DNA of 48,099 nucleotides from NCBI GenBank assembly GCA_023382715.1, contig JAHDWP010000025.1, positions 1 through 48,099 on the forward strand. The letters are read 5' to 3'. The notes below the pieces were generated by a model that saw only the letters and a program-made list of their open reading frames with translations, had not been told where the DNA came from and did no database searches. Below are positions 1 to 48,099 of the stretch, piece after piece. Origin of the DNA: Anaerolineae bacterium. Lineage in GTDB: Bacteria; Chloroflexota; Anaerolineae; Aggregatilineales; Aggregatilineaceae. Position 1 is the stretch's first letter; each line of letters begins with the position of its first letter. Position numbers and translations under genes: made by a program.

Positions 1-116
1 CCTCACCCCTGCACCCCTCTCCCTCACCGGGGCGAGGGGAAATCCTGCGCCTTGCGCCCCTCACCCCTGCACCCCTCTCCCTCACCGGGGCGAGGGGAAA
101 TCCTGCGCCTTGCTCC
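1..116. repeat. 58-bp direct repeat, two tandem copies
   Basis: Positions 1-58 and 59-116 are almost identical, differing near the end of the unit (gcgcc versus gctcc). Each unit holds a C-rich half and a G-rich half (ccctctccctcacc and ggggcgagggg) that can pair as a hairpin. The copy at position 1 may be cut by the window edge, so more copies could lie upstream. It resembles the other CTC/GAG-rich intergenic hairpins in this window. No gene overlaps it. Confidence 0.9.
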
Positions 117-142
117 CCTTCTCCCCCTGGAGGGAGAAGGGG
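115..142. repeat. GC-rich hairpin next to the tandem repeat
   Basis: An 11-bp perfect stem (ccccttctccc at 115-125 with gggagaagggg at 132-142) encloses a 6-nt loop. It is followed by a further G-rich tail. It belongs to the same class of dispersed intergenic hairpins seen at 25012, 31952 and 45601. There is no T-run, so a terminator role is not evident. Confidence 0.75.
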
Positions 143-279
143 TTGGGGGATGAGGGGGAGCTTACCAACCTGAAGCGCACCAGGACGAAGGGACGATTCC
201 CGCCCCGCGCCCAGCATGGTACACTGAAAGGACGCCCCGCCGGGCGGACGCACAGATACAACGATGGGAGGGGTGGCAA

Positions 280-1401
280 ATGGATCGCACAAGCAGGATC
301 GCATGGGGGCGCGGGACCGGGCTGATGGCGCTGTTGCTGGCGATAACCCTGCTGGCCGCGTGCGGGGATGGCGACGACGGCGAAGACAGCGCCCCGCCGC
401 CCACGATCACGCCCGGCGTCAGCGCCGAGGTGGTGGCCGAGGACGCGGATGAAACTGGGGATACGACCAGCGAGCCGGTCAGCACGCCGCCGCCGCTGCT
501 CGCCGAGGCGCTGTTCGTGGACGCAACCGCCCTGGCTCGCGCCGACCTGGCCGCCTTCCTGGAGACCAGCCTGGAGACGATCACCATCCTGGAGCCGGAC
601 ACTGCCTTGCTGCTGTCCGCGCCGATGGACTGCCCGGATATCACCGATGAGGATGTGATTCCCTACGCCGTCTACCTGCAGCACGGGCGCTTCATCTACC
701 CCTACCAGGTCTACGAGCCATCGCCGGGCGCTGAGCTGGCCGTTGAGCGCTGCGAGGATGTGCGGGTGGATGAGGGCGTGCTCTATGTGCCCACGCCGGA
801 CGCCCGCGCCGTGGTGCTCGACGCTGTGCGCTTCGATCTGGAAGAGCGCGGCGTGGACATCGCCGGCGGCGCGGCGCGCACTTTCCAGGCGATCACCTGG
901 ACCGACGAAGCGTTAGGCTGCCCGCCGGGGCCGGGGACGACGCCCGTTCCGGCGCTCATTGACGGCTATCTGGTGATCTACACGGCAGGCGGCCTCTCTT
1001 ATGAATACCACACCGACGCAACCGGCGCGCGGGTTGTCTTCTGCGCGCGCGGCGACGGCTACGAGTCGGCGGAAGCGTTCATCAGCGCGTTAGAGGCCGA
1101 CGAGAACCTGGACGTGACCCGTGTGCCAGACGAAGCGGCTGCCTACGACGGCCTGAATGCCCAGGGCACGCTGATCGAGCTGACCACGCGCGGCTATCGC
1201 GTGGGCGTGTTCGCCTTCGCCTCGCCGGACGAAGCGCGCGCCGCCGCCGCCCTGATTGACGACCTGGATGTGTCGCGCATCTTCGTCGCGAGCCAAGTGC
1301 TGATCGTCCAGGAAGAGAACAGCCCCCAGGTGTACAGCGTGCTGCTCCAGCACGCCGAAGAAGTGCGCGCGCCCGTCATCGAGCGGCGCGACGCCGGATG
1401 A
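280..1401 (+). CDS. Secreted lipoprotein of unknown function
   Basis: The N-terminus is a lipoprotein signal peptide: a short basic start, a leucine/alanine core and a lipobox LAAC with the acylated cysteine at residue 28. The mature protein begins with an acidic, proline- and threonine-rich linker, as is common for lipoproteins held off the membrane surface. Residues about 205-260 carry a pattern (ITW, then LGCPPGPG, then YLVIY and YEYHTD) that I recall from other secreted Chloroflexota and cyanobacterial proteins of unknown role. The last 90 residues look like a separate alpha/beta domain. The start is supported by a GGGAGGGG ribosome-binding site about 6 nt upstream. It is convergent with the giant gene downstream. 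No catalytic motif is recognised. Confidence 0.85.
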   Translation: MDRTSRIAWGRGTGLMALLLAITLLAACGDGDDGEDSAPPPTITPGVSAEVVAEDADETGDTTSEPVSTPPPLLAEALFVDATALARADLAAFLETSLETITILEPDTALLLSAPMDCPDITDEDVIPYAVYLQHGRFIYPYQVYEPSPGAELAVERCEDVRVDEGVLYVPTPDARAVVLDAVRFDLEERGVDIAGGAARTFQAITWTDEALGCPPGPGTTPVPALIDGYLVIYTAGGLSYEYHTDATGARVVFCARGDGYESAEAFISALEADENLDVTRVPDEAAAYDGLNAQGTLIELTTRGYRVGVFAFASPDEARAAAALIDDLDVSRIFVASQVLIVQEENSPQVYSVLLQHAEEVRAPVIERRDAG

Positions 1402-1524
1402 TGGACGGGTGAGTGGTGAGTGGTTTCTGGTGGGTAGTTCCTGGTAAGGGCGGTCTCGGCTCGCACCTGCTCCCTCACCGACCACCACCAACGACCAATA
1501 ATCAATAACCCCCTGCACAACACA

Positions 1525-1556
1525 CTTCCGCCAGGCGAGATCTCGCCTGGCGGAAG
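1525..1556. repeat. 32-nt perfect palindrome between convergent genes
   Basis: The 16 bases at 1525-1540 are the exact reverse complement of 1541-1556, so the element is a perfect palindrome without a spacer. As RNA it would form a very stable hairpin on either strand. It lies between the 3' ends of the lipoprotein gene and the convergent 2010-codon gene, where a bidirectional terminator would be useful, but neither side has a clear T-run. The stretch 1402-1524 before it is low-complexity GGTGG/CCACC-type sequence with no gene. Confidence 0.85.
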
Positions 1557-1628
1557 CGCGCTGTGGTGCTGGATGGAAGCGGGCGGCGGAAGCTGGGGTG
1601 GGCGCGCAGCCCCCGCCGCCCCGCCAAA

Positions 1629-4600
1629 CTACGGATTGCAGGAAGGCGTGTAGGCCGGCAGGTCGAGACGGTCAACGTAGATGTTGGAACTGTTCGACAG
1701 CGGGTTCTGCATGCCGGTGTAGACGATGCGCAGCGTGTGCGTCCCTGGCGTCAGGCCCGTCACTTCGTAGAGCGCGTTCCCCAGCCACAGGTCGCTGTCA
1801 GCGTACATATCCAACTGAGTGCGCAACACCCCGTCTACGTAGACATCCGCCAGGCCGCCGTACTGATTCCTGTGATAGAGGAAGGCAAAGCCTTCGGCGT
1901 TGAAGGTGAACTCCGCGTAGATGGCGTAGGCGTCTTCCGGCTGGCCCAGGCCGCGCCGCACGCTGCCGCCCGACGCGCCCATGGGGAACAGGGTGAACCA
2001 GTCAGTCTCGGTCGGAGCGATGTACTTCCACTTCTCGCTGGTGTCTTCGTAGCAGCCGGTTTCCGGATCGCCGGGGTCTTCCCCGCCGCTATTGGGCGGC
2101 CCTTCGGGCAGCGGCACATCGCCCGGTTTGGGCACGGGATGCCCATCTACGGTGAAGGCGTCCAGGTTGATCTGGCGCTTCCTGGCCTTCGTCGCTTTCT
2201 TGCCCTCATAACGGACTTCCACGACGTGGTCGCCCGGTGCCAGCCCGCCAACGTCGTAAGCGAAGAACAACTCGCCGGGGTCGAGAGCGTACTGATCCAC
2301 TTCGCCATACAGCCGCCCATCCACGTAAACGCTGGCGATGCCCCAGTCGCGCCCAGTGTGCATGTAGAGCGTGGCCTGCGTGCCGTTGAAGAGCAGGAAG
2401 GCGCTGGCGTACTTGTCAGCCGTCCAGACATACGAGCCGCCGGAGTGCTGGTCGCTGGGCGTCACCACCCAGGTCATGCTGTCGTTGATGGCCACGTGCA
2501 GGCTGTCGTGCTGATACGCGCCGTAGGTGGCGGGGACGATGTGGCGGAACTCGATGGCGTCGAAGCGCGCCTTGCCGCTGTCCAGCACCAGTTCCAGCGA
2601 ATGCGGGCCGGCGTTGGGCAGCAGGATGGTGTGCGCGACCTGGTTGGCGGTGGTCTTCGTCTGGTTGTTGAGCGGGTAGGGCGCGCCGTCAACGTAGACC
2701 GTCATGTAGCGCCCGGAGGAGTAGAGCTGGCGGTAGATGGTGACCACATTGCCCTGGAAGACCGCCACCAGACGGTCGCCGCGCTTGGTAGCCTCGTGCA
2801 CCGACCCGCCCGAAGCGCCGCTGCTGGTGATCTGATTCCAGGTGCCGGTATAGGCGCTGGAGTACGTCTGGCCCGTCTCCGGGTCAACCCCGCCAGCGAA
2901 GACGGCGTCGTTATTCTCGTAGTAGCCGGGGCCGAGGAGCGGCAGGCCCCGGCCTTCAACCCAGTCAATCGAGAACTTCTTGGTAGAGGCCGGGCGCAGC
3001 TCGATCACATGCTGCCCCAGTGGGTTGGGGATGGGGCCGATGGAGAAGGGCACCTGGTACGCAGTCTTGCTGGAGCTGTTGGGCATGATGCCCCATAGCT
3101 CGCCGTCAATGTAGACGTTGGCGTTGCCGAAAGCGCCGACGGTGCGATAGACCGTCACATAGGCGACGCCCTGGGTGGGGATGTAGAAGTGTCCGGCGGT
3201 GCCCACGCTCTCCAGATAGCGGTCGCCGCTATACCTGGGGTCTGGCTTGCTGGGCTTGACGGCCCAGGTGCCGACCGCGTGTACGATCTCCGTCCCTTCG
3301 GCCTCGACACGCTGACCGTCGCCCAGCGAGGGGGCCAGGTCGAAGATTTCCAGCCGTCGCAGGACGATTTTCTTCTGAGCCGGATTGCGAATCTCCACCC
3401 AGGCCCCGCCGGGCATCGCACCCAGGCCGCTGACCAGGTAGGCCGCGTCAGGGGCCGGCTGGGCTTTGATCCAGTTCGCTTCGATCAGGCTGTGCGGCGC
3501 GCCGTTCACGGCGACTTCGATGGCGCCAGTCTTGCTGTAGACATCGCTGACAACCCGCAGCGAGTCGTTGCCGGTGACGTAGACGTACAGCCGGGCGTCC
3601 TTCTCTTTGGTGGTCAGCGTGTCGCCTTCCACCGTCCACGCGCCGGTGAGCAGGACGCGATCATCGGTCGGGGCCAGGTTATAGACGGTCGGGCCGAAGT
3701 CCGGCATGAGATCGTAGATCTCGTAGGCGTCAATGTTCACGTACTTGGAGTAGACGACGATCTCGGCGATATGCAGCCCCTCGTCCAGGTCCACGACCGT
3801 GAAGGGCACGATACCCGGTGTGGAGCTGCGCATCGTGTACGAGCCGTAGAGCGTGCCGTCAACGAGGATGTCCGCCCTGCCGCCGTCGGCGGTTTGGCGG
3901 AAGTAGACGGTGAAGGCATTGCCGTAGAAGGATACCAGCGCCCGGTCGCCCTTGCCGCTGGCCCGCGAGACGGCGCTCGTCGCCCACGACGCGCCCACGT
4001 AGCTGATCGCGCCACCGCTCAGCGCTGTCGGGTTATCGTTCTCGTAGTAGCCGGCCTCCAGGTAGTTAGCGCCGGACGCATCGCCCGTGCGGACGAGGAT
4101 GGCGTCGAGATCGAACGGGGCGTACTGATTCTTGTGCTTGCCAATGGGTCGCGGTCTCAGGGAGATGACGTGGTTGGTTGTCGAGTTCAGCCCGCCGATG
4201 ATGTACGACTGCTGGAAAGCCCCCGCAGCGGGCGACGCGGCGTAGCTGTCGAACGATGAGTGATAGCGCCCGTCCACGTAGACATCCACCATGCCATAGC
4301 TCTTGTACTGGCGATGGTAGACGACCACTGAGCTTGCGCCGTTCACCTCGAAGACCGCTTCGACGACGGGCGCCGTCTGGTACGTCTTCCAGCTTACGCT
4401 CTCCGAGCTGTGATAGCTGGCGGCAGAAGCGCGGGCGTCGCTCGTCTCAGTCCACTGACCAGAGAACTGGATGGCCGGGTTGCCGCCGATCAGCGCGTTG
4501 TTCTCGTAATGACCGGGGCTGAGCACGGGCTTGTTGTAGAGCACCACCTTGTCCAGGGCGATGGTCTTCGCGTAACCCTTCTCGTCGTGGATGCGCACTT

Positions 4601-7600
4601 CGAGCGTGTGGAACGCGCCGGCGTCCAGGCCGGTGACGGTATAGGGGATGCTGCGGTAGGACGGGCCTTTCAGATAGAGCGAGCCGTAGAACACCCCGTC
4701 CACATAGATGTCCGCCGCCCCATAGGTGGACTTGGCCACGCCATACAGCGCCACCGTGTCCGCGCCGATGAAGGACAGGTAGGCCCGCGCCTGCGCGTGC
4801 TTGGACTCGATATAGCGGCCCCCGGATGGTCCGGCAGTCTTGGTGGACTTGAGCGACCAGTTCTGCTCGTAGACGAACGCCGAGTGAGTTGACTTGCCGT
4901 CCGGGCCGTATTCGTATTCCTCATAGACACCCGGCCCAACCGGAGCCGTGTGATAGACCGTGTAGCCATAGACCTCGTTGTACTTCGGCTTGGCCGGGTT
5001 GGCGTTCAGGTGGCGCACCTGCATGACATGGGGCAGCTCCGGGTTGAGGCCCACCACGGCAATCGGCACGCCCTTCGCAGCGCTGTCCTTGAGGTCTACT
5101 GTGCGTTCCAGCCGTCCGTCCACGTAGATTTCCAGCGGGCCATTGGCGCTGCTCGTCTTGACGTTGACTGCCGCGCCCGATCCCTTGAAGAACAGGGTGA
5201 GCAGCGCGCCTTCTTCGTTGGAGCGCAGATAGGCAGTTTTGGTCTGCCAGCCGGTCGCCTCCTGCGCGCCGTTGAAGGGCACCGCCAGCGCCGCGCCCGG
5301 CTCGTCCACGCGATACAGAGAAGGATCGCTGAGCAGGTTGAGGAAGCGGAAAGCGTCCAGGTCGAAGTAGGGCGCGCCTGGGTTGACGCGCACCTCAACG
5401 GTGTGCACCTCGTTGGGAGCCAGGCCGCTGATGTAGAAGGGGACGACGCGCGCGATCTTGGCGTCGTTGGCCATGGTGCCGCGCAGCGCCCCATCCACGT
5501 AGACATCTGCCGTGCCGCCGCCGGGGAACACGCCGCGATAGATGGCCACCGTATCAGCGTGCGTGAAATGCGCGTACACCCGGTCATAGGCGCGGGCGGC
5601 GCGGCGTCCGCTGCCGTCTGGCGTGCCAGGGCGCTCTGGCGCGGGCAGCGGGACCGTGCTCCACGCGCCCACATAGGTGATCTTCGGCTGGCCCTCTTCC
5701 CAAAAGCCCAGGCTGTTCGGGCTGATGTCGCCGCCCGGCCCGGCGTCAATGATGCTGCCCGGCGCGACCGTAGACAGGGCGAAGGCGTCCACATCCACGA
5801 CGCCCGCAGAGGCGACCACGCTGATGGTGTGGTTGCCGGGCTTCAGGTTGGCGATCTTGTGCTCGGCGCGCTTCTGCCCTTCGTTCGTATAGGTAATGAT
5901 CGAGTGCAGGGCGCCGTCCAGATAGACATTGGCTGTGCCCACCGTCTCCTTGCTGTAGAGGACGATGACCTCGCTGCCGGTGAAGCTGAAGCAGGCCGCG
6001 CTGCCCACTCCGTCCGCGATCATGGTCACGGCGCCGGCCCCGCCTGGCGAATAGCTGGCGTCGGCCACAGAAGCGGTCCAGCCGCCGGGCACGCCGTTGG
6101 CATCGTAGAGGCTGACATAGCCAGCGTCATCGCTCTGGAAGACATCTTCGAGCGGGTTGCCGCTCGCCGCTGCCGGCGCGACCACCCACACATGAACCGG
6201 GTCTGGCGAGAAGTAGACCTGCTGATCCCAGCGGTCCAGGATGGCGATCTCAACGGCATTGGTCGCCCCAGGGTTGCCAGGCAGTTGCACGTTGTACGCT
6301 TCGGTCAGGCTGTCCCACGCCCCATCGCTCGGCTCGGCGGCGACCCATTCGCCGCTGTTGACCCGCCCCCACACGTACTGCGGGTGGTTGATGGCCACCG
6401 GGGTGAAGCTCGGCTGGGAGACGAAGGCCCCCTCGCCGCGATCCCATACATAAGCCGACCACTGTGTTTCGTTGTCGCCGCTGCCGAATTCCAGCGGGAT
6501 GGCCGGCACCGTGTCAATCGGCACCTCGGCCAGGTGCAGCACAGGGCACACGGGCGCGCTGGCAAACCCGTCGAACGTGTCTACCAGCGTCTCGAATACA
6601 TCATAGACACCAGACTCATCGGCATCGCGCCAGCCGACCTGCTGGCGCGCCGAGTCCGAGAGGGCGTGCGCCGCGTAGGCGCTGATCATCGCCGCGCCGG
6701 AGCGCATCAGCGAGGGCACGGGCGCGCCATTGTTGTGCTCGCAGTTGGCATGGGCCACGCGCAGGTAGCCGTAGACCTCTTCCTGGCGGCAGCCGCCGAC
6801 AGCGGGGTCATATGATTCGTCGCCCGCCCCGAATACATGCCCCACCATCTTGGCGATGAGAATCTCCAGCCTGTCGGTGCCCAGGTTGCCACCGTCCGAT
6901 GTGACGACCGCCCAGGGGCCATTGAGCGCTGCGCCGCCTGGCTGGCCGTCGCCGTCGAACAGGCCATCGGCGTCGGCGCTGCTGTCTACGACATACAGCA
7001 CGAAGCCCCAGTCCGCCCCGCCGCTGACGCGGGTGTTGTGGGCCAGTTGGCGGGTCGCGCTGACGTCGGCGGGCAGGCCGGTGAAGGCGCTGGCGACCTG
7101 GTGAATCCAGCCAGTATCTGGTTCTGAGGCGCTGGCCACGCTGCCCTGAATCGGCTCGACGCCCACCTGAATCTTGGGGCGGTCGCCGGCGGGGCCATCG
7201 AACGGTGAGACGTAGCTGACGTTCCAGGTCAGGTGAGCGCTGGGGCGCGGATCGCCGCCGGGCGCTGCGGGCATGGCGGCCACCATCGTCCACCATTCAA
7301 GCGCCTGGGAGACTTCTTTCTTGACCTGGTCTACTTCGCTGGCGGTCCAGTTCTCAGGGCCGGCTGTGCTCTCGACAAAGAGCACTTTCACGGCCACATC
7401 GCCGGCCAGGAAAGCGCTCGTCTGTTCGGGCGTGGGCGTGAAGGCGGCAGCGCGCGCGTCTGGTGCCCGCGCCTCGCTCGCCTGGGCAGGCGATACGTTC
7501 GGCACCGGTGCGCTCGCGCTCGCCGCGGCCAGGCCCACCCCGGCAGCGGCGGCGTCTGCGCGCCCGGCTCCGCCCGGCAGCAGGGTCGTGACCAGGACGG

Positions 7601-7661
7601 TGCACAGCACCATCGTGGTGACCAGGCTGCGGACTATCCCTTTCAAATAATGGCTATTCAT
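1629..7661 (-). CDS. Giant secreted multi-module protein with degenerate zinc-protease-like head
   Basis: This 2010-residue protein starts with a long signal peptide (basic, then a hydrophobic stretch through about residue 28). Residues about 85-400 resemble a secreted metallopeptidase family that I know from Chloroflexota, with a conserved tail ending in VGWRDADESG. The zinc motif expected as HExxHxxGxxD reads KMVGHVFGAGD at 271-281: the first His and the catalytic Glu are Lys and Met, so it is probably inactive. From about residue 480 to the end come eleven modules of 118-162 residues. Each is built around a (Y/L)(V/I/L)DG turn at about residues 580, 721, 846, 986, 1128, 1266, 1384, 1517, 1656, 1779 and 1941, one being AVNG. 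These look like jelly-roll, carbohydrate-binding-type domains. A GGAGGT ribosome-binding site precedes the ATG. No wall anchor is seen, so a surface or matrix adhesin or glycan-binding role is inference. Confidence 0.85.
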   Translation of the reverse strand: MNSHYLKGIVRSLVTTMVLCTVLVTTLLPGGAGRADAAAAGVGLAAASASAPVPNVSPAQASEARAPDARAAAFTPTPEQTSAFLAGDVAVKVLFVESTAGPENWTASEVDQVKKEVSQALEWWTMVAAMPAAPGGDPRPSAHLTWNVSYVSPFDGPAGDRPKIQVGVEPIQGSVASASEPDTGWIHQVASAFTGLPADVSATRQLAHNTRVSGGADWGFVLYVVDSSADADGLFDGDGQPGGAALNGPWAVVTSDGGNLGTDRLEILIAKMVGHVFGAGDESYDPAVGGCRQEEVYGYLRVAHANCEHNNGAPVPSLMRSGAAMISAYAAHALSDSARQQVGWRDADESGVYDVFETLVDTFDGFASAPVCPVLHLAEVPIDTVPAIPLEFGSGDNETQWSAYVWDRGEGAFVSQPSFTPVAINHPQYVWGRVNSGEWVAAEPSDGAWDSLTEAYNVQLPGNPGATNAVEIAILDRWDQQVYFSPDPVHVWVVAPAAASGNPLEDVFQSDDAGYVSLYDANGVPGGWTASVADASYSPGGAGAVTMIADGVGSAACFSFTGSEVIVLYSKETVGTANVYLDGALHSIITYTNEGQKRAEHKIANLKPGNHTISVVASAGVVDVDAFALSTVAPGSIIDAGPGGDISPNSLGFWEEGQPKITYVGAWSTVPLPAPERPGTPDGSGRRAARAYDRVYAHFTHADTVAIYRGVFPGGGTADVYVDGALRGTMANDAKIARVVPFYISGLAPNEVHTVEVRVNPGAPYFDLDAFRFLNLLSDPSLYRVDEPGAALAVPFNGAQEATGWQTKTAYLRSNEEGALLTLFFKGSGAAVNVKTSSANGPLEIYVDGRLERTVDLKDSAAKGVPIAVVGLNPELPHVMQVRHLNANPAKPKYNEVYGYTVYHTAPVGPGVYEEYEYGPDGKSTHSAFVYEQNWSLKSTKTAGPSGGRYIESKHAQARAYLSFIGADTVALYGVAKSTYGAADIYVDGVFYGSLYLKGPSYRSIPYTVTGLDAGAFHTLEVRIHDEKGYAKTIALDKVVLYNKPVLSPGHYENNALIGGNPAIQFSGQWTETSDARASAASYHSSESVSWKTYQTAPVVEAVFEVNGASSVVVYHRQYKSYGMVDVYVDGRYHSSFDSYAASPAAGAFQQSYIIGGLNSTTNHVISLRPRPIGKHKNQYAPFDLDAILVRTGDASGANYLEAGYYENDNPTALSGGAISYVGASWATSAVSRASGKGDRALVSFYGNAFTVYFRQTADGGRADILVDGTLYGSYTMRSSTPGIVPFTVVDLDEGLHIAEIVVYSKYVNIDAYEIYDLMPDFGPTVYNLAPTDDRVLLTGAWTVEGDTLTTKEKDARLYVYVTGNDSLRVVSDVYSKTGAIEVAVNGAPHSLIEANWIKAQPAPDAAYLVSGLGAMPGGAWVEIRNPAQKKIVLRRLEIFDLAPSLGDGQRVEAEGTEIVHAVGTWAVKPSKPDPRYSGDRYLESVGTAGHFYIPTQGVAYVTVYRTVGAFGNANVYIDGELWGIMPNSSSKTAYQVPFSIGPIPNPLGQHVIELRPASTKKFSIDWVEGRGLPLLGPGYYENNDAVFAGGVDPETGQTYSSAYTGTWNQITSSGASGGSVHEATKRGDRLVAVFQGNVVTIYRQLYSSGRYMTVYVDGAPYPLNNQTKTTANQVAHTILLPNAGPHSLELVLDSGKARFDAIEFRHIVPATYGAYQHDSLHVAINDSMTWVVTPSDQHSGGSYVWTADKYASAFLLFNGTQATLYMHTGRDWGIASVYVDGRLYGEVDQYALDPGELFFAYDVGGLAPGDHVVEVRYEGKKATKARKRQINLDAFTVDGHPVPKPGDVPLPEGPPNSGGEDPGDPETGCYEDTSEKWKYIAPTETDWFTLFPMGASGGSVRRGLGQPEDAYAIYAEFTFNAEGFAFLYHRNQYGGLADVYVDGVLRTQLDMYADSDLWLGNALYEVTGLTPGTHTLRIVYTGMQNPLSNSSNIYVDRLDLPAYTPSCNP

Positions 7662-8042
7662 GGGATGACCTCCACCCTACCACAGCATTGAGAGTGTGGG
7701 GCTGTATAGATGAGCGGCGCGTCCGGCGCAGGCGAACCTGGTCCGCCTTCTACCCCCGAAGCGCCTGCCAGCCCTATCATTAAGATAAACGAGAAATTAA
7801 AATGATTCAGCAATTGATTGTTATGTTTTCGTGAATTTTCTGTGAATCCGGGACTATTTTCCCATTTGCTGACGGGTGGGTGAGGGGGTGATCATTGGTG
7901 ATGTATTACCGGATTGCGTTCTCGTCCGGCGCGCGGGCAGACCGGTCAGCAGAATCGAGAGTGCCGGCAGGTAGATTATGGGTAGACTATAGAGGGTCAC
8001 GGATTAACGTCGGGCGTCGCTGCTGCACGGGAAGAGGTGCTT
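7662..8042. other. Divergent intergenic region, locally AT-rich
   Basis: This 381-bp gap separates two divergent genes. Positions about 7775-7870 are strikingly A/T-rich compared with everything around them. They probably hold promoter elements, for example a loose TTGCTG / TTTATC pair at 18-bp spacing on the minus strand for the giant secreted protein. Nothing matches the consensus well enough to call. No ORF with a credible ribosome-binding site is present. Confidence 0.5.
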
Positions 8043-8987
8043 ATGCAGTTTCTAGTCACGGGCGGAGCAGGGTTTCTGGGTGGCGCGCTGGTGCACAGGC
8101 TGGTCAGCCTGGGGCACAGCGTGCGCGTGCTGGACGATCTGAGTGCGGGCGATCCGGCCCGGCTGCCTCCACAGGCCAGCTTCATGCGCGGCGATGTGAA
8201 CGACCTGCCGCGCCTGTGGACGCTGCTGCATGATGTTGAGTGCGTCTATCATCTCGCCGCGCGGGTCAGCGTGTCGGAGAGCGTGCGCTACCCGCGCGAA
8301 TACAACGCGGTCAACGTCGGCGGCACGGTCAGCCTGCTGGAAGCGGTGCGCGATGTGGGCGTGCGGCGGCTGGTGCTCGCCTCGTCCGGCGCGATCTACG
8401 GCGATCAGCCCCTTCAACCCTTGCGCGAAAGCCTGACTCCGCTCCCGCTCTCGCCCTACGCCGTGAGCAAGCTCGCTGCCGAGCAGTACGTGGGCCTCAT
8501 CGGGCGGCTGGCGAGCCTGGAAACGGTGTGCCTGCGCATCTTCAACGCCTACGGGCCGGGCCAGCAGCTCCCGGTGACGCATCCTCCGGTGATCCCCCAC
8601 TTTCTGCACCAGGTGCTGGGGCAAGGCTCCCTGGTGGTGCATGGCTCGGGGGCGCAGACGCGCGACTTCGTCTACGTGGACGATGTGGTAGACGCCCTGG
8701 TAGCGGCGGCCACCGCGCCGGACGTCAATCAGCGCGTGATCAACGTCGGCAGCGGGGCCGAGACGAGCGTCAACGACCTGGTGCGCCAGATCGAGGCGAT
8801 CACCGGGCGTGAGGCGCACGTCCTGCGCGTCAATGAGCAGGACAGCGGCGTCTCGCGCATGTGCGCCGACCTGACGCTGGCCCGCGAACTGCTGGGCTGG
8901 ACGCCCCAGACTTTTCTCCAGGAAGGGCTGCGCCGCACGCTGGTGTCTGATGAGCGTTTCGCCGCGCGTCCGGTGAGCGACCAATGA
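8043..8987 (+). CDS. NAD-dependent nucleotide-sugar epimerase/dehydratase
   Basis: This is an extended short-chain dehydrogenase (SDR) of the UDP-glucose 4-epimerase/dTDP-glucose dehydratase type, acting on nucleotide sugars in the cytoplasm. The N-terminal Rossmann motif TGGAGFLGG binds NAD. The catalytic signature is complete: SSGAIYG supplies Ser, and SPYAVSKLAAEQY supplies the YxxxK pair. The region around RIFNAYGPGQ is typical of GalE-like enzymes, and RDFVYVDDVVDA is the usual C-terminal substrate-domain motif. Length of about 314 residues is normal. I chose the ATG at 8043 over an in-frame GTG six bases upstream, because GAAGAGG lies at proper distance from the ATG. It has no glycosyltransferase neighbours, so the substrate cannot be told. 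Confidence 0.9.
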   Translation: MQFLVTGGAGFLGGALVHRLVSLGHSVRVLDDLSAGDPARLPPQASFMRGDVNDLPRLWTLLHDVECVYHLAARVSVSESVRYPREYNAVNVGGTVSLLEAVRDVGVRRLVLASSGAIYGDQPLQPLRESLTPLPLSPYAVSKLAAEQYVGLIGRLASLETVCLRIFNAYGPGQQLPVTHPPVIPHFLHQVLGQGSLVVHGSGAQTRDFVYVDDVVDALVAAATAPDVNQRVINVGSGAETSVNDLVRQIEAITGREAHVLRVNEQDSGVSRMCADLTLARELLGWTPQTFLQEGLRRTLVSDERFAARPVSDQ

Positions 8988-9091
8988 GCGCCTGGCCGCG
9001 CTCTTGACGAGCGACCCGGCGCGCGGTGCGCCTGATATGCTCGCAGTTCACAGAGATAGATGCAGATTTGAGTTAGGCGGAGGGAAAAACC

Positions 9092-10096
9092 ATGTTCACA
9101 CGCCGGATGTTGATCGTACTGGTGGCGCTGTGCAGTCTGCTCATTCCGCTGGGCGCCCCGTCGGCCCAGGAAATGCCGGACTTCGCAGCGCTGATCGAAG
9201 CCGAAGACGTGATGACCCACGTGCGGACGCTGGCGATGGCCATTGGCGCGCGCCCGATGGGCGGCGCCGCAGAAGGTCTCGCCGCCAGCTACGTCGCTGC
9301 CGCCCTGTCCGACTGGGGCTATGAGGTTACCGTCCAGGAATTCAACGCGATCGCCCCCGTCGAAGGGGCGGACGCCGGCACGGCGATTGTCTCGCGCAAC
9401 GTGATCGGCGTGCGGCCCGGCGACGATCAGTGGGTCGTCGTCGGTGCGCACATGGACTCGGTGACGGCGGGGACTGGCGCGGGCGACAATGCCAGCGGCG
9501 TGGCCGCGATGCTGGCGGCAGCGCGCGCCCTGGCCGGGCTTGACACGACGCACACGCTGGTCTTCATCGCCTTCGGCGCGGAAGAGGGCGGCGATCCGCC
9601 CGGCGCAGAGGTCTACGTCGAAGGGCTGGGTGACACCGTTAGCAACATCATCGCCATGATTAATATCGACTCGGTCGGCATGGGCACGGCGCTGAACATC
9701 TACGCCGGAGCGACCATCACCTGGCCAGAGGACGAAGACGCCGCGCCGACCATCGAGGGCGGGCCGGTCTGGGTGCGCGACCTGGCGCTCGACCTGGCCG
9801 ACGAGATGGGCCTGCTCTTCGACACGTCTCCGGCGAACACGTGGGGCGGCTTCACCGGCGACTGGAGCGATCACTATGCGTTCGTGCAGGCCGGCGTGCC
9901 GATCGCCTATTTCGAGGCGTGGCAGTGGGTGGGCGCCGCCGACCCCTGGTGGGGCCAGGAGACCGCTGAGGGCGACGTGATGCACACGCCAGGTGACGTG
10001 TACAGCAGCGTCGTGCCGGAGAAGGTCGAGATGACGGCGGAAGTCGTCGCCGCGACGACCTACGCGCTCGCGACGGGGATGGCCGGGGGAGAGTAG
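9092..10096 (+). CDS. Secreted M28-family zinc aminopeptidase
   Basis: A 334-residue exported peptidase that should release amino acids or hydrolyse peptides outside the cell. The first 25 residues form a signal peptide ending APSAQ. All five metal ligands of the M28 co-catalytic zinc site are visible: His120 (GAHMDS), bridging Asp132 (GDNASG), Glu165, Asp193 (NIDSVG) and His261 (SDHYAF). Glu164, just before Glu165, is the expected general base, and Asp122 is the residue that orients the first zinc ligand. GGAGGG precedes the ATG. Length and motif spacing are normal for the family. It is followed by a terminator-like hairpin and is probably transcribed alone. Substrate preference cannot be read from sequence. 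Confidence 0.93.
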   Translation: MFTRRMLIVLVALCSLLIPLGAPSAQEMPDFAALIEAEDVMTHVRTLAMAIGARPMGGAAEGLAASYVAAALSDWGYEVTVQEFNAIAPVEGADAGTAIVSRNVIGVRPGDDQWVVVGAHMDSVTAGTGAGDNASGVAAMLAAARALAGLDTTHTLVFIAFGAEEGGDPPGAEVYVEGLGDTVSNIIAMINIDSVGMGTALNIYAGATITWPEDEDAAPTIEGGPVWVRDLALDLADEMGLLFDTSPANTWGGFTGDWSDHYAFVQAGVPIAYFEAWQWVGAADPWWGQETAEGDVMHTPGDVYSSVVPEKVEMTAEVVAATTYALATGMAGGE

Positions 10097-10129
10097 TCTT
10101 CGGGCGCGCATGTCATTCACACTGCGACG

Positions 10130-10158
10130 GGGGCATCGCCAGGTGCCCCTGTTTGATT
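10130..10158 (+). terminator. Rho-independent terminator after the M28 peptidase gene
   Basis: The stem GGGGCA (10130-10135) pairs with TGCCCC (10144-10149), with an 8-nt loop. It is followed by TGTTTGATT. It sits 34 bp after the peptidase stop codon and before the murJ promoter region. Confidence 0.6.
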
Positions 10159-10181
10159 CCGCCGTTTGCCCGGCCCTCTGC

Positions 10182-10187
10182 TATACT
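10182..10187 (+). promoter_or_regulatory. Likely -10 box upstream of murJ
   Basis: TATACT lies 43 bp before the murJ start codon, downstream of the peptidase terminator. No good -35 hexamer is seen at 16-18 bp, so this is a partial promoter call. Confidence 0.4.
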
Positions 10188-10229
10188 GGGCCGCACTAAG
10201 CCGCCTCGCTAACCCGCAAAGAGCCAGCT

Positions 10230-11837
10230 ATGAGCGAGACCCCTATTTCTACCCCCTCCGCCCGCGCGCTGACGGGCGGGCAGATCGCCCGCGCTGCCTC
10301 GGTCGTCATGCTGGCTTTCGTGCTCAGCGCTGTGCTCGGCGTGGTGCGCCAGGCGGCGGTCAACGCCGCGTTCGGCGCAGGGGCGGCGCTCGATGCCTTC
10401 ATGGCCGCCCAGCGCGTGCCGGAGACGCTCTTCGTGCTGGTGGCGGGCGGGGCGCTCGGCTCGGCGTTCATCCCCGTCTTCACGCGCTTCCTGGCCAGCG
10501 GCGACGAGTCCGGCGCGCAACGGCTGGCGGACGGCGTGATCACCCTGCTGATCGCGGCTTCGACGGCGCTGGCGGCGCTGGCCTTCGCCCTGGCCGAGCC
10601 GCTGGCGCGCGAATTGCTGGTGCCCGATGCCGCACCCGCCACGCAGGCGCTCACCGCCGAGCTGATGCGCATCATGCTGCTGACGGTGATCATCTTCGGC
10701 GTCAGCGGGCTGATCATGGGCGTGCTCAACGCGCACCAGCATTTTCTGACGCCGGCGCTGGCCCCCAGCCTGTACAACGTCGGGCTGATCTTCGGCGCGC
10801 TGGTGCTGGCGCGCGGCGGGAATATTCACGGGCTGGCCTGGGGCGCGGTGATTGGCGCGGCGCTGCATCTGCTGGTGCAGCTTCCCGACCTGATCGGCCT
10901 GCGCTTCCGCTATCGCCCGGCGCTGAGCCTGAGCATTCCCGGCGTGCGCGAGGTGCTGCTGCTGATGGGGCCGCGCGTTTTGGGCTTGGGCGTGGTGCAG
11001 GTCAATTTCTGGGTGAATACGGCGCTGGCTTCGGGGATGGCTGAGGGCAGCGTCACCGCGCTGACGACGGCCTTCGTGCTGATGATGACCGTGCTGGGCG
11101 TTGTGGGGCGCAGCGTGGGCACGGCGGTCTTCCCCACGCTGTCCGCGCTCAGCGCGCAGCGCGACGCCGAACACTTCCGTAGCACGCTCGCCGGCGCGCT
11201 GCGCGGCGTGTTGTTCCTGTCCATCCCGGCGGGGATCGGCCTGGCCGTGCTCAGCGAGCCAACCGTTGCGCTGCTCTTCGAGCGCGGCGAGTGGACGGCG
11301 CGCGACACAGCGGGCACCGCCTGGGCGCTGGCGCTGTTCAGCGTGGGGCTGGCCGGGCACAGCGTCCTCGAGATCCTGGTGCGGGCCTTCTTCGCCCTGC
11401 ACGACACCTGGACGCCGGTCAAGGTGGGCACGGCGACCATGCTGCTCAACATCGCCCTGGCGCTGGCGCTGATCTACGCGCTCGGCTACCCGGACACGAC
11501 CGAGTTCGCGCGCGGGCCGATTGGCGGGCTGGCGCTGGCCATGTCCATCGCCACAGCCCTCGAGAGCGCCGCGCTGTGGGCCATGCTGCGCCGGCGCGTG
11601 GGCGGGCTGGACGACCGGCGCGTGCTCGGCAGCGCGGCGCGGACGCTGCTCGCGTCGGGGATTATGGCGCTGGCGCTGGGCGCGTACCTGGCCCTGCTGC
11701 CGGGCTTGCCGCGCCTGCTGCGGGTGAGCGGAGGGATGGCCCTGGGCGCAGCGGTGTTCTGGGGGGCGGCGCTGGCCCTGCGCGTCGAGGAGGCGGCGAT
11801 CCTGCCGCGCGCGGCCTGGCGGCGGCTGCGGCGCTGA
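10230..11837 (+). CDS. murJ: Lipid II flippase MurJ (MviN family)
   Basis: A polytopic MATE-like membrane protein of 535 residues, the usual MurJ length, that moves lipid II across the cytoplasmic membrane for peptidoglycan synthesis. The N-terminal region holds the family hallmark QRVPETLFVLVAGGALGSAFIPVFTRF. Later segments such as GVVGRSVGTAVFPTLS and LFERGEWTARDT are also MurJ-like. About 13-14 hydrophobic segments span the chain. It is followed by a hairpin shared with the convergent cold-shock gene. It fits functionally with the class A penicillin-binding protein gene further along the window, though the two are not in one operon. Confidence 0.93.
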   Translation: MSETPISTPSARALTGGQIARAASVVMLAFVLSAVLGVVRQAAVNAAFGAGAALDAFMAAQRVPETLFVLVAGGALGSAFIPVFTRFLASGDESGAQRLADGVITLLIAASTALAALAFALAEPLARELLVPDAAPATQALTAELMRIMLLTVIIFGVSGLIMGVLNAHQHFLTPALAPSLYNVGLIFGALVLARGGNIHGLAWGAVIGAALHLLVQLPDLIGLRFRYRPALSLSIPGVREVLLLMGPRVLGLGVVQVNFWVNTALASGMAEGSVTALTTAFVLMMTVLGVVGRSVGTAVFPTLSALSAQRDAEHFRSTLAGALRGVLFLSIPAGIGLAVLSEPTVALLFERGEWTARDTAGTAWALALFSVGLAGHSVLEILVRAFFALHDTWTPVKVGTATMLLNIALALALIYALGYPDTTEFARGPIGGLALAMSIATALESAALWAMLRRRVGGLDDRRVLGSAARTLLASGIMALALGAYLALLPGLPRLLRVSGGMALGAAVFWGAALALRVEEAAILPRAAWRRLRR

Positions 11838-11844
11838 GGTGCCC

Positions 11845-11884
11845 CGCCAAACAAAACGCCCCACAGCATCACGCTGTGGGGCGT
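11845..11884 (-). terminator. Terminator of the first cold-shock gene (probably bidirectional)
   Basis: An 11-bp perfect stem (11856-11866 with 11874-11884) with a 7-nt loop is followed on the minus strand by TTTTGTTT, a good Rho-independent tail. It lies between the stops of murJ and the convergent cold-shock gene, so it may also stop murJ transcription. Confidence 0.85.
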
Positions 11885-11906
11885 CTGGGTGCCAGGTAGT
11901 CAGCGC

Positions 11907-12119
11907 CTAACGCTGGCGCACGACCTCAGTGGCCTGCAGGCCCTTGGGGCCGTTGGAGATCACGAATTCCACGCGATCGCCCTCGTTCAGCTCGCGGTAG
12001 CCATCGCCGATGATGCCGGAGAAGTGCACGAACACGTCCGGGCCATTCTCGCGCGCGATGAAGCCGTAGCCCTTCTGGGCATTGAACCACTTGACGGTAC
12101 CAGTCTCACGTTCTGCCAT
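11907..12119 (-). CDS. Cold-shock protein, CspA family (copy 1)
   Basis: A 70-residue single cold-shock domain (OB fold) that binds single-stranded RNA or DNA and acts as an RNA chaperone. Both RNA-binding signatures are present: KGYGFI (RNP1) and VFVHFS (RNP2). The start is [15 protein letters not shown] with a GGAAGGGG site upstream (TTCCCTATGG region on the plus strand). It has its own promoter, an approximately 140-nt leader and its own terminator. The protein is close to the second copy at 12502-12720, and their leaders also share sequence, so they are recent paralogues with common regulation. Confidence 0.96.
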
Positions 12120-12261
12120 TGTGAAAAACCCCTTCCCTATGGGAGGTAAAGATGGACGATGCTGTAGGGTGAGGAGCGAGCAGGACGCATGAAAATACCG
12201 TCGTGACGAGTTGTCACCACGGTATCGCTGTGCCGTTTAGCTGAACAACCTCTACACTACG
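12120..12261 (-). promoter_or_regulatory. Long 5' leader of cold-shock gene 1 with cold-box-like element
   Basis: From the predicted transcription start near 12261 to the start codon there are about 140 untranslated nucleotides. The first 19 (complement of 12243-12261) are identical to the same place in the second cold-shock gene except for one base. An imperfect hairpin follows, with arms 12195-12207 and 12213-12225 (7 bp, one mismatch, 5 bp). Long structured leaders with a conserved 5' box are known to control cspA mRNA stability and translation in other bacteria. The same role here is inference. Confidence 0.7.
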
Positions 12262-12267
12262 CGGCAA

Positions 12268-12296
12268 ATCATACACCCGCCGAAATAGGGCGTCAA
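12268..12296 (-). promoter_or_regulatory. Sigma70-type promoter of cold-shock gene 1
   Basis: On the minus strand TTGACG (12291-12296) and TATGAT (12268-12273) are 17 bp apart. The second cold-shock gene has nearly the same promoter. Confidence 0.85.
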
Positions 12297-12439
12297 GGGC
12301 CAGTTTTGAGGGACGGGCCATCTTTCGTCATGGCGCAAAATCTCTGAACCGCAGAGCCGCAGAGGACACAGAGAAAAACACGAGACTCTTCGCCCTTGCT
12401 CCGCGCTCTCTGTGCCTCAGCGATGATGTCCTGCGCAGC

Positions 12440-12474
12440 CGGAAAAAAGAACGCCCCGTGTGTGGCACGGGGCG
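12440..12474 (-). terminator. Terminator of the second cold-shock gene
   Basis: A 9-bp perfect stem (12452-12460 with 12466-12474) with a 5-nt loop, followed on the minus strand by TTCTTTTTTCC. Confidence 0.88.
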
Positions 12475-12501
12475 CGGCCATCCTGAGCGATGCGGTGCCG
12501 A

Positions 12502-12720
12502 TTAGCGATTGCCCTGGCGCACGACGTCGCTGGCCTGCAGGCCCTTCGGACCCTGGGTGATAGTGAACTCAACGCGCTCGCCCTCGTGCAGCTCACGGTA
12601 GCCGCTGCCGGTGATGCCGCTGTGATGCACGAAGACGTCGGGGCCGTTCTCGCGGGCGATGAAGCCGTAGCCCTTCTGGGCGTTGAACCACTTGACGGTG
12701 CCGGTGACACGCTCGGACAT
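12502..12720 (-). CDS. Cold-shock protein, CspA family (copy 2)
   Basis: A 72-residue cold-shock domain protein starting [15 protein letters not shown], with KGYGFI and VFVHHS as RNP1 and RNP2. It differs from copy 1 at scattered positions, mostly in the second half (for example [12 protein letters not shown] versus [12 protein letters not shown]). A GGAAGGA ribosome-binding site lies before the ATG. Promoter, long leader and terminator are all its own. Together with copy 1 it forms a tandem, same-strand duplicated pair, each member a separate transcription unit. Confidence 0.96.
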
Positions 12721-12864
12721 GGTGAAGGACTCCTTCCCTCAGATAAAAATGGTCGCTGATGGTGTAGTTGAGAGAGGAGTTGCCTGCGGGTCGTACAAAA
12801 CCGCGCGCTGTAGAATCAGTTGCGCGCGGTTGTGGGGCCGAGTTCGAACAACCTCTTCACTACG
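12721..12864 (-). promoter_or_regulatory. Long 5' leader of cold-shock gene 2 with cold-box-like element
   Basis: About 144 nt separate the predicted transcription start from the ATG. The 19 nt at the 5' end (complement of 12846-12864) match the copy-1 leader at 18 positions. A strong hairpin (AACCGCGCGC paired with GCGCGCGGTT, around 12799-12832) occupies the position of the weaker hairpin in copy 1. The loops differ, so shape rather than sequence is kept. Confidence 0.7.
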
Positions 12865-12870
12865 TCCCTC

Positions 12871-12900
12871 ATCATACTCCAGGATTTGCGGCGCTGTCAA
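12871..12900 (-). promoter_or_regulatory. Sigma70-type promoter of cold-shock gene 2
   Basis: On the minus strand TTGACA (12895-12900) and TATGAT (12871-12876) are 18 bp apart. Confidence 0.85.
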
Positions 12901-13168
12901 TGGGTCTCGTTCACTGCGTTTCACGTTTTTGGGAGATCGCTGGCATAGGACTGCAACCGCGCTCCTAATCCCTTCCTGCAGGCGAAGCTCAGGAGCAGTT
13001 TTTCCTCTTTCTTCTCTTGCAGGAGCAAGGGATGTCCGGCGAGTGTGCCCACCTGCTTGTTCGTGGACCTTTCTGCGCGCTCCGGTTTGCGTGGGGACGG
13101 CGCGCACGCTATAACTGGTCGCATTGGCTCAGGATCGCGAGCGCGTGGCGCGCTCCTTTTCGCACCTG

Positions 13169-13198
13169 TTGCGCTGCTTCCGGTCTTGTGGTTAGACT
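13169..13198 (+). promoter_or_regulatory. Possible promoter of the acyl carrier protein gene
   Basis: TTGCGC (13169-13174) and TAGACT (13193-13198) are 18 bp apart, about 60 bp before the start codon. Both boxes deviate from consensus. The stretch 12901-13168 contains a T-rich tract and a GCTCCT/AGGAGC inverted pair but no credible gene. Confidence 0.4.
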
Positions 13199-13258
13199 GG
13201 GGGCCGATCGCCGCAGACCGAACACTGATCGCTGACCACCGATCGCTTGAGAGGCGCC

Positions 13259-13510
13259 ATGGAACGCAGCGAAGTCCGCGAAACGCTCCGCACATTCGTG
13301 CTCAACGACATGATCCGCCTGCCCACCTACGACCTGCGCGATGACGAGCCGCTGATCACGGGTGGGCTGGTGGATTCATTCTCGCTGGCGCTGTTCGGCG
13401 TTTTCGCCGAGGAGCGTTTCGGCGTCTATATCCCCGACCCGGATCTGACCGTCGAAAACCTCGATACGCTGGATCAGATGGTCGCGCGCGTGCTGCGCGA
13501 CCTGGCGTAA
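13259..13510 (+). CDS. Stand-alone acyl carrier protein
   Basis: An 83-residue acidic four-helix carrier protein. The phosphopantetheine attachment motif reads GGLVDSFSL with Ser40, so a phosphopantetheinyl transferase could convert it to the holo form and it could carry acyl or aminoacyl groups as thioesters. I start at the ATG preceded by GAGAGG rather than at an upstream TTG. It is not next to fatty-acid or polyketide genes; a solute-binding lipoprotein follows after 44 bp and may be co-transcribed. The DSF (rather than DSL) motif and the isolated setting suggest a specialised carrier rather than the fatty-acid synthase AcpP. Its partner enzymes are not in the window. Confidence 0.88.
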   Translation: MERSEVRETLRTFVLNDMIRLPTYDLRDDEPLITGGLVDSFSLALFGVFAEERFGVYIPDPDLTVENLDTLDQMVARVLRDLA

Positions 13511-13554
13511 GCGGGCGCGGTCGCTGGGCGGCAGTCACCGCTCGAGGGAGGAAC

Positions 13555-14892
13555 ATGGCGCGCCACTGGAGCCTGGCCACCACGCTGCTGTTCGCCGCGC
13601 TGCTCGCCGCCTGTGGGGTCGAGCGGTTGTCTCCCTCTGCCTCGCCCGCCTCGCCCACGCCTACAAGGGGCGCGCAGCCGGCAGCGGCGACGCTGGTCTC
13701 GGCGCGCGGCCAGGAACGAGAGCTACTCGCAGCCGTCCCGCCCGCGCAGGTCACGCCCACGCCAGTCAACGAGGGCGTGCGCATCTGGTGGCCGGACGAG
13801 TTGTATCCCCCAGAGGGCGACCCGGCGCGCGAGGTGCTCGAAGACCAGTTCAAGAACTTCACCCAGACGTACACGACCATCGAGCTGGAGGTGCGCCGCA
13901 AGCGCGCGACCGGCCTGGGCGGCATTCTGCCCACGCTGCGCACTGCCTCGCCGGTGGCGCCTGGCGCGCTACCCGACCTGACGTTGATGCGTCGCGCCGA
14001 TATGATCACCGCCGCCAACGAAGGGCTGATCGTCCCGCTCGAGGACTGGGTGCCAGAAGATATCGCGGGGAATAACCTCTTGCCCGGCGTGCGCCCGCTG
14101 GGCGAGATCAACGGCGTGCTCTACGGGGTGCCCTATACGCTCAACGTGACCCACAGCGCCTATCGCCCGGCGGCGTTCAGCGCTCCGCCCGCCTCTTTCG
14201 CCGATGTGCTCAACGCCGGGACGCCGTACCTGTTCCCGGCGGGGGCCACTCCGGTGAGTTACACCGTGCTGCTGCAATATCGCGCTGCCGGAGGGCGGCT
14301 GGTGGACGAGAGCGGCGCGGCCACACTGGATCGCGAGCCGCTGCTCGAAGTGCTCACTTATTATGCCGCAGGCACTGCGGAGGGCGTTTTCACCCCGGCG
14401 CTGGTGAGCTACACGCGCTACGACGACTACTGGAACCAGTTCGTCACGGGCGATACCAACCTGGTTGGCGTGGACACAGTCACCTTTCTGCGCCGGCGCA
14501 GCAGCGTGCCCAGCGCCTTGCCGGTCGCCATTCCCACGCTGGATGGCGCGCCGATCACCGCGCTCGATGGCTGGATGTGGGTGGTCACGACGCACAACCC
14601 CGCACACCGCCAGCGCGCCAATGTCGCCCTGGCGTGGATGATGCGCATTGGCGGGCAAAGCCTGTTCACCGAAGCGTTCAGCGTGCTGCCGACGCAGACG
14701 CGCGCTCTGCGCCTGTGGGACGACCGCGGTTACGCCGATTTCGCGCAGGACTTGCTGACGACCGCCGTCCTGGTCCCCGAATCGCAGCGCAACAGCAGCG
14801 CCGCGCTCGCCCTGCAAGAGGCGATCATCGCTGTGCTGGAAGGGAAAGCGCCGGACGAGGCCGCCGAGTCGGTGCTGGCCCGCTTCGAGTGA
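13555..14892 (+). CDS. ABC-type solute-binding lipoprotein (family 1, sugar-type)
   Basis: A 445-residue extracellular binding protein. The lipobox LAAC places the acylated Cys at residue 20, and a Ser/Pro/Thr-rich linker follows. Residues about 75-400 show the family-1 solute-binding layout: IRIWWPDE-type first strand, LPDLTLMRRADMITAANEGLIVPLEDWV, a GEINGVLYGVPYTLNV hinge region, and a C-terminal WMMRIGGQSLFTEAFSVLPTQ segment. Such proteins deliver sugars or related compounds to ABC importers. No permease or ATPase gene is adjacent. GAGGGAGGA lies just upstream of the ATG. The only close neighbour is the acyl carrier protein gene, an odd pairing that may only reflect a shared transcript. 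Confidence 0.85.
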   Translation: MARHWSLATTLLFAALLAACGVERLSPSASPASPTPTRGAQPAAATLVSARGQERELLAAVPPAQVTPTPVNEGVRIWWPDELYPPEGDPAREVLEDQFKNFTQTYTTIELEVRRKRATGLGGILPTLRTASPVAPGALPDLTLMRRADMITAANEGLIVPLEDWVPEDIAGNNLLPGVRPLGEINGVLYGVPYTLNVTHSAYRPAAFSAPPASFADVLNAGTPYLFPAGATPVSYTVLLQYRAAGGRLVDESGAATLDREPLLEVLTYYAAGTAEGVFTPALVSYTRYDDYWNQFVTGDTNLVGVDTVTFLRRRSSVPSALPVAIPTLDGAPITALDGWMWVVTTHNPAHRQRANVALAWMMRIGGQSLFTEAFSVLPTQTRALRLWDDRGYADFAQDLLTTAVLVPESQRNSSAALALQEAIIAVLEGKAPDEAAESVLARFE

Positions 14893-14935
14893 GCCGGGCA
14901 GTCGCCAGCGACCAGGCCCGCCGGCGCGAGAACTC

Positions 14936-15210
14936 TGAGAGACCCTATGGAGCGGAGAGGGGACTTTACTGCCCCGTGATGCCCTCTTTCCGTTTACGGA
15001 GAGGGACCGGGGGGTGAGGTTTCCGCGTGGTCTCAGCCGTGCGCCTGCTTTTGCCCCCCATCCCCGGCCCTTCCCCCACGAGAGGGGAAGGGAGAAGAGC
15101 GCACCCACTGAGCTTCCCCCTCCTTGTGGGGGAGGGGTTTGGGGTGGGGGGGAACAGCTCAGAGACCCTGTGGAAAGGTCTGCGTTACGATTTACCTCAC
15201 CCCCCGGTCT
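14936..15210. repeat. Gene-free stretch filled with GC-rich palindromic repeats
   Basis: Between the binding-protein stop and the convergent lipoprotein stop lies only repeat DNA. One hairpin pairs 14982-14987 with 15000-15005. A larger nested inverted repeat spans about 15053-15154, with outer arms CCCCCCATCCC and GGGTGGGGGG and inner arms around a CCCTCCTTGTGGGGGAGGGG core. Its first 24 bases recur at 19526 and 45601. A GGGGGGTGAGG at 15009 and CCTCACCCCCC at 15195 form a further inverted pair about 190 bp apart. Confidence 0.8.
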
Positions 15211-16050
15211 CTAACATCCATGCGGGACGGAGATGTTGGGCGGCGTATCCAGTGCCGCCGCGTCCAGCGTGTAGCGCAGCGTCAGCGTGCCGGACACGGT
15301 GGACGACGCGCGATCCGCCCACAGCAGGTGCACGCCGCTCACCTCGGCTGAGATCTCGTAGCGCAGCACGGCGCTCGCCTGTGGCGCGAACCACAGGTCT
15401 GCCGCCAGCGTCACCGCCCCGTCCGGGCCGGGGTGAATCGCCGGCAGACGGGCGTCGGCAGAGGCGAACGTATATTGCCAGGCGGGCAGCTCGTCGAGAG
15501 TCTGGCGATGGCCGGTGGGCACAGCCCGCGCCACGCCGCCGATGACCTGCCCCGCCGACAGATCGGCAATAGCCGCCCCGCCCGGTTGCTCGCCACCGTC
15601 AGCCGTGCATACTCCGTTCACGTCCACCGTATAGTAATCGTTGCTGAAGCGCACCCCTTCCAGGCGCAGCGGGGTTTCGCCTGGGAGAAAAGCCCGCCCT
15701 TCGATCTCCAGCACCACGCGCCGTGTCTGCCCCGGCTCGTTGCCCTGCACCTGAACGCTGATCGTCCCCGCCGCCGGCTCGCCCGTCGCGTCGAACGTGC
15801 CCACAAAGCTGCCGGTGACGGCGTAGGCCCAGCCGGAATGAGCGGCCAGGCCGTGCTCGATGGGATCGAGCGCCAGCGTCGCAAAGTCGGGGGGCGGGGC
15901 GTTTTCGGTCAGAAAGATCGTCGTGGGAATGGTTTCCAGGCTAGCCAGCGTGGGCACAACGAAATCGCCTTCGCCGCCAGAGGAATCGCACGCGGACAGG
16001 GCGAGCAGTCCCATCACCACCGGGAATACGAGCGTTCTACGCGAGACCAT
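15211..16050 (-). CDS. Lipoprotein of unknown function
   Basis: The protein (279 residues from the chosen start) has a clear lipoprotein signal: basic residues, a hydrophobic core and lipobox LSAC with Cys21, followed by a Ser/Gly-rich acidic stretch. The rest is beta-rich, with segments such as SGWAYAVTGSFVGTFDATGEP and RRVVLEIEGRAF that suggest a beta-barrel or beta-sandwich. No enzyme motif is seen. I chose the ATG at 16050, which has GGAGAG 9 nt upstream, over an in-frame codon 18 bases earlier. A TATAAT box lies about 50 bp upstream. The gene is divergent from the BTAD regulator, with 348 bp between their starts. Confidence 0.82.
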   Translation of the reverse strand: MVSRRTLVFPVVMGLLALSACDSSGGEGDFVVPTLASLETIPTTIFLTENAPPPDFATLALDPIEHGLAAHSGWAYAVTGSFVGTFDATGEPAAGTISVQVQGNEPGQTRRVVLEIEGRAFLPGETPLRLEGVRFSNDYYTVDVNGVCTADGGEQPGGAAIADLSAGQVIGGVARAVPTGHRQTLDELPAWQYTFASADARLPAIHPGPDGAVTLAADLWFAPQASAVLRYEISAEVSGVHLLWADRASSTVSGTLTLRYTLDAAALDTPPNISVPHGC

Positions 16051-16097
16051 GAGGGCGTCTCTCCACATACTGCGTTGGCCGATCGGAGCGTGCCCGC

Positions 16098-16103
16098 ATT
16101 ATA
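16098..16103 (-). promoter_or_regulatory. Likely -10 box of the lipoprotein gene
   Basis: The minus strand reads TATAAT here, 48 bp upstream of the start codon. No convincing -35 box stands at 16-19 bp. Confidence 0.5.
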
Positions 16104-16200
16104 GCGGTTTCATAGGGCCGGGGATAGCCGCTGGTGCAGGAAGTAAGGAAAGGATAAGCGGACACGAGCTGACGCCAGTTTCGGTTAAGTCGTATCATAA

Positions 16201-16229
16201 TTGACACAAACCCATTATGCTGTCATAAT
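16201..16229 (+). promoter_or_regulatory. Sigma70-type promoter upstream of the BTAD regulator
   Basis: TTGACA (16201-16206) and CATAAT (16224-16229) are exactly 17 bp apart. The promoter is overlapped by a repeated TCATAATT motif (about 16194 and 16223) that could be an operator. The predicted leader to the regulator start is about 160 nt and includes a GCGCGATATTAGGCGCC inverted pair. Confidence 0.75.
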
Positions 16230-16398
16230 TATCTAGAGAGGTTTTCTGCCGCCCCACAGGAACCCGTCATTATAGCGCGATATTAGGCGCCTTATAGTGG
16301 GGAGCGTGCGTGCAGACAGCATGGCTGCTGTATTTTTTCCCTGACCGGCCAGGGATATTCGCTGCTTACTTCATGACAGGCTAGGAGAGGGGCGACGC

Positions 16399-17670
16399 AT
16401 GTCCGCGCTACTGGAATACGTCACTGAGACAACCTATCCGCTCTTCGAACAGAAACTCCGCGACAAGCCCCTGGTCCTGATTTACCCCCGGCACCGCAGC
16501 CATCTGGCGCTGGTGGCCATGTTGTTCGATGTCTACGCACATCAGGTTGTTTATTACGCGCTTGGTACGGACGATTCCTCTTTGTCGGACTGGCTGCGCC
16601 ACATGACCGCCGACCTGGCCTCTGTGACGTCCCTCGGCGGCCAGACGCGCGCCGCGCTCGATGCTAAAGCTGCTCCTGAAGACCTGGCCGGCGCCCTGGC
16701 CGCAGACCTGGCCGCGTTGCCGCATGACAGGGTTCTGCTGCTGCTCGATCAGTTCGATCACCTGAACTTCGACGCGGATGCTGACCGCTTCTTCCGCGCC
16801 CTGGCCGGCCAGTTGCCCGATCATGCGCAGGTCGTGATCAACGCGCGGCTGCTCGGCGTGCAGCCCTGGAATGACCTGCTCCACGCCGGCCTGGCCGAGG
16901 TCGTGGGCAACGACTGGGCCATCTCCGGGGGCATCTTCGGCGACGAGCCGGGGCGCGGTCAGCTCGAAGTCTTCGCCCTGTCCGGCGGGCACGTGTACAT
17001 GGATGGACGCCCGATCATCAGTTGGGAAGGCTCGCTGCCCAAGCACCTGTTCTACTTCTTCGTCGATCACCCGATGGTCACGCGCGATGAGATCTTCAGC
17101 GTCTTCTGGCCCAGGATGTCGGTCAAGGAGGCGACGAACGTCTTTCACGTCACCAAGCGCAAAATCTCCGAGCGCCTGGGCCACGAGCTGACCAATTACC
17201 AGTCCGGCTTCTACATCCCCTCGCCAAAGCTGAGCGTCCATTACGACGCGGGCCTGTTCGAGCAGGCCATTAACGCGGCCATTGAGTTCGAGGCCGAGGC
17301 CCCCGCCCTGTGGTACAAGGCCGTCCAGCTTTACCGCGCGCCCTTCCTGCCCACGATCACCGTGCCCTGGGTGGAGCAGCGCCGCCAGGAGATGCAGAGC
17401 AAGTATGCCCAGGCCCTGATCGGGCTGGGGCGCTACCATCGCGGGCGGGACGAGATGGATCAGGCGCTCGGCTACCTGCTGCGCGCCCTGCGCGAAAAGC
17501 CCGACTGGGAAGATGTGCACCGCGACGTGATGAAGATCTATCACCAGCAGGGGCGCATTGACGACGCAGTGGCCCAGTATCGTCAGTTGGAGCACACGCT
17601 GACTCGCATGTTCAAGATCGCGCCCAGCAAAGAGACGCGCACCCTGTTCGAGACGATCTGCGCCGGTTAG
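16399..17670 (+). CDS. SARP/BTAD-type transcriptional regulator with non-P-loop N-terminal domain
   Basis: A 423-residue regulator. Residues about 180-285 look like an OmpR/SARP-style winged helix (GGHVYMDGRPIISW, then EIFSVFWPRMSVKEATNVFHVTKRKI and YQSGFYIP). Residues about 290-423 form a bacterial transcriptional activator domain of TPR-like helices (YHRGRDEMDQALGYLLRALREKPDWEDVHRDVMKIY). The first 170 residues are laid out like a STAND/AAA domain with a Walker-B-like LLLLDQFD (Asp117). The Walker-A position reads IYPRHRSHLAL, with no GK(S/T), so nucleotide binding is doubtful. It probably controls nearby or distant genes in response to an unknown signal. A good ribosome-binding site (GGAGAGGGG) supports the start. 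Confidence 0.85.
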   Translation: MSALLEYVTETTYPLFEQKLRDKPLVLIYPRHRSHLALVAMLFDVYAHQVVYYALGTDDSSLSDWLRHMTADLASVTSLGGQTRAALDAKAAPEDLAGALAADLAALPHDRVLLLLDQFDHLNFDADADRFFRALAGQLPDHAQVVINARLLGVQPWNDLLHAGLAEVVGNDWAISGGIFGDEPGRGQLEVFALSGGHVYMDGRPIISWEGSLPKHLFYFFVDHPMVTRDEIFSVFWPRMSVKEATNVFHVTKRKISERLGHELTNYQSGFYIPSPKLSVHYDAGLFEQAINAAIEFEAEAPALWYKAVQLYRAPFLPTITVPWVEQRRQEMQSKYAQALIGLGRYHRGRDEMDQALGYLLRALREKPDWEDVHRDVMKIYHQQGRIDDAVAQYRQLEHTLTRMFKIAPSKETRTLFETICAG

Positions 17671-17775
17671 CGGCTGGCGCGAGGTCTCGTCCTGTGCTCT
17701 GAACACGGTGCTGTCCGCCCGGCAGGACGGCGCCGTGACTGATCTGGCCGTGCAAGCGCACGCTGCTCATCAGCC

Positions 17776-18363
17776 ATGACTCGTACCCCACACTCCACCA
17801 GGCCAGAGATCGTCCGCCAGGTCGCCGATGGGCCGCACACGCTCACCGTTGAGGTTGTCCGCGACCGGCGGCTGCGCTCGTCGGCCCGCTGGACGCTGCA
17901 CGGGGAGACGATTCAGGTGCGCGCGCCGGCAGCGTTGCCGCGTAAGCAGCTCGATGAGCTGCTCGACAAAGTGATCGCTCGTATCCTCAAGCAGCGCAAG
18001 CGCGCCCGTAGCCTGGACGACGCCGACCTGGAGCGCCGCGCCCGCCGCATCAACCGCGCGTACTTCGCCGGGGAGCTGAACTGGCACTCGATCCGCTGGG
18101 TGAGCACCATGCAGCGCCGCCTGGGAAGCTGCACCAGCGGCGGCAGCACCGACGGCGACATCCGCATCAGCGAGCGCATCCGGGAGTGGCCGGGCTACGT
18201 GGTGGACTACGTGATCGCCCACGAACTGGCGCACCGCCGCCACCCCAACCACAGCGCCGACTTCTGGGCTTACCTGGCCCGCTACCCGCACACCGAGCGC
18301 GCGCGGGGCTTCATCGAGGGCTTCGCCTACGCCCAACGCGCCGACCCCGACGACCTGCTCTAG
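17776..18363 (+). CDS. YgjP-like (DUF45) metallopeptidase-fold protein
   Basis: A 195-residue cytoplasmic protein of the YgjP/DUF45 family. The zinc-binding signature is complete: HELAH at residues 149-153 (His149, Glu150, His153) followed by His159 in HSADFW, exactly the family spacing. The upstream RLGSCTSGG segment is also typical. Members resemble zincin peptidases; E. coli YgjP has been linked to nucleotide hydrolysis, so the true substrate is uncertain. It ends with a 4-bp overlap with the convergent J-domain gene stop codon. Length is a little below the usual 230 residues because the N-terminus is short. Confidence 0.9.
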   Translation: MTRTPHSTRPEIVRQVADGPHTLTVEVVRDRRLRSSARWTLHGETIQVRAPAALPRKQLDELLDKVIARILKQRKRARSLDDADLERRARRINRAYFAGELNWHSIRWVSTMQRRLGSCTSGGSTDGDIRISERIREWPGYVVDYVIAHELAHRRHPNHSADFWAYLARYPHTERARGFIEGFAYAQRADPDDLL

Positions 18364-19397
18364 CGCCGCACTACCACGTCACAAGTGGGCAGCTCGACGC
18401 CATAGCGCTGCACCACGCGCAGCCGGATGACGTAGTATCCGTCGGGCCGGCCCGTCAGGTCAACGGGCGCGGCGGTCAGCGGCGCGTCGGTGACGGGCGG
18501 CTCGGCGTCGCGCTGACCGGGCGGCGGAGCGCGCACAACTTCCCAGCGCGCTGGCAGTGCGCCGCGCACCAGGATGCGCCCCAGGTAACCGATCTCAAGG
18601 GTATAGGCCCACAGAGTCGGCGGGCTGACGGTGCCGAAGACGGTGAAGGTATCGCCGACCAGATCGCCGGACGCCGGCTTGGTGATCACCACAGCGGGAT
18701 CGGAGCAGGTCTGGTTGAGATGGTCGGGCGTGGCGGTGGGCAGCACCAGGGTGGGCGATGGCGTGTGCGTCTGCACGCGGACGAACAGGCCGGGGAAATC
18801 GGCGCGCCAGCCAGGGGTGAGCAGGGCATAGACGATGAAGGCGACATTGAGCGAGAGCACCGCCGCCAGCATCCCTAGCAGCCAGGCGTAAGGGCTGCGC
18901 CCCAGGCCGACCAATGTCAGCCAGGTAGCTTCCAGCCCGCCCAGGTGCAGCCGCCGCAGCCAGACCGAGACGCGCAGCCAGAGAGCCTGCTCCGGCGCGG
19001 TGGCATGGGGGCCACGCGCCGTCATCCCCGCGCCAGAAACGCCGCTGCGGGTCGTTTGCTCAGCGGCCTGCTGCCACCAGGGGCGGTCGGGCGGGGCCGC
19101 CGGGCGGCGGTAGGCGCTACTCTCGCGCCGCCTGTACGGCGAACGGGCGGTGGCGCGCCCCTCTCGAAGCTGATCGTATTGCTGGCGCAGCGCCGGCTCG
19201 CGCAGCACCTGGTACGCCTCATTGACCAGCTTGAGCTGCTGCGTCGCCCAGCTAGCGCGCTCCGGGTTGAGGTCGGGGTGGATCTCGCGCACGCAGCGCC
19301 GGTATGCCTGGCGGATGCGAGGGGCGCTGGCCTGCGGGGGGATGCCGAGGATGGCGTAGTAATCCCGCTGGGGATCGTAGGTGATCTTGCGACGCAT
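18360..19397 (-). CDS. Membrane-anchored J-domain protein with extracytoplasmic Ig-like domain
   Basis: Residues about 12-75 form a DnaJ J-domain with the essential HPD triad at 40-42, which stimulates the ATPase of DnaK (Hsp70). There is no Gly/Phe region or zinc finger, so this is a class C J-protein. After a low-complexity basic linker comes one transmembrane helix (about residues 195-215, WLLGMLAAVLSLNVAFIVYALL). The last 110 residues resemble a beta-sandwich with the pattern PASGDLVGDTFTVFGTV ... DGYYVIRLRVVQRYG. The same kind of domain ends the class A PBP in this window. I chose the ATG at 19397 because the J-domain begins right after it. A cytosolic DnaK-recruiting site at the membrane is the likely role. 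Confidence 0.87.
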   Translation of the reverse strand: MRRKITYDPQRDYYAILGIPPQASAPRIRQAYRRCVREIHPDLNPERASWATQQLKLVNEAYQVLREPALRQQYDQLREGRATARSPYRRRESSAYRRPAAPPDRPWWQQAAEQTTRSGVSGAGMTARGPHATAPEQALWLRVSVWLRRLHLGGLEATWLTLVGLGRSPYAWLLGMLAAVLSLNVAFIVYALLTPGWRADFPGLFVRVQTHTPSPTLVLPTATPDHLNQTCSDPAVVITKPASGDLVGDTFTVFGTVSPPTLWAYTLEIGYLGRILVRGALPARWEVVRAPPPGQRDAEPPVTDAPLTAAPVDLTGRPDGYYVIRLRVVQRYGVELPTCDVVVRR

Positions 19398-19441
19398 GGG
19401 TGATTCCCCGGCGTGCCCGCCAACCGCGCCAGTCTCCCCCA

Positions 19442-19447
19442 ATTATA
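19442..19447 (-). promoter_or_regulatory. Likely -10 box of the J-domain gene
   Basis: The minus strand reads TATAAT 45 bp upstream of the chosen start. The -35 region is poor. Confidence 0.5.
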
Positions 19448-19525
19448 CCGGATTCGGCCTGGGGGTGCGCAGCCCACAACTTTGGTACTGTATCCTTTGC
19501 GGCTGAAACTCGTCACACAGGCATG

Positions 19526-19631
19526 GCCCCCCATCCCCGGCCCTTCCCCCACGAGGGGGGAAGGGGGAAAAGCGGCGAGCCTGCTCCTCTTCCCTCCGCG
19601 CAGCGCGGGGGAAGGGGCTGGGGGCTGGGAG
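19526..19631. repeat. Nested GC-rich palindromic repeat
   Basis: The left part is nearly identical to 15054-15095 and 45601-45645 (CCATCCCCGGCCCTTCCCCC, then a G-rich return arm). The right part (CCTCTTCCCTCCGCG with CGCGGGGGAAGGGG) forms a second hairpin. It fills most of the 358-bp gap between the J-domain gene and the small membrane protein gene. The short string CCCACAACTTT also appears twice in this gap (about 19470 and 19681). Confidence 0.8.
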
Positions 19632-19756
19632 GTCACACGGCAGCCAGTACCCACGCCATTTCAACCGGGTTCGACACACTGCCCACAACTTTCGCAGCGC
19701 TCCTGCGTAGAAGAGAACAGACCAATCGCTCATCATAATCACGACAGGATGGGACT

Positions 19757-20416
19757 ATGTTTGGCGACTCCAACTCTGACAGGCGCATCTTCGGGGCGAT
19801 GGCGCTCATCGCGCTCGGCGCGATTCTGTTGACCGGGCTGGGCATGTGGTGGCCCTTGTTCATTGTGGTGCCGGGCCTGCTCCTGCTGCTCCCCGCGTGG
19901 TACGGCGGCGCAGCCGGAGCTGTGCTCTTCGCCATCCCCGGCATGATGGTCACCGGCACGGGCGCGCTCCTGGCGGCGATGGCCGTCACCGGTTACTGGC
20001 AGGCGTGGGCCTATGCCTGGACGCTCTACGGGGTGTTCCTGGGCATGGCGTTCCTGCTGATGAGCCGCCAACTGTCCAACGCCAGCCTGTACACTGCCGG
20101 GCAGGGCCTGGTCCGGGCCAGCCTGATCGGTTTTGTCGCGTTCGGGCTGTTCTTCGAGCTGGTGATCGGCATCGGCATCGGCGGATTGGGCGCGCCGTTC
20201 GGGCCGCTGGTGCTGATCGCGCTCGGTTTTTGGTTGCTGATGCGCAGCAGCGGGAGCCGGCGCCGGCTGGCCGCGCGCGAGGACGACTACGGCAAGCTCA
20301 AGCGCAAAGCCAAGCGCGACGAGGCGGCCCTCTTCACCGGCCCGGTGATCTATGGCACGCGCGTGCGCTCGCGCGGCGCGGCGCTGAGCATCCCGGAGCA
20401 CGACGAGCGCGACTGA
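19757..20416 (+). CDS. Small polytopic membrane protein of unknown function
   Basis: A 219-residue protein. The first 170 residues are six closely packed hydrophobic segments with Gly-rich turns (for example IFGAMALIALGAILLTGLGM and VGFGLFFELVIGIGIGGLG-type stretches). The remainder is a charged cytoplasmic tail rich in Arg, Lys, Asp and Glu. No transporter or enzyme signature is visible. AGGATGGG lies before the ATG. It is followed by a strong hairpin and then the tRNA-Ser genes on the opposite strand. Similar small membrane proteins of unknown role are common in Chloroflexota. Confidence 0.8.
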   Translation: MFGDSNSDRRIFGAMALIALGAILLTGLGMWWPLFIVVPGLLLLLPAWYGGAAGAVLFAIPGMMVTGTGALLAAMAVTGYWQAWAYAWTLYGVFLGMAFLLMSRQLSNASLYTAGQGLVRASLIGFVAFGLFFELVIGIGIGGLGAPFGPLVLIALGFWLLMRSSGSRRRLAAREDDYGKLKRKAKRDEAALFTGPVIYGTRVRSRGAALSIPEHDERD

Positions 20417-20437
20417 GCGAGAGGATGCGCTAACGCA

Positions 20438-20466
20438 AACGCCACGACTGAGCGAGTCGTGGCGTT
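20438..20466. terminator. Hairpin terminator between the membrane protein gene and tRNA-Ser
   Basis: A 12-bp perfect stem (20438-20449 with 20455-20466) with a 5-nt loop. The following T-runs are short on both strands (TTGCTGTGTGTT on plus, TTTGCG on minus). It stands between convergent units and probably serves both. Confidence 0.7.
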
Positions 20467-20475
20467 GCTGTGTGT

Positions 20476-20568
20476 TGGCGGGGAGGACAGGATTCGAACC
20501 TGCGAACCGGTTTAAAGCCGGTTAACCGCTTAGCAGGCGGCCCCAATCGTCCACTCTGGCACCTCCCC
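20476..20568 (-). tRNA. tRNA-Ser (anticodon GCT)
   Basis: The reverse complement folds as a class II tRNA. The acceptor stem GGGGAGG pairs with CCTCCCC, followed by discriminator G and an encoded CCA (20476-20478). The anticodon loop CTGCTAA gives GCT, reading AGC/AGT serine codons. A long variable arm and the T-arm GGTTCGAATCC are present. It lies 21 bp downstream of the tRNA-Ser(TGA) gene on the same strand and shares its promoter. Confidence 0.97.
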
Positions 20569-20589
20569 AGAGGCGCGATACAGTTGTTT

Positions 20590-20680
20590 TGGCGGAGGGA
20601 GAGGGATTCGAACCCCCGGAGACGTGTAACGCCTCAGTGGTTTTCAAGACCACCGCCTTAAACCACTCGGCCATCCCTCC
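20590..20680 (-). tRNA. tRNA-Ser (anticodon TGA)
   Basis: The reverse complement starts GGAGGGA and ends TCCCTCC-G-CCA, with CCA encoded. The anticodon loop TCTTGAAAA carries TGA, reading TCA and other TCN serine codons. The long variable arm expected of tRNA-Ser is present, as is the GGTTCGAATCC T-arm. It is first in a two-tRNA transcription unit. Confidence 0.97.
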
Positions 20681-20720
20681 GGGCAGCCTCCCGATGGACA
20701 AGCCCCTCCGAGGCGGGTTC

Positions 20721-20749
20721 AGTATAGCATGATCGCAGGGGGTGGTCAA
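20721..20749 (-). promoter_or_regulatory. Sigma70-type promoter of the tRNA-Ser pair
   Basis: On the minus strand TTGACC (20744-20749) and TATACT (20721-20726) are 17 bp apart. The predicted start is about 34 nt before the tRNA-Ser(TGA) 5' end. Confidence 0.88.
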
Positions 20750-20773
20750 CGGTCTGAAAATAGGGGGGTGCGC

Positions 20774-20992
20774 GCAAAACCTGTCAGGCGGTCGGGGCGC
20801 TGCTCTGCTGCGCCCTGGCTGACCTCACCCCCGCTCGGCGCTGACGCGCCGTGCCGCCGGGCAAGCCGAGCGCCACGAGGCGGGGGGTGAGGTAAAGCTC
20901 TGCTGCGCCCCGGTTGACCTCACCCCCGCTCGGCGCTGACGCGCCTCGCCGCCGGGCAAGCCGAGCGCAGCGCGGCTGAGGGTGAAGTCAAT
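20774..20992. repeat. Two tandem copies of a modular palindromic (MITE-like) repeat
   Basis: After a shared 16-mer (GCAAAACCTGTCAGGC, 20774-20789) come two copies of one element, at about 20819-20895 and 20912-20992. Each begins (T)GACCTCACCCCCGCTCGGCG and ends with the inverted match CGGGGGGTGAGGT or a diverged form of it. Inside each, GCTCGGCG pairs with a later CAAGCCGAGC. A third copy, together with the same 16-mer, is at 47935-48068, and partial copies are at 32897 and 35472. No transposase is associated. Confidence 0.85.
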
Positions 20993-21047
20993 CAGCGCGG
21001 CGCTGTCAGCCTTTGCACGCACCCGATGGATGGGCAACGGTTGACGC

Positions 21048-21076
21048 TTGACCCTTCCAGACCCATACGCTATACT
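21048..21076 (+). promoter_or_regulatory. Sigma70-type promoter of the rpmH operon
   Basis: TTGACC (21048-21053) and TATACT (21071-21076) are 17 bp apart, about 95 bp upstream of rpmH. A GCGCGCCAC...GTGGCGCGC inverted repeat (about 21085-21110) lies in the leader just after the predicted start site. This leader hairpin could modulate expression of the operon. Confidence 0.88.
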
Positions 21077-21171
21077 TGCCCATCGCGCGCCACGCCCGGA
21101 GTGGCGCGCTGCCACGCGAACGCAGTCGCTTGAATCCGCGCCCTGAGCGCGTTTTTTGAAAGAGGACACCA

Positions 21172-21348
21172 ATGCCCAAGCGTACTTATCAGCCCAAGAT
21201 CCGCCGCCGCGCGCGCGTGCATGGCTTCCGCCGGCGGATGCGCACAAAGGACGGTCGCCGCGTTTTGAAGGCGCGCCGCGCCAAAGGGCGCGCAGTCTTG
21301 ACGCCCAAGGTGAACAATCACGTCAAGAAGGTCAACTGGAAGAGCTAG
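21172..21348 (+). CDS. rpmH: 50S ribosomal protein L34
   Basis: A 58-residue, very basic protein. It starts [19 protein letters not shown] and continues with [21 protein letters not shown], the L34 hallmark with the conserved TxxGRxVLxxRRxKGR core. It carries a C-terminal extension of about 13 residues (ending VKKVNWKS) beyond the usual 44-47 residues. AGAGGA precedes the ATG. It is the first gene of the rpmH-rnpA-yidD-yidC-jag cluster and begins 95 bp after a good promoter. Confidence 0.97.
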
Positions 21349-21359
21349 GCCCCCTGCGC

Positions 21360-21719
21360 ATGCAGCGCCATCTGCGCCTTCGTCGGAACGAAGACTTCGC
21401 TCGTCTGCGCCAAGAGGGTCGCGCCTGGCAGCACCCGTTGTTGATCCTGAGCGTCGCGCCGAACGGGCTGGCCCATAACCGCTATGGTTTCGTCACGAGC
21501 AAGCGGCTGGGCACGGCGGTAGTGCGCAACCGTATCCGGCGCTTGCTGCGCGAAGCGGTCCGCGAAGTGCACGCTCACCTGCGCCCAGGCCACGACATCG
21601 CCTTCGTCGCCCGCCCGCGCATCGCCGGGCAGCCATTCCAGGTGGTGCGCCAGGCGGTGAGCGCCAGTTTGCAGCGCGCGGGGCTGTACAGCCCGCCGGC
21701 AGAAGAGTCGTCGTCATGA
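21360..21719 (+). CDS. rnpA: Ribonuclease P protein component
   Basis: A 119-residue basic protein that binds RNase P RNA and helps mature tRNA 5' ends. The family signature [25 protein letters not shown], with the RNR motif, is present, and the N-terminus [20 protein letters not shown] is typical. The start is the ATG 11 bp after rpmH. A longer open frame runs through rpmH but has no support. Its stop overlaps the yidD start (ATGA), indicating translational coupling. Confidence 0.96.
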
Positions 21720-21925
21720 AGCAGATCGGCCTGGCACTCATCCGCCTGTACCAGCTCACTTTCTCGCGCATTTTGCCGCCAAGCTGCCGCTACGAGCCGA
21801 GCTGTTCCCACTACACCTACCAGGCTATCCAGCGTTATGGCCTGCTCAAAGGCGGCTGGATGGGCCTGCGGCGCATCGGGCGTTGCCACCCCCTCAGTCC
21901 GGGGGGCTACGACCCGGTGCCTTGA
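21716..21925 (+). CDS. yidD: Membrane protein insertion efficiency factor YidD
   Basis: A 69-residue protein with the YidD family pattern [31 protein letters not shown] followed by [28 protein letters not shown]. The conserved cysteines and the amphipathic N-terminal helix are present. It helps YidC-dependent insertion of membrane proteins. It overlaps rnpA by 4 bp. Confidence 0.96.
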
Positions 21926-21965
21926 GTCCCACCTGACGTTGGCTGAGGATTGTTGAGGAGTCCCA

Positions 21966-23135
21966 TTGAATACGTCGCGCCTCTTCCCTTCCCGCTCGCG
22001 CCTGTTGCTGGGCGTGCTGCTGCTGAGTGCGTTGCTGCTGGCTGCCTGCGGCGGCCCAACGCAGGAGAGCTGGATCGGCGTCTCCACTGACGAGCAGCAG
22101 GACACGCTCTACGTTTCGCAAGGCAAGCGCGTCGTCGCCATCAACCCGGTCAGCGGCGCTGTCTTGTGGGAATACGAAGATGAGAGGGCCACCTTCTACG
22201 CCGTGCCGACGGTGGTGGATGGCACGGTCTATGTGGGCGATTACAGCGGGCGTATGCACGCGGTGGACGCCAACGGCCAGCGCGTGTGGCGCTATCAGCC
22301 GGCCAAGCAGGCCATCCTCGGTCCCATCGAAGTCGCGCCCAAAGATCGCGTGATCGGGGGCGCTGCGGTAGACTCCGACAAGGTCTTTTTCGGGCTGGGC
22401 AGCCGCAACGTGGCGGCTGTCTCGCGCACGGACGGCCAGGAAGTGTGGACGTTCACCACCGAGCACGGCGTGTGGGCGCGCCCGCTGTACGTGGCAGACG
22501 ACCCGTCCAATGGCAACCGGGCGGTGGTCTATGTGACCTCGCTCGACCACAACCTGTATGCGCTCGACGCTGAGACCGGCGACGAGCTGTGGCACAAGAA
22601 CTTGGGCGGCGCCGCCCCTGGCAACCTGGTCTATGACGCGGCGCGCCAGCGGGTGTATGTCGGGACGTTCGTCTCTGAATTGCTCGCGGTTGATCTGAAA
22701 TCCCACGACATTGTTGCCCGTTTCAAGACCGACGGCTGGCTGTGGGGCAGCCCTGCCTTCGACGACGATGTGCTGTATTTCGGCGATCTGAGCGGGGCAC
22801 TCTATGCCGTGCGCGTCACTGAGAGTGGATTTGAGCAGGTGTGGAAGAAGCCTATTGCCGAAGAAGGCATCCGCGCCACCCCCATCCTCACCGATGGCCT
22901 GCTCATCGTCGCGTCGGAAGATCATAACGTGTACGCGGTGAGCAAGGAAAATGGCGCCAGCCGCTGGTACCGCGATGTCAAGGCGCAGGTGCTGGCTGAC
23001 CTGGTCTTCGTGCCCGCAGAGGCCGGAGACGAGCAGGAAGCCGGCCTGGTCATCGTGAGCACTACCGAAGGCGACCGGCTGGTGGTCGCGCTGGCCGCCA
23101 CTTCTGGCGAAGAACGCTGGGTTTATCCCGGCTAA
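21966..23135 (+). CDS. PQQ-type beta-propeller lipoprotein in the yidC operon
   Basis: A 389-residue lipoprotein: lipobox LAAC with Cys28, then a beta-propeller made of repeated strands of the PQQ/BamB type (VVAINPVSGAVLWEYEDE, VYVGDYSGRMHAVDANGQRVWRY, LYALDAETGDELW, LLIVASEDHNVYAVSKENGASRWY). I count about seven blades. BamB in diderms is part of the outer-membrane barrel machine. Here, between yidD and yidC and with no other Bam genes in view, it may instead act on the outer face of the cytoplasmic membrane in protein insertion or folding; that is inference from position. The start codon is probably TTG, preceded by GAGGAG. It is 33 bp from yidC. Confidence 0.9.
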   Translation: MNTSRLFPSRSRLLLGVLLLSALLLAACGGPTQESWIGVSTDEQQDTLYVSQGKRVVAINPVSGAVLWEYEDERATFYAVPTVVDGTVYVGDYSGRMHAVDANGQRVWRYQPAKQAILGPIEVAPKDRVIGGAAVDSDKVFFGLGSRNVAAVSRTDGQEVWTFTTEHGVWARPLYVADDPSNGNRAVVYVTSLDHNLYALDAETGDELWHKNLGGAAPGNLVYDAARQRVYVGTFVSELLAVDLKSHDIVARFKTDGWLWGSPAFDDDVLYFGDLSGALYAVRVTESGFEQVWKKPIAEEGIRATPILTDGLLIVASEDHNVYAVSKENGASRWYRDVKAQVLADLVFVPAEAGDEQEAGLVIVSTTEGDRLVVALAATSGEERWVYPG

Positions 23136-23168
23136 CCCGCCCCGTCTGCGAGAAGAAGGCACTGGTTC

Positions 23169-24119
23169 ATGCTCGACATCATCATCAATCCCTTCATCAC
23201 CATCCTGCTGTTCCTCTACCAGATTCTGGGCGGGAACGTGGTGCTGGCCATCGTCGTCTTCACCATCCTGGTGCGCGCGGCCACCTATCCGCTGACGATC
23301 AAGCAGCAGCGTTCGACGAAGGCCATGCAGGAGCTTCAGCCAGAACTGAAGAAGCTGCAGGAGAAATACAAGAACGAGCGCGAGCAACTGGCCCAGGAGC
23401 AGTGGGCGCTCTATCGCAAGCACGGCGTGAGTCCGTTTGCCGGGTGCCTGCCGCTGCTGATTCAACTGCCGATTATGCTCGGCCTCTACCGGGCGATTGT
23501 GGCGACGCTGGCCGCCACGCCCATGCAGTTGCTCGACCTGTCGGGCCGGCTGTGGATCACCAACCTGTCGTCGCAGGTGCCGCTGGCCAACAAGTTCCTG
23601 TGGCTCAACCTGGCCGTGCCCGACCCGCTCTACATCCTGCCCGTGCTGGTGGTGGTCACTACCTGGCTGCAACAGAAGCTGCTCATGCCGGCCACGCCCT
23701 CGTCGGGGGGCGGCGGCAATCGCCAGGCTGACCAGGCCTCGCAGATCAGCCGCCAGATGATGATGATCATGCCGCTGATGTTCGGCTTCTTCTCGCTCTC
23801 GTTCGCCTCGGGCCTGTCCATCTATTTCATCGCCTCCAACCTTATCGGCATCGCCCAGTATGGGCTGACGGGCCGCCACAAGGCTAAGGAAGCGCCGAGC
23901 GTGAAGCCAGCAGAGGCGGAAGAGGCCGAGGAGCCTGCTGCGTCCGGGGCGGCCCCCACCCCCTCGCGCAAAGCCAGGCCTGCTCCCGCCCGCCAGGAAA
24001 CTCCCAAGCGCAAACGCGGCCCCGAGCCGAAGCCCATCCCACGCCGAACCACTGGCTCCGGCGGCATTTACGACAGCCGTGCTAACCGTGCCCGTGCCAA
24101 GAACAAGGCCAAAGGATGA
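23169..24119 (+). CDS. yidC: Membrane protein insertase YidC/Oxa1
   Basis: A 316-residue insertase of the short (Gram-positive type) form without the large periplasmic P1 domain. It contains YidC hallmarks: a first helix near the N-terminus, IVVFTILVRAATYPLTIKQQRSTKAMQELQPELKKLQEKY including the conserved hydrophilic-groove Arg, GCLPLLIQLPIMLGLYRAI, and the late MMMIMPLMFGFFSLSFASGLSIYFIASNLIGIAQ segment. The C-terminal tail of about 75 residues is Lys/Arg/Pro-rich, suited to contact with ribosomes. Its stop overlaps the jag start. Confidence 0.96.
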   Translation: MLDIIINPFITILLFLYQILGGNVVLAIVVFTILVRAATYPLTIKQQRSTKAMQELQPELKKLQEKYKNEREQLAQEQWALYRKHGVSPFAGCLPLLIQLPIMLGLYRAIVATLAATPMQLLDLSGRLWITNLSSQVPLANKFLWLNLAVPDPLYILPVLVVVTTWLQQKLLMPATPSSGGGGNRQADQASQISRQMMMIMPLMFGFFSLSFASGLSIYFIASNLIGIAQYGLTGRHKAKEAPSVKPAEAEEAEEPAASGAAPTPSRKARPAPARQETPKRKRGPEPKPIPRRTTGSGGIYDSRANRARAKNKAKG

Positions 24120-24964
24120 AGGTACCTATGAGCGATACGCGGTCTGTGGAGACCAGCGCGCCAGACATTGAGTCCGCCATCGAGCAGGGCTTGCGCGAGC
24201 TTGGTGTTGCGCGCGAAAGTGTCATTGTCGAGATTCTGGAAGAGCCGAGCCGGGGACTTCTGGGAATCGGCGCGCGGCAGGCGCGCATCCGCCTGACGAC
24301 CGCGGCCCCGGCGCGCGCCGCCGCGCCGACTCCGCCTGTGGCGCTGCCGGCTGCGGTCGCTGGCGAGAGCGCGCCGGCGGAAGAAGAGGACGAGCCAGGG
24401 GAGGAAGCGGCTGCTCCGCCGGCAGAAGACGCCGACGCCTTCGACGACGACACGCTGCTGGCCGACGCTCAGCCGATCAGCGATAGCGAGCTGGATGAGG
24501 ATGCACGTGTTGGCGTGGCGACGCTGGAAGAACTGCTTGCCAAGATGGAGATCAAGGCGCGCGTGGCGGTCTATCGCGCCCGGTCTTCTGAGGATGAGGA
24601 GACGCCCTGGGTGTTGCAAATCCAGGGGGCAGACCTGGGCGTGCTCATTGGGCGACGGGGCGAGACACTCGCCGCGTTGCAGTACATCACCCGCCTGATC
24701 GCCAGCCGCGACCTGCAGCGGCGCGCCAATATTGTCATTGACGTGGAGGGCTACAAGGCCCGCCGCGAGAAGCAGCTTCACCGCCTGGCCAGGCGTATGG
24801 CCGAGCAGGCGCTGCAGATCGGGCGCACCGTCACGCTGGAGCCGATGCCCCCCTACGAGCGGCGCATCATTCACCTGGCCCTGCGCGATCACCCCCAGGT
24901 GACGACGCAGAGCGTGGGCGAAGGCGAGCACCGCAAGGTGACCATCATCCCCGACCGGCGCTAG
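24116..24964 (+). CDS. jag: Jag/KhpB RNA-binding protein (KH and R3H domains)
   Basis: A cytoplasmic RNA-binding protein of the Jag (EloR/KhpB) family, usually encoded after yidC and linked to cell elongation and envelope control. An N-terminal Jag-N domain (IEQGLRELGVARESVIVEILEEPSRGLLGIGARQARIRL) is followed by an acidic, Ala/Glu-rich linker of about 70 residues. Next come a KH domain with the GxxG loop GRRG (in LGVLIGRRGETLAALQYIT) and a C-terminal R3H domain (MPPYERRIIHLALRDHPQVTTQSVGEGEHRKV). The first ATG overlaps the yidC stop (ATGA); an ATG 12 bases later, with AAGG before it, is also possible. Confidence 0.94.
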   Translation: MKVPMSDTRSVETSAPDIESAIEQGLRELGVARESVIVEILEEPSRGLLGIGARQARIRLTTAAPARAAAPTPPVALPAAVAGESAPAEEEDEPGEEAAAPPAEDADAFDDDTLLADAQPISDSELDEDARVGVATLEELLAKMEIKARVAVYRARSSEDEETPWVLQIQGADLGVLIGRRGETLAALQYITRLIASRDLQRRANIVIDVEGYKARREKQLHRLARRMAEQALQIGRTVTLEPMPPYERRIIHLALRDHPQVTTQSVGEGEHRKVTIIPDRR

Positions 24965-25011
24965 GGGTTGTCATGGGTTGTTGCGCAGTATCTTCCCCGC
25001 ACCCCTAAACC

Positions 25012-25040
25012 CCCCTCTCCCTCGCGAACTGGGAGAGGGG
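25012..25040. repeat. Hairpin after jag, possible operon terminator
   Basis: A 10-bp perfect stem (CCCCTCTCCC at 25012-25021 with GGGAGAGGGG at 25031-25040) lies 48 bp beyond the jag stop. The downstream tail ACTTGCTTTCTC is only moderately T-rich. It is one of the dispersed CTC/GAG hairpins of this window and may double as the operon terminator. Confidence 0.65.
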
Positions 25041-25122
25041 ACTTGCTTTCTCTCGCACAGGTGCGCCCCTTCTCCCGCATTGCGGACGCAGGGGCACACA
25101 GAGACCTGAAAGCCAGAGGATC

Positions 25123-26001
25123 ATGCCCGACGCTAGCCATTCTGTCCCTGACTACCTGCTCATCGGCCACGTCGCCCACGACATCACGCCGGAAGGCCCG
25201 CGCCTGGGGGGGACCGTCTCCTACGGGGCGCATACCGCCGCCGCCTTTGGGCTGCGCGTCGCCATCCTGACCAGCACCCGCCCCGACGAGCCGCTGCTGC
25301 GCGACCTGCCGCCCGGCGTGGAGGTGGTCAGCGTCCCGGCGGAGCACACCACGACCTTCGAGAACCGCTACGGCCCCGACGGGCGCACGCAGTATTTGCA
25401 CCACCGCGCGCTGACCCTGACGCCGGACATGCTGCCGCCGGCCTGGCACCAGGCGCGGCTGGTGCACCTGGCCCCGATCGCTTACGAGGTGGCCCCGGCC
25501 TTCGTCACCGCCTTCGGCGACCACCCGATCTGCGTGACGCCGCAGGGCTTCATGCGCCAGCGCGAGCCGGATGGCCTGGTGACGGCCACGCCCTGGTCTT
25601 CGGCCCAGCAGGTGCTGTCGCACGCTGCGCTGACGGTGCTCAGCGAGGAAGACATCCGCCACGCGCCACAGCTAGAGAGAGTCTTTGCGGAGATGGGATC
25701 GCTGGTCGTCGTGACGCGCGCCGAGCGCGGCGGTACCATCTACCGCGACGGCACGCCCAGCGATTACGCGGCGGTGCCCGTGACCCAGGTGAGTCCGACC
25801 GGCGCGGGGGATGTCTTTGCCGTCGCCCTGCACATCGCCCTGCACGAGCTTGGCGACATGGATCGTGCCATCGCCGTCGCCTCGTACCTGGGCGCGCAGT
25901 CGGTCACGCGCGCCGGGTTTGCCAGCGCGCCGACCGCCGAGGAGATCGCCGAAGCCTGGCGGCGGGCCGGCGTCCCGCTTGTGGAGCCAGCGGAGGACTG
26001 A
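25123..26001 (+). CDS. PfkB-family carbohydrate kinase
   Basis: A 292-residue ribokinase-like enzyme expected to phosphorylate a sugar or sugar-like alcohol with ATP in the cytoplasm. The N-terminal GPRLGGTVSYGAHTAAAFGL is the substrate-side Gly motif. The C-terminal VSPTGAGDVFAVALHIAL is the ATP/anion-hole signature, with the catalytic base Asp in GAGD. The lid strand region ENRYGPDGRTQYL is consistent. Length is normal. Substrate cannot be told: no sugar pathway genes adjoin. The TGA stop shares its A with the ATG of the following YbjN-like gene, so the two are translationally coupled. Confidence 0.9.
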   Translation: MPDASHSVPDYLLIGHVAHDITPEGPRLGGTVSYGAHTAAAFGLRVAILTSTRPDEPLLRDLPPGVEVVSVPAEHTTTFENRYGPDGRTQYLHHRALTLTPDMLPPAWHQARLVHLAPIAYEVAPAFVTAFGDHPICVTPQGFMRQREPDGLVTATPWSSAQQVLSHAALTVLSEEDIRHAPQLERVFAEMGSLVVVTRAERGGTIYRDGTPSDYAAVPVTQVSPTGAGDVFAVALHIALHELGDMDRAIAVASYLGAQSVTRAGFASAPTAEEIAEAWRRAGVPLVEPAED

Positions 26002-26534
26002 TGAACGGCGAATCACCGTCTGGCAAAGAGCCAGAGCAAGGCCACGACCCCCAGTCGTCGAACCCCAACGGGCTGGCCGCCTTCGAGATGCTGGGCGAGT
26101 TCCTGCGCCAGGATGGGTGGCACCCCCAGCGCCTGGAAGGGCGCACCGTCTACCGCACCTTTTTCAGCGGGCAGAACGGTGAGTTCCGCTGCTTTGCTCA
26201 GATCATCGTCCATCTGGAGCAGTTCCTTTTCTATGCCGTCGCCGCTGTGCACGTTCCCGATGAGCTGCGCCCCGCAGTGGCCGAGTTCATCACCCGCGCC
26301 AATTTCGGGCTGCGTATCGGCAACTTCGAGCTGGATTACCAGGACGGCGAAGTGCGCTACAAGACCAGCCTGGACTTTGAAGGCGAGAAGCTCACGTCCT
26401 CGCTGATCCGCAACGCCGTCTATCCAGCAGTGACGACGATGGATCGCTACCTGCCCGGCCTGATGAAAGTGGTCTACGGCGGGCGCACGCCCTACGAGGC
26501 CATCGAGGAGATCGAGGCCGAGAGCGAGGAGTGA
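26001..26534 (+). CDS. YbjN-domain protein
   Basis: A 177-residue cytoplasmic protein. Residues about 28-150 match the YbjN/type-III-chaperone-like fold in layout: an N-terminal helix (FEMLGEFLRQDGW), a strand-rich centre (GEFRCFAQIIVHLEQFLFYAVAAVHVP), then ANFGLRIGNFELDYQDGEVRYKTSLDFEGEKLT. The end VVYGGRTPYEAIEEIEAE is typical. YbjN proteins are linked to stress and surface traits in enterobacteria, but the biochemical role is unknown. Start and coupling with the kinase gene are clear from the TGATG overlap. Confidence 0.82.
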   Translation: MNGESPSGKEPEQGHDPQSSNPNGLAAFEMLGEFLRQDGWHPQRLEGRTVYRTFFSGQNGEFRCFAQIIVHLEQFLFYAVAAVHVPDELRPAVAEFITRANFGLRIGNFELDYQDGEVRYKTSLDFEGEKLTSSLIRNAVYPAVTTMDRYLPGLMKVVYGGRTPYEAIEEIEAESEE

Positions 26535-26536
26535 GG

Positions 26537-26672
26537 GAATTGCGGATTGCGGATTGGAAAGACCTGTTCTCGCGCGGGGTTCGGGGGTGCTCCGGGTTGA
26601 AGGGCCATCTCGATGATCGCTGCCGCCGCTGACCCTCGCGCGCAGAGAGACTTCCCAATCCGCAATCCAAAA
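26537..26672. repeat. Small element bounded by 14-bp inverted repeats
   Basis: GGATTGCGGATTGG at 26544-26557 is the exact reverse complement of 26655-26668. The left arm is itself made of repeated GCGGATT units. The 97 bp between the arms hold no ORF. It fills the whole gap between the YbjN-like gene and the amidohydrolase gene. Confidence 0.8.
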
Positions 26673-26676
26673 AGCC

Positions 26677-28287
26677 ATGATTGACCGGATTCTGCTCAAC
26701 GCCCGCATCCACACGCTCAACCCCGCGCAGCCAGAGGCGACCGCGCTGGCCATCTGGCGCGGGCGCATTGTCGCCGTCGGCGAGGACGACGCGATGCGCG
26801 CCCTCGCCGGGCCGGGCACGACCCTCGACGACGTGGAGGGCCGCGCCGTCATCCCCGGCCTGACCGACGCACACATCCACTGGGAGGGCGTCGCCCGCAG
26901 CCTGCACGCGGTAGACCTGTTCGAGGTGCCCAGCAAGGAAGAAGCGCTGCGCCGGGTGGCCGCCCGTGTCCGCCAGGCGCCGCCCGGCGAGTGGATCGTC
27001 GGGCGCGGCTGGACGCAGGTCGCCTGGGTGGGCGCTGCCTTTCCTACCGCCGCCGACCTGGACGTCGTCGCGCCGGATCACCCGGTCTACCTGGGGGCCA
27101 AGAGTGGGCACGCCGCCTGGGTCAACAGCCTGGCCCTCAAGCGGGCGGGAATCAGCGCCAGCACGCCCGATCCGGCGGGCGGGGCGCTCGTCCGCGACGC
27201 GAGCGGCAAGCCAGCGGGTATCCTGCTCGAAGACCCGGCCATGACGCTCGTCGCCCGGCTCATCCCCACGCCCACGCCAGAGCAGGTCGCGGACTGGATG
27301 AGCGAGGCGCAGCGCCAGGCGTGGGCGGCGGGGCTGACCGGCCTGCACGATTACGACGACCCAGACTGCCTGGTCGCCCTGCAGATTCTGCGCGAGCGCG
27401 GCGACCTGGGGCTGCGCGTGGTCAAGCAGATCAACGATCCCTGGATCGAGCACGCGCACGCGCTGGGCATTCGCTCCGGCTTCGGCGATGAGTGGCTGCG
27501 CATCGGCGGGCTGAAGATTTTCGCCGACGGCGCGCTCGGCCCGCGCACGGCGCACATGATCGCGCCCTACGAGGGCGAGCCGGACAATGTGGGCATCGTC
27601 GTCACCGACAAGGAGACGATGTTCGACCTGGTGAGCCGGGCCAGCGCCGCCGGGCTGCCCGCGACCATTCACGCCATCGGCGATCGGGCTGTGCACGACG
27701 TGCTGGACGTGTACGAGGCGGTGCGCGCCCAGGAAGCGGCGCGCGGCATCCCGCGCGCGGCGCGGCGGCACCGCATCGAGCACGTGCAGATCATCCACCC
27801 TGACGACGCGGGGCGGCTCGGCGCGCTGGGCATCATCGCCTCGATGCAGCCCATCCACGCCACATCCGACTACGAGATGGCCGACCGCTACTGGGGGGCG
27901 CGCGCCCGCTGGAGCTACAACTGGCGGCTGCAACTGGAGGCCGGGGCGGTGCTCGCCTTCGGCTCGGACGCACCGGTTGAGCCGTTTGCGCCGCTGCTGG
28001 GCATCTTCGCCGCGGTGACGCGCCGCCGCCCGGACGGCTCGCCGGGGCCGGATGGCTGGCACCCGGAGGGGCGGCTGGACATGGACACGACGCTGCGCGC
28101 CTTCACCCAGGGGCCGGCCTACGCGGCGGGCCTGGAGCACGACCTGGGCACCCTCGCCCCCGGCTACCTGGCCGACCTGGTGGTGCTCGACCGCGATCTC
28201 TACACCATCTCCCCGGACGAGATTCTGGCGACGCGCGTCCTGGGCACGATGGTCGGCGGGGCGTGGAAGCACCGGCTGTTCGGGTGA
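26677..28287 (+). CDS. Amidohydrolase family protein (YtcJ-like)
   Basis: A 536-residue metal-dependent hydrolase of the YtcJ/amidohydrolase-3 group. The N-terminal beta domain is followed by VIPGLTDAHIHWEG (HxH metal ligands). Further metal or catalytic motifs are HAIGDRAVHDVLDVY (His), RRHRIEHVQIIHPDD (His) and FGSDAPVEPFAPLLGIFAAVTRR (Asp). The C-terminal GTLAPGYLADLVVLDRD closes the beta sandwich as usual. Such enzymes hydrolyse amide or related bonds in small molecules; the substrate is not predictable. The start ATG directly follows a small inverted-repeat element. Confidence 0.92.
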   Translation: MIDRILLNARIHTLNPAQPEATALAIWRGRIVAVGEDDAMRALAGPGTTLDDVEGRAVIPGLTDAHIHWEGVARSLHAVDLFEVPSKEEALRRVAARVRQAPPGEWIVGRGWTQVAWVGAAFPTAADLDVVAPDHPVYLGAKSGHAAWVNSLALKRAGISASTPDPAGGALVRDASGKPAGILLEDPAMTLVARLIPTPTPEQVADWMSEAQRQAWAAGLTGLHDYDDPDCLVALQILRERGDLGLRVVKQINDPWIEHAHALGIRSGFGDEWLRIGGLKIFADGALGPRTAHMIAPYEGEPDNVGIVVTDKETMFDLVSRASAAGLPATIHAIGDRAVHDVLDVYEAVRAQEAARGIPRAARRHRIEHVQIIHPDDAGRLGALGIIASMQPIHATSDYEMADRYWGARARWSYNWRLQLEAGAVLAFGSDAPVEPFAPLLGIFAAVTRRRPDGSPGPDGWHPEGRLDMDTTLRAFTQGPAYAAGLEHDLGTLAPGYLADLVVLDRDLYTISPDEILATRVLGTMVGGAWKHRLFG

Positions 28288-28389
28288 GCAGGGATCAGTT
28301 ATCGGTTTTCAGCTTTCAGTGGTGGTGAATGGGGCGCGAGCATCGTCATCGTCAAAAGTGACCCGACAGATAGAAAGCAGCCAACCCGC

Positions 28390-29820
28390 ATGTCCAGACG
28401 CCGCGATACCTACTACCTGCTCAGCCTCGGCTGCGCCAAGAACACCGTCGACTCCGAGTCAATGGCGGCGCTGCTCGACGAGGCCGGATTGCACAGCACA
28501 ACCGCGCCCGACCGCGCCGAAGTGTTGATTGTCAACACCTGCGGGTTCATCGCCCCCGCCCGCGAAGAATCGATCGCGGCGCTGCGCGACCTGGCCGCTC
28601 ACAAGCGCCCCAGCCAACTGCTCATCGCCGCCGGCTGCCTGTCTCAGCGGGGCGGGCACGACCTGGTCCGCCAGGTGCCGGGGCTGGACGGGGTGATCGG
28701 CACGCGGCGCTGGATGGACATCGTGGACCTGGTGCGCCGGCTGCGCGAGCGCAAACACCCCCAGCCGCTCTATCATCTGCCCGACGAAGCGCGCACCGTC
28801 GGTGCGGACGAGCGCGGGGTCAGTCGCACCGCCGTGCAGGGGGCCAGCGCCTACCTCAAGATCGCCGATGGCTGCCGCCGTCCGTGCGCTTTCTGCGCCA
28901 TCCCCGCCATAAAAGGGACCGCCGTCAGCCGGCCTGTTGAGCGCATCGTCGCCGAGGCGCGCGCGCTGCGCGATCAAGGCGTGCAGGAGCTGATCCTGAT
29001 CGCCCAGGATACGACCGACTACGGCCACGATCTGGGTCTGCGCGACGGGCTGGCCCACCTGCTGGAACAGCTTATCGCCGCCGTGCCAGACTTGCCCTGG
29101 CTGCGCATTATGTACGCCTATCCTGGCTGCGTCACCGACCGGCTGATTGGCGTGATGGCCGCCCACCCGCAGATCGTCCCCTACCTGGACATCCCCCTGC
29201 AGCACGCCGATCGCCGCACTCTGCGCCGGATGCGCCGCCCGGCGGACGTGGACTGGGTGCGCGCCACCGTCGCCAGGATGCGCGCGGCCCTGCCCGACCT
29301 GGCCATCCGCACGACGTTCATCGTCGGCTATCCCGGCGAAACCGACGACGAGTTTGAGACGTTGCTGCGTTTCGTCGAGGAGATGCGCTTCGACCGCGTG
29401 GGCTGCTTCACCTACAGCTACGAGCCGGGCACGCCGTCCGCCGATCTGCCTGGCCAGGTGGATGAAGACGTCAAGATCGCCCGCCGCGACCTGCTGATGA
29501 GCATCCAGCAGCCGATCAGCCTGGCTCGCAACCAGGCGTTGGTCGGGCGGACGCTCGACGTGCTGGTGGAAGGGCACGCCGAGGCGACCGGCGAGGATGG
29601 GTCGCCCACCGGCCAGACGATCACCCTGGCCCGCTCCTATCGCGACGCGCCGGAGATTGACGGCTATGTGCTGGTGGAGGGCGAGCTTGCGGCAGGGGAA
29701 ATCGTGCCCGTCCGCGTGACGGGGGCGCTGGTCTACGACCTGCTGGCCACGCCGAACCTCGTGCCGCAGCAGGTCATCGCGCCGGGGATGGTCATTAGGC
29801 CGGATGGTCTCCTACGCTGA
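28390..29820 (+). CDS. rimO: Ribosomal protein S12 methylthiotransferase RimO
   Basis: A 476-residue radical-SAM enzyme that adds a methylthio group to an aspartate of ribosomal protein S12. The N-terminal MTTase domain has the three cluster cysteines (LGCAKNTVDSE, VNTCGFI, AAGCLSQRG). The CAKNTVDSE string is a RimO rather than MiaB trait. The radical-SAM cluster motif is GCRRPCAFCAIP (CxxxCxxC). The C-terminal TRAM domain ends VRVTGALVYDLLA. It overlaps the convergent histidine kinase gene by 9 bp at the 3' end. The 102-bp gap upstream has only low-complexity sequence and a weak ribosome-binding site. Confidence 0.95.
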   Translation: MSRRRDTYYLLSLGCAKNTVDSESMAALLDEAGLHSTTAPDRAEVLIVNTCGFIAPAREESIAALRDLAAHKRPSQLLIAAGCLSQRGGHDLVRQVPGLDGVIGTRRWMDIVDLVRRLRERKHPQPLYHLPDEARTVGADERGVSRTAVQGASAYLKIADGCRRPCAFCAIPAIKGTAVSRPVERIVAEARALRDQGVQELILIAQDTTDYGHDLGLRDGLAHLLEQLIAAVPDLPWLRIMYAYPGCVTDRLIGVMAAHPQIVPYLDIPLQHADRRTLRRMRRPADVDWVRATVARMRAALPDLAIRTTFIVGYPGETDDEFETLLRFVEEMRFDRVGCFTYSYEPGTPSADLPGQVDEDVKIARRDLLMSIQQPISLARNQALVGRTLDVLVEGHAEATGEDGSPTGQTITLARSYRDAPEIDGYVLVEGELAAGEIVPVRVTGALVYDLLATPNLVPQQVIAPGMVIRPDGLLR

Positions 29821-31629
29821 GGCGGTTGACTCTGCGCCGGGGTGCGCCATCTCCTCACCTGGGTCGGCAGTCGCCGGCAGCGTAAACCAGAACGTGCTGC
29901 CCGAACCCATTTCGCTTTCGAAGCCGAGCGTGCCGTTCAGCTTGCGCACAATGCGCTGGGCGATGGTCAGCCCCATGCCGAAGCCCTCAACATCCACTTG
30001 CTTGAGACGAGTCAGCGGTGCGAACAGCCGCGCCTGATCGTGCGGCGAGATGCCGATCCCGTTATCCTGCACCTCGTAGCGCACGGCGTCTCCCTCCGGC
30101 AGCCGGTCACCGCGCACGCTGACGCGGGGGGTGGGGTTGTCGGGAGCGATATATTTGATCGCATTGTCAACCAGGATGGCGAAGACCTCTTCTATCCAGG
30201 GGCCATAGGCTTGCGCCGGGGGCAAAGCGGGGTCAACAATCACCTGCACGCCGCGATCGGCGATCACCTTCTGCAGCCGGTCAACCGCGGCGCTGGCATG
30301 AAGCACCATGTCCACCGGGCCGACCATCTGCGCGGTCTCGTGCAACTGGGCGAACATCAGCAGGCTGGTGATCATGCCGCTCATAGTCAGCGCCGTCCGC
30401 TCGATGATCTGGGCCATCTCATAGATACCCGGCTGAGCGCTGCGATCCACATCCGACGCGATCAGGCCCGCGTAGCCCAGCACCAGGCCGAGCGGAGTCT
30501 TGAGGTTGTGGGCGACGGTGTGGCTGAACGAGTCCAGCTCGGCATTGCGCAGCTCCATCTCGCTGGCATAGTGCCGGATCAATTCTTCGGACTGCTGCTG
30601 CTCGGTGATGTCGTGCAGCACGACCAGCCGCCCATGATCGCGGCCATCTCCATTGCGCAGCGGCGACACCCGCACATCATACCAGCGCGACTCGCCGCTC
30701 TCGCCAACGACCAGCGCGCGCGGCTCCGCTGAGGAATCCAGCCCGCCAGCGAGCGACACAGCTAATGGGCCAAGCGTCTGCGCCGCTGGCTTGCCAACCG
30801 CCTGCTCCTCCGCGCAGCCCAGCAGGCGCTGCGCCGCCGCGTTGAGGTCTACCACACGGTCAAGCCCGTCGAGCACGATCATCGGATCGTCCATCGTTTC
30901 GATCAGCATATCGCGGGCGATAGGCACCACGTCCAGCAGCTTCAGCCGGAATAACCCCCCAGCCAGGGCCAGGCTGCTCAGCGAGAAAGCGAACGGCGTC
31001 GGGTCAATGGGGCCGAACGGTTCGATGCCGGAGACGTAGAGAACGTTGCCGGCCAGCGGCATCAGCAAGCCGGCGAGCACCAGGTACCCCTGCCAGCGAT
31101 ACAGCTTCCGGCCCGCGCGCAGCATGACATCCAGGATCAGCCACCCACCCACCAGGAACATGAAATAGGCCAGCAGAACGTGAGCCCAGAAAGCCGGGCC
31201 GACCTTGCTGAACACCGCCACGAAGCCATCCGTATCGCGCAAGCTCATGTCGTGCCACATCAGGCCGTGCGCTTCGGTCGTCCACATCAGGGCCGTGAAT
31301 ACGAGCGGAAACAGGATCAGCAGCGCGCGCGCAGGCCGGGTCAGCCAGTGCGTGCGCCCGGTATACGCCAGGACAAAGATCAGCCACAGGGGAGAAACGC
31401 TGGTCACGGCCAGGTATTTGACCCGCGCCCAGAAGAACTGCGTCTTCAGATCGGCGCCAGCAACCTGGAGCACGTAGGCGAACGACCAGAAAGCGATCGT
31501 CAGCATCAGCAGAGACAGCGGCCCTGCGCCTTTGGCCGGGCGCCGCTGCCAGACCAGCCTCGCCAGAGCCAGGAGCAGCAGGGCCGAACCCAGCAGTGGC
31601 AGCGTATAAGGCGTATGTTGCCAATTCAT
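29812..31629 (-). CDS. Membrane sensor histidine kinase (7TM, PAS, HisKA, HATPase)
   Basis: A 605-residue sensor kinase from the chosen start. The first 230 residues hold seven hydrophobic helices matching the 'histidine kinase N-terminal 7TM' type. A PAS domain follows (MDDPMIVLDGLDRVVDLNAAAQRLLG), then the dimerisation/phosphoacceptor helix SHTVAHNLKTPLGLVLGYA with His374. The ATP-binding domain shows N, G1 and G2 boxes (LVDNAIKYI, EVQDNGIGI, GFGMGLTIAQRIV). No response regulator is adjacent, so it is an orphan kinase. I use the ATG at 31629, which has GGGGAG 5 nt upstream; an in-frame start 60 bases earlier has less support. Confidence 0.92.
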   Translation of the reverse strand: MNWQHTPYTLPLLGSALLLLALARLVWQRRPAKGAGPLSLLMLTIAFWSFAYVLQVAGADLKTQFFWARVKYLAVTSVSPLWLIFVLAYTGRTHWLTRPARALLILFPLVFTALMWTTEAHGLMWHDMSLRDTDGFVAVFSKVGPAFWAHVLLAYFMFLVGGWLILDVMLRAGRKLYRWQGYLVLAGLLMPLAGNVLYVSGIEPFGPIDPTPFAFSLSSLALAGGLFRLKLLDVVPIARDMLIETMDDPMIVLDGLDRVVDLNAAAQRLLGCAEEQAVGKPAAQTLGPLAVSLAGGLDSSAEPRALVVGESGESRWYDVRVSPLRNGDGRDHGRLVVLHDITEQQQSEELIRHYASEMELRNAELDSFSHTVAHNLKTPLGLVLGYAGLIASDVDRSAQPGIYEMAQIIERTALTMSGMITSLLMFAQLHETAQMVGPVDMVLHASAAVDRLQKVIADRGVQVIVDPALPPAQAYGPWIEEVFAILVDNAIKYIAPDNPTPRVSVRGDRLPEGDAVRYEVQDNGIGISPHDQARLFAPLTRLKQVDVEGFGMGLTIAQRIVRKLNGTLGFESEMGSGSTFWFTLPATADPGEEMAHPGAESTASA

Positions 31630-31733
31630 GATACTCCCCACCAGCCAGCCCCAATGGGTCCAGTACACCGCTTGCCTCTCTCGTGACAAGCAGCCAATCC
31701 CAAACCGGGTACTTTTATCCGGCTCCTGGTTTC

Positions 31734-31739
31734 ATTATA
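31734..31739 (-). promoter_or_regulatory. Likely -10 box of the histidine kinase gene
   Basis: The minus strand reads TGAGATATAATG, an AT-rich -10 box (TATAAT) in a locally AT-rich stretch about 105 bp upstream of the start. The -35 region is weak. Confidence 0.5.
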
Positions 31740-31951
31740 TCTCAATCTTGGGTTGATTCTGGGCTGTCAGGGGGAGCAAGCGGAAATATCCATAAGAAAT
31801 TCACGAACGAACGCCTGGGGAACGGGGGAATCGGGAGGCGAGAGGACGCGATGAGGATTGAGCCTTGAGCTTATTATGGCTGCTCTCATCCTGGCTCCAG
31901 ACTCTAGTGCACCAGAGCGGAAATGAGCAGGCAGCCTGGCCTGGTCCAGCC

Positions 31952-32012
31952 CTCCCCCATCCCCAACTCTTCCCCCTCCTTGTGAGGGAGGGGTTTGGGA
32001 TGGGGTGGGGGG
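31952..32012. repeat. Nested palindromic repeat downstream of the TlpA-like gene
   Basis: An inner hairpin CCCCCTCC-TTGTGA-GGGAGGGG lies within outer arms CCCCCATCCCCAA and TTGGGATGGGGTGGGGGG. It is related to the elements at 15053 and 45601. In the 470-bp gap 31630-32099 it is the only structured feature; no gene is seen there. It could act as a terminator for the minus-strand thioredoxin gene. Confidence 0.75.
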
Positions 32013-32099
32013 ATAGCGAGCGACTATCGGCGGACTTCCGCCAGCCTGTACTAGTCTCCGCGCACCTCTTTGCCGCAGGCTGGAGATCGGCCCTAAGCC

Positions 32100-32684
32100 T
32101 CACCCGCGCAGCAGCGGCGTCACATCGCGGTCGAGCATTTCGCGGGTAATCGCGCCGGGCCGCCACATGGTAGCCAGCGTCCCCTGCGGGCCGATCAGGA
32201 ATGAGCTGGGCAGCCCCGCGCCGCCATATTGCTGGTAGATCGCGCTGGTGGTATCCAGCGCGACGGGGAAATCGAAGCCATTGGCCGCCAGAAACGCCCG
32301 CACGGTCGCCTCATCCTCGGCCACGTTGACGGCCAGCAGGGTGAAACCGGTGTCCTGGTGCTGGCGATAATACGCATAAAGATCGGGCATTTCGGCCATG
32401 CACGGCGGGCACCACGACGCCCAGAAGTTGAGCAGCACATACTTGCCGCGAAAGTCGGCCAGCGCGACCTCGCCGTCCAGGCCCGGCAGCGTGAAGTCAG
32501 GGGCGACGACCGCGCCCTCTCCGGCACGACTGGCAGCCCGGGTGGCGCTGCCGGGGCCTTCGTCCCGCGTCAGCAGCATCAGGGCGATGGCACCGGCGAT
32601 GATCAGCAGCGCGCCGGCGATGATCAGCCGGGGATCGAGCTGTTTGTGCTGTTTGCGGCGTGTGCGGCGCGCGGGTTGGGCCAT
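32100..32684 (-). CDS. TlpA/ResA-like membrane-anchored thiol-disulfide oxidoreductase
   Basis: A 194-residue protein with one N-terminal transmembrane anchor (about residues 22-40) after an Arg/Lys-rich cytoplasmic start, so the thioredoxin domain faces outward. The active site WCPPC lies at residues 91-95 in NFWASWCPPCMAEMPDLYAYY. The cis-proline loop GGAGLPSSFLIGPQG and the AlkyI-hydroperoxide-reductase/TlpA start (VVAPDFTLPGLDGEVALADFRGKYVLLNFW) are typical. Such proteins reduce disulfides for cytochrome c maturation or redox homeostasis outside the membrane. No cytochrome biogenesis genes adjoin. Confidence 0.92.
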   Translation of the reverse strand: MAQPARRTRRKQHKQLDPRLIIAGALLIIAGAIALMLLTRDEGPGSATRAASRAGEGAVVAPDFTLPGLDGEVALADFRGKYVLLNFWASWCPPCMAEMPDLYAYYRQHQDTGFTLLAVNVAEDEATVRAFLAANGFDFPVALDTTSAIYQQYGGAGLPSSFLIGPQGTLATMWRPGAITREMLDRDVTPLLRG

Positions 32685-32892
32685 GAGTCACGATCCTCTG
32701 TCTATGGCAGTGCTCTGTATGACGGACAACACCTGGTTGGATGCGCGCCGGGGGCACGCCGTTGCAGCGCGCGGGCCGCAGGGCAATTCCCCGCCAGGCA
32801 CAGAGCGCCTATAATAACAGAAAGCAGCGTAAGCGGCAGTGCGGGGCCTGCCGCAGGCAGGGTAATCGCCTCAAAAGGCGCTGGGGCTGCGC

Positions 32893-33055
32893 GGGTTGAC
32901 CTCACCCCCGCCCGGCGCTGCCGCACCGCGCTGCCCCCTTACGCAGATGGAGAGGGGGCCAGGGACGCCGGCCCAGGCCCCGCAGAACGCTGCGCTGCCA
33001 ACGGGAGTCGTCCTCCTCTCCGCGTGTGGAGAGGAGAACAGGCTGCGCGCCGAAA
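32893..33055. repeat. Partial copy of the modular repeat plus a GAG/CTC hairpin
   Basis: TTGACCTCACCCCCGCCCGGCG at about 32897 matches the left end of the elements at 20819 and 47970. It continues into GCCCCCTTACGCAGATGGAGAGGGGG. A second hairpin, CTCCTCTCC with GGAGAGGAG, lies at about 33012-33034. This fills most of the gap 32685-33120. A TATAAT on the plus strand near 32813 could be part of a promoter for the hydrolase gene, but no -35 box supports it. Confidence 0.65.
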
Positions 33056-33120
33056 CGTGAGGCGATGGCCCGGCTGCCGCAGATAGGGAAAGCCGGGGCC
33101 GCACCCGATTGGAAGGACCC

Positions 33121-33954
33121 ATGTACCACGCCACAGGATCGTTCAGCGGACTGAAGAACACAGAGATTTTCACCCAGCACTGGCTGCCGGGTGGCGCGTC
33201 GCGCGCGATTGTCCTGATCGCGCACGGCTACGCCGAGCACAGCGGGCGCTATGCGCACGTCGCCGCGCACCTGGTGGCGCACGGATTCGCCGTCTACGCC
33301 CTGGATCACCGGGGGCACGGGCGATCGGGCGGGCCGCGCGTGGCCGTGCGCGACTTCGCCGAGTTCGTCGCCGACCTGCGCACCTACTTCGACGCCATCC
33401 GCGCCGAGCACCCCGCCCTGCCCATCTTTCTCTACGGACACAGCATGGGGTCGCTGATCAGCCTGCTCTTTACGCTGCGCTGGCAGGATGAGCTGGCCGG
33501 GCTGATCACGACCGGCACCGCGTTGCGCCCCGCCGGGGCCAACCCCGTGCTGGCGCCGATCGTGCGCGCGCTGAGCCGGATCGTGCCTTCGGTTGCGCTG
33601 GTGCCGCCCATCGCCGCCGCCGCGATCAGCCGTGATCCCCAGGTCGTCGCGCAGTATCTGGACGATCCGCTGGTGCACCTGGGCAAGATACGCCTGGGGC
33701 TGGCCAGCGCCCTGCTGCACGCCAGCCGGACGTGTACCGAGCGGCTGGGCGATCTGCGCCTGCCCTACCTGGCTCTGCACGGTGGCGCCGATATCATCAC
33801 CTGGCCGGCTGGTGCGGCGATCATCCGCGAGCGTTCCGGCTCGCCCGATACGACCGTCAGGATATTCGACGGGCTGTTCCATGAAGTTCACAACGAGCCG
33901 GAGCAGGCCGAGGTGCTGCGCACCGTGACGGATTGGCTGGACGCACATTTGTGA
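33121..33954 (+). CDS. Alpha/beta hydrolase, monoacylglycerol-lipase-like
   Basis: A 277-residue serine hydrolase. The lipase-type oxyanion motif is IAHGYAEHSGRY, and GHGRSGGPRVAV is the usual lysophospholipase/monoglyceride-lipase string. The nucleophile elbow is GHSMGS. The acid lies in the GGADIITWPAGA region (Asp) and the catalytic His in GLFHEVHNE. The EHSGRY pattern is characteristic of monoacylglycerol lipases and lysophospholipases, so release of fatty acids from monoglycerides is likely. No signal peptide is present. The chosen ATG has GGAAGGA before it. Confidence 0.9.
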   Translation: MYHATGSFSGLKNTEIFTQHWLPGGASRAIVLIAHGYAEHSGRYAHVAAHLVAHGFAVYALDHRGHGRSGGPRVAVRDFAEFVADLRTYFDAIRAEHPALPIFLYGHSMGSLISLLFTLRWQDELAGLITTGTALRPAGANPVLAPIVRALSRIVPSVALVPPIAAAAISRDPQVVAQYLDDPLVHLGKIRLGLASALLHASRTCTERLGDLRLPYLALHGGADIITWPAGAAIIRERSGSPDTTVRIFDGLFHEVHNEPEQAEVLRTVTDWLDAHL

Positions 33955-34012
33955 GGCGCGCCGCCCGCGAGAATCCGGGCACACGCTTCTGCTAGCCTGA
34001 TTCTTAAAGCGG

Positions 34013-34041
34013 TTGACAGGCTGTCCAGGGCGTGGTATACT
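34013..34041 (+). promoter_or_regulatory. Strong sigma70-type promoter of the candidate non-coding RNA
   Basis: TTGACA (34013-34018) and TATACT (34036-34041) are 17 bp apart. This is one of the best promoters in the window. The expected start is about 34048. The next protein gene with certain function is 1.6 kb downstream, beyond a strong terminator. Confidence 0.9.
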
Positions 34042-34047
34042 GACGAG

Positions 34048-34470
34048 GCTCGCGGGAGTCTGCGGGCGGTTCGCCCTGGCAGAGGGTCGCCGGACAAACC
34101 GGCGGCGCGCCCGGCGAAGCAAGAGCATCCGCCCGATGCTCAACGGAACAACAGCGGAAAGGCAAGCGTAATGTTACCCGGCTCGTCTTTGACGACCAGC
34201 GAATTGAACAGCGCGGACGAACCCCCCGGCGATCAACAGCACGCCATCCTGGGGTCTGGTTTCGAACGACCAAGTGTCCAACCGAATTTGCGCTTTGCGC
34301 TGCCGGCTTGCGCTGTTGTGTCCGTCTTTACCAGCGCCGCGTTCAGCGGAATAAGGTCTCACGAGCGTCGTGGGGCGGGGGGCTGCCTATAGGGTAGCTC
34401 GCCGTTCCGAGGCTGCGACCCCTCAACCGGGGCGTGGGACCACCTGAAAAGGTTCCACGCCCCGGTTTTT
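34048..34470 (+). ncRNA. Candidate structured non-coding RNA, about 425 nt, family unknown
   Basis: A near-consensus promoter and a 17-bp terminator bound about 425 nt with clear folding potential. Local hairpins are GGGCG/CGCCC (34064-34076), CGCCGG/CCGGCG (34088-34104), GAGCATC/GATGCTC (34123-34141) and GCTGCC/GGTAGC (34382-34398). The 5' end can pair with the 3' end just before the terminator: 34050-34055 with 34413-34418, possibly extended by 34045-34048 with 34421-34424 if transcription starts a little early. The size and end-pairing recall RNase P RNA or tmRNA. I find none of the conserved RNase P core strings, no tmRNA tag or tRNA-like ends, and no SRP or 6S signature. An internal 73-codon frame (34171-34392, with GGAAAGG before its ATG) has codon use unlike the neighbours and could instead be a small protein. 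Confidence 0.6.
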
Positions 34471-34472
34471 GC
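34421..34472 (+). terminator. Very strong Rho-independent terminator of the candidate RNA
   Basis: A 17-bp stem with one G-U pair (34425-34441 with 34451-34467) and a 9-nt loop is followed by TTTTTGCGTTTG. It is among the strongest hairpins in the window. Confidence 0.93.
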
Positions 34473-34554
34473 GTTTGATCGCCAGGCGACGCACCTGGAG
34501 GGGATCGGCCAACCCTGGCTGACACTGCCTAAGCGCCATAAGGGAGGTGCGAGA

Positions 34555-34701
34555 ATGAGCCGTAGCACTCACCACAGCATCAGGATGATGCGCGTTGCGC
34601 GGTGCCGGGCATTTGCCGGGCAGGTGAGCGCCATTCTTGCCGCCAACCGGCAGATCCGCGCCGGCGCGCGCTGGCTGACGAGTGAGGGAGAGACATGGTA
34701 G
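34555..34701 (+). CDS. Possible small basic protein, 48 residues
   Basis: The ATG is preceded by AAGGGAGGTG, an almost ideal Shine-Dalgarno sequence at good distance, which is why I list it. The product is Arg-rich (MSRSTHHSIRMMRVARCRAF...) and ends LTSEGETW. No homologue is recognised. It starts 85 bp after the terminator of the candidate RNA. Its stop overlaps the start of the next small frame, suggesting translational coupling. Codon use differs somewhat from the neighbours, and the frame could be fortuitous. Confidence 0.4.
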   Translation: MSRSTHHSIRMMRVARCRAFAGQVSAILAANRQIRAGARWLTSEGETW

Positions 34702-34853
34702 GCGAATGCACAGAGTTCTCCGCCAGGCCGTGCGCTGCACGGACCGCCTCGCAGCCGCTCCCCCAGGCAGTGGGTACACTGTTCGGGGGCGGCGGATGCC
34801 ACTCAACCGAACTGACACGTGACGAGCGAAACGGACATCGGCCCCGCCAGTAA
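34695..34853 (+). CDS. Possible small protein, 52 residues
   Basis: The ATG overlaps the end of the previous small frame and is preceded by GAGGGAGAG, again a strong ribosome-binding site. The product contains four cysteines, including CTEFSARPC and GGGGCHSTE, which could bind metal, but no known family is recognised. With the frame before it this would be a two-gene operon of tiny proteins. It could also be non-coding; confidence is low. Confidence 0.35.
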   Translation: MVGECTEFSARPCAARTASQPLPQAVGTLFGGGGCHSTELTRDERNGHRPRQ

Positions 34854-35171
34854 CTGGTAGACACGGGCGCTGCGACAGAGGATACGCGAGACAGTAGAGG
34901 AAACGTCGCCCGCCTGAAAGAACACAGAGGGGCTTTACCAAGCTGAGATCAACGACTGCCGCAGAGAGTCTGGCGGTCTGGGTGGGAAGCCGTGTGCGGA
35001 CAATGGGTGTTGGCTCCTTCCCACACAGGCCGCCCCTCCTGCGGCATAAGGTGCGCGGCCCATGAGCCGCCCGCCTGCGTTCATCGTCCGGCAGGTCGCC
35101 TTCGCGCCCTGGAGTGAGGAGAGCGGGCAAATGGGGAGTACGGGCTGGAGCTAAACGTTCTCATTGATATT
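34854..35171. other. Stretch without a recognisable gene
   Basis: One inverted pair, GTGGGAAG (about 34980) with CTTCCCAC (about 35021), could form a stem-loop. A 30-codon frame (35062-35154) exists but nothing supports it. I see no promoter of good quality. Confidence 0.5.
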
Positions 35172-35351
35172 ATGGAATTCGCTTTGGTGGGGGTGCTCGG
35201 TTTCATGCCGCTCAGCGTCATCCATTGGTCGCACCGGCAGCGGCGCAAACGTGACGTGCCCCCCTTACCTCGCCCATTCTGGCGGGCAGCCGTCACGACA
35301 AAACTGACTTTGCTCGTCGCCGCGATGACTAGCTGGCTGGCGGAGTTGTAG
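35172..35351 (+). CDS. Possible small membrane protein, 59 residues
   Basis: The frame starts MEFALVGVLGFMPLSVIHW, a likely transmembrane helix. A positive loop (SHRQRRKRD) and a second hydrophobic segment near the end (TKLTLLVAAMTSWLAEL) follow. That pattern, two helices joined by a basic loop, is plausible for a small membrane protein with both ends outside. The ribosome-binding site is weak and no family is recognised. Confidence 0.4.
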   Translation: MEFALVGVLGFMPLSVIHWSHRQRRKRDVPPLPRPFWRAAVTTKLTLLVAAMTSWLAEL

Positions 35352-35359
35352 GGGGCGCT

Positions 35360-35535
35360 TGGCCGGGCGCTGCAGAGCAGCGCCCACTGTAGGGTTCTGC
35401 TACGGAATCCGGCCATAGGGTTTTACCATTTGTCAGTGGCAACACGGGCGACCGTGTTGCGCCAGAAGCCGGTTGACCTCACCCCCGGCCCCCTCTCCAC
35501 ACGCAGAGAGGGGAATGAGGGGTGAGGTAAATCCG
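35360..35535. repeat. Cluster of three hairpins, the last a copy of the modular repeat
   Basis: Hairpin one is GGGCGCTGC-AGA-GCAGCGCCC (35365-35385, 9 bp). Hairpin two is GCAACACGG with CCGTGTTGC (35439-35460, 9 bp). The third begins GGTTGACCTCACCCCCGG at 35471 and ends GAGGGGTGAGGTAAA at about 35531. Its ends match those of the elements at 20819 and 47970, with a shorter interior. Confidence 0.8.
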
Positions 35536-35658
35536 CCCACTTCCCGCGCCGACTCGGTAACCCTACAGCGGGGGACACCGGGCAGCGCCCCTACGCGCGA
35601 CGCAGAGACGCCTTGCCAGGCGCCCTTTCTCCGCACGCCATAACCGCACGAGGCACTC

Positions 35659-37128
35659 ATGGACGCCAGCACGATTCTGCAACTGGGCTACCCGTCGGGC
35701 AAAGCCGTCGGGCTGGCCCTGCGCGCCTATGACGCGGCCCTGGCCCAGGGCACGCCCGAAGCTGACGCGCTGGACGACCTGGCCGGCGTGCTGGCCGCGC
35801 CGGAAGATTTTGCGGACGATCCGCTCTACGGCGCGCTGGCCGCGGCACTGATCGCCGCTCAGCGCCGCGACGCGGAGTCCGCTGGCGGTTACGATCTGGG
35901 CAGCGCCGCCCCCTACCGCGTGTGGGGCGCGCAGGCTATTGAGGCGGGCGCGCTGGATCAGATGAAGCGCGCCGTGCGCCTGCCCGTCGCCGTCAAGGGC
36001 GCGCTGATGCCGGACGCCCACCAGGGCTACGGTCTGCCCATCGGCGGCGTGCTGGCCACCGACAACAGCGTCATCCCCTACGCGGTCGGCGTGGACATCG
36101 CCTGCCGCATGCGCATGACCATCTTCAACGCCTCTCCGCAGATTCTCGACCAGCGGCGCGAGCGCTTCCGCACAGTGCTGGAGGAACAGACTGTCTTCAG
36201 CGCGGGCGGTGAGTGGAATCCCCCGCGCCAGCACGAGGTGCTGGACGACCCGGCCTGGGACGAGCACCCGGCCGCCCGCCGCTTCCGCGACGTGGCCTGG
36301 CGGCAGCTTGGCACCAGCGGCTCTGGCAACCATTTCGTCGAGTTCGGCGCGCTGACCGTGCACGCGGCCATTGACTCGCCGCTGGGCCGCATTCCGCCGG
36401 GCACGTACCTGGCCCTGCTCAGTCACAGCGGCAGCCGCCGCTTCGGCTACGAGATGGCCGAGCATTACACGAAGGTGGCGATGAGCCTGCGCGCCGCCCT
36501 GCCCAAAGATTTCCGCCACCTGGCCTGGCTAGGCCTGGACGAGGAAGCGGGCGCGGAATACTGGGCGGCCATGACCCTGGCCGGACGGTACGCCAGCGCC
36601 AACCACGCCGTCATCCACCGCCAGATCGTGGACGCGCTGCGCATCCCGGTGCTGGGCGGCATCGAGAATCACCACAACTTCGCCTGGAAGGAAGTGGTAG
36701 ACGGCCAGGAAGTGATCGTCCACCGCAAGGGCGCGACACCCGCCGGCAAGGACGTGCTGGGCGTCATCCCCGGCAGCATGAGCGCGCCCGGCTTCATCGT
36801 GCGCGGCCTGGGCAACCCGGATTCGCTGTCCAGCGCAGCGCACGGCGCGGGCCGCCGCATGAGCCGCAAGGAAGCCTTCAGCCGCTTCGACTGGGAGGGC
36901 GTGACGCGGGCGCTGACCGCGCAGGGGGTCGAGCTGATCTCCGGCGGGCTGGACGAAGCGCCCGACGCCTACAAGGACATCCGCCAGGTGATGGCCGACC
37001 AGGCCGACCTGGTGGTGGCGCTGGCCGAGTTCCAGCCGCGCCTGGTCAAGATGGACCCGGCGGGCAGGCCGCGCTACGGCGGCGGAGGCGGCAGGAAGGG
37101 TAAGAAGAAGGGGCGCAGGCGGCGGTAG
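35659..37128 (+). CDS. rtcB: RtcB-family RNA ligase
   Basis: A 489-residue GTP- and manganese-dependent RNA ligase of the RtcB fold, which joins 2',3'-cyclic-phosphate and 5'-OH RNA ends. Active-site features are visible: PDAHQGYGLPIGGVLA, GVDIACRMR with the metal-binding Cys149, SGNHFVEFG, LSHSGSRRFGYEMA, and HRKGATPAGKDV containing His355, the expected guanylylation site. IPGSMSAPGFIVRG and AAHGAGRRMSRKEA are further RtcB motifs. The sequence belongs to a longer, divergent branch rather than canonical E. coli RtcB, and ends in a basic GRKGKKKGRRRR tail that may bind RNA. A strong terminator follows, so it is the last gene of its unit. RNA repair is the likely role. Confidence 0.93.
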   Translation: MDASTILQLGYPSGKAVGLALRAYDAALAQGTPEADALDDLAGVLAAPEDFADDPLYGALAAALIAAQRRDAESAGGYDLGSAAPYRVWGAQAIEAGALDQMKRAVRLPVAVKGALMPDAHQGYGLPIGGVLATDNSVIPYAVGVDIACRMRMTIFNASPQILDQRRERFRTVLEEQTVFSAGGEWNPPRQHEVLDDPAWDEHPAARRFRDVAWRQLGTSGSGNHFVEFGALTVHAAIDSPLGRIPPGTYLALLSHSGSRRFGYEMAEHYTKVAMSLRAALPKDFRHLAWLGLDEEAGAEYWAAMTLAGRYASANHAVIHRQIVDALRIPVLGGIENHHNFAWKEVVDGQEVIVHRKGATPAGKDVLGVIPGSMSAPGFIVRGLGNPDSLSSAAHGAGRRMSRKEAFSRFDWEGVTRALTAQGVELISGGLDEAPDAYKDIRQVMADQADLVVALAEFQPRLVKMDPAGRPRYGGGGGRKGKKKGRRRR

Positions 37129-37162
37129 GCGCGCCCGACCGGGTTGGCACGTTGCAGATACA

Positions 37163-37200
37163 GACTTCCGAAGTTTTCGGAAACTTCGGAAGTCTTTTGT
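37163..37200 (+). terminator. Strong terminator after rtcB, with recurring ACTTCCGAAGT arms
   Basis: A 14-bp perfect stem (37163-37176 with 37181-37194) with a 4-nt loop, followed by TTTTGTT. The arm sequence GACTTCCGAAGT recurs in the hairpin at 41593-41625, so this is a dispersed terminator-like repeat. Confidence 0.93.
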
Positions 37201-37361
37201 TGCAGACCGCCCGCCTCGCCGCGCAAACGCCCAGCGGACGTAGGCCAGCGGCATAGCGGGCGCGCCGCTGAGCGTGTTAGAATCGGGGCGAGTGTGGGCC
37301 GCGCTGCATCCTGACGCCCGGCTCACTGCTCCCGACTCCTGACTCACAAGAGCGACACGCC

Positions 37362-40300
37362 ATGAGCTATCCGCCGCAGCAGCCCTATCCACCCTACCAG
37401 ACCCCTCCGCCTCCGCAGGGGCCGCCGCCGCAGCATCGGCGCGGCAAGCGCGGCAGGCGGCAGCGACGGCCCGCCACGCCCTCGCCGGGCTACGCTATGC
37501 CGCCAGTGATGCCCGGCCAGCCGCCCTACGGCAGCCCGAATCGCGCTCGCCGGCGGCGGCGCGGGATCGCGCTGGGGCCGGGGATCATCCTGGGGTGCGT
37601 GGGCATCGTCGGCGTGCTGATGCTGGCCGGGATGCTCACCCTGTTCCTGGTCTATAACCACTACAGCAACCGGCTCGAAGACGAGATTGACCGGCTGGAA
37701 GAGCTAACCAGCTACCAGTCATTCGAGACGACGGTCATCTACGACGGCGAGGGCGGCGAGCTGTACCAGGTCATCGGCGAGGGGCGTCGCACGCGCATCT
37801 CGCTCGACCAGATTCCCCAGCACATGATCGAGGCGACCATCGCCATCGAGGACGACACCTTCTACGAGAACCGGGGGGTTGATCTCCCCAGCATCGCCCG
37901 CGCAGCCTGGCAATATGTGCGCTACGGCTACATCGTCTCCGGCGGCAGCACGATCACCCAGCAACTCATCCGCAACGTGCTCTTCACCGACGAATACAAG
38001 TACGAACTGTCGCTCAACCGCAAGATGGACGAGGCGCTGCTGGCCGTGATCCTCACCCAGTGCATGAGCAAGGACGAGATTCTGGAGCTATACCTCAACG
38101 AGATTCCCTACGGCAACCTGGCCTATGGCGTCGAGGCGGCGGCGCAGACCTATTTCGGCAAGCCCGCCTCTGCCCTGACGCTCGGCGAGGCGGCGCTGCT
38201 GGCCAGCCTGCCCCAGGCCCCGGCAGAGCTTGACCCGCTCAACCCCGACGCCAACGTGCAGCGGCGGGTGATGGAGCGCCGCCGCCTGGTGCTCGATCGC
38301 ATGGTCGAAGAGAACTACATCTCGCGCCAGGAGGCCAACGCCGCCTTCGCCGAGCCGCTCAACTTCGTCAGCCCGGACATCGCCCTGGACTCCGCGCCCC
38401 ACTTTGTGGTCTACGTGCAAAGCCAGCTCGCCAGCCTGCCCGACCGCGTGCCGGCGCTCAACGCCGACCTCTTTCGCCGCGAGCTGGCGCGCGGTGGCCT
38501 GCAGGTCTACACCACCGTCAACATGGACATCCAGCGCCTGGCGGAGAGCATCGCCAGCACCCAGGTGGCCCAGCTCAAAGCGGCGCACAACATGAACAAC
38601 GCCGCCGTCGTGGTCATCCGCCCGGACACGGGCGAGATTCTGGCGATGGTCGGCAGCGTGGACTTCGACGACGAAAGCATTGACGGCCAGGTGAACGTCA
38701 CGACCGCGCGGAGGCAGCCGGGCAGCGCCATGAAGCCCTTCACCTATGCCGCTGCCTTCGAGCACGGCTGGAACGCGGCGACCGTCATCTGGGACGTGGA
38801 GACGCGCATTCCCATCCCTGGCCAGCCGGACTACGTGCCCGTCAACTACGACCGCGCCTATCACGGGCCGGTGCGCTTGCGCGAGGCGCTGGCCAACTCG
38901 TACAACATCCCCGCCGTGCAGACACTGCGCCAGGTGGGGGTCGAATACCTGATCTGGCTGCTCAACCGCGTCGGCGTGACCAGCCTCTCCAGCGAGCCGG
39001 GGCGCTACGGCCTGTCGCTGACGCTGGGCGGCGGAGAAGTGTCGCCGCTGGAGCTGACCACCGCCTTCGCCACGCTGGCCAACGGCGGCGTCTACGTGCC
39101 GACCCAGGCCATCGCCTGCGTGACCAATTCCAGCGGCGAGATCCTGTACGAGTACCAGCGGCGCTGCCCGTCTGATGCCCGCCTGACGGACCGCTCGGTG
39201 AGCGTCCTGATCGAGGGGCAGCAGGTGCTCGACCCGCGCATCGCCTTCATCATCAGCCACATCCTGGCCGACAACGACGCGCGCACCCCGGCGATGGGCG
39301 CGCGCAGCCCGCTCTACACGCCGGGCATCCCTACCTCGGTCAAGACGGGCACGACCAACGACTTCCGCGACAACTGGACGGTCGGCTTCACGCGCAACAT
39401 CGCCGTGGGCGTGTGGGCCGGCAACACCGACAACGCGGAGATGTTCAACATCTCCGGGCTGGACGGCGCGGCCCCGATCTGGGGCGGGGTGATGACCGGC
39501 ATCTACAACACGCCGGGCCTGCTCGATCAGCTAGGGTCGCGCTCCCCCGACGACGCGCATCTCCAGCCGCCCGGCGGCGTGCAGCAGCGGCAGATCTGCA
39601 ACATTTCGCGCACAGCCCTGCATGACCCGGCCACGACCTGCCAGCCGGGCATCTTCGAGTGGTTCCTGGACGGCCCGGCAGCCATCCCCGACGTAAGCGG
39701 CAACCTGGTGGCGCCCGCGCCGACCAGCCCGCCGCCCGTTTCGGCCAACGGCCCGCAGCCGGTCGAGGTGGAGCCGGGGCTGATCCGTGTGCACGTCTTC
39801 CCGGTGGAGACCAACCTGGCCAACGCCATCGCCGCCGCCGACTCGTCGGGCAAGACGGTGCCGCCGCGCTACTGCCAGGTGCCCATCGAGATCGCCGGCG
39901 CTATCCCCGGCGTCAGCGAGCAGTTGTTCATCGTCGCGCCGCCCGTGCCAGAGGACGCCTTCTACGCGCGGCTGTGGGCGCAATCCAACGGCGTGGCCAT
40001 CCTGCCGCAGTACGCCTGCAACGAGCAGATGCTCACCGCCGGGCCGCCCCAGGCCAGCGGCGGCGCGCCCGGCGTGACCGCCTACATCAGCGCGCCCGTG
40101 CCAGGGCAGACCTATCCCGCCGGGCAGCAGATTGACATCATCGGCACGGCGGCCTTCAGCCCCGGCGCGGCCCTGTTCTACAAGGTCGAGATTCGCGGTG
40201 GGCCGTTCGGCGACTGGACGACGCTGGGCGACGTGAACAACTGGCGCAACCGCAACGGCGTCAGCGATGGCGTGCTGGAGAGCATCATGAGCGGGGGGGT

Positions 40301-40391
40301 GCCGCCGGGCGGCTACCAGGTGCAGCTGGTCATCGTCGGCCCGGACGGCAACATCCTGACCACCGCCGGATCGTCGTTCAACGTGGGATGA
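37362..40391 (+). CDS. Class A penicillin-binding protein (PBP1A type)
   Basis: A 1009-residue bifunctional peptidoglycan synthase. A proline-rich cytoplasmic tail and one transmembrane helix (about residues 70-93) come first. The GT51 glycosyltransferase domain has its catalytic Glu163 in IAIEDDTFYENRGVD and GGSTITQQLIRN. The transpeptidase domain carries Ser455 in PGSAMKPF (SxxK), the SYN motif in ANSYNIPAV, and KTGT at Lys661. After about residue 770 a Pro/Ser linker leads to a C-terminal extension. It ends in an Ig-like beta domain (ISAPVPGQTYPAGQQIDIIGTAAFS ... GGYQVQLVIVGPDGN) like the one on the J-domain protein. A TAGAAT lies about 85 bp upstream as a possible -10 box. It builds and cross-links the cell wall outside the membrane. 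Confidence 0.95.
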   Translation: MSYPPQQPYPPYQTPPPPQGPPPQHRRGKRGRRQRRPATPSPGYAMPPVMPGQPPYGSPNRARRRRRGIALGPGIILGCVGIVGVLMLAGMLTLFLVYNHYSNRLEDEIDRLEELTSYQSFETTVIYDGEGGELYQVIGEGRRTRISLDQIPQHMIEATIAIEDDTFYENRGVDLPSIARAAWQYVRYGYIVSGGSTITQQLIRNVLFTDEYKYELSLNRKMDEALLAVILTQCMSKDEILELYLNEIPYGNLAYGVEAAAQTYFGKPASALTLGEAALLASLPQAPAELDPLNPDANVQRRVMERRRLVLDRMVEENYISRQEANAAFAEPLNFVSPDIALDSAPHFVVYVQSQLASLPDRVPALNADLFRRELARGGLQVYTTVNMDIQRLAESIASTQVAQLKAAHNMNNAAVVVIRPDTGEILAMVGSVDFDDESIDGQVNVTTARRQPGSAMKPFTYAAAFEHGWNAATVIWDVETRIPIPGQPDYVPVNYDRAYHGPVRLREALANSYNIPAVQTLRQVGVEYLIWLLNRVGVTSLSSEPGRYGLSLTLGGGEVSPLELTTAFATLANGGVYVPTQAIACVTNSSGEILYEYQRRCPSDARLTDRSVSVLIEGQQVLDPRIAFIISHILADNDARTPAMGARSPLYTPGIPTSVKTGTTNDFRDNWTVGFTRNIAVGVWAGNTDNAEMFNISGLDGAAPIWGGVMTGIYNTPGLLDQLGSRSPDDAHLQPPGGVQQRQICNISRTALHDPATTCQPGIFEWFLDGPAAIPDVSGNLVAPAPTSPPPVSANGPQPVEVEPGLIRVHVFPVETNLANAIAAADSSGKTVPPRYCQVPIEIAGAIPGVSEQLFIVAPPVPEDAFYARLWAQSNGVAILPQYACNEQMLTAGPPQASGGAPGVTAYISAPVPGQTYPAGQQIDIIGTAAFSPGAALFYKVEIRGGPFGDWTTLGDVNNWRNRNGVSDGVLESIMSGGVPPGGYQVQLVIVGPDGNILTTAGSSFNVG

Positions 40392-40598
40392 CCTGCCAAT
40401 GCCAGAGGGGCAGCAATGGCCAATACCCATTGACCATGAACGGCTAACGGTCTTCTGCCAGCGGAACCACATCCGGCGACTGGGGTTCTTCGGCAGGATG
40501 TGCTCAGGGAGACGGAGTCCGTGTATGCGCGCGGATGATTCGGATTCGCCTGCCACGCTAAGCAACAGAGCGGCTGAATTTGGGAAACGGGGGTACCG

Positions 40599-41525
40599 AT
40601 AACCGACTGGGCATTTGATGAACGGAAAACGCAACAACGCCATCAGGAACTGCGCCAGTATTATCGTGAGCAAAGACTGAACGCCGATAGTTTTGACTGT
40701 AAGCACTGGGCCGAATGTTCTGATTCAGCAAAATCGCGTTCGCAAGAGCTGGTGTGCCAATATCGTGGAGGGACTGCTGGACTATGTCCGTTCTATGATG
40801 TGCGGTATCAAGGAAGAGAAATACGGGTACTCGTCATAGGCAAGGAGGAGTCCTATGATTGTGAAAAACCCTTCAGGACTTCCTCCAATTTCGATGAGCG
40901 CTCCCGGAATTGTCTCACTACTATCTATTCCCAGTCCAGAACTTTCCACATCAAAGGGACACTCTTGACTCTTCAGCGGATATTTGGGATCGAGTCGGAG
41001 TACGTTTATGCGAGCTATGCGCTCAGTAATCTACTGAGATGTGCTTTCCAGCGGCGCAGTACTGCGAAGAACACATCGGACTTGCAGGACACACCGACTA
41101 TGCGGCAGAACTGCATGGCATATCTTGTTGACGAAATCAGAATCCTCGAACCAACACTGATTATCGCTCAAGGTTCATGGGCGGTTGACTCCAAGAGGTC
41201 TTTCATATCCCAACTAGAGAAGGGCTTCGGCCATGCGACATGCATCATGAAAAACCGGAACCAAAAATACGGACTGTATGAATTCTCCGAGTTCATGTGT
41301 ATTACAAGCCACCACCCGGCCCGGTTCGGCAATTGGCTAACAAACCTAGCTCCCGACTCGCTGTGGCCAATGATTGATCGCTTGAAGTCAACAGGTTTTC
41401 TGCCTACGATTTCTGCAAAAGAGGCCGAAGAGGCTAAAGAAGGATATGAACGGGTGGTAAAGCCACGGGTTGATGAGATGGCTGAAAGACGGCAATCTGA
41501 TCGGCCTCTTCCCGGCATACTTTAG
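40599..41525 (+). CDS. Divergent uracil-DNA-glycosylase-like protein, probably transferred
   Basis: The frame resembles the uracil-DNA glycosylase superfamily: IRVLVIGKEES at the motif-A position, a hydrophobic strand LEPTLIIAQGSWA, and ITSHHPARFGN at the HPS-like motif. Excision of damaged bases is possible but unproven. The first normal start codon is a GTG at 40752, giving 257 residues. The same frame is open back to 40578 and encodes a plausible N-terminus (DWAFDERK..., CKHWAEC, LVC, LCPFYD) with four cysteines that could bind a metal or Fe-S cluster. No ATG, GTG or TTG is found there. An ATA at 40599, after GGGGG, would give about 308 residues. GC content and codon use are clearly lower than in neighbours, which suggests horizontal transfer. 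The region 40392-40577 holds no gene. Confidence 0.6.
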   Translation: MTDWAFDERKTQQRHQELRQYYREQRLNADSFDCKHWAECSDSAKSRSQELVCQYRGGTAGLCPFYDVRYQGREIRVLVIGKEESYDCEKPFRTSSNFDERSRNCLTTIYSQSRTFHIKGTLLTLQRIFGIESEYVYASYALSNLLRCAFQRRSTAKNTSDLQDTPTMRQNCMAYLVDEIRILEPTLIIAQGSWAVDSKRSFISQLEKGFGHATCIMKNRNQKYGLYEFSEFMCITSHHPARFGNWLTNLAPDSLWPMIDRLKSTGFLPTISAKEAEEAKEGYERVVKPRVDEMAERRQSDRPLPGIL

Positions 41526-41592
41526 AATCACACGCGCTCCGGTACAGGCAGCAATCAGCCTTCAACACACTATGCACAAGTGCCCTGATAGC

Positions 41593-41632
41593 AGACTTCC
41601 GAAGTCTGCCAGACTTCGGAAGTCTTGTGTTT
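41593..41632 (+). terminator. Hairpin terminator between convergent genes, ACTTCCGAAGT type
   Basis: A 15-bp perfect stem (41593-41607 with 41611-41625) with a 3-nt loop, followed by TGTGTTTGG. The arms share GACTTCCGAAGT with the terminator after rtcB. It sits between the glycosylase-like gene and the convergent ABC transporter gene. Confidence 0.85.
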
Positions 41633-41657
41633 GGGCACGCCCTCGATAGACGTACCC

Positions 41658-43478
41658 TCACTTCGCCGCGAGCAGCTCCCCCGCGCGCTCGATGTACTCC
41701 AGGCTCTGGTGGCGGAAGTAGGTGTTGTACAGCTCGGCGTAGTGCCCGCCCTGGGCCAACAGCGCCTCGTGATTCCCTTCCTCGATGATCGCCCCCTCGC
41801 GCAGCACAATGATGCGATCGGCATTGCGAATCGTCGAGAGGCGGTGGGCGATGACGATTGAGGTGCGGTGGACCAGCACTGCCTCCAACCCTTCCTGGAT
41901 CAGCGCCTCGGTCAGCGGGTCCACGCTGGCCGTCGCCTCGTCCAGGATGAAGATGGACGGGTTCTGCAGCAGGACGCGGGCCAGGGCCACCAACTGGCGC
42001 TGACCCATCGAAAGGCTCGCCCCGCGCTCGCCAACCGCGGTGTGCAGGCCGTTGGGCAGCGCGTCAATCCAGTCCCCGCCGGCGACCTGCCGCGCGGCGC
42101 GCAATGCCTCCTCGTCGCTGGCGTCCTGCCGCCCATAACGGATGTTGTCCAGCACTGTGCCGTCGAAGAGGAACGGCACCTGGGTGACGATGCCCAGGTG
42201 ATCGCGATAATCGTCCAGGCTCAGGCGGCGGATGTCGTGCCCATCCACCAGAATGCGCCCGCCCTGGAACTCGTAGAAACGCGCGATCAGCCGGGCGATG
42301 CTCGACTTGCCGGAGCCGGTATGCCCCACCAGGGCCAGCGTCTCGCCGGCGTGAATGGTCAGCGAGAAGCCGTGCAGCACCGACTCGTTCTCGTTGTAAG
42401 CGAAGTCCACGTCCTCGAAGCGAATTTCGCCGCGCATAGCCGGCAGCGGCTCGTTTCCTGTCTGGACGACCCTCGGCTCGGCGTCAATCAGGGCGAAGAC
42501 ACGCTCCCCGGCGGCCAGCCCAAGCTGGAACTGGCTCCAGAACGAGGCGATGCTGGTCAGCGGATACCAGAACATGCCCATGCCCTGCACGAACAGATAC
42601 CAATCGCCCGTGCTCAGCGATCCATCCCTGGCCGACAGCCCGGCGAAATAGACAATCGCCGCCGTGCCGATGGCCGAGACGATGCTCAGCATCGGGAAGA
42701 TCGAGACGAAGACGTAGCCGGTGCGCAGGTTGATGCGGTACGACTGGGCGTTGACCTCCTGGAACTCGTCGTAGATGGTGTGTTCCTGGCGGAAGGTCTT
42801 GGCCACGCCGATGCCGCTGACCGACTCCTGGATATGCGCGCTGACCTCGGCCAGCACGCGCCGCGACTGGGTGACCGTGCGCCGGGCAATCTTGCGGAAG
42901 GCGAGCGCCACACCGATCACCACCGGCGCAACGGCCAGCAGGACGAGCGTCAGGCGGGCGTCTACGCTGAACAGATAGCCGATCAGCAGCACGACGAGCA
43001 GCACCTGGCTGAGCAGCTCGGTGCTCAGGGCCACGACCTGCGAGAACGCCTGCGTGTCCGACGTGACGCGGCTGACGATCTTGCCGGACGGGTACTGGTC
43101 ATAGAACGACAGGTCGCGCTTGAGCACGGCGTCGAAGGCGTCTTCGCGCAAATGGAGCACCACGTTGCCGATCGCCTGCGAAGAAAGGGCGCGGCGTACG
43201 GCGTTGAAAGCCCAGCCCAGGCTGCCCAGGACGATGGTCACCGCGGTGATGAACAGAAGCGTGCCGGTGCTGGTGTCCTCCTGCAGGCGATCAATGCTCC
43301 ACGAGATGAAGATCGGCAGGCTGGTCTGGGTCAGCGACGTGAGCACGATAGTGACGGCGACGGCGATCATGCGTCCCGCCTGCGGGCGGAAGTAGCGCAG
43401 GATGCGCATGACAAGCTGACGGTCGCTGTACTGGCGGTCGTAGTTTTCGGCGTCGAGGCCGTCCATGATGAAGCCCAT
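41658..43478 (-). CDS. ABC exporter half-transporter, catalytically complete subunit
   Basis: A 606-residue fusion of six transmembrane helices (residues about 1-310) and an ATPase domain. The ATPase has Walker A GHTGSGKSS, the signature LSMGQRQLVALARVLL, Walker B with catalytic Glu (FILDEATASVD) and the H-loop AHRLSTIRNAD. The signature has Met in place of the usual second residue Gly (LSMGQ). The upstream gene on the same strand encodes the partner, in which the catalytic Glu is replaced. Together they fit a heterodimeric multidrug or lipid exporter such as TM287/288 or BmrCD. The start ATG has GGAGCG about 8 nt before it. Confidence 0.92.
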   Translation of the reverse strand: MGFIMDGLDAENYDRQYSDRQLVMRILRYFRPQAGRMIAVAVTIVLTSLTQTSLPIFISWSIDRLQEDTSTGTLLFITAVTIVLGSLGWAFNAVRRALSSQAIGNVVLHLREDAFDAVLKRDLSFYDQYPSGKIVSRVTSDTQAFSQVVALSTELLSQVLLVVLLIGYLFSVDARLTLVLLAVAPVVIGVALAFRKIARRTVTQSRRVLAEVSAHIQESVSGIGVAKTFRQEHTIYDEFQEVNAQSYRINLRTGYVFVSIFPMLSIVSAIGTAAIVYFAGLSARDGSLSTGDWYLFVQGMGMFWYPLTSIASFWSQFQLGLAAGERVFALIDAEPRVVQTGNEPLPAMRGEIRFEDVDFAYNENESVLHGFSLTIHAGETLALVGHTGSGKSSIARLIARFYEFQGGRILVDGHDIRRLSLDDYRDHLGIVTQVPFLFDGTVLDNIRYGRQDASDEEALRAARQVAGGDWIDALPNGLHTAVGERGASLSMGQRQLVALARVLLQNPSIFILDEATASVDPLTEALIQEGLEAVLVHRTSIVIAHRLSTIRNADRIIVLREGAIIEEGNHEALLAQGGHYAELYNTYFRHQSLEYIERAGELLAAK

Positions 43479-43500
43479 GACAGTCGCTCCGTGTTCGTGC

Positions 43501-43648
43501 TTGTGGGTGGTGGGTGGTCGGTGGTCAGTTTTCAGTGATCGGTTGCCGGTTGTTGGTTGTTGGTGATCGGTGGTTGGTTATTGGTGAACGGTGACGGTCC
43601 TTATCGCCGCCGACCACCGACCACTGATCACCGATCACTGACCACCGA
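43501..43648. repeat. Low-complexity inverted repeat between the two ABC genes
   Basis: The left half is built of GGTGGT, GGTTG and GTGATCGGT phrases; the right half of ACCACCGA, CACTGATC and ACCGATCACTG phrases. The right half is an imperfect reverse complement of the left, so the whole can fold into a long hairpin in the minus-strand transcript. Similar phrase-like DNA is found at 1405-1510, 13220-13250 and 28290-28330. No gene is present. Confidence 0.75.
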
Positions 43649-45457
43649 TCACTGACTGCTGACCACCTCCAACGGCGGCAGCTCGACATCGTAGCGGGCG
43701 AAGATGCGCCGGTAGTGCGGCGAGCTGCGCAGCAGGTCGTCGTGCGATCCCGCCGCCACCAGCCGCCCCTGATCCAGCACCAGGATTACGTCCGCCCAGC
43801 GAATCTGCGACAGGCGGTGCGTGATCAGGATGGTCGTGCGCCCCTGCTGGGCGCGGCGAATCGCCTTCTGAATCTCGTCCTCGGTGGCGCTGTCAATGGC
43901 GCTGGTCGAGTCGTCGAGGATCAGGATGCGTGGATCGCTGAGAAAGGCGCGGGCCAGGGCGATGCGCTGACGCTGCCCGCCGCTCAGAGTCGTGCCGCGC
44001 TCGCCCACCTTCGTCTGGTAGCCATCCTCGAAGGTCAGGATGAAGTTGTGCGCCTGCGCTTCGCGGGCGGCCCGCTCGATCTGATCCTGGGGCATGCCCG
44101 GCGCGCCGAAGGCGATGTTCTCGGCGACGGTGCGCGTGAAGAGAAACACGTCCTGCTCGATCTTCGAGATCTGCGAGCGCAGCACGTCCAGGTTCCACTC
44201 GCGCACGTCCACGCCGTCCACCAGCACGCGCCCCGCCGACACATCGTAAGTGCGGTTGATCAGCATCGAGAGCGTGCTCTTGCCCGACCCAGTCTGCCCG
44301 ACGACGGCCACCGTCTGCCCGGCCTGGATGTGAAACGAGACACCCTCCACGACCGCCGTCTGGCAGTCTTCTCCCTCGTAGCAGAAGCTGACGTTCTCGA
44401 AGGTAATATCGCCACGCATGGGCGCGGCATAGCCGCCGGTGTTCTCATCCAGCTCGGTCTCGGCGGTGATAATCTGTAGCAGGCGCTTCGCCCCGGCCAG
44501 ACCTAGCTGCACCAGCGAGAACGAGAAGAGCGAGCTGAACACCGGGAAGCGCAGCACGTTCATCAGCCCCATCACGGCGATGATCTCGGCCAGGCTGACG
44601 CTCCCCGCCCGGTAAAGCAGGATGGAATGCAGCAGCGTCAGGCCCAGCGCGATTCCAAAGAGCAGCAGCGGCAGGTAGCGCGCCTCGATCATCCCCTGCT
44701 CCACGAAATAGTCGCGATACAGGCGGGCGCTGCGCTGAAAGCGCCCCCGCTCGTGCGCCTCCTGCACGCTGGCCTTGACGACCTCGATGCCCGACAGCAC
44801 TTCTTCCAGCCCGGCGTTGAGCTGGCCGAACTGCTCGCGCTGGCGGATCATCACCGGGTTGAGGCGGCGTGTGTAGCGGCGCACGGCGAGGGTGTAGGCT
44901 GCCACGAAGAGCAGCGGCACCAGCAGCAGGGCCGTGTTGATCGTGGTAATCAGGAGGATCGGCACGGCGATGCCCAGCACCATCTCGTAGATGAAACGCA
45001 GGCCGGGGCTGATCATCACGTTGAGCTGGCGCACGTCGTCGGTGGCGCGGGCCATGATGTCGCCCACGCGCTGCCGGTCGTGAAAGGTCTGGCTTTTGCC
45101 CAGCAGGCTGATGTACAGCTCCTGGCGGGCGCTGACTTCGAGGCGCTGGGCCAGCGTCTCAATCAGCAGGCCGCCTGTCCAGAAGGCGGCGCTGCTGGTC
45201 ATCAGCGCGGCGAAGATGAGCAGGGCGAGATGGAGCAGCGCGCCGTCCTGCGTGGGCGAGAGCAGCTCTGCGGCCACTTTGCCGATCAGCACCGGGTTCT
45301 GCGAGAAGGCGTAGAAGTCAATGACGCTGCACAGCAGCGCGCCGAAGAACAGCCACCTGAAACGCCAGATGTGCGAGACGAGCCACCAGGCCGCGCTCCT
45401 CTGGTTGCCGCGGAAGGCGTCCTGAACCGTGAATTCGCTCTTGCTGTTCGTCCCCAT
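43649..45457 (-). CDS. ABC exporter half-transporter, degenerate-site subunit
   Basis: A 602-residue half-transporter with six membrane helices and an ATPase domain: Walker A GQTGSGKST, signature LSGGQRQRIALARAFL, H-loop THRLSQIRWAD. Walker B reads LILDDSTSAID: the catalytic Glu after the Walker-B Asp is an Asp (position about 516). The same change is known from the degenerate site of heterodimeric exporters. It is transcribed first, 170 bp before the partner gene. I chose the ATG at 45457; a GTG four codons earlier is also possible. A TATACT box on the minus strand lies about 56 bp upstream. Confidence 0.92.
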   Translation of the reverse strand: MGTNSKSEFTVQDAFRGNQRSAAWWLVSHIWRFRWLFFGALLCSVIDFYAFSQNPVLIGKVAAELLSPTQDGALLHLALLIFAALMTSSAAFWTGGLLIETLAQRLEVSARQELYISLLGKSQTFHDRQRVGDIMARATDDVRQLNVMISPGLRFIYEMVLGIAVPILLITTINTALLLVPLLFVAAYTLAVRRYTRRLNPVMIRQREQFGQLNAGLEEVLSGIEVVKASVQEAHERGRFQRSARLYRDYFVEQGMIEARYLPLLLFGIALGLTLLHSILLYRAGSVSLAEIIAVMGLMNVLRFPVFSSLFSFSLVQLGLAGAKRLLQIITAETELDENTGGYAAPMRGDITFENVSFCYEGEDCQTAVVEGVSFHIQAGQTVAVVGQTGSGKSTLSMLINRTYDVSAGRVLVDGVDVREWNLDVLRSQISKIEQDVFLFTRTVAENIAFGAPGMPQDQIERAAREAQAHNFILTFEDGYQTKVGERGTTLSGGQRQRIALARAFLSDPRILILDDSTSAIDSATEDEIQKAIRRAQQGRTTILITHRLSQIRWADVILVLDQGRLVAAGSHDDLLRSSPHYRRIFARYDVELPPLEVVSSQ

Positions 45458-45512
45458 GATTGTCGTCACTCCGCCGCAGCGAGTGCGGAATCTGCGAACA
45501 GGCGTTCTAACG

Positions 45513-45543
45513 AGTATAGCACAACGTGGAGATTCTTACACAA
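45513..45543 (-). promoter_or_regulatory. Likely promoter of the ABC exporter pair
   Basis: On the minus strand TATACT (45513-45518) follows TTGTGT (45538-45543) at 19 bp, slightly long. The -10 box is good. Confidence 0.6.
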
Positions 45544-45600
45544 ACTGGGGCCAGTGTCACGGGGCAAGTTGGGCGGAGGGGCCACGAACGAGTTGTCAGG

Positions 45601-45699
45601 CCCCCCATCCCCGGCCCTTCCCCCCTCGTGGGGGGAAGGGAGAAGCGCGACTTTCAAGTCCCTCTCTCCTTGTGGGGGAGGGGTTTGGGGTGGGAGGGA
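45601..45699. repeat. Nested GC-rich palindromic repeat
   Basis: It starts with CCCCCCATCCCCGGCCCTTC, as do 15054 and 19526. Its inner part is CCTTGTGGGGGAGGGG, as at 15122. Its outer right arm is TTTGGGGTGGGAGGG. The gap 45519-45860 contains no gene; after the repeat a palindromic GCGCCCGCC/GGCGAGCGC stretch (about 45805-45830) precedes the dppC-like stop codon and may act as a terminator. Confidence 0.8.
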
Positions 45700-45860
45700 A
45701 ACAGCTTCTCAAAGGGTCTCTGGGCTTCCCCTGGCGACAGGCTGTTCGTGGACCTGCCGGGCGGGGGGGCGCGCCGCCAACCCTCTTCGCGCAGGCACGA
45801 ACAGCGCCCGCCATCAATGCGGCGAGCGCTGCACAACGCGGCGACAGGTCGCGGGCGCGG

Positions 45861-46838
45861 CTACTGCTTCAGGCGCGGGTCGAGCACGTCGCGCAGGCCA
45901 TCCCCCAGCAGGTTGAAGCCCAGCACGATCAGGATGATCGCCGAGCCGGGGAAGACCATCACCCACCACTTGCCAGAAGCCAGCGATTGCTGGCTTTCGG
46001 CCAGCATCTTGCCCAGCTCCGGAAACGGTGGCTGCTGCCCCAGCCCCAGAAAGCCCAGCGCCGCCGTCTCAACCACCGCCGTGCCCAGGCCGAGCGTCGT
46101 CTGCACGATCAGCGGGGCCAGGCTGTTGGGCAGGACGTGCCGCCATACGATGCCGCCGTGTCGCGCGCCGACGCTCTCCGCCGCCATCACGTATTCTGTG
46201 TTGCGGATCGAAATAGCCATTGAGCGCGCCAGCCGGGAGAAGACCGGTATCTGCGTGATGGCGACGGCGATCATGCCGTTGCGCAGGCTGGGGCCGGCGA
46301 GGGTGACGATGGCCACGGCCAGCAGCAGCGAGGGGAAGGCCAGGATCACGTCCATCATGCGCCCCAGCACGCTATCCACCCACCCGCCGAAGTAGCCGCC
46401 CGCCAGCCCGACGAGCGTGCCGATCGAGAGCGAGATCGCCACCGCGATCACGCCCGCCTGCAGCGAGACCGACATGCCATGCCCGACGCGACGCATGATG
46501 TCGCGCCCGTTCTTATCCGCGCCGAAGGGCAGCTTGCACTCTATCTCGCTCAGCGACATATCCGGCTGGCTATCGCTGAGGTTGGCGCGCAGCCAGCCCA
46601 CGATGCAGTCCGGCTCGGCGTAGCGCAGCGGCAGCTTGCCGTCGCGCTTGGCGTTGTAATTGTCCAGCAGCGGCACAAAGATGGAAATGCCAACGGTAAT
46701 GATGACGATGATCCCGCCGATGCGCGCGCTGGGGCTGCGCCGTAGCCGCCGCAGGAAGTCGCGCAGCAGAGTCAGGCGCTCCATCGTGGGTTCGCGCTGA
46801 GTGGACTGAGCAAGAGATACGGGTTTGATTTCGTCCAT
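45861..46838 (-). CDS. Peptide/nickel-type ABC transporter permease, DppC family
   Basis: A 325-residue integral membrane permease. After a cytoplasmic N-terminus and one membrane helix comes an extracytoplasmic loop with PFGADKNGRDIMRRVGHGMSVSLQAG, the DppC/OppC hallmark (usual form GTDxxGRDxxSRV). Five more helices follow. The coupling (EAA) segment is YVMAAESVGARHGGIVWRHVLPNSLAPLI. The end GDGLRDVLDPRLKQ is typical. It is the second gene of a pair, 4 bp after the dppB-like stop. It imports oligopeptides or related solutes together with its partner, an external binding protein and two ATPases, none of which is in the window. Confidence 0.94.
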   Translation of the reverse strand: MDEIKPVSLAQSTQREPTMERLTLLRDFLRRLRRSPSARIGGIIVIITVGISIFVPLLDNYNAKRDGKLPLRYAEPDCIVGWLRANLSDSQPDMSLSEIECKLPFGADKNGRDIMRRVGHGMSVSLQAGVIAVAISLSIGTLVGLAGGYFGGWVDSVLGRMMDVILAFPSLLLAVAIVTLAGPSLRNGMIAVAITQIPVFSRLARSMAISIRNTEYVMAAESVGARHGGIVWRHVLPNSLAPLIVQTTLGLGTAVVETAALGFLGLGQQPPFPELGKMLAESQQSLASGKWWVMVFPGSAIILIVLGFNLLGDGLRDVLDPRLKQ

Positions 46839-46842
46839 GCGG

Positions 46843-47844
46843 CTAATACCTTATGCGCGGATCGATCAGGGCGTAGAGCAGGTCAACGAACAGGTTGACG
46901 GCGATGAAGATGAGCGCAATCACCAGGGTCATAGACTGCACGATCGGGTAATCGCGGGCGATGATCGAGTCGAAGAGCCACTTGCCCACGCCCGGCCACG
47001 AGTAGATCGTCTCGGTGAGCACCGCGCCAGAGAGCAGACGCCCCAACTGCAGGCCGATGATCGTCACGACGGGCAGCATGGCGTTGCGGAAAGCGTGCTG
47101 CATGACCACGTTGCGCTCGCGCATGCCTTTAGCCCGCGCCGTACGGATGTAGTCCTGATTCAGCACTTCCAGCATGGCCGAGCGCGTGATGCGAGCGATG
47201 ATCGCCAGCGGGATAGTCGCCAGGGTGATCGCCGGCAGGATCAGGTGCTCCAGCGCGTTCTTGAAGCCGCTCAGGTTGCCCGCGAGCAGCGCGTCAACCA
47301 GGTGCAGGCCGGTGACCCGCTCGAAGCGCACGCTGTTATCCAGCCGGCCCACAAAGGGCAGCCACTGCAGCTCGACGCCGATCAAGAAGATCAGCAGCAG
47401 GCCGAGGACGAAGATGGGGATGGAGACGCCGAAGAGCGCCCCGAACATGCTGGCCGTGTCCAGGATCGAGTTGCGCTTGATGGCTGACAGGATACCGATG
47501 GGCACCCCGACGATCACCGCGACGATCAGGGCGGCGAGGGCCAGCTCAATAGTCGCCGGGAAGCGGCTGGAGATCTCATTGGCGACCGGGATGTTGCCGC
47601 GCACGGTATAGCCCAGGTCGCCCTGCAGCATATTGCCCGCCCAAATGAAATATTGCTTATAGAGCGGCTTGTTTAGGCCCAATCGCTCGCGCAGGGCCTC
47701 TACATTCTCCGGCGTAGCCCGCTCGCCCAGGATCGTCGTCGCCGGATCGCCCGGGATGAGATGCAGCAGCATGAAGACCAATACAGAGACGCCGATGATC
47801 ACAGGAATTGATTCGATGAGGCGACGGGCCAGGTATTTAGTCAT
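46843..47844 (-). CDS. Peptide/nickel-type ABC transporter permease, DppB family
   Basis: A 333-residue permease with six transmembrane helices. Hallmarks are the N-terminal YLARRLIESIPVIIGVSVLVFMLLHLIPGDPA, then LGLNKPLYKQYFIWAGNMLQGDLG, and the coupling segment DYIRTARAKGMRERNVVMQHAFRNAMLP. The C-terminus ends NLFVDLLYALIDPRIRY, as in all DppB proteins. It is transcribed first, from a promoter about 45 bp upstream, and followed by the dppC-like gene. The absence of a binding-protein gene before it is unusual for this family. Confidence 0.95.
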   Translation of the reverse strand: MTKYLARRLIESIPVIIGVSVLVFMLLHLIPGDPATTILGERATPENVEALRERLGLNKPLYKQYFIWAGNMLQGDLGYTVRGNIPVANEISSRFPATIELALAALIVAVIVGVPIGILSAIKRNSILDTASMFGALFGVSIPIFVLGLLLIFLIGVELQWLPFVGRLDNSVRFERVTGLHLVDALLAGNLSGFKNALEHLILPAITLATIPLAIIARITRSAMLEVLNQDYIRTARAKGMRERNVVMQHAFRNAMLPVVTIIGLQLGRLLSGAVLTETIYSWPGVGKWLFDSIIARDYPIVQSMTLVIALIFIAVNLFVDLLYALIDPRIRY

Positions 47845-47882
47845 GGGTCTGTCCGCTTGTGGTACAGAAACGTGCGGGACGA

Positions 47883-47911
47883 ATTGTAACGACGATGCAC
47901 CCCCCGCACAA
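47883..47911 (-). promoter_or_regulatory. Promoter of the dppBC-like pair
   Basis: On the minus strand TTGTGC (47906-47911) and TACAAT (47883-47888) are 17 bp apart, with the predicted start about 30 nt before the dppB-like start codon. Confidence 0.7.
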
Positions 47912-47934
47912 AGTATTTCGCCCGCTGAGTGTAT

Positions 47935-48068
47935 GCAAAACCTGTCAGGCAGTTTGCCGCACCCGGGTTTACCTCACCCCCGCTCGGCGCTGACGCGCCT
48001 CGCCGCCCCCTCTCCATTCGAATGGAGAGGGGGCAAGCCGAGCACAGCGAGGCGGGGGGTGAGGTCAA
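47935..48068. repeat. Copy of the modular repeat carrying an extra nested palindrome
   Basis: The 16-mer at 47935-47950 equals that at 20774-20789. About 20 bp later the element itself begins (ACCTCACCCCCGCTCGGCG...) and ends CGGGGGGTGAGGTCAA at 48068. Compared with the copies near 20819 and 20912, an additional perfect 28-nt palindrome (48006-48033) sits inside the core. Almost nothing else is present between the dppB promoter and the window end. Confidence 0.85.
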
Positions 48069-48099
48069 TATCCCCGCGGCAAGCGAGTCGCTGACAACC

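Follow-up and report, generated by a model that had tools for sequence, protein, structure and literature searches.

Does a stretch of about 425 nt with its own promoter and terminator encode a new structured RNA? This question was raised by the initial annotation of positions 34013-34472 of a 48,099-nt stretch of Anaerolineae DNA (the window). Comparison with related genomes suggests another answer: with a probability of roughly two in three, the locus is a terminator/antiterminator attenuator with a leader ORF, placed behind a decayed regulator gene. Sequence comparison shows the region to be the transcription unit of an HTH regulator gene. Within the genus of the window this gene has lost its coding part by deletion; what survives is the promoter, the start region of ORF2 with ORF2 itself, and an RNA switch at the 3′ end. 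The candidate RNA stands in part: RNA-level constraint without an Rfam match was found, but not a self-contained 425-nt RNA, and the structured element with comparative support is the last ~115 nt (34355-34470). The features referred to below are the following.

34013-34041, + strand: sigma-70-type promoter (TTGACA 34013-34018, 17 nt, TATACT 34036-34041)
34042-34171, + strand: what an internal deletion has left of an excisionase-type HTH gene of ~70 aa, from alignment with 11 intact family genes
34156-34162, + strand: GGAAAGG, a Shine-Dalgarno-like site for ORF2 that falls within the final codons of the HTH gene
34171-34392, + strand: ORF2, leader-type frame of 73 codons, its start overlapping the HTH stop (TAATG)
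34355-34363, + strand: putative antiterminator strand GGTCTCACG (segment 1), near the ORF2 end, pairing with 34433-34441
34365-34416, + strand: hairpin inside the antiterminator loop (core 34372-34408)
34419-34432, + strand: small CCCC/GGGG hairpin (34419-34422/34429-34432), stacked on the antiterminator stem
34425-34470, + strand: terminator hairpin, 17 bp and T run, its 5′ arm common to the antiterminator
34973-35037, + strand: "hp", an RNA motif with covariation, its 15-bp stem carrying the conserved loop GUGCGG..GGGUGUUGGCU
35118-35351, + strand: ORF4, a small-protein frame conserved in the family; a hydrophobic stretch is visible by eye
35659-37128, + strand: rtcB (RNA ligase; Pfam RtcB, 6.1e-78), co-directional

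The annotation had recognised no known RNA family at the locus, and a search of Rfam 15 agreed, giving chance-level matches only; over the whole window, two tRNAs were the only matches above the gathering cut-off. A tRNA search called none at the locus. RNase P RNA (RF00010) and tmRNA (RF00023) were rejected, as the covariance models, and for tmRNA also ARAGORN, gave no match at the locus; canonical copies of the two lie on contigs C56 and C46 of the same genome.

The terminator and its predicted antiterminator strand

Both ends of the proposed transcript were found as annotated. The promoter matches 11 of 12 consensus positions and has a TG before its second hexamer, and the pattern TTGAC-N15..20-T[AG]nnnT precedes 56 of 63 HTH loci (0.029 expected per sequence). 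The 17-bp terminator stem is formed by 34425-34441 and 34451-34467, followed by T (run 34466-34470). Part of its 5′ arm, CGTGGGACC (34433-34441), is complementary to segment 1. A scan recovered a hairpin with a T-rich tail in 53 of 59 loci. Of the six others, three (G016, G017 and G006) were placed by sequence, and three (G067, G041 and G071, the last with its hairpin beyond the scan range) were left out of the segment-1 test. The U-tract is short and interrupted in several relatives. An automated terminator scan of 33900-35700, which demands a loop of 3-8 and 5 T in the 8 bases after the stem, found none and did not call the window hairpin.

Complementarity of segment 1 to its own arm was measured in 44 of 56 genomes (12 or 13 near-identical congeners are omitted from this test and from those on nascent folds, ORF ends and spacers). 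It reached p<=0.05 in 25 of the 44 representatives and was not significant in 19; taken as a set, the own segment-1/arm pairs beat 5000 of 5000 permuted sets. When 53 other terminator-like hairpins were used as a control, 8 gave p<=0.05, and all of these turned out to be the locus hairpin slipped past the filter. Among loci from outside the order, G119, G241, G349 and G381 passed, and G223, G306 and G249 failed.

Folding of the nascent chain pointed the same way. For 49 representatives, including five that do not belong to the order, a partition function gave 9.5 expected segment-1:arm pairs; the value dropped to 7.3 when arms were swapped (12 permutations) and to 6.9 when the upstream sequence was shuffled (8 rounds). 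Local fragments, cut 12 nt before segment 1 and ending at the arm, were folded for the 14 family loci: in every one the minimum free energy fold paired 7-9 of the 9 bases of segment 1 with the arm, and once the 3′ arm was added to these fragments the terminator was predicted to form. The window's own fragment (34340-34445) is predicted to fold into a closed antiterminator around two hairpins, with a z-score of −4.24 and none of 200 shuffles as good; the 34372-34408 core of the first hairpin keeps 13 of its 14 pairs in each of two relatives.

Compensatory changes were then counted. RNAalifold, applied to 13 family fragments hand-cut from segment 1 to the arm (G006, near-identical to G017, was omitted), returned the segment 1:arm stem, with both-sided changes in 4 of 8 pairs. 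Over the 13 loci, 93.6% of cells in this stem and the small hairpin can pair, compared to 31-58.3% when the strands are slid. The 4 pairs with both-sided changes compare with 0.8 in shuffles, 1 of 500 being as high; three of five measures exceeded all but 1 of 500 shuffles and the covariation score all but 12. The number of further pair types in the 13 family loci was not above shuffles (165 of 500 as high). Picking both strands by motif only, tried in 28 genomes, gave both elements in 16 and not in 12; compensated changes were seen in the 16 loci, one of which (G241) was mis-picked.

Within the genus, differences from the window amount to 4-6% in the segment-1 region and 2% in the terminator per congener, and to 14-21% in mid-ORF2, the comparison rate at synonymous rtcB sites being 18-22%. 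The locus has an intrinsic terminator upstream of the downstream gene(s), a mutually exclusive antiterminator, as judged from predicted structure and covariation, and a leader ORF overlapping the switching strand, segment 1 lying inside ORF2. We regard the anatomy of the switch as well supported and propose, with moderate confidence, that it may function as an attenuator.

The deleted HTH gene

In 11 of 18 family genomes, the same kind of promoter drives an HTH gene of 69-72 aa, a representative of which matched Pfam HTH_17 and an NCBIfam excisionase family. The stop of this gene in relatives overlaps, abuts or lies within 10 nt of ORF2, and a hairpin of the same type follows. What remains of it in the window are recognisable C-terminal codons (..MLNGTTAERQA*, 34121-34171) and a 5′ remnant, the latter significant in congener G004 (p 0.003), intermediate in congener G001 (p 0.29 and 0.010 by two statistics) and not significant in the window alone (p 0.28-0.42). 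At E<=1e-12 the gene had no match in five genomes of the window's genus. The window's genome (G000), G001 and G004 keep the promoter, the last HTH codons and ORF2 up to the terminator, the middle of the gene being deleted. BLAST of 101 genomes, the window's own included, gave matches in 10: the match was full length in G004 and covered 367 of 463 bases in G001, and shorter pieces were matched in G002, in five other family members and in G020. No such HTH locus was found in G008 and G010 at E<=1e-12; G008 and G060 gave weaker matches only and were left out of the study, and two loci (L032 in G048, L036 in G057) were too short for the locus comparison.

With its HTH gene dead here and the unit missing in congeners G002 and G003, the switch may be a relic in this genus, i. 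e. a decaying, inactivated unit giving a non-functional transcript with an ordinary terminator. The gene is internally deleted in all three congeners that keep the unit, the unit is gone from the 1.3 kb behind the lipase gene in G002 and G003, no ORF3 (see below) of at least 60 aa was recovered in the genus, and over the 5′ part (34042-34115) two congeners show differences of 32% and 43% as well as indels. Even drift would however be expected of a relic, whereas the 3′ part of ORF2 with segment 1 and the terminator differ by 2-6% only, against 18-22% at synonymous rtcB sites, and the promoter and ORF2 start region were kept. We consider this explanation unlikely. The lipase-like gene upstream (window 33121-33954) is internally deleted in G004 (L070), and no match to it was obtained at E<=1e-50 in G004 (L070) or G001 (L071); the upstream flank is therefore decaying in the genus as well.

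A reading at the DNA level is that segment 1 and the terminator arms are repeated operator sites for the HTH protein, with no RNA switch. They are indeed inverted repeats with a conserved core, CGTGRGAC, beside the HTH gene. In the window's genus, however, the gene is lost and yet these bases are the most conserved of the unit, and between families the repeat sequence varies while the HTH helix is nearly fixed. Binding by another HTH protein is possible; we find operator sites very improbable.

ORF2 and the fold of the whole region

All 14 family loci with the unit have ORF2 as an open frame; GAAAGG occupies the Shine-Dalgarno position in 13 of these, G009 being without it, and in G001 a frameshift lies near the ORF2 end. 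The distance from that end to the terminator stem is 32 nt in the window. More generally, when the longest ORF that follows the HTH stop was taken in each of 47 representatives, its end fell 18-60 nt ahead of the hairpin in 43, where 5.4 were expected from shuffled spacers; in the 43 its length ranges from 46 to 187 codons. The four exceptions are G086, G062, G018 and G054. In family f46 (four genomes) the HTH frame itself extends to 22-33 nt before the hairpin.

Differences between ORF2 sequences fall evenly on the three codon positions (126/106/130 in 10 pairs), compared to 14/9/98 for the HTH gene in 9 of these pairs, and the pooled pN/pS is 0.66 for ORF2 against 0.08 for the HTH gene; four of the ten pairs share G024, and the G029-G034 pair is diverged. 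Even differences combined with a fixed end point mean that the frame and its end are kept, and the peptide is nearly free. No Pfam match above the cut-off was obtained for ORF2 of the window and two relatives, and no regulatory codon run was seen by eye in the translations.

These counts bear on the possibility that ORF2 is a genuine small protein gene followed by a plain terminator, its RSH/QSH end codons being conserved as protein. Its length of 65-77 codons in 14 of 14 family loci, the M.PGS..SELDS-like start in most of them, the Shine-Dalgarno-like site and the overlapping start codon would all suit such a gene. Against it stand the absence of codon-position bias with the contrast in pN/pS, the spread of lengths over 46-187 codons, the missing Pfam match, and the RSH codons, which change in step with the terminator arm. 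Conservation of the 34171-34392 frame as protein had been named as an observation that would speak against an RNA; the frame was open throughout the family, but showed no codon-position bias in 10 pairs. We rejected ORF2 as a conserved protein, and we give the small protein gene a very slim chance.

We also rejected the idea that the ORF2 spacer is generally structured, as it is no more so than HTH coding sequence (spacers: mean z −1.34, n = 44, z < −2 in 16; coding sequences: mean z −1.29, n = 43, z < −2 in 13). The window spacer, from the HTH stop to 25 nt before the terminator, has a z-score of about +0.2.

The four local hairpins of the annotation are all present (34088-34104, 34123-34141, 34180-34197 and 34372-34408). 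Over 34040-34475 the fold energy beats 100 of 100 dinucleotide shuffles (z −4.18; minus strand, −2.35), a value partly owed to the terminator, since it falls to −2.64 without it (1 of 100 shuffles as good). The helix said to pair the 5′ and 3′ ends (13 pairs, 34043-34057/34357-34371) is not conserved: 2 and 5 of its pairs are broken in two relatives keeping the unit, and when the terminator is left out of the fold, three outer pairs only remain, in a shifted register (34045-34047/34358-34360). The covariation check proposed for the RNA gave a divided result: the end helix shows no double changes, and the 3′ switch covaries. The T-loop-like TTCGAAC (34261-34267) is present but not conserved, reading TTCGGAA or TTCGGAC in two relatives that keep the unit. 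The suggested Y-RNA/RtcB association is left without its partner, because Ro60/TROVE, matched in 3 of 21 genomes searched, had no match in the window's own genome. A free-standing structured RNA of about 425 nt, for all its promoter, terminator and whole-region z of −4.18, is hardly credible when its global fold and 5′ third are not conserved in relatives, where the region is homologous to an mRNA.

Downstream genes, known systems and a proposed mechanism

On the same strand downstream, 48 of 56 HTH loci carry ORF3 (about 90 aa), a representative of which had no Pfam or NCBIfam match. The pattern WFE..ALD.LHD..GWLEDIIYTAQETI.EI was noted in ORF3 of L059-L066 and of order-level loci, downstream of the attenuator. 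In the window ORF4 is found; that of a relative gave no Pfam or NCBIfam match. ORF4 (35131-35351) is read, by eye, in the −1 frame relative to ATGGGGAGT, which in several relatives is the micro-ORF MGSCC*. As there is no ATG, GTG or TTG at the front of the window's ORF4, the frame may be reached by a −1 slip on GGGG or begin at an unusual start. A hairpin, TTCGGTCGGGTGGCGGATGCCACTCGACCGAA ("z", window 34782-34811), occurs in 13 family loci and is partly degraded in the window. A near-palindromic repeat, CCTCACCCCC...GGGGTGAGG, lies between genes before rtcB (35471-35533), and a similar one was seen behind the lipase gene in G003.

The gene rtcB, reported 1.2 kb downstream, does start there (35659), and its linkage is real in the family: it follows, on one contig and one strand with the unit, in all 10 assessable family loci with an intact HTH gene (G014 is on split contigs), in G000 and G001, and in 3 of 3 HTH loci of family f4. 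Families f2, f7 and f8 showed no such linkage, the two genes mostly lying on separate contigs there. In Salmonella, the yrlBA genes encode Y-like RNAs. The rsr-yrlBA-rtcBA RNA-repair operon there (PMC7790460) resembles our locus in that RNA elements precede rtcB; the window's genome differs in having no TROVE/Ro60 match and no tRNA called at the locus.

About 500 nt downstream of the switch, and separate from it, lies hp, a candidate for a second RNA family. Both-sided changes affect 10 of the 15 pairs of its stem in 13 sequences, which 0 of 500 shuffles reached, and it had no Rfam match. Of 101 relatives, 21 gave a match to its model, in most cases at the HTH locus; G002 and G003, in which the HTH unit is gone, carry it about 60 nt upstream of rtcB. 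In a class-wide draw of 298 genomes the model matched 3, all of them from this order, under filters that miss weak matches. In a joint alignment of 24 hand-picked hp sequences the stems were out of register outside family f1, and it was excluded from counting. GTGTTGG is invariant in these 24 loops; in G018, G062, G071 and G077 it directly precedes a segment-1-like TCTCA (GGTGTTGGTCTCA). Its presence in both contexts hints at a shared origin or factor.

Three strands make up the switch: segment 1 (34355-34363), the 5′ arm (34425-34441) and the 3′ arm (34451-34467). The 5′ arm can pair either with segment 1, giving an antiterminator that encloses two hairpins, or with the 3′ arm, giving the terminator. 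We propose that a ribosome moving through the ORF2 end would keep segment 1 open, so that the terminator forms and transcription stops; if ORF2 were poorly translated or the ribosome lagged, segment 1 would capture the 5′ arm and allow read-through into ORF3 in most relatives, and into ORF4 and rtcB in the window. We infer this direction of control and its signal; ORF4 and rtcB as the controlled genes are a guess from position. With 9 bp against 17 bp, the antiterminator is far weaker than the terminator, so that control would have to be kinetic, and as the ORF2 sequence is nearly free and its end point fixed, the signal would be translation as such and not one amino acid.

In the textbook layout of trp and his leaders, an ORF overlaps the antiterminator strand and a terminator competes with it, an arrangement that our locus shares. 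What attenuators with a leader ORF normally sense is a single amino acid or a single drug. ORF2 differs from them in being long (46-187 codons) with no regulatory codon run seen, in being nearly free in amino-acid sequence, and in following a full regulator gene instead of opening the mRNA. The ermC-type leader (PMC2965389) senses a general slowdown of translation; the proposed ORF2 switch would resemble it in sensing translation in general and not one amino acid, and a regulatory codon run is dispensable in a sensor of this kind. However, ermC controls translation, whereas the terminator of our locus points to control of transcription, for which there is no known inducer. The rimP leader shares a highly conserved terminator stem sequence, but no visible antiterminator is reported for it (PMC2965389), whereas here one coevolves with the stem. 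Finally, the ilvB-II motif of Corynebacterium (PMC10272879) is similar in that an upstream ORF is linked to attenuation of the gene behind; it too first came up when structured RNAs were being sought, before a uORF explained it.

A wider reading can be put forward only tentatively, our doubts outweighing our confidence: the locus may represent an undescribed Anaerolineae class of attenuators, in which an ORF fixed in position and free in sequence, behind a small HTH gene, makes an RNA switch report translation as such and gates a small-protein gene downstream, with rtcB also gated in two families; RNA repair would then rise when translation drops. A literature search of partial coverage gave no description of this locus among the matches listed. 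A decayed gene that keeps its promoter and terminator can mimic a large structured RNA. If the attenuator reading is true, an attenuator kept across several families with a freely drifting ORF would be a generic sensor of translation. That it precedes rtcB in two families suggests a link from failing translation to RNA repair, which would take another route than RtcR, the regulator known from Salmonella.
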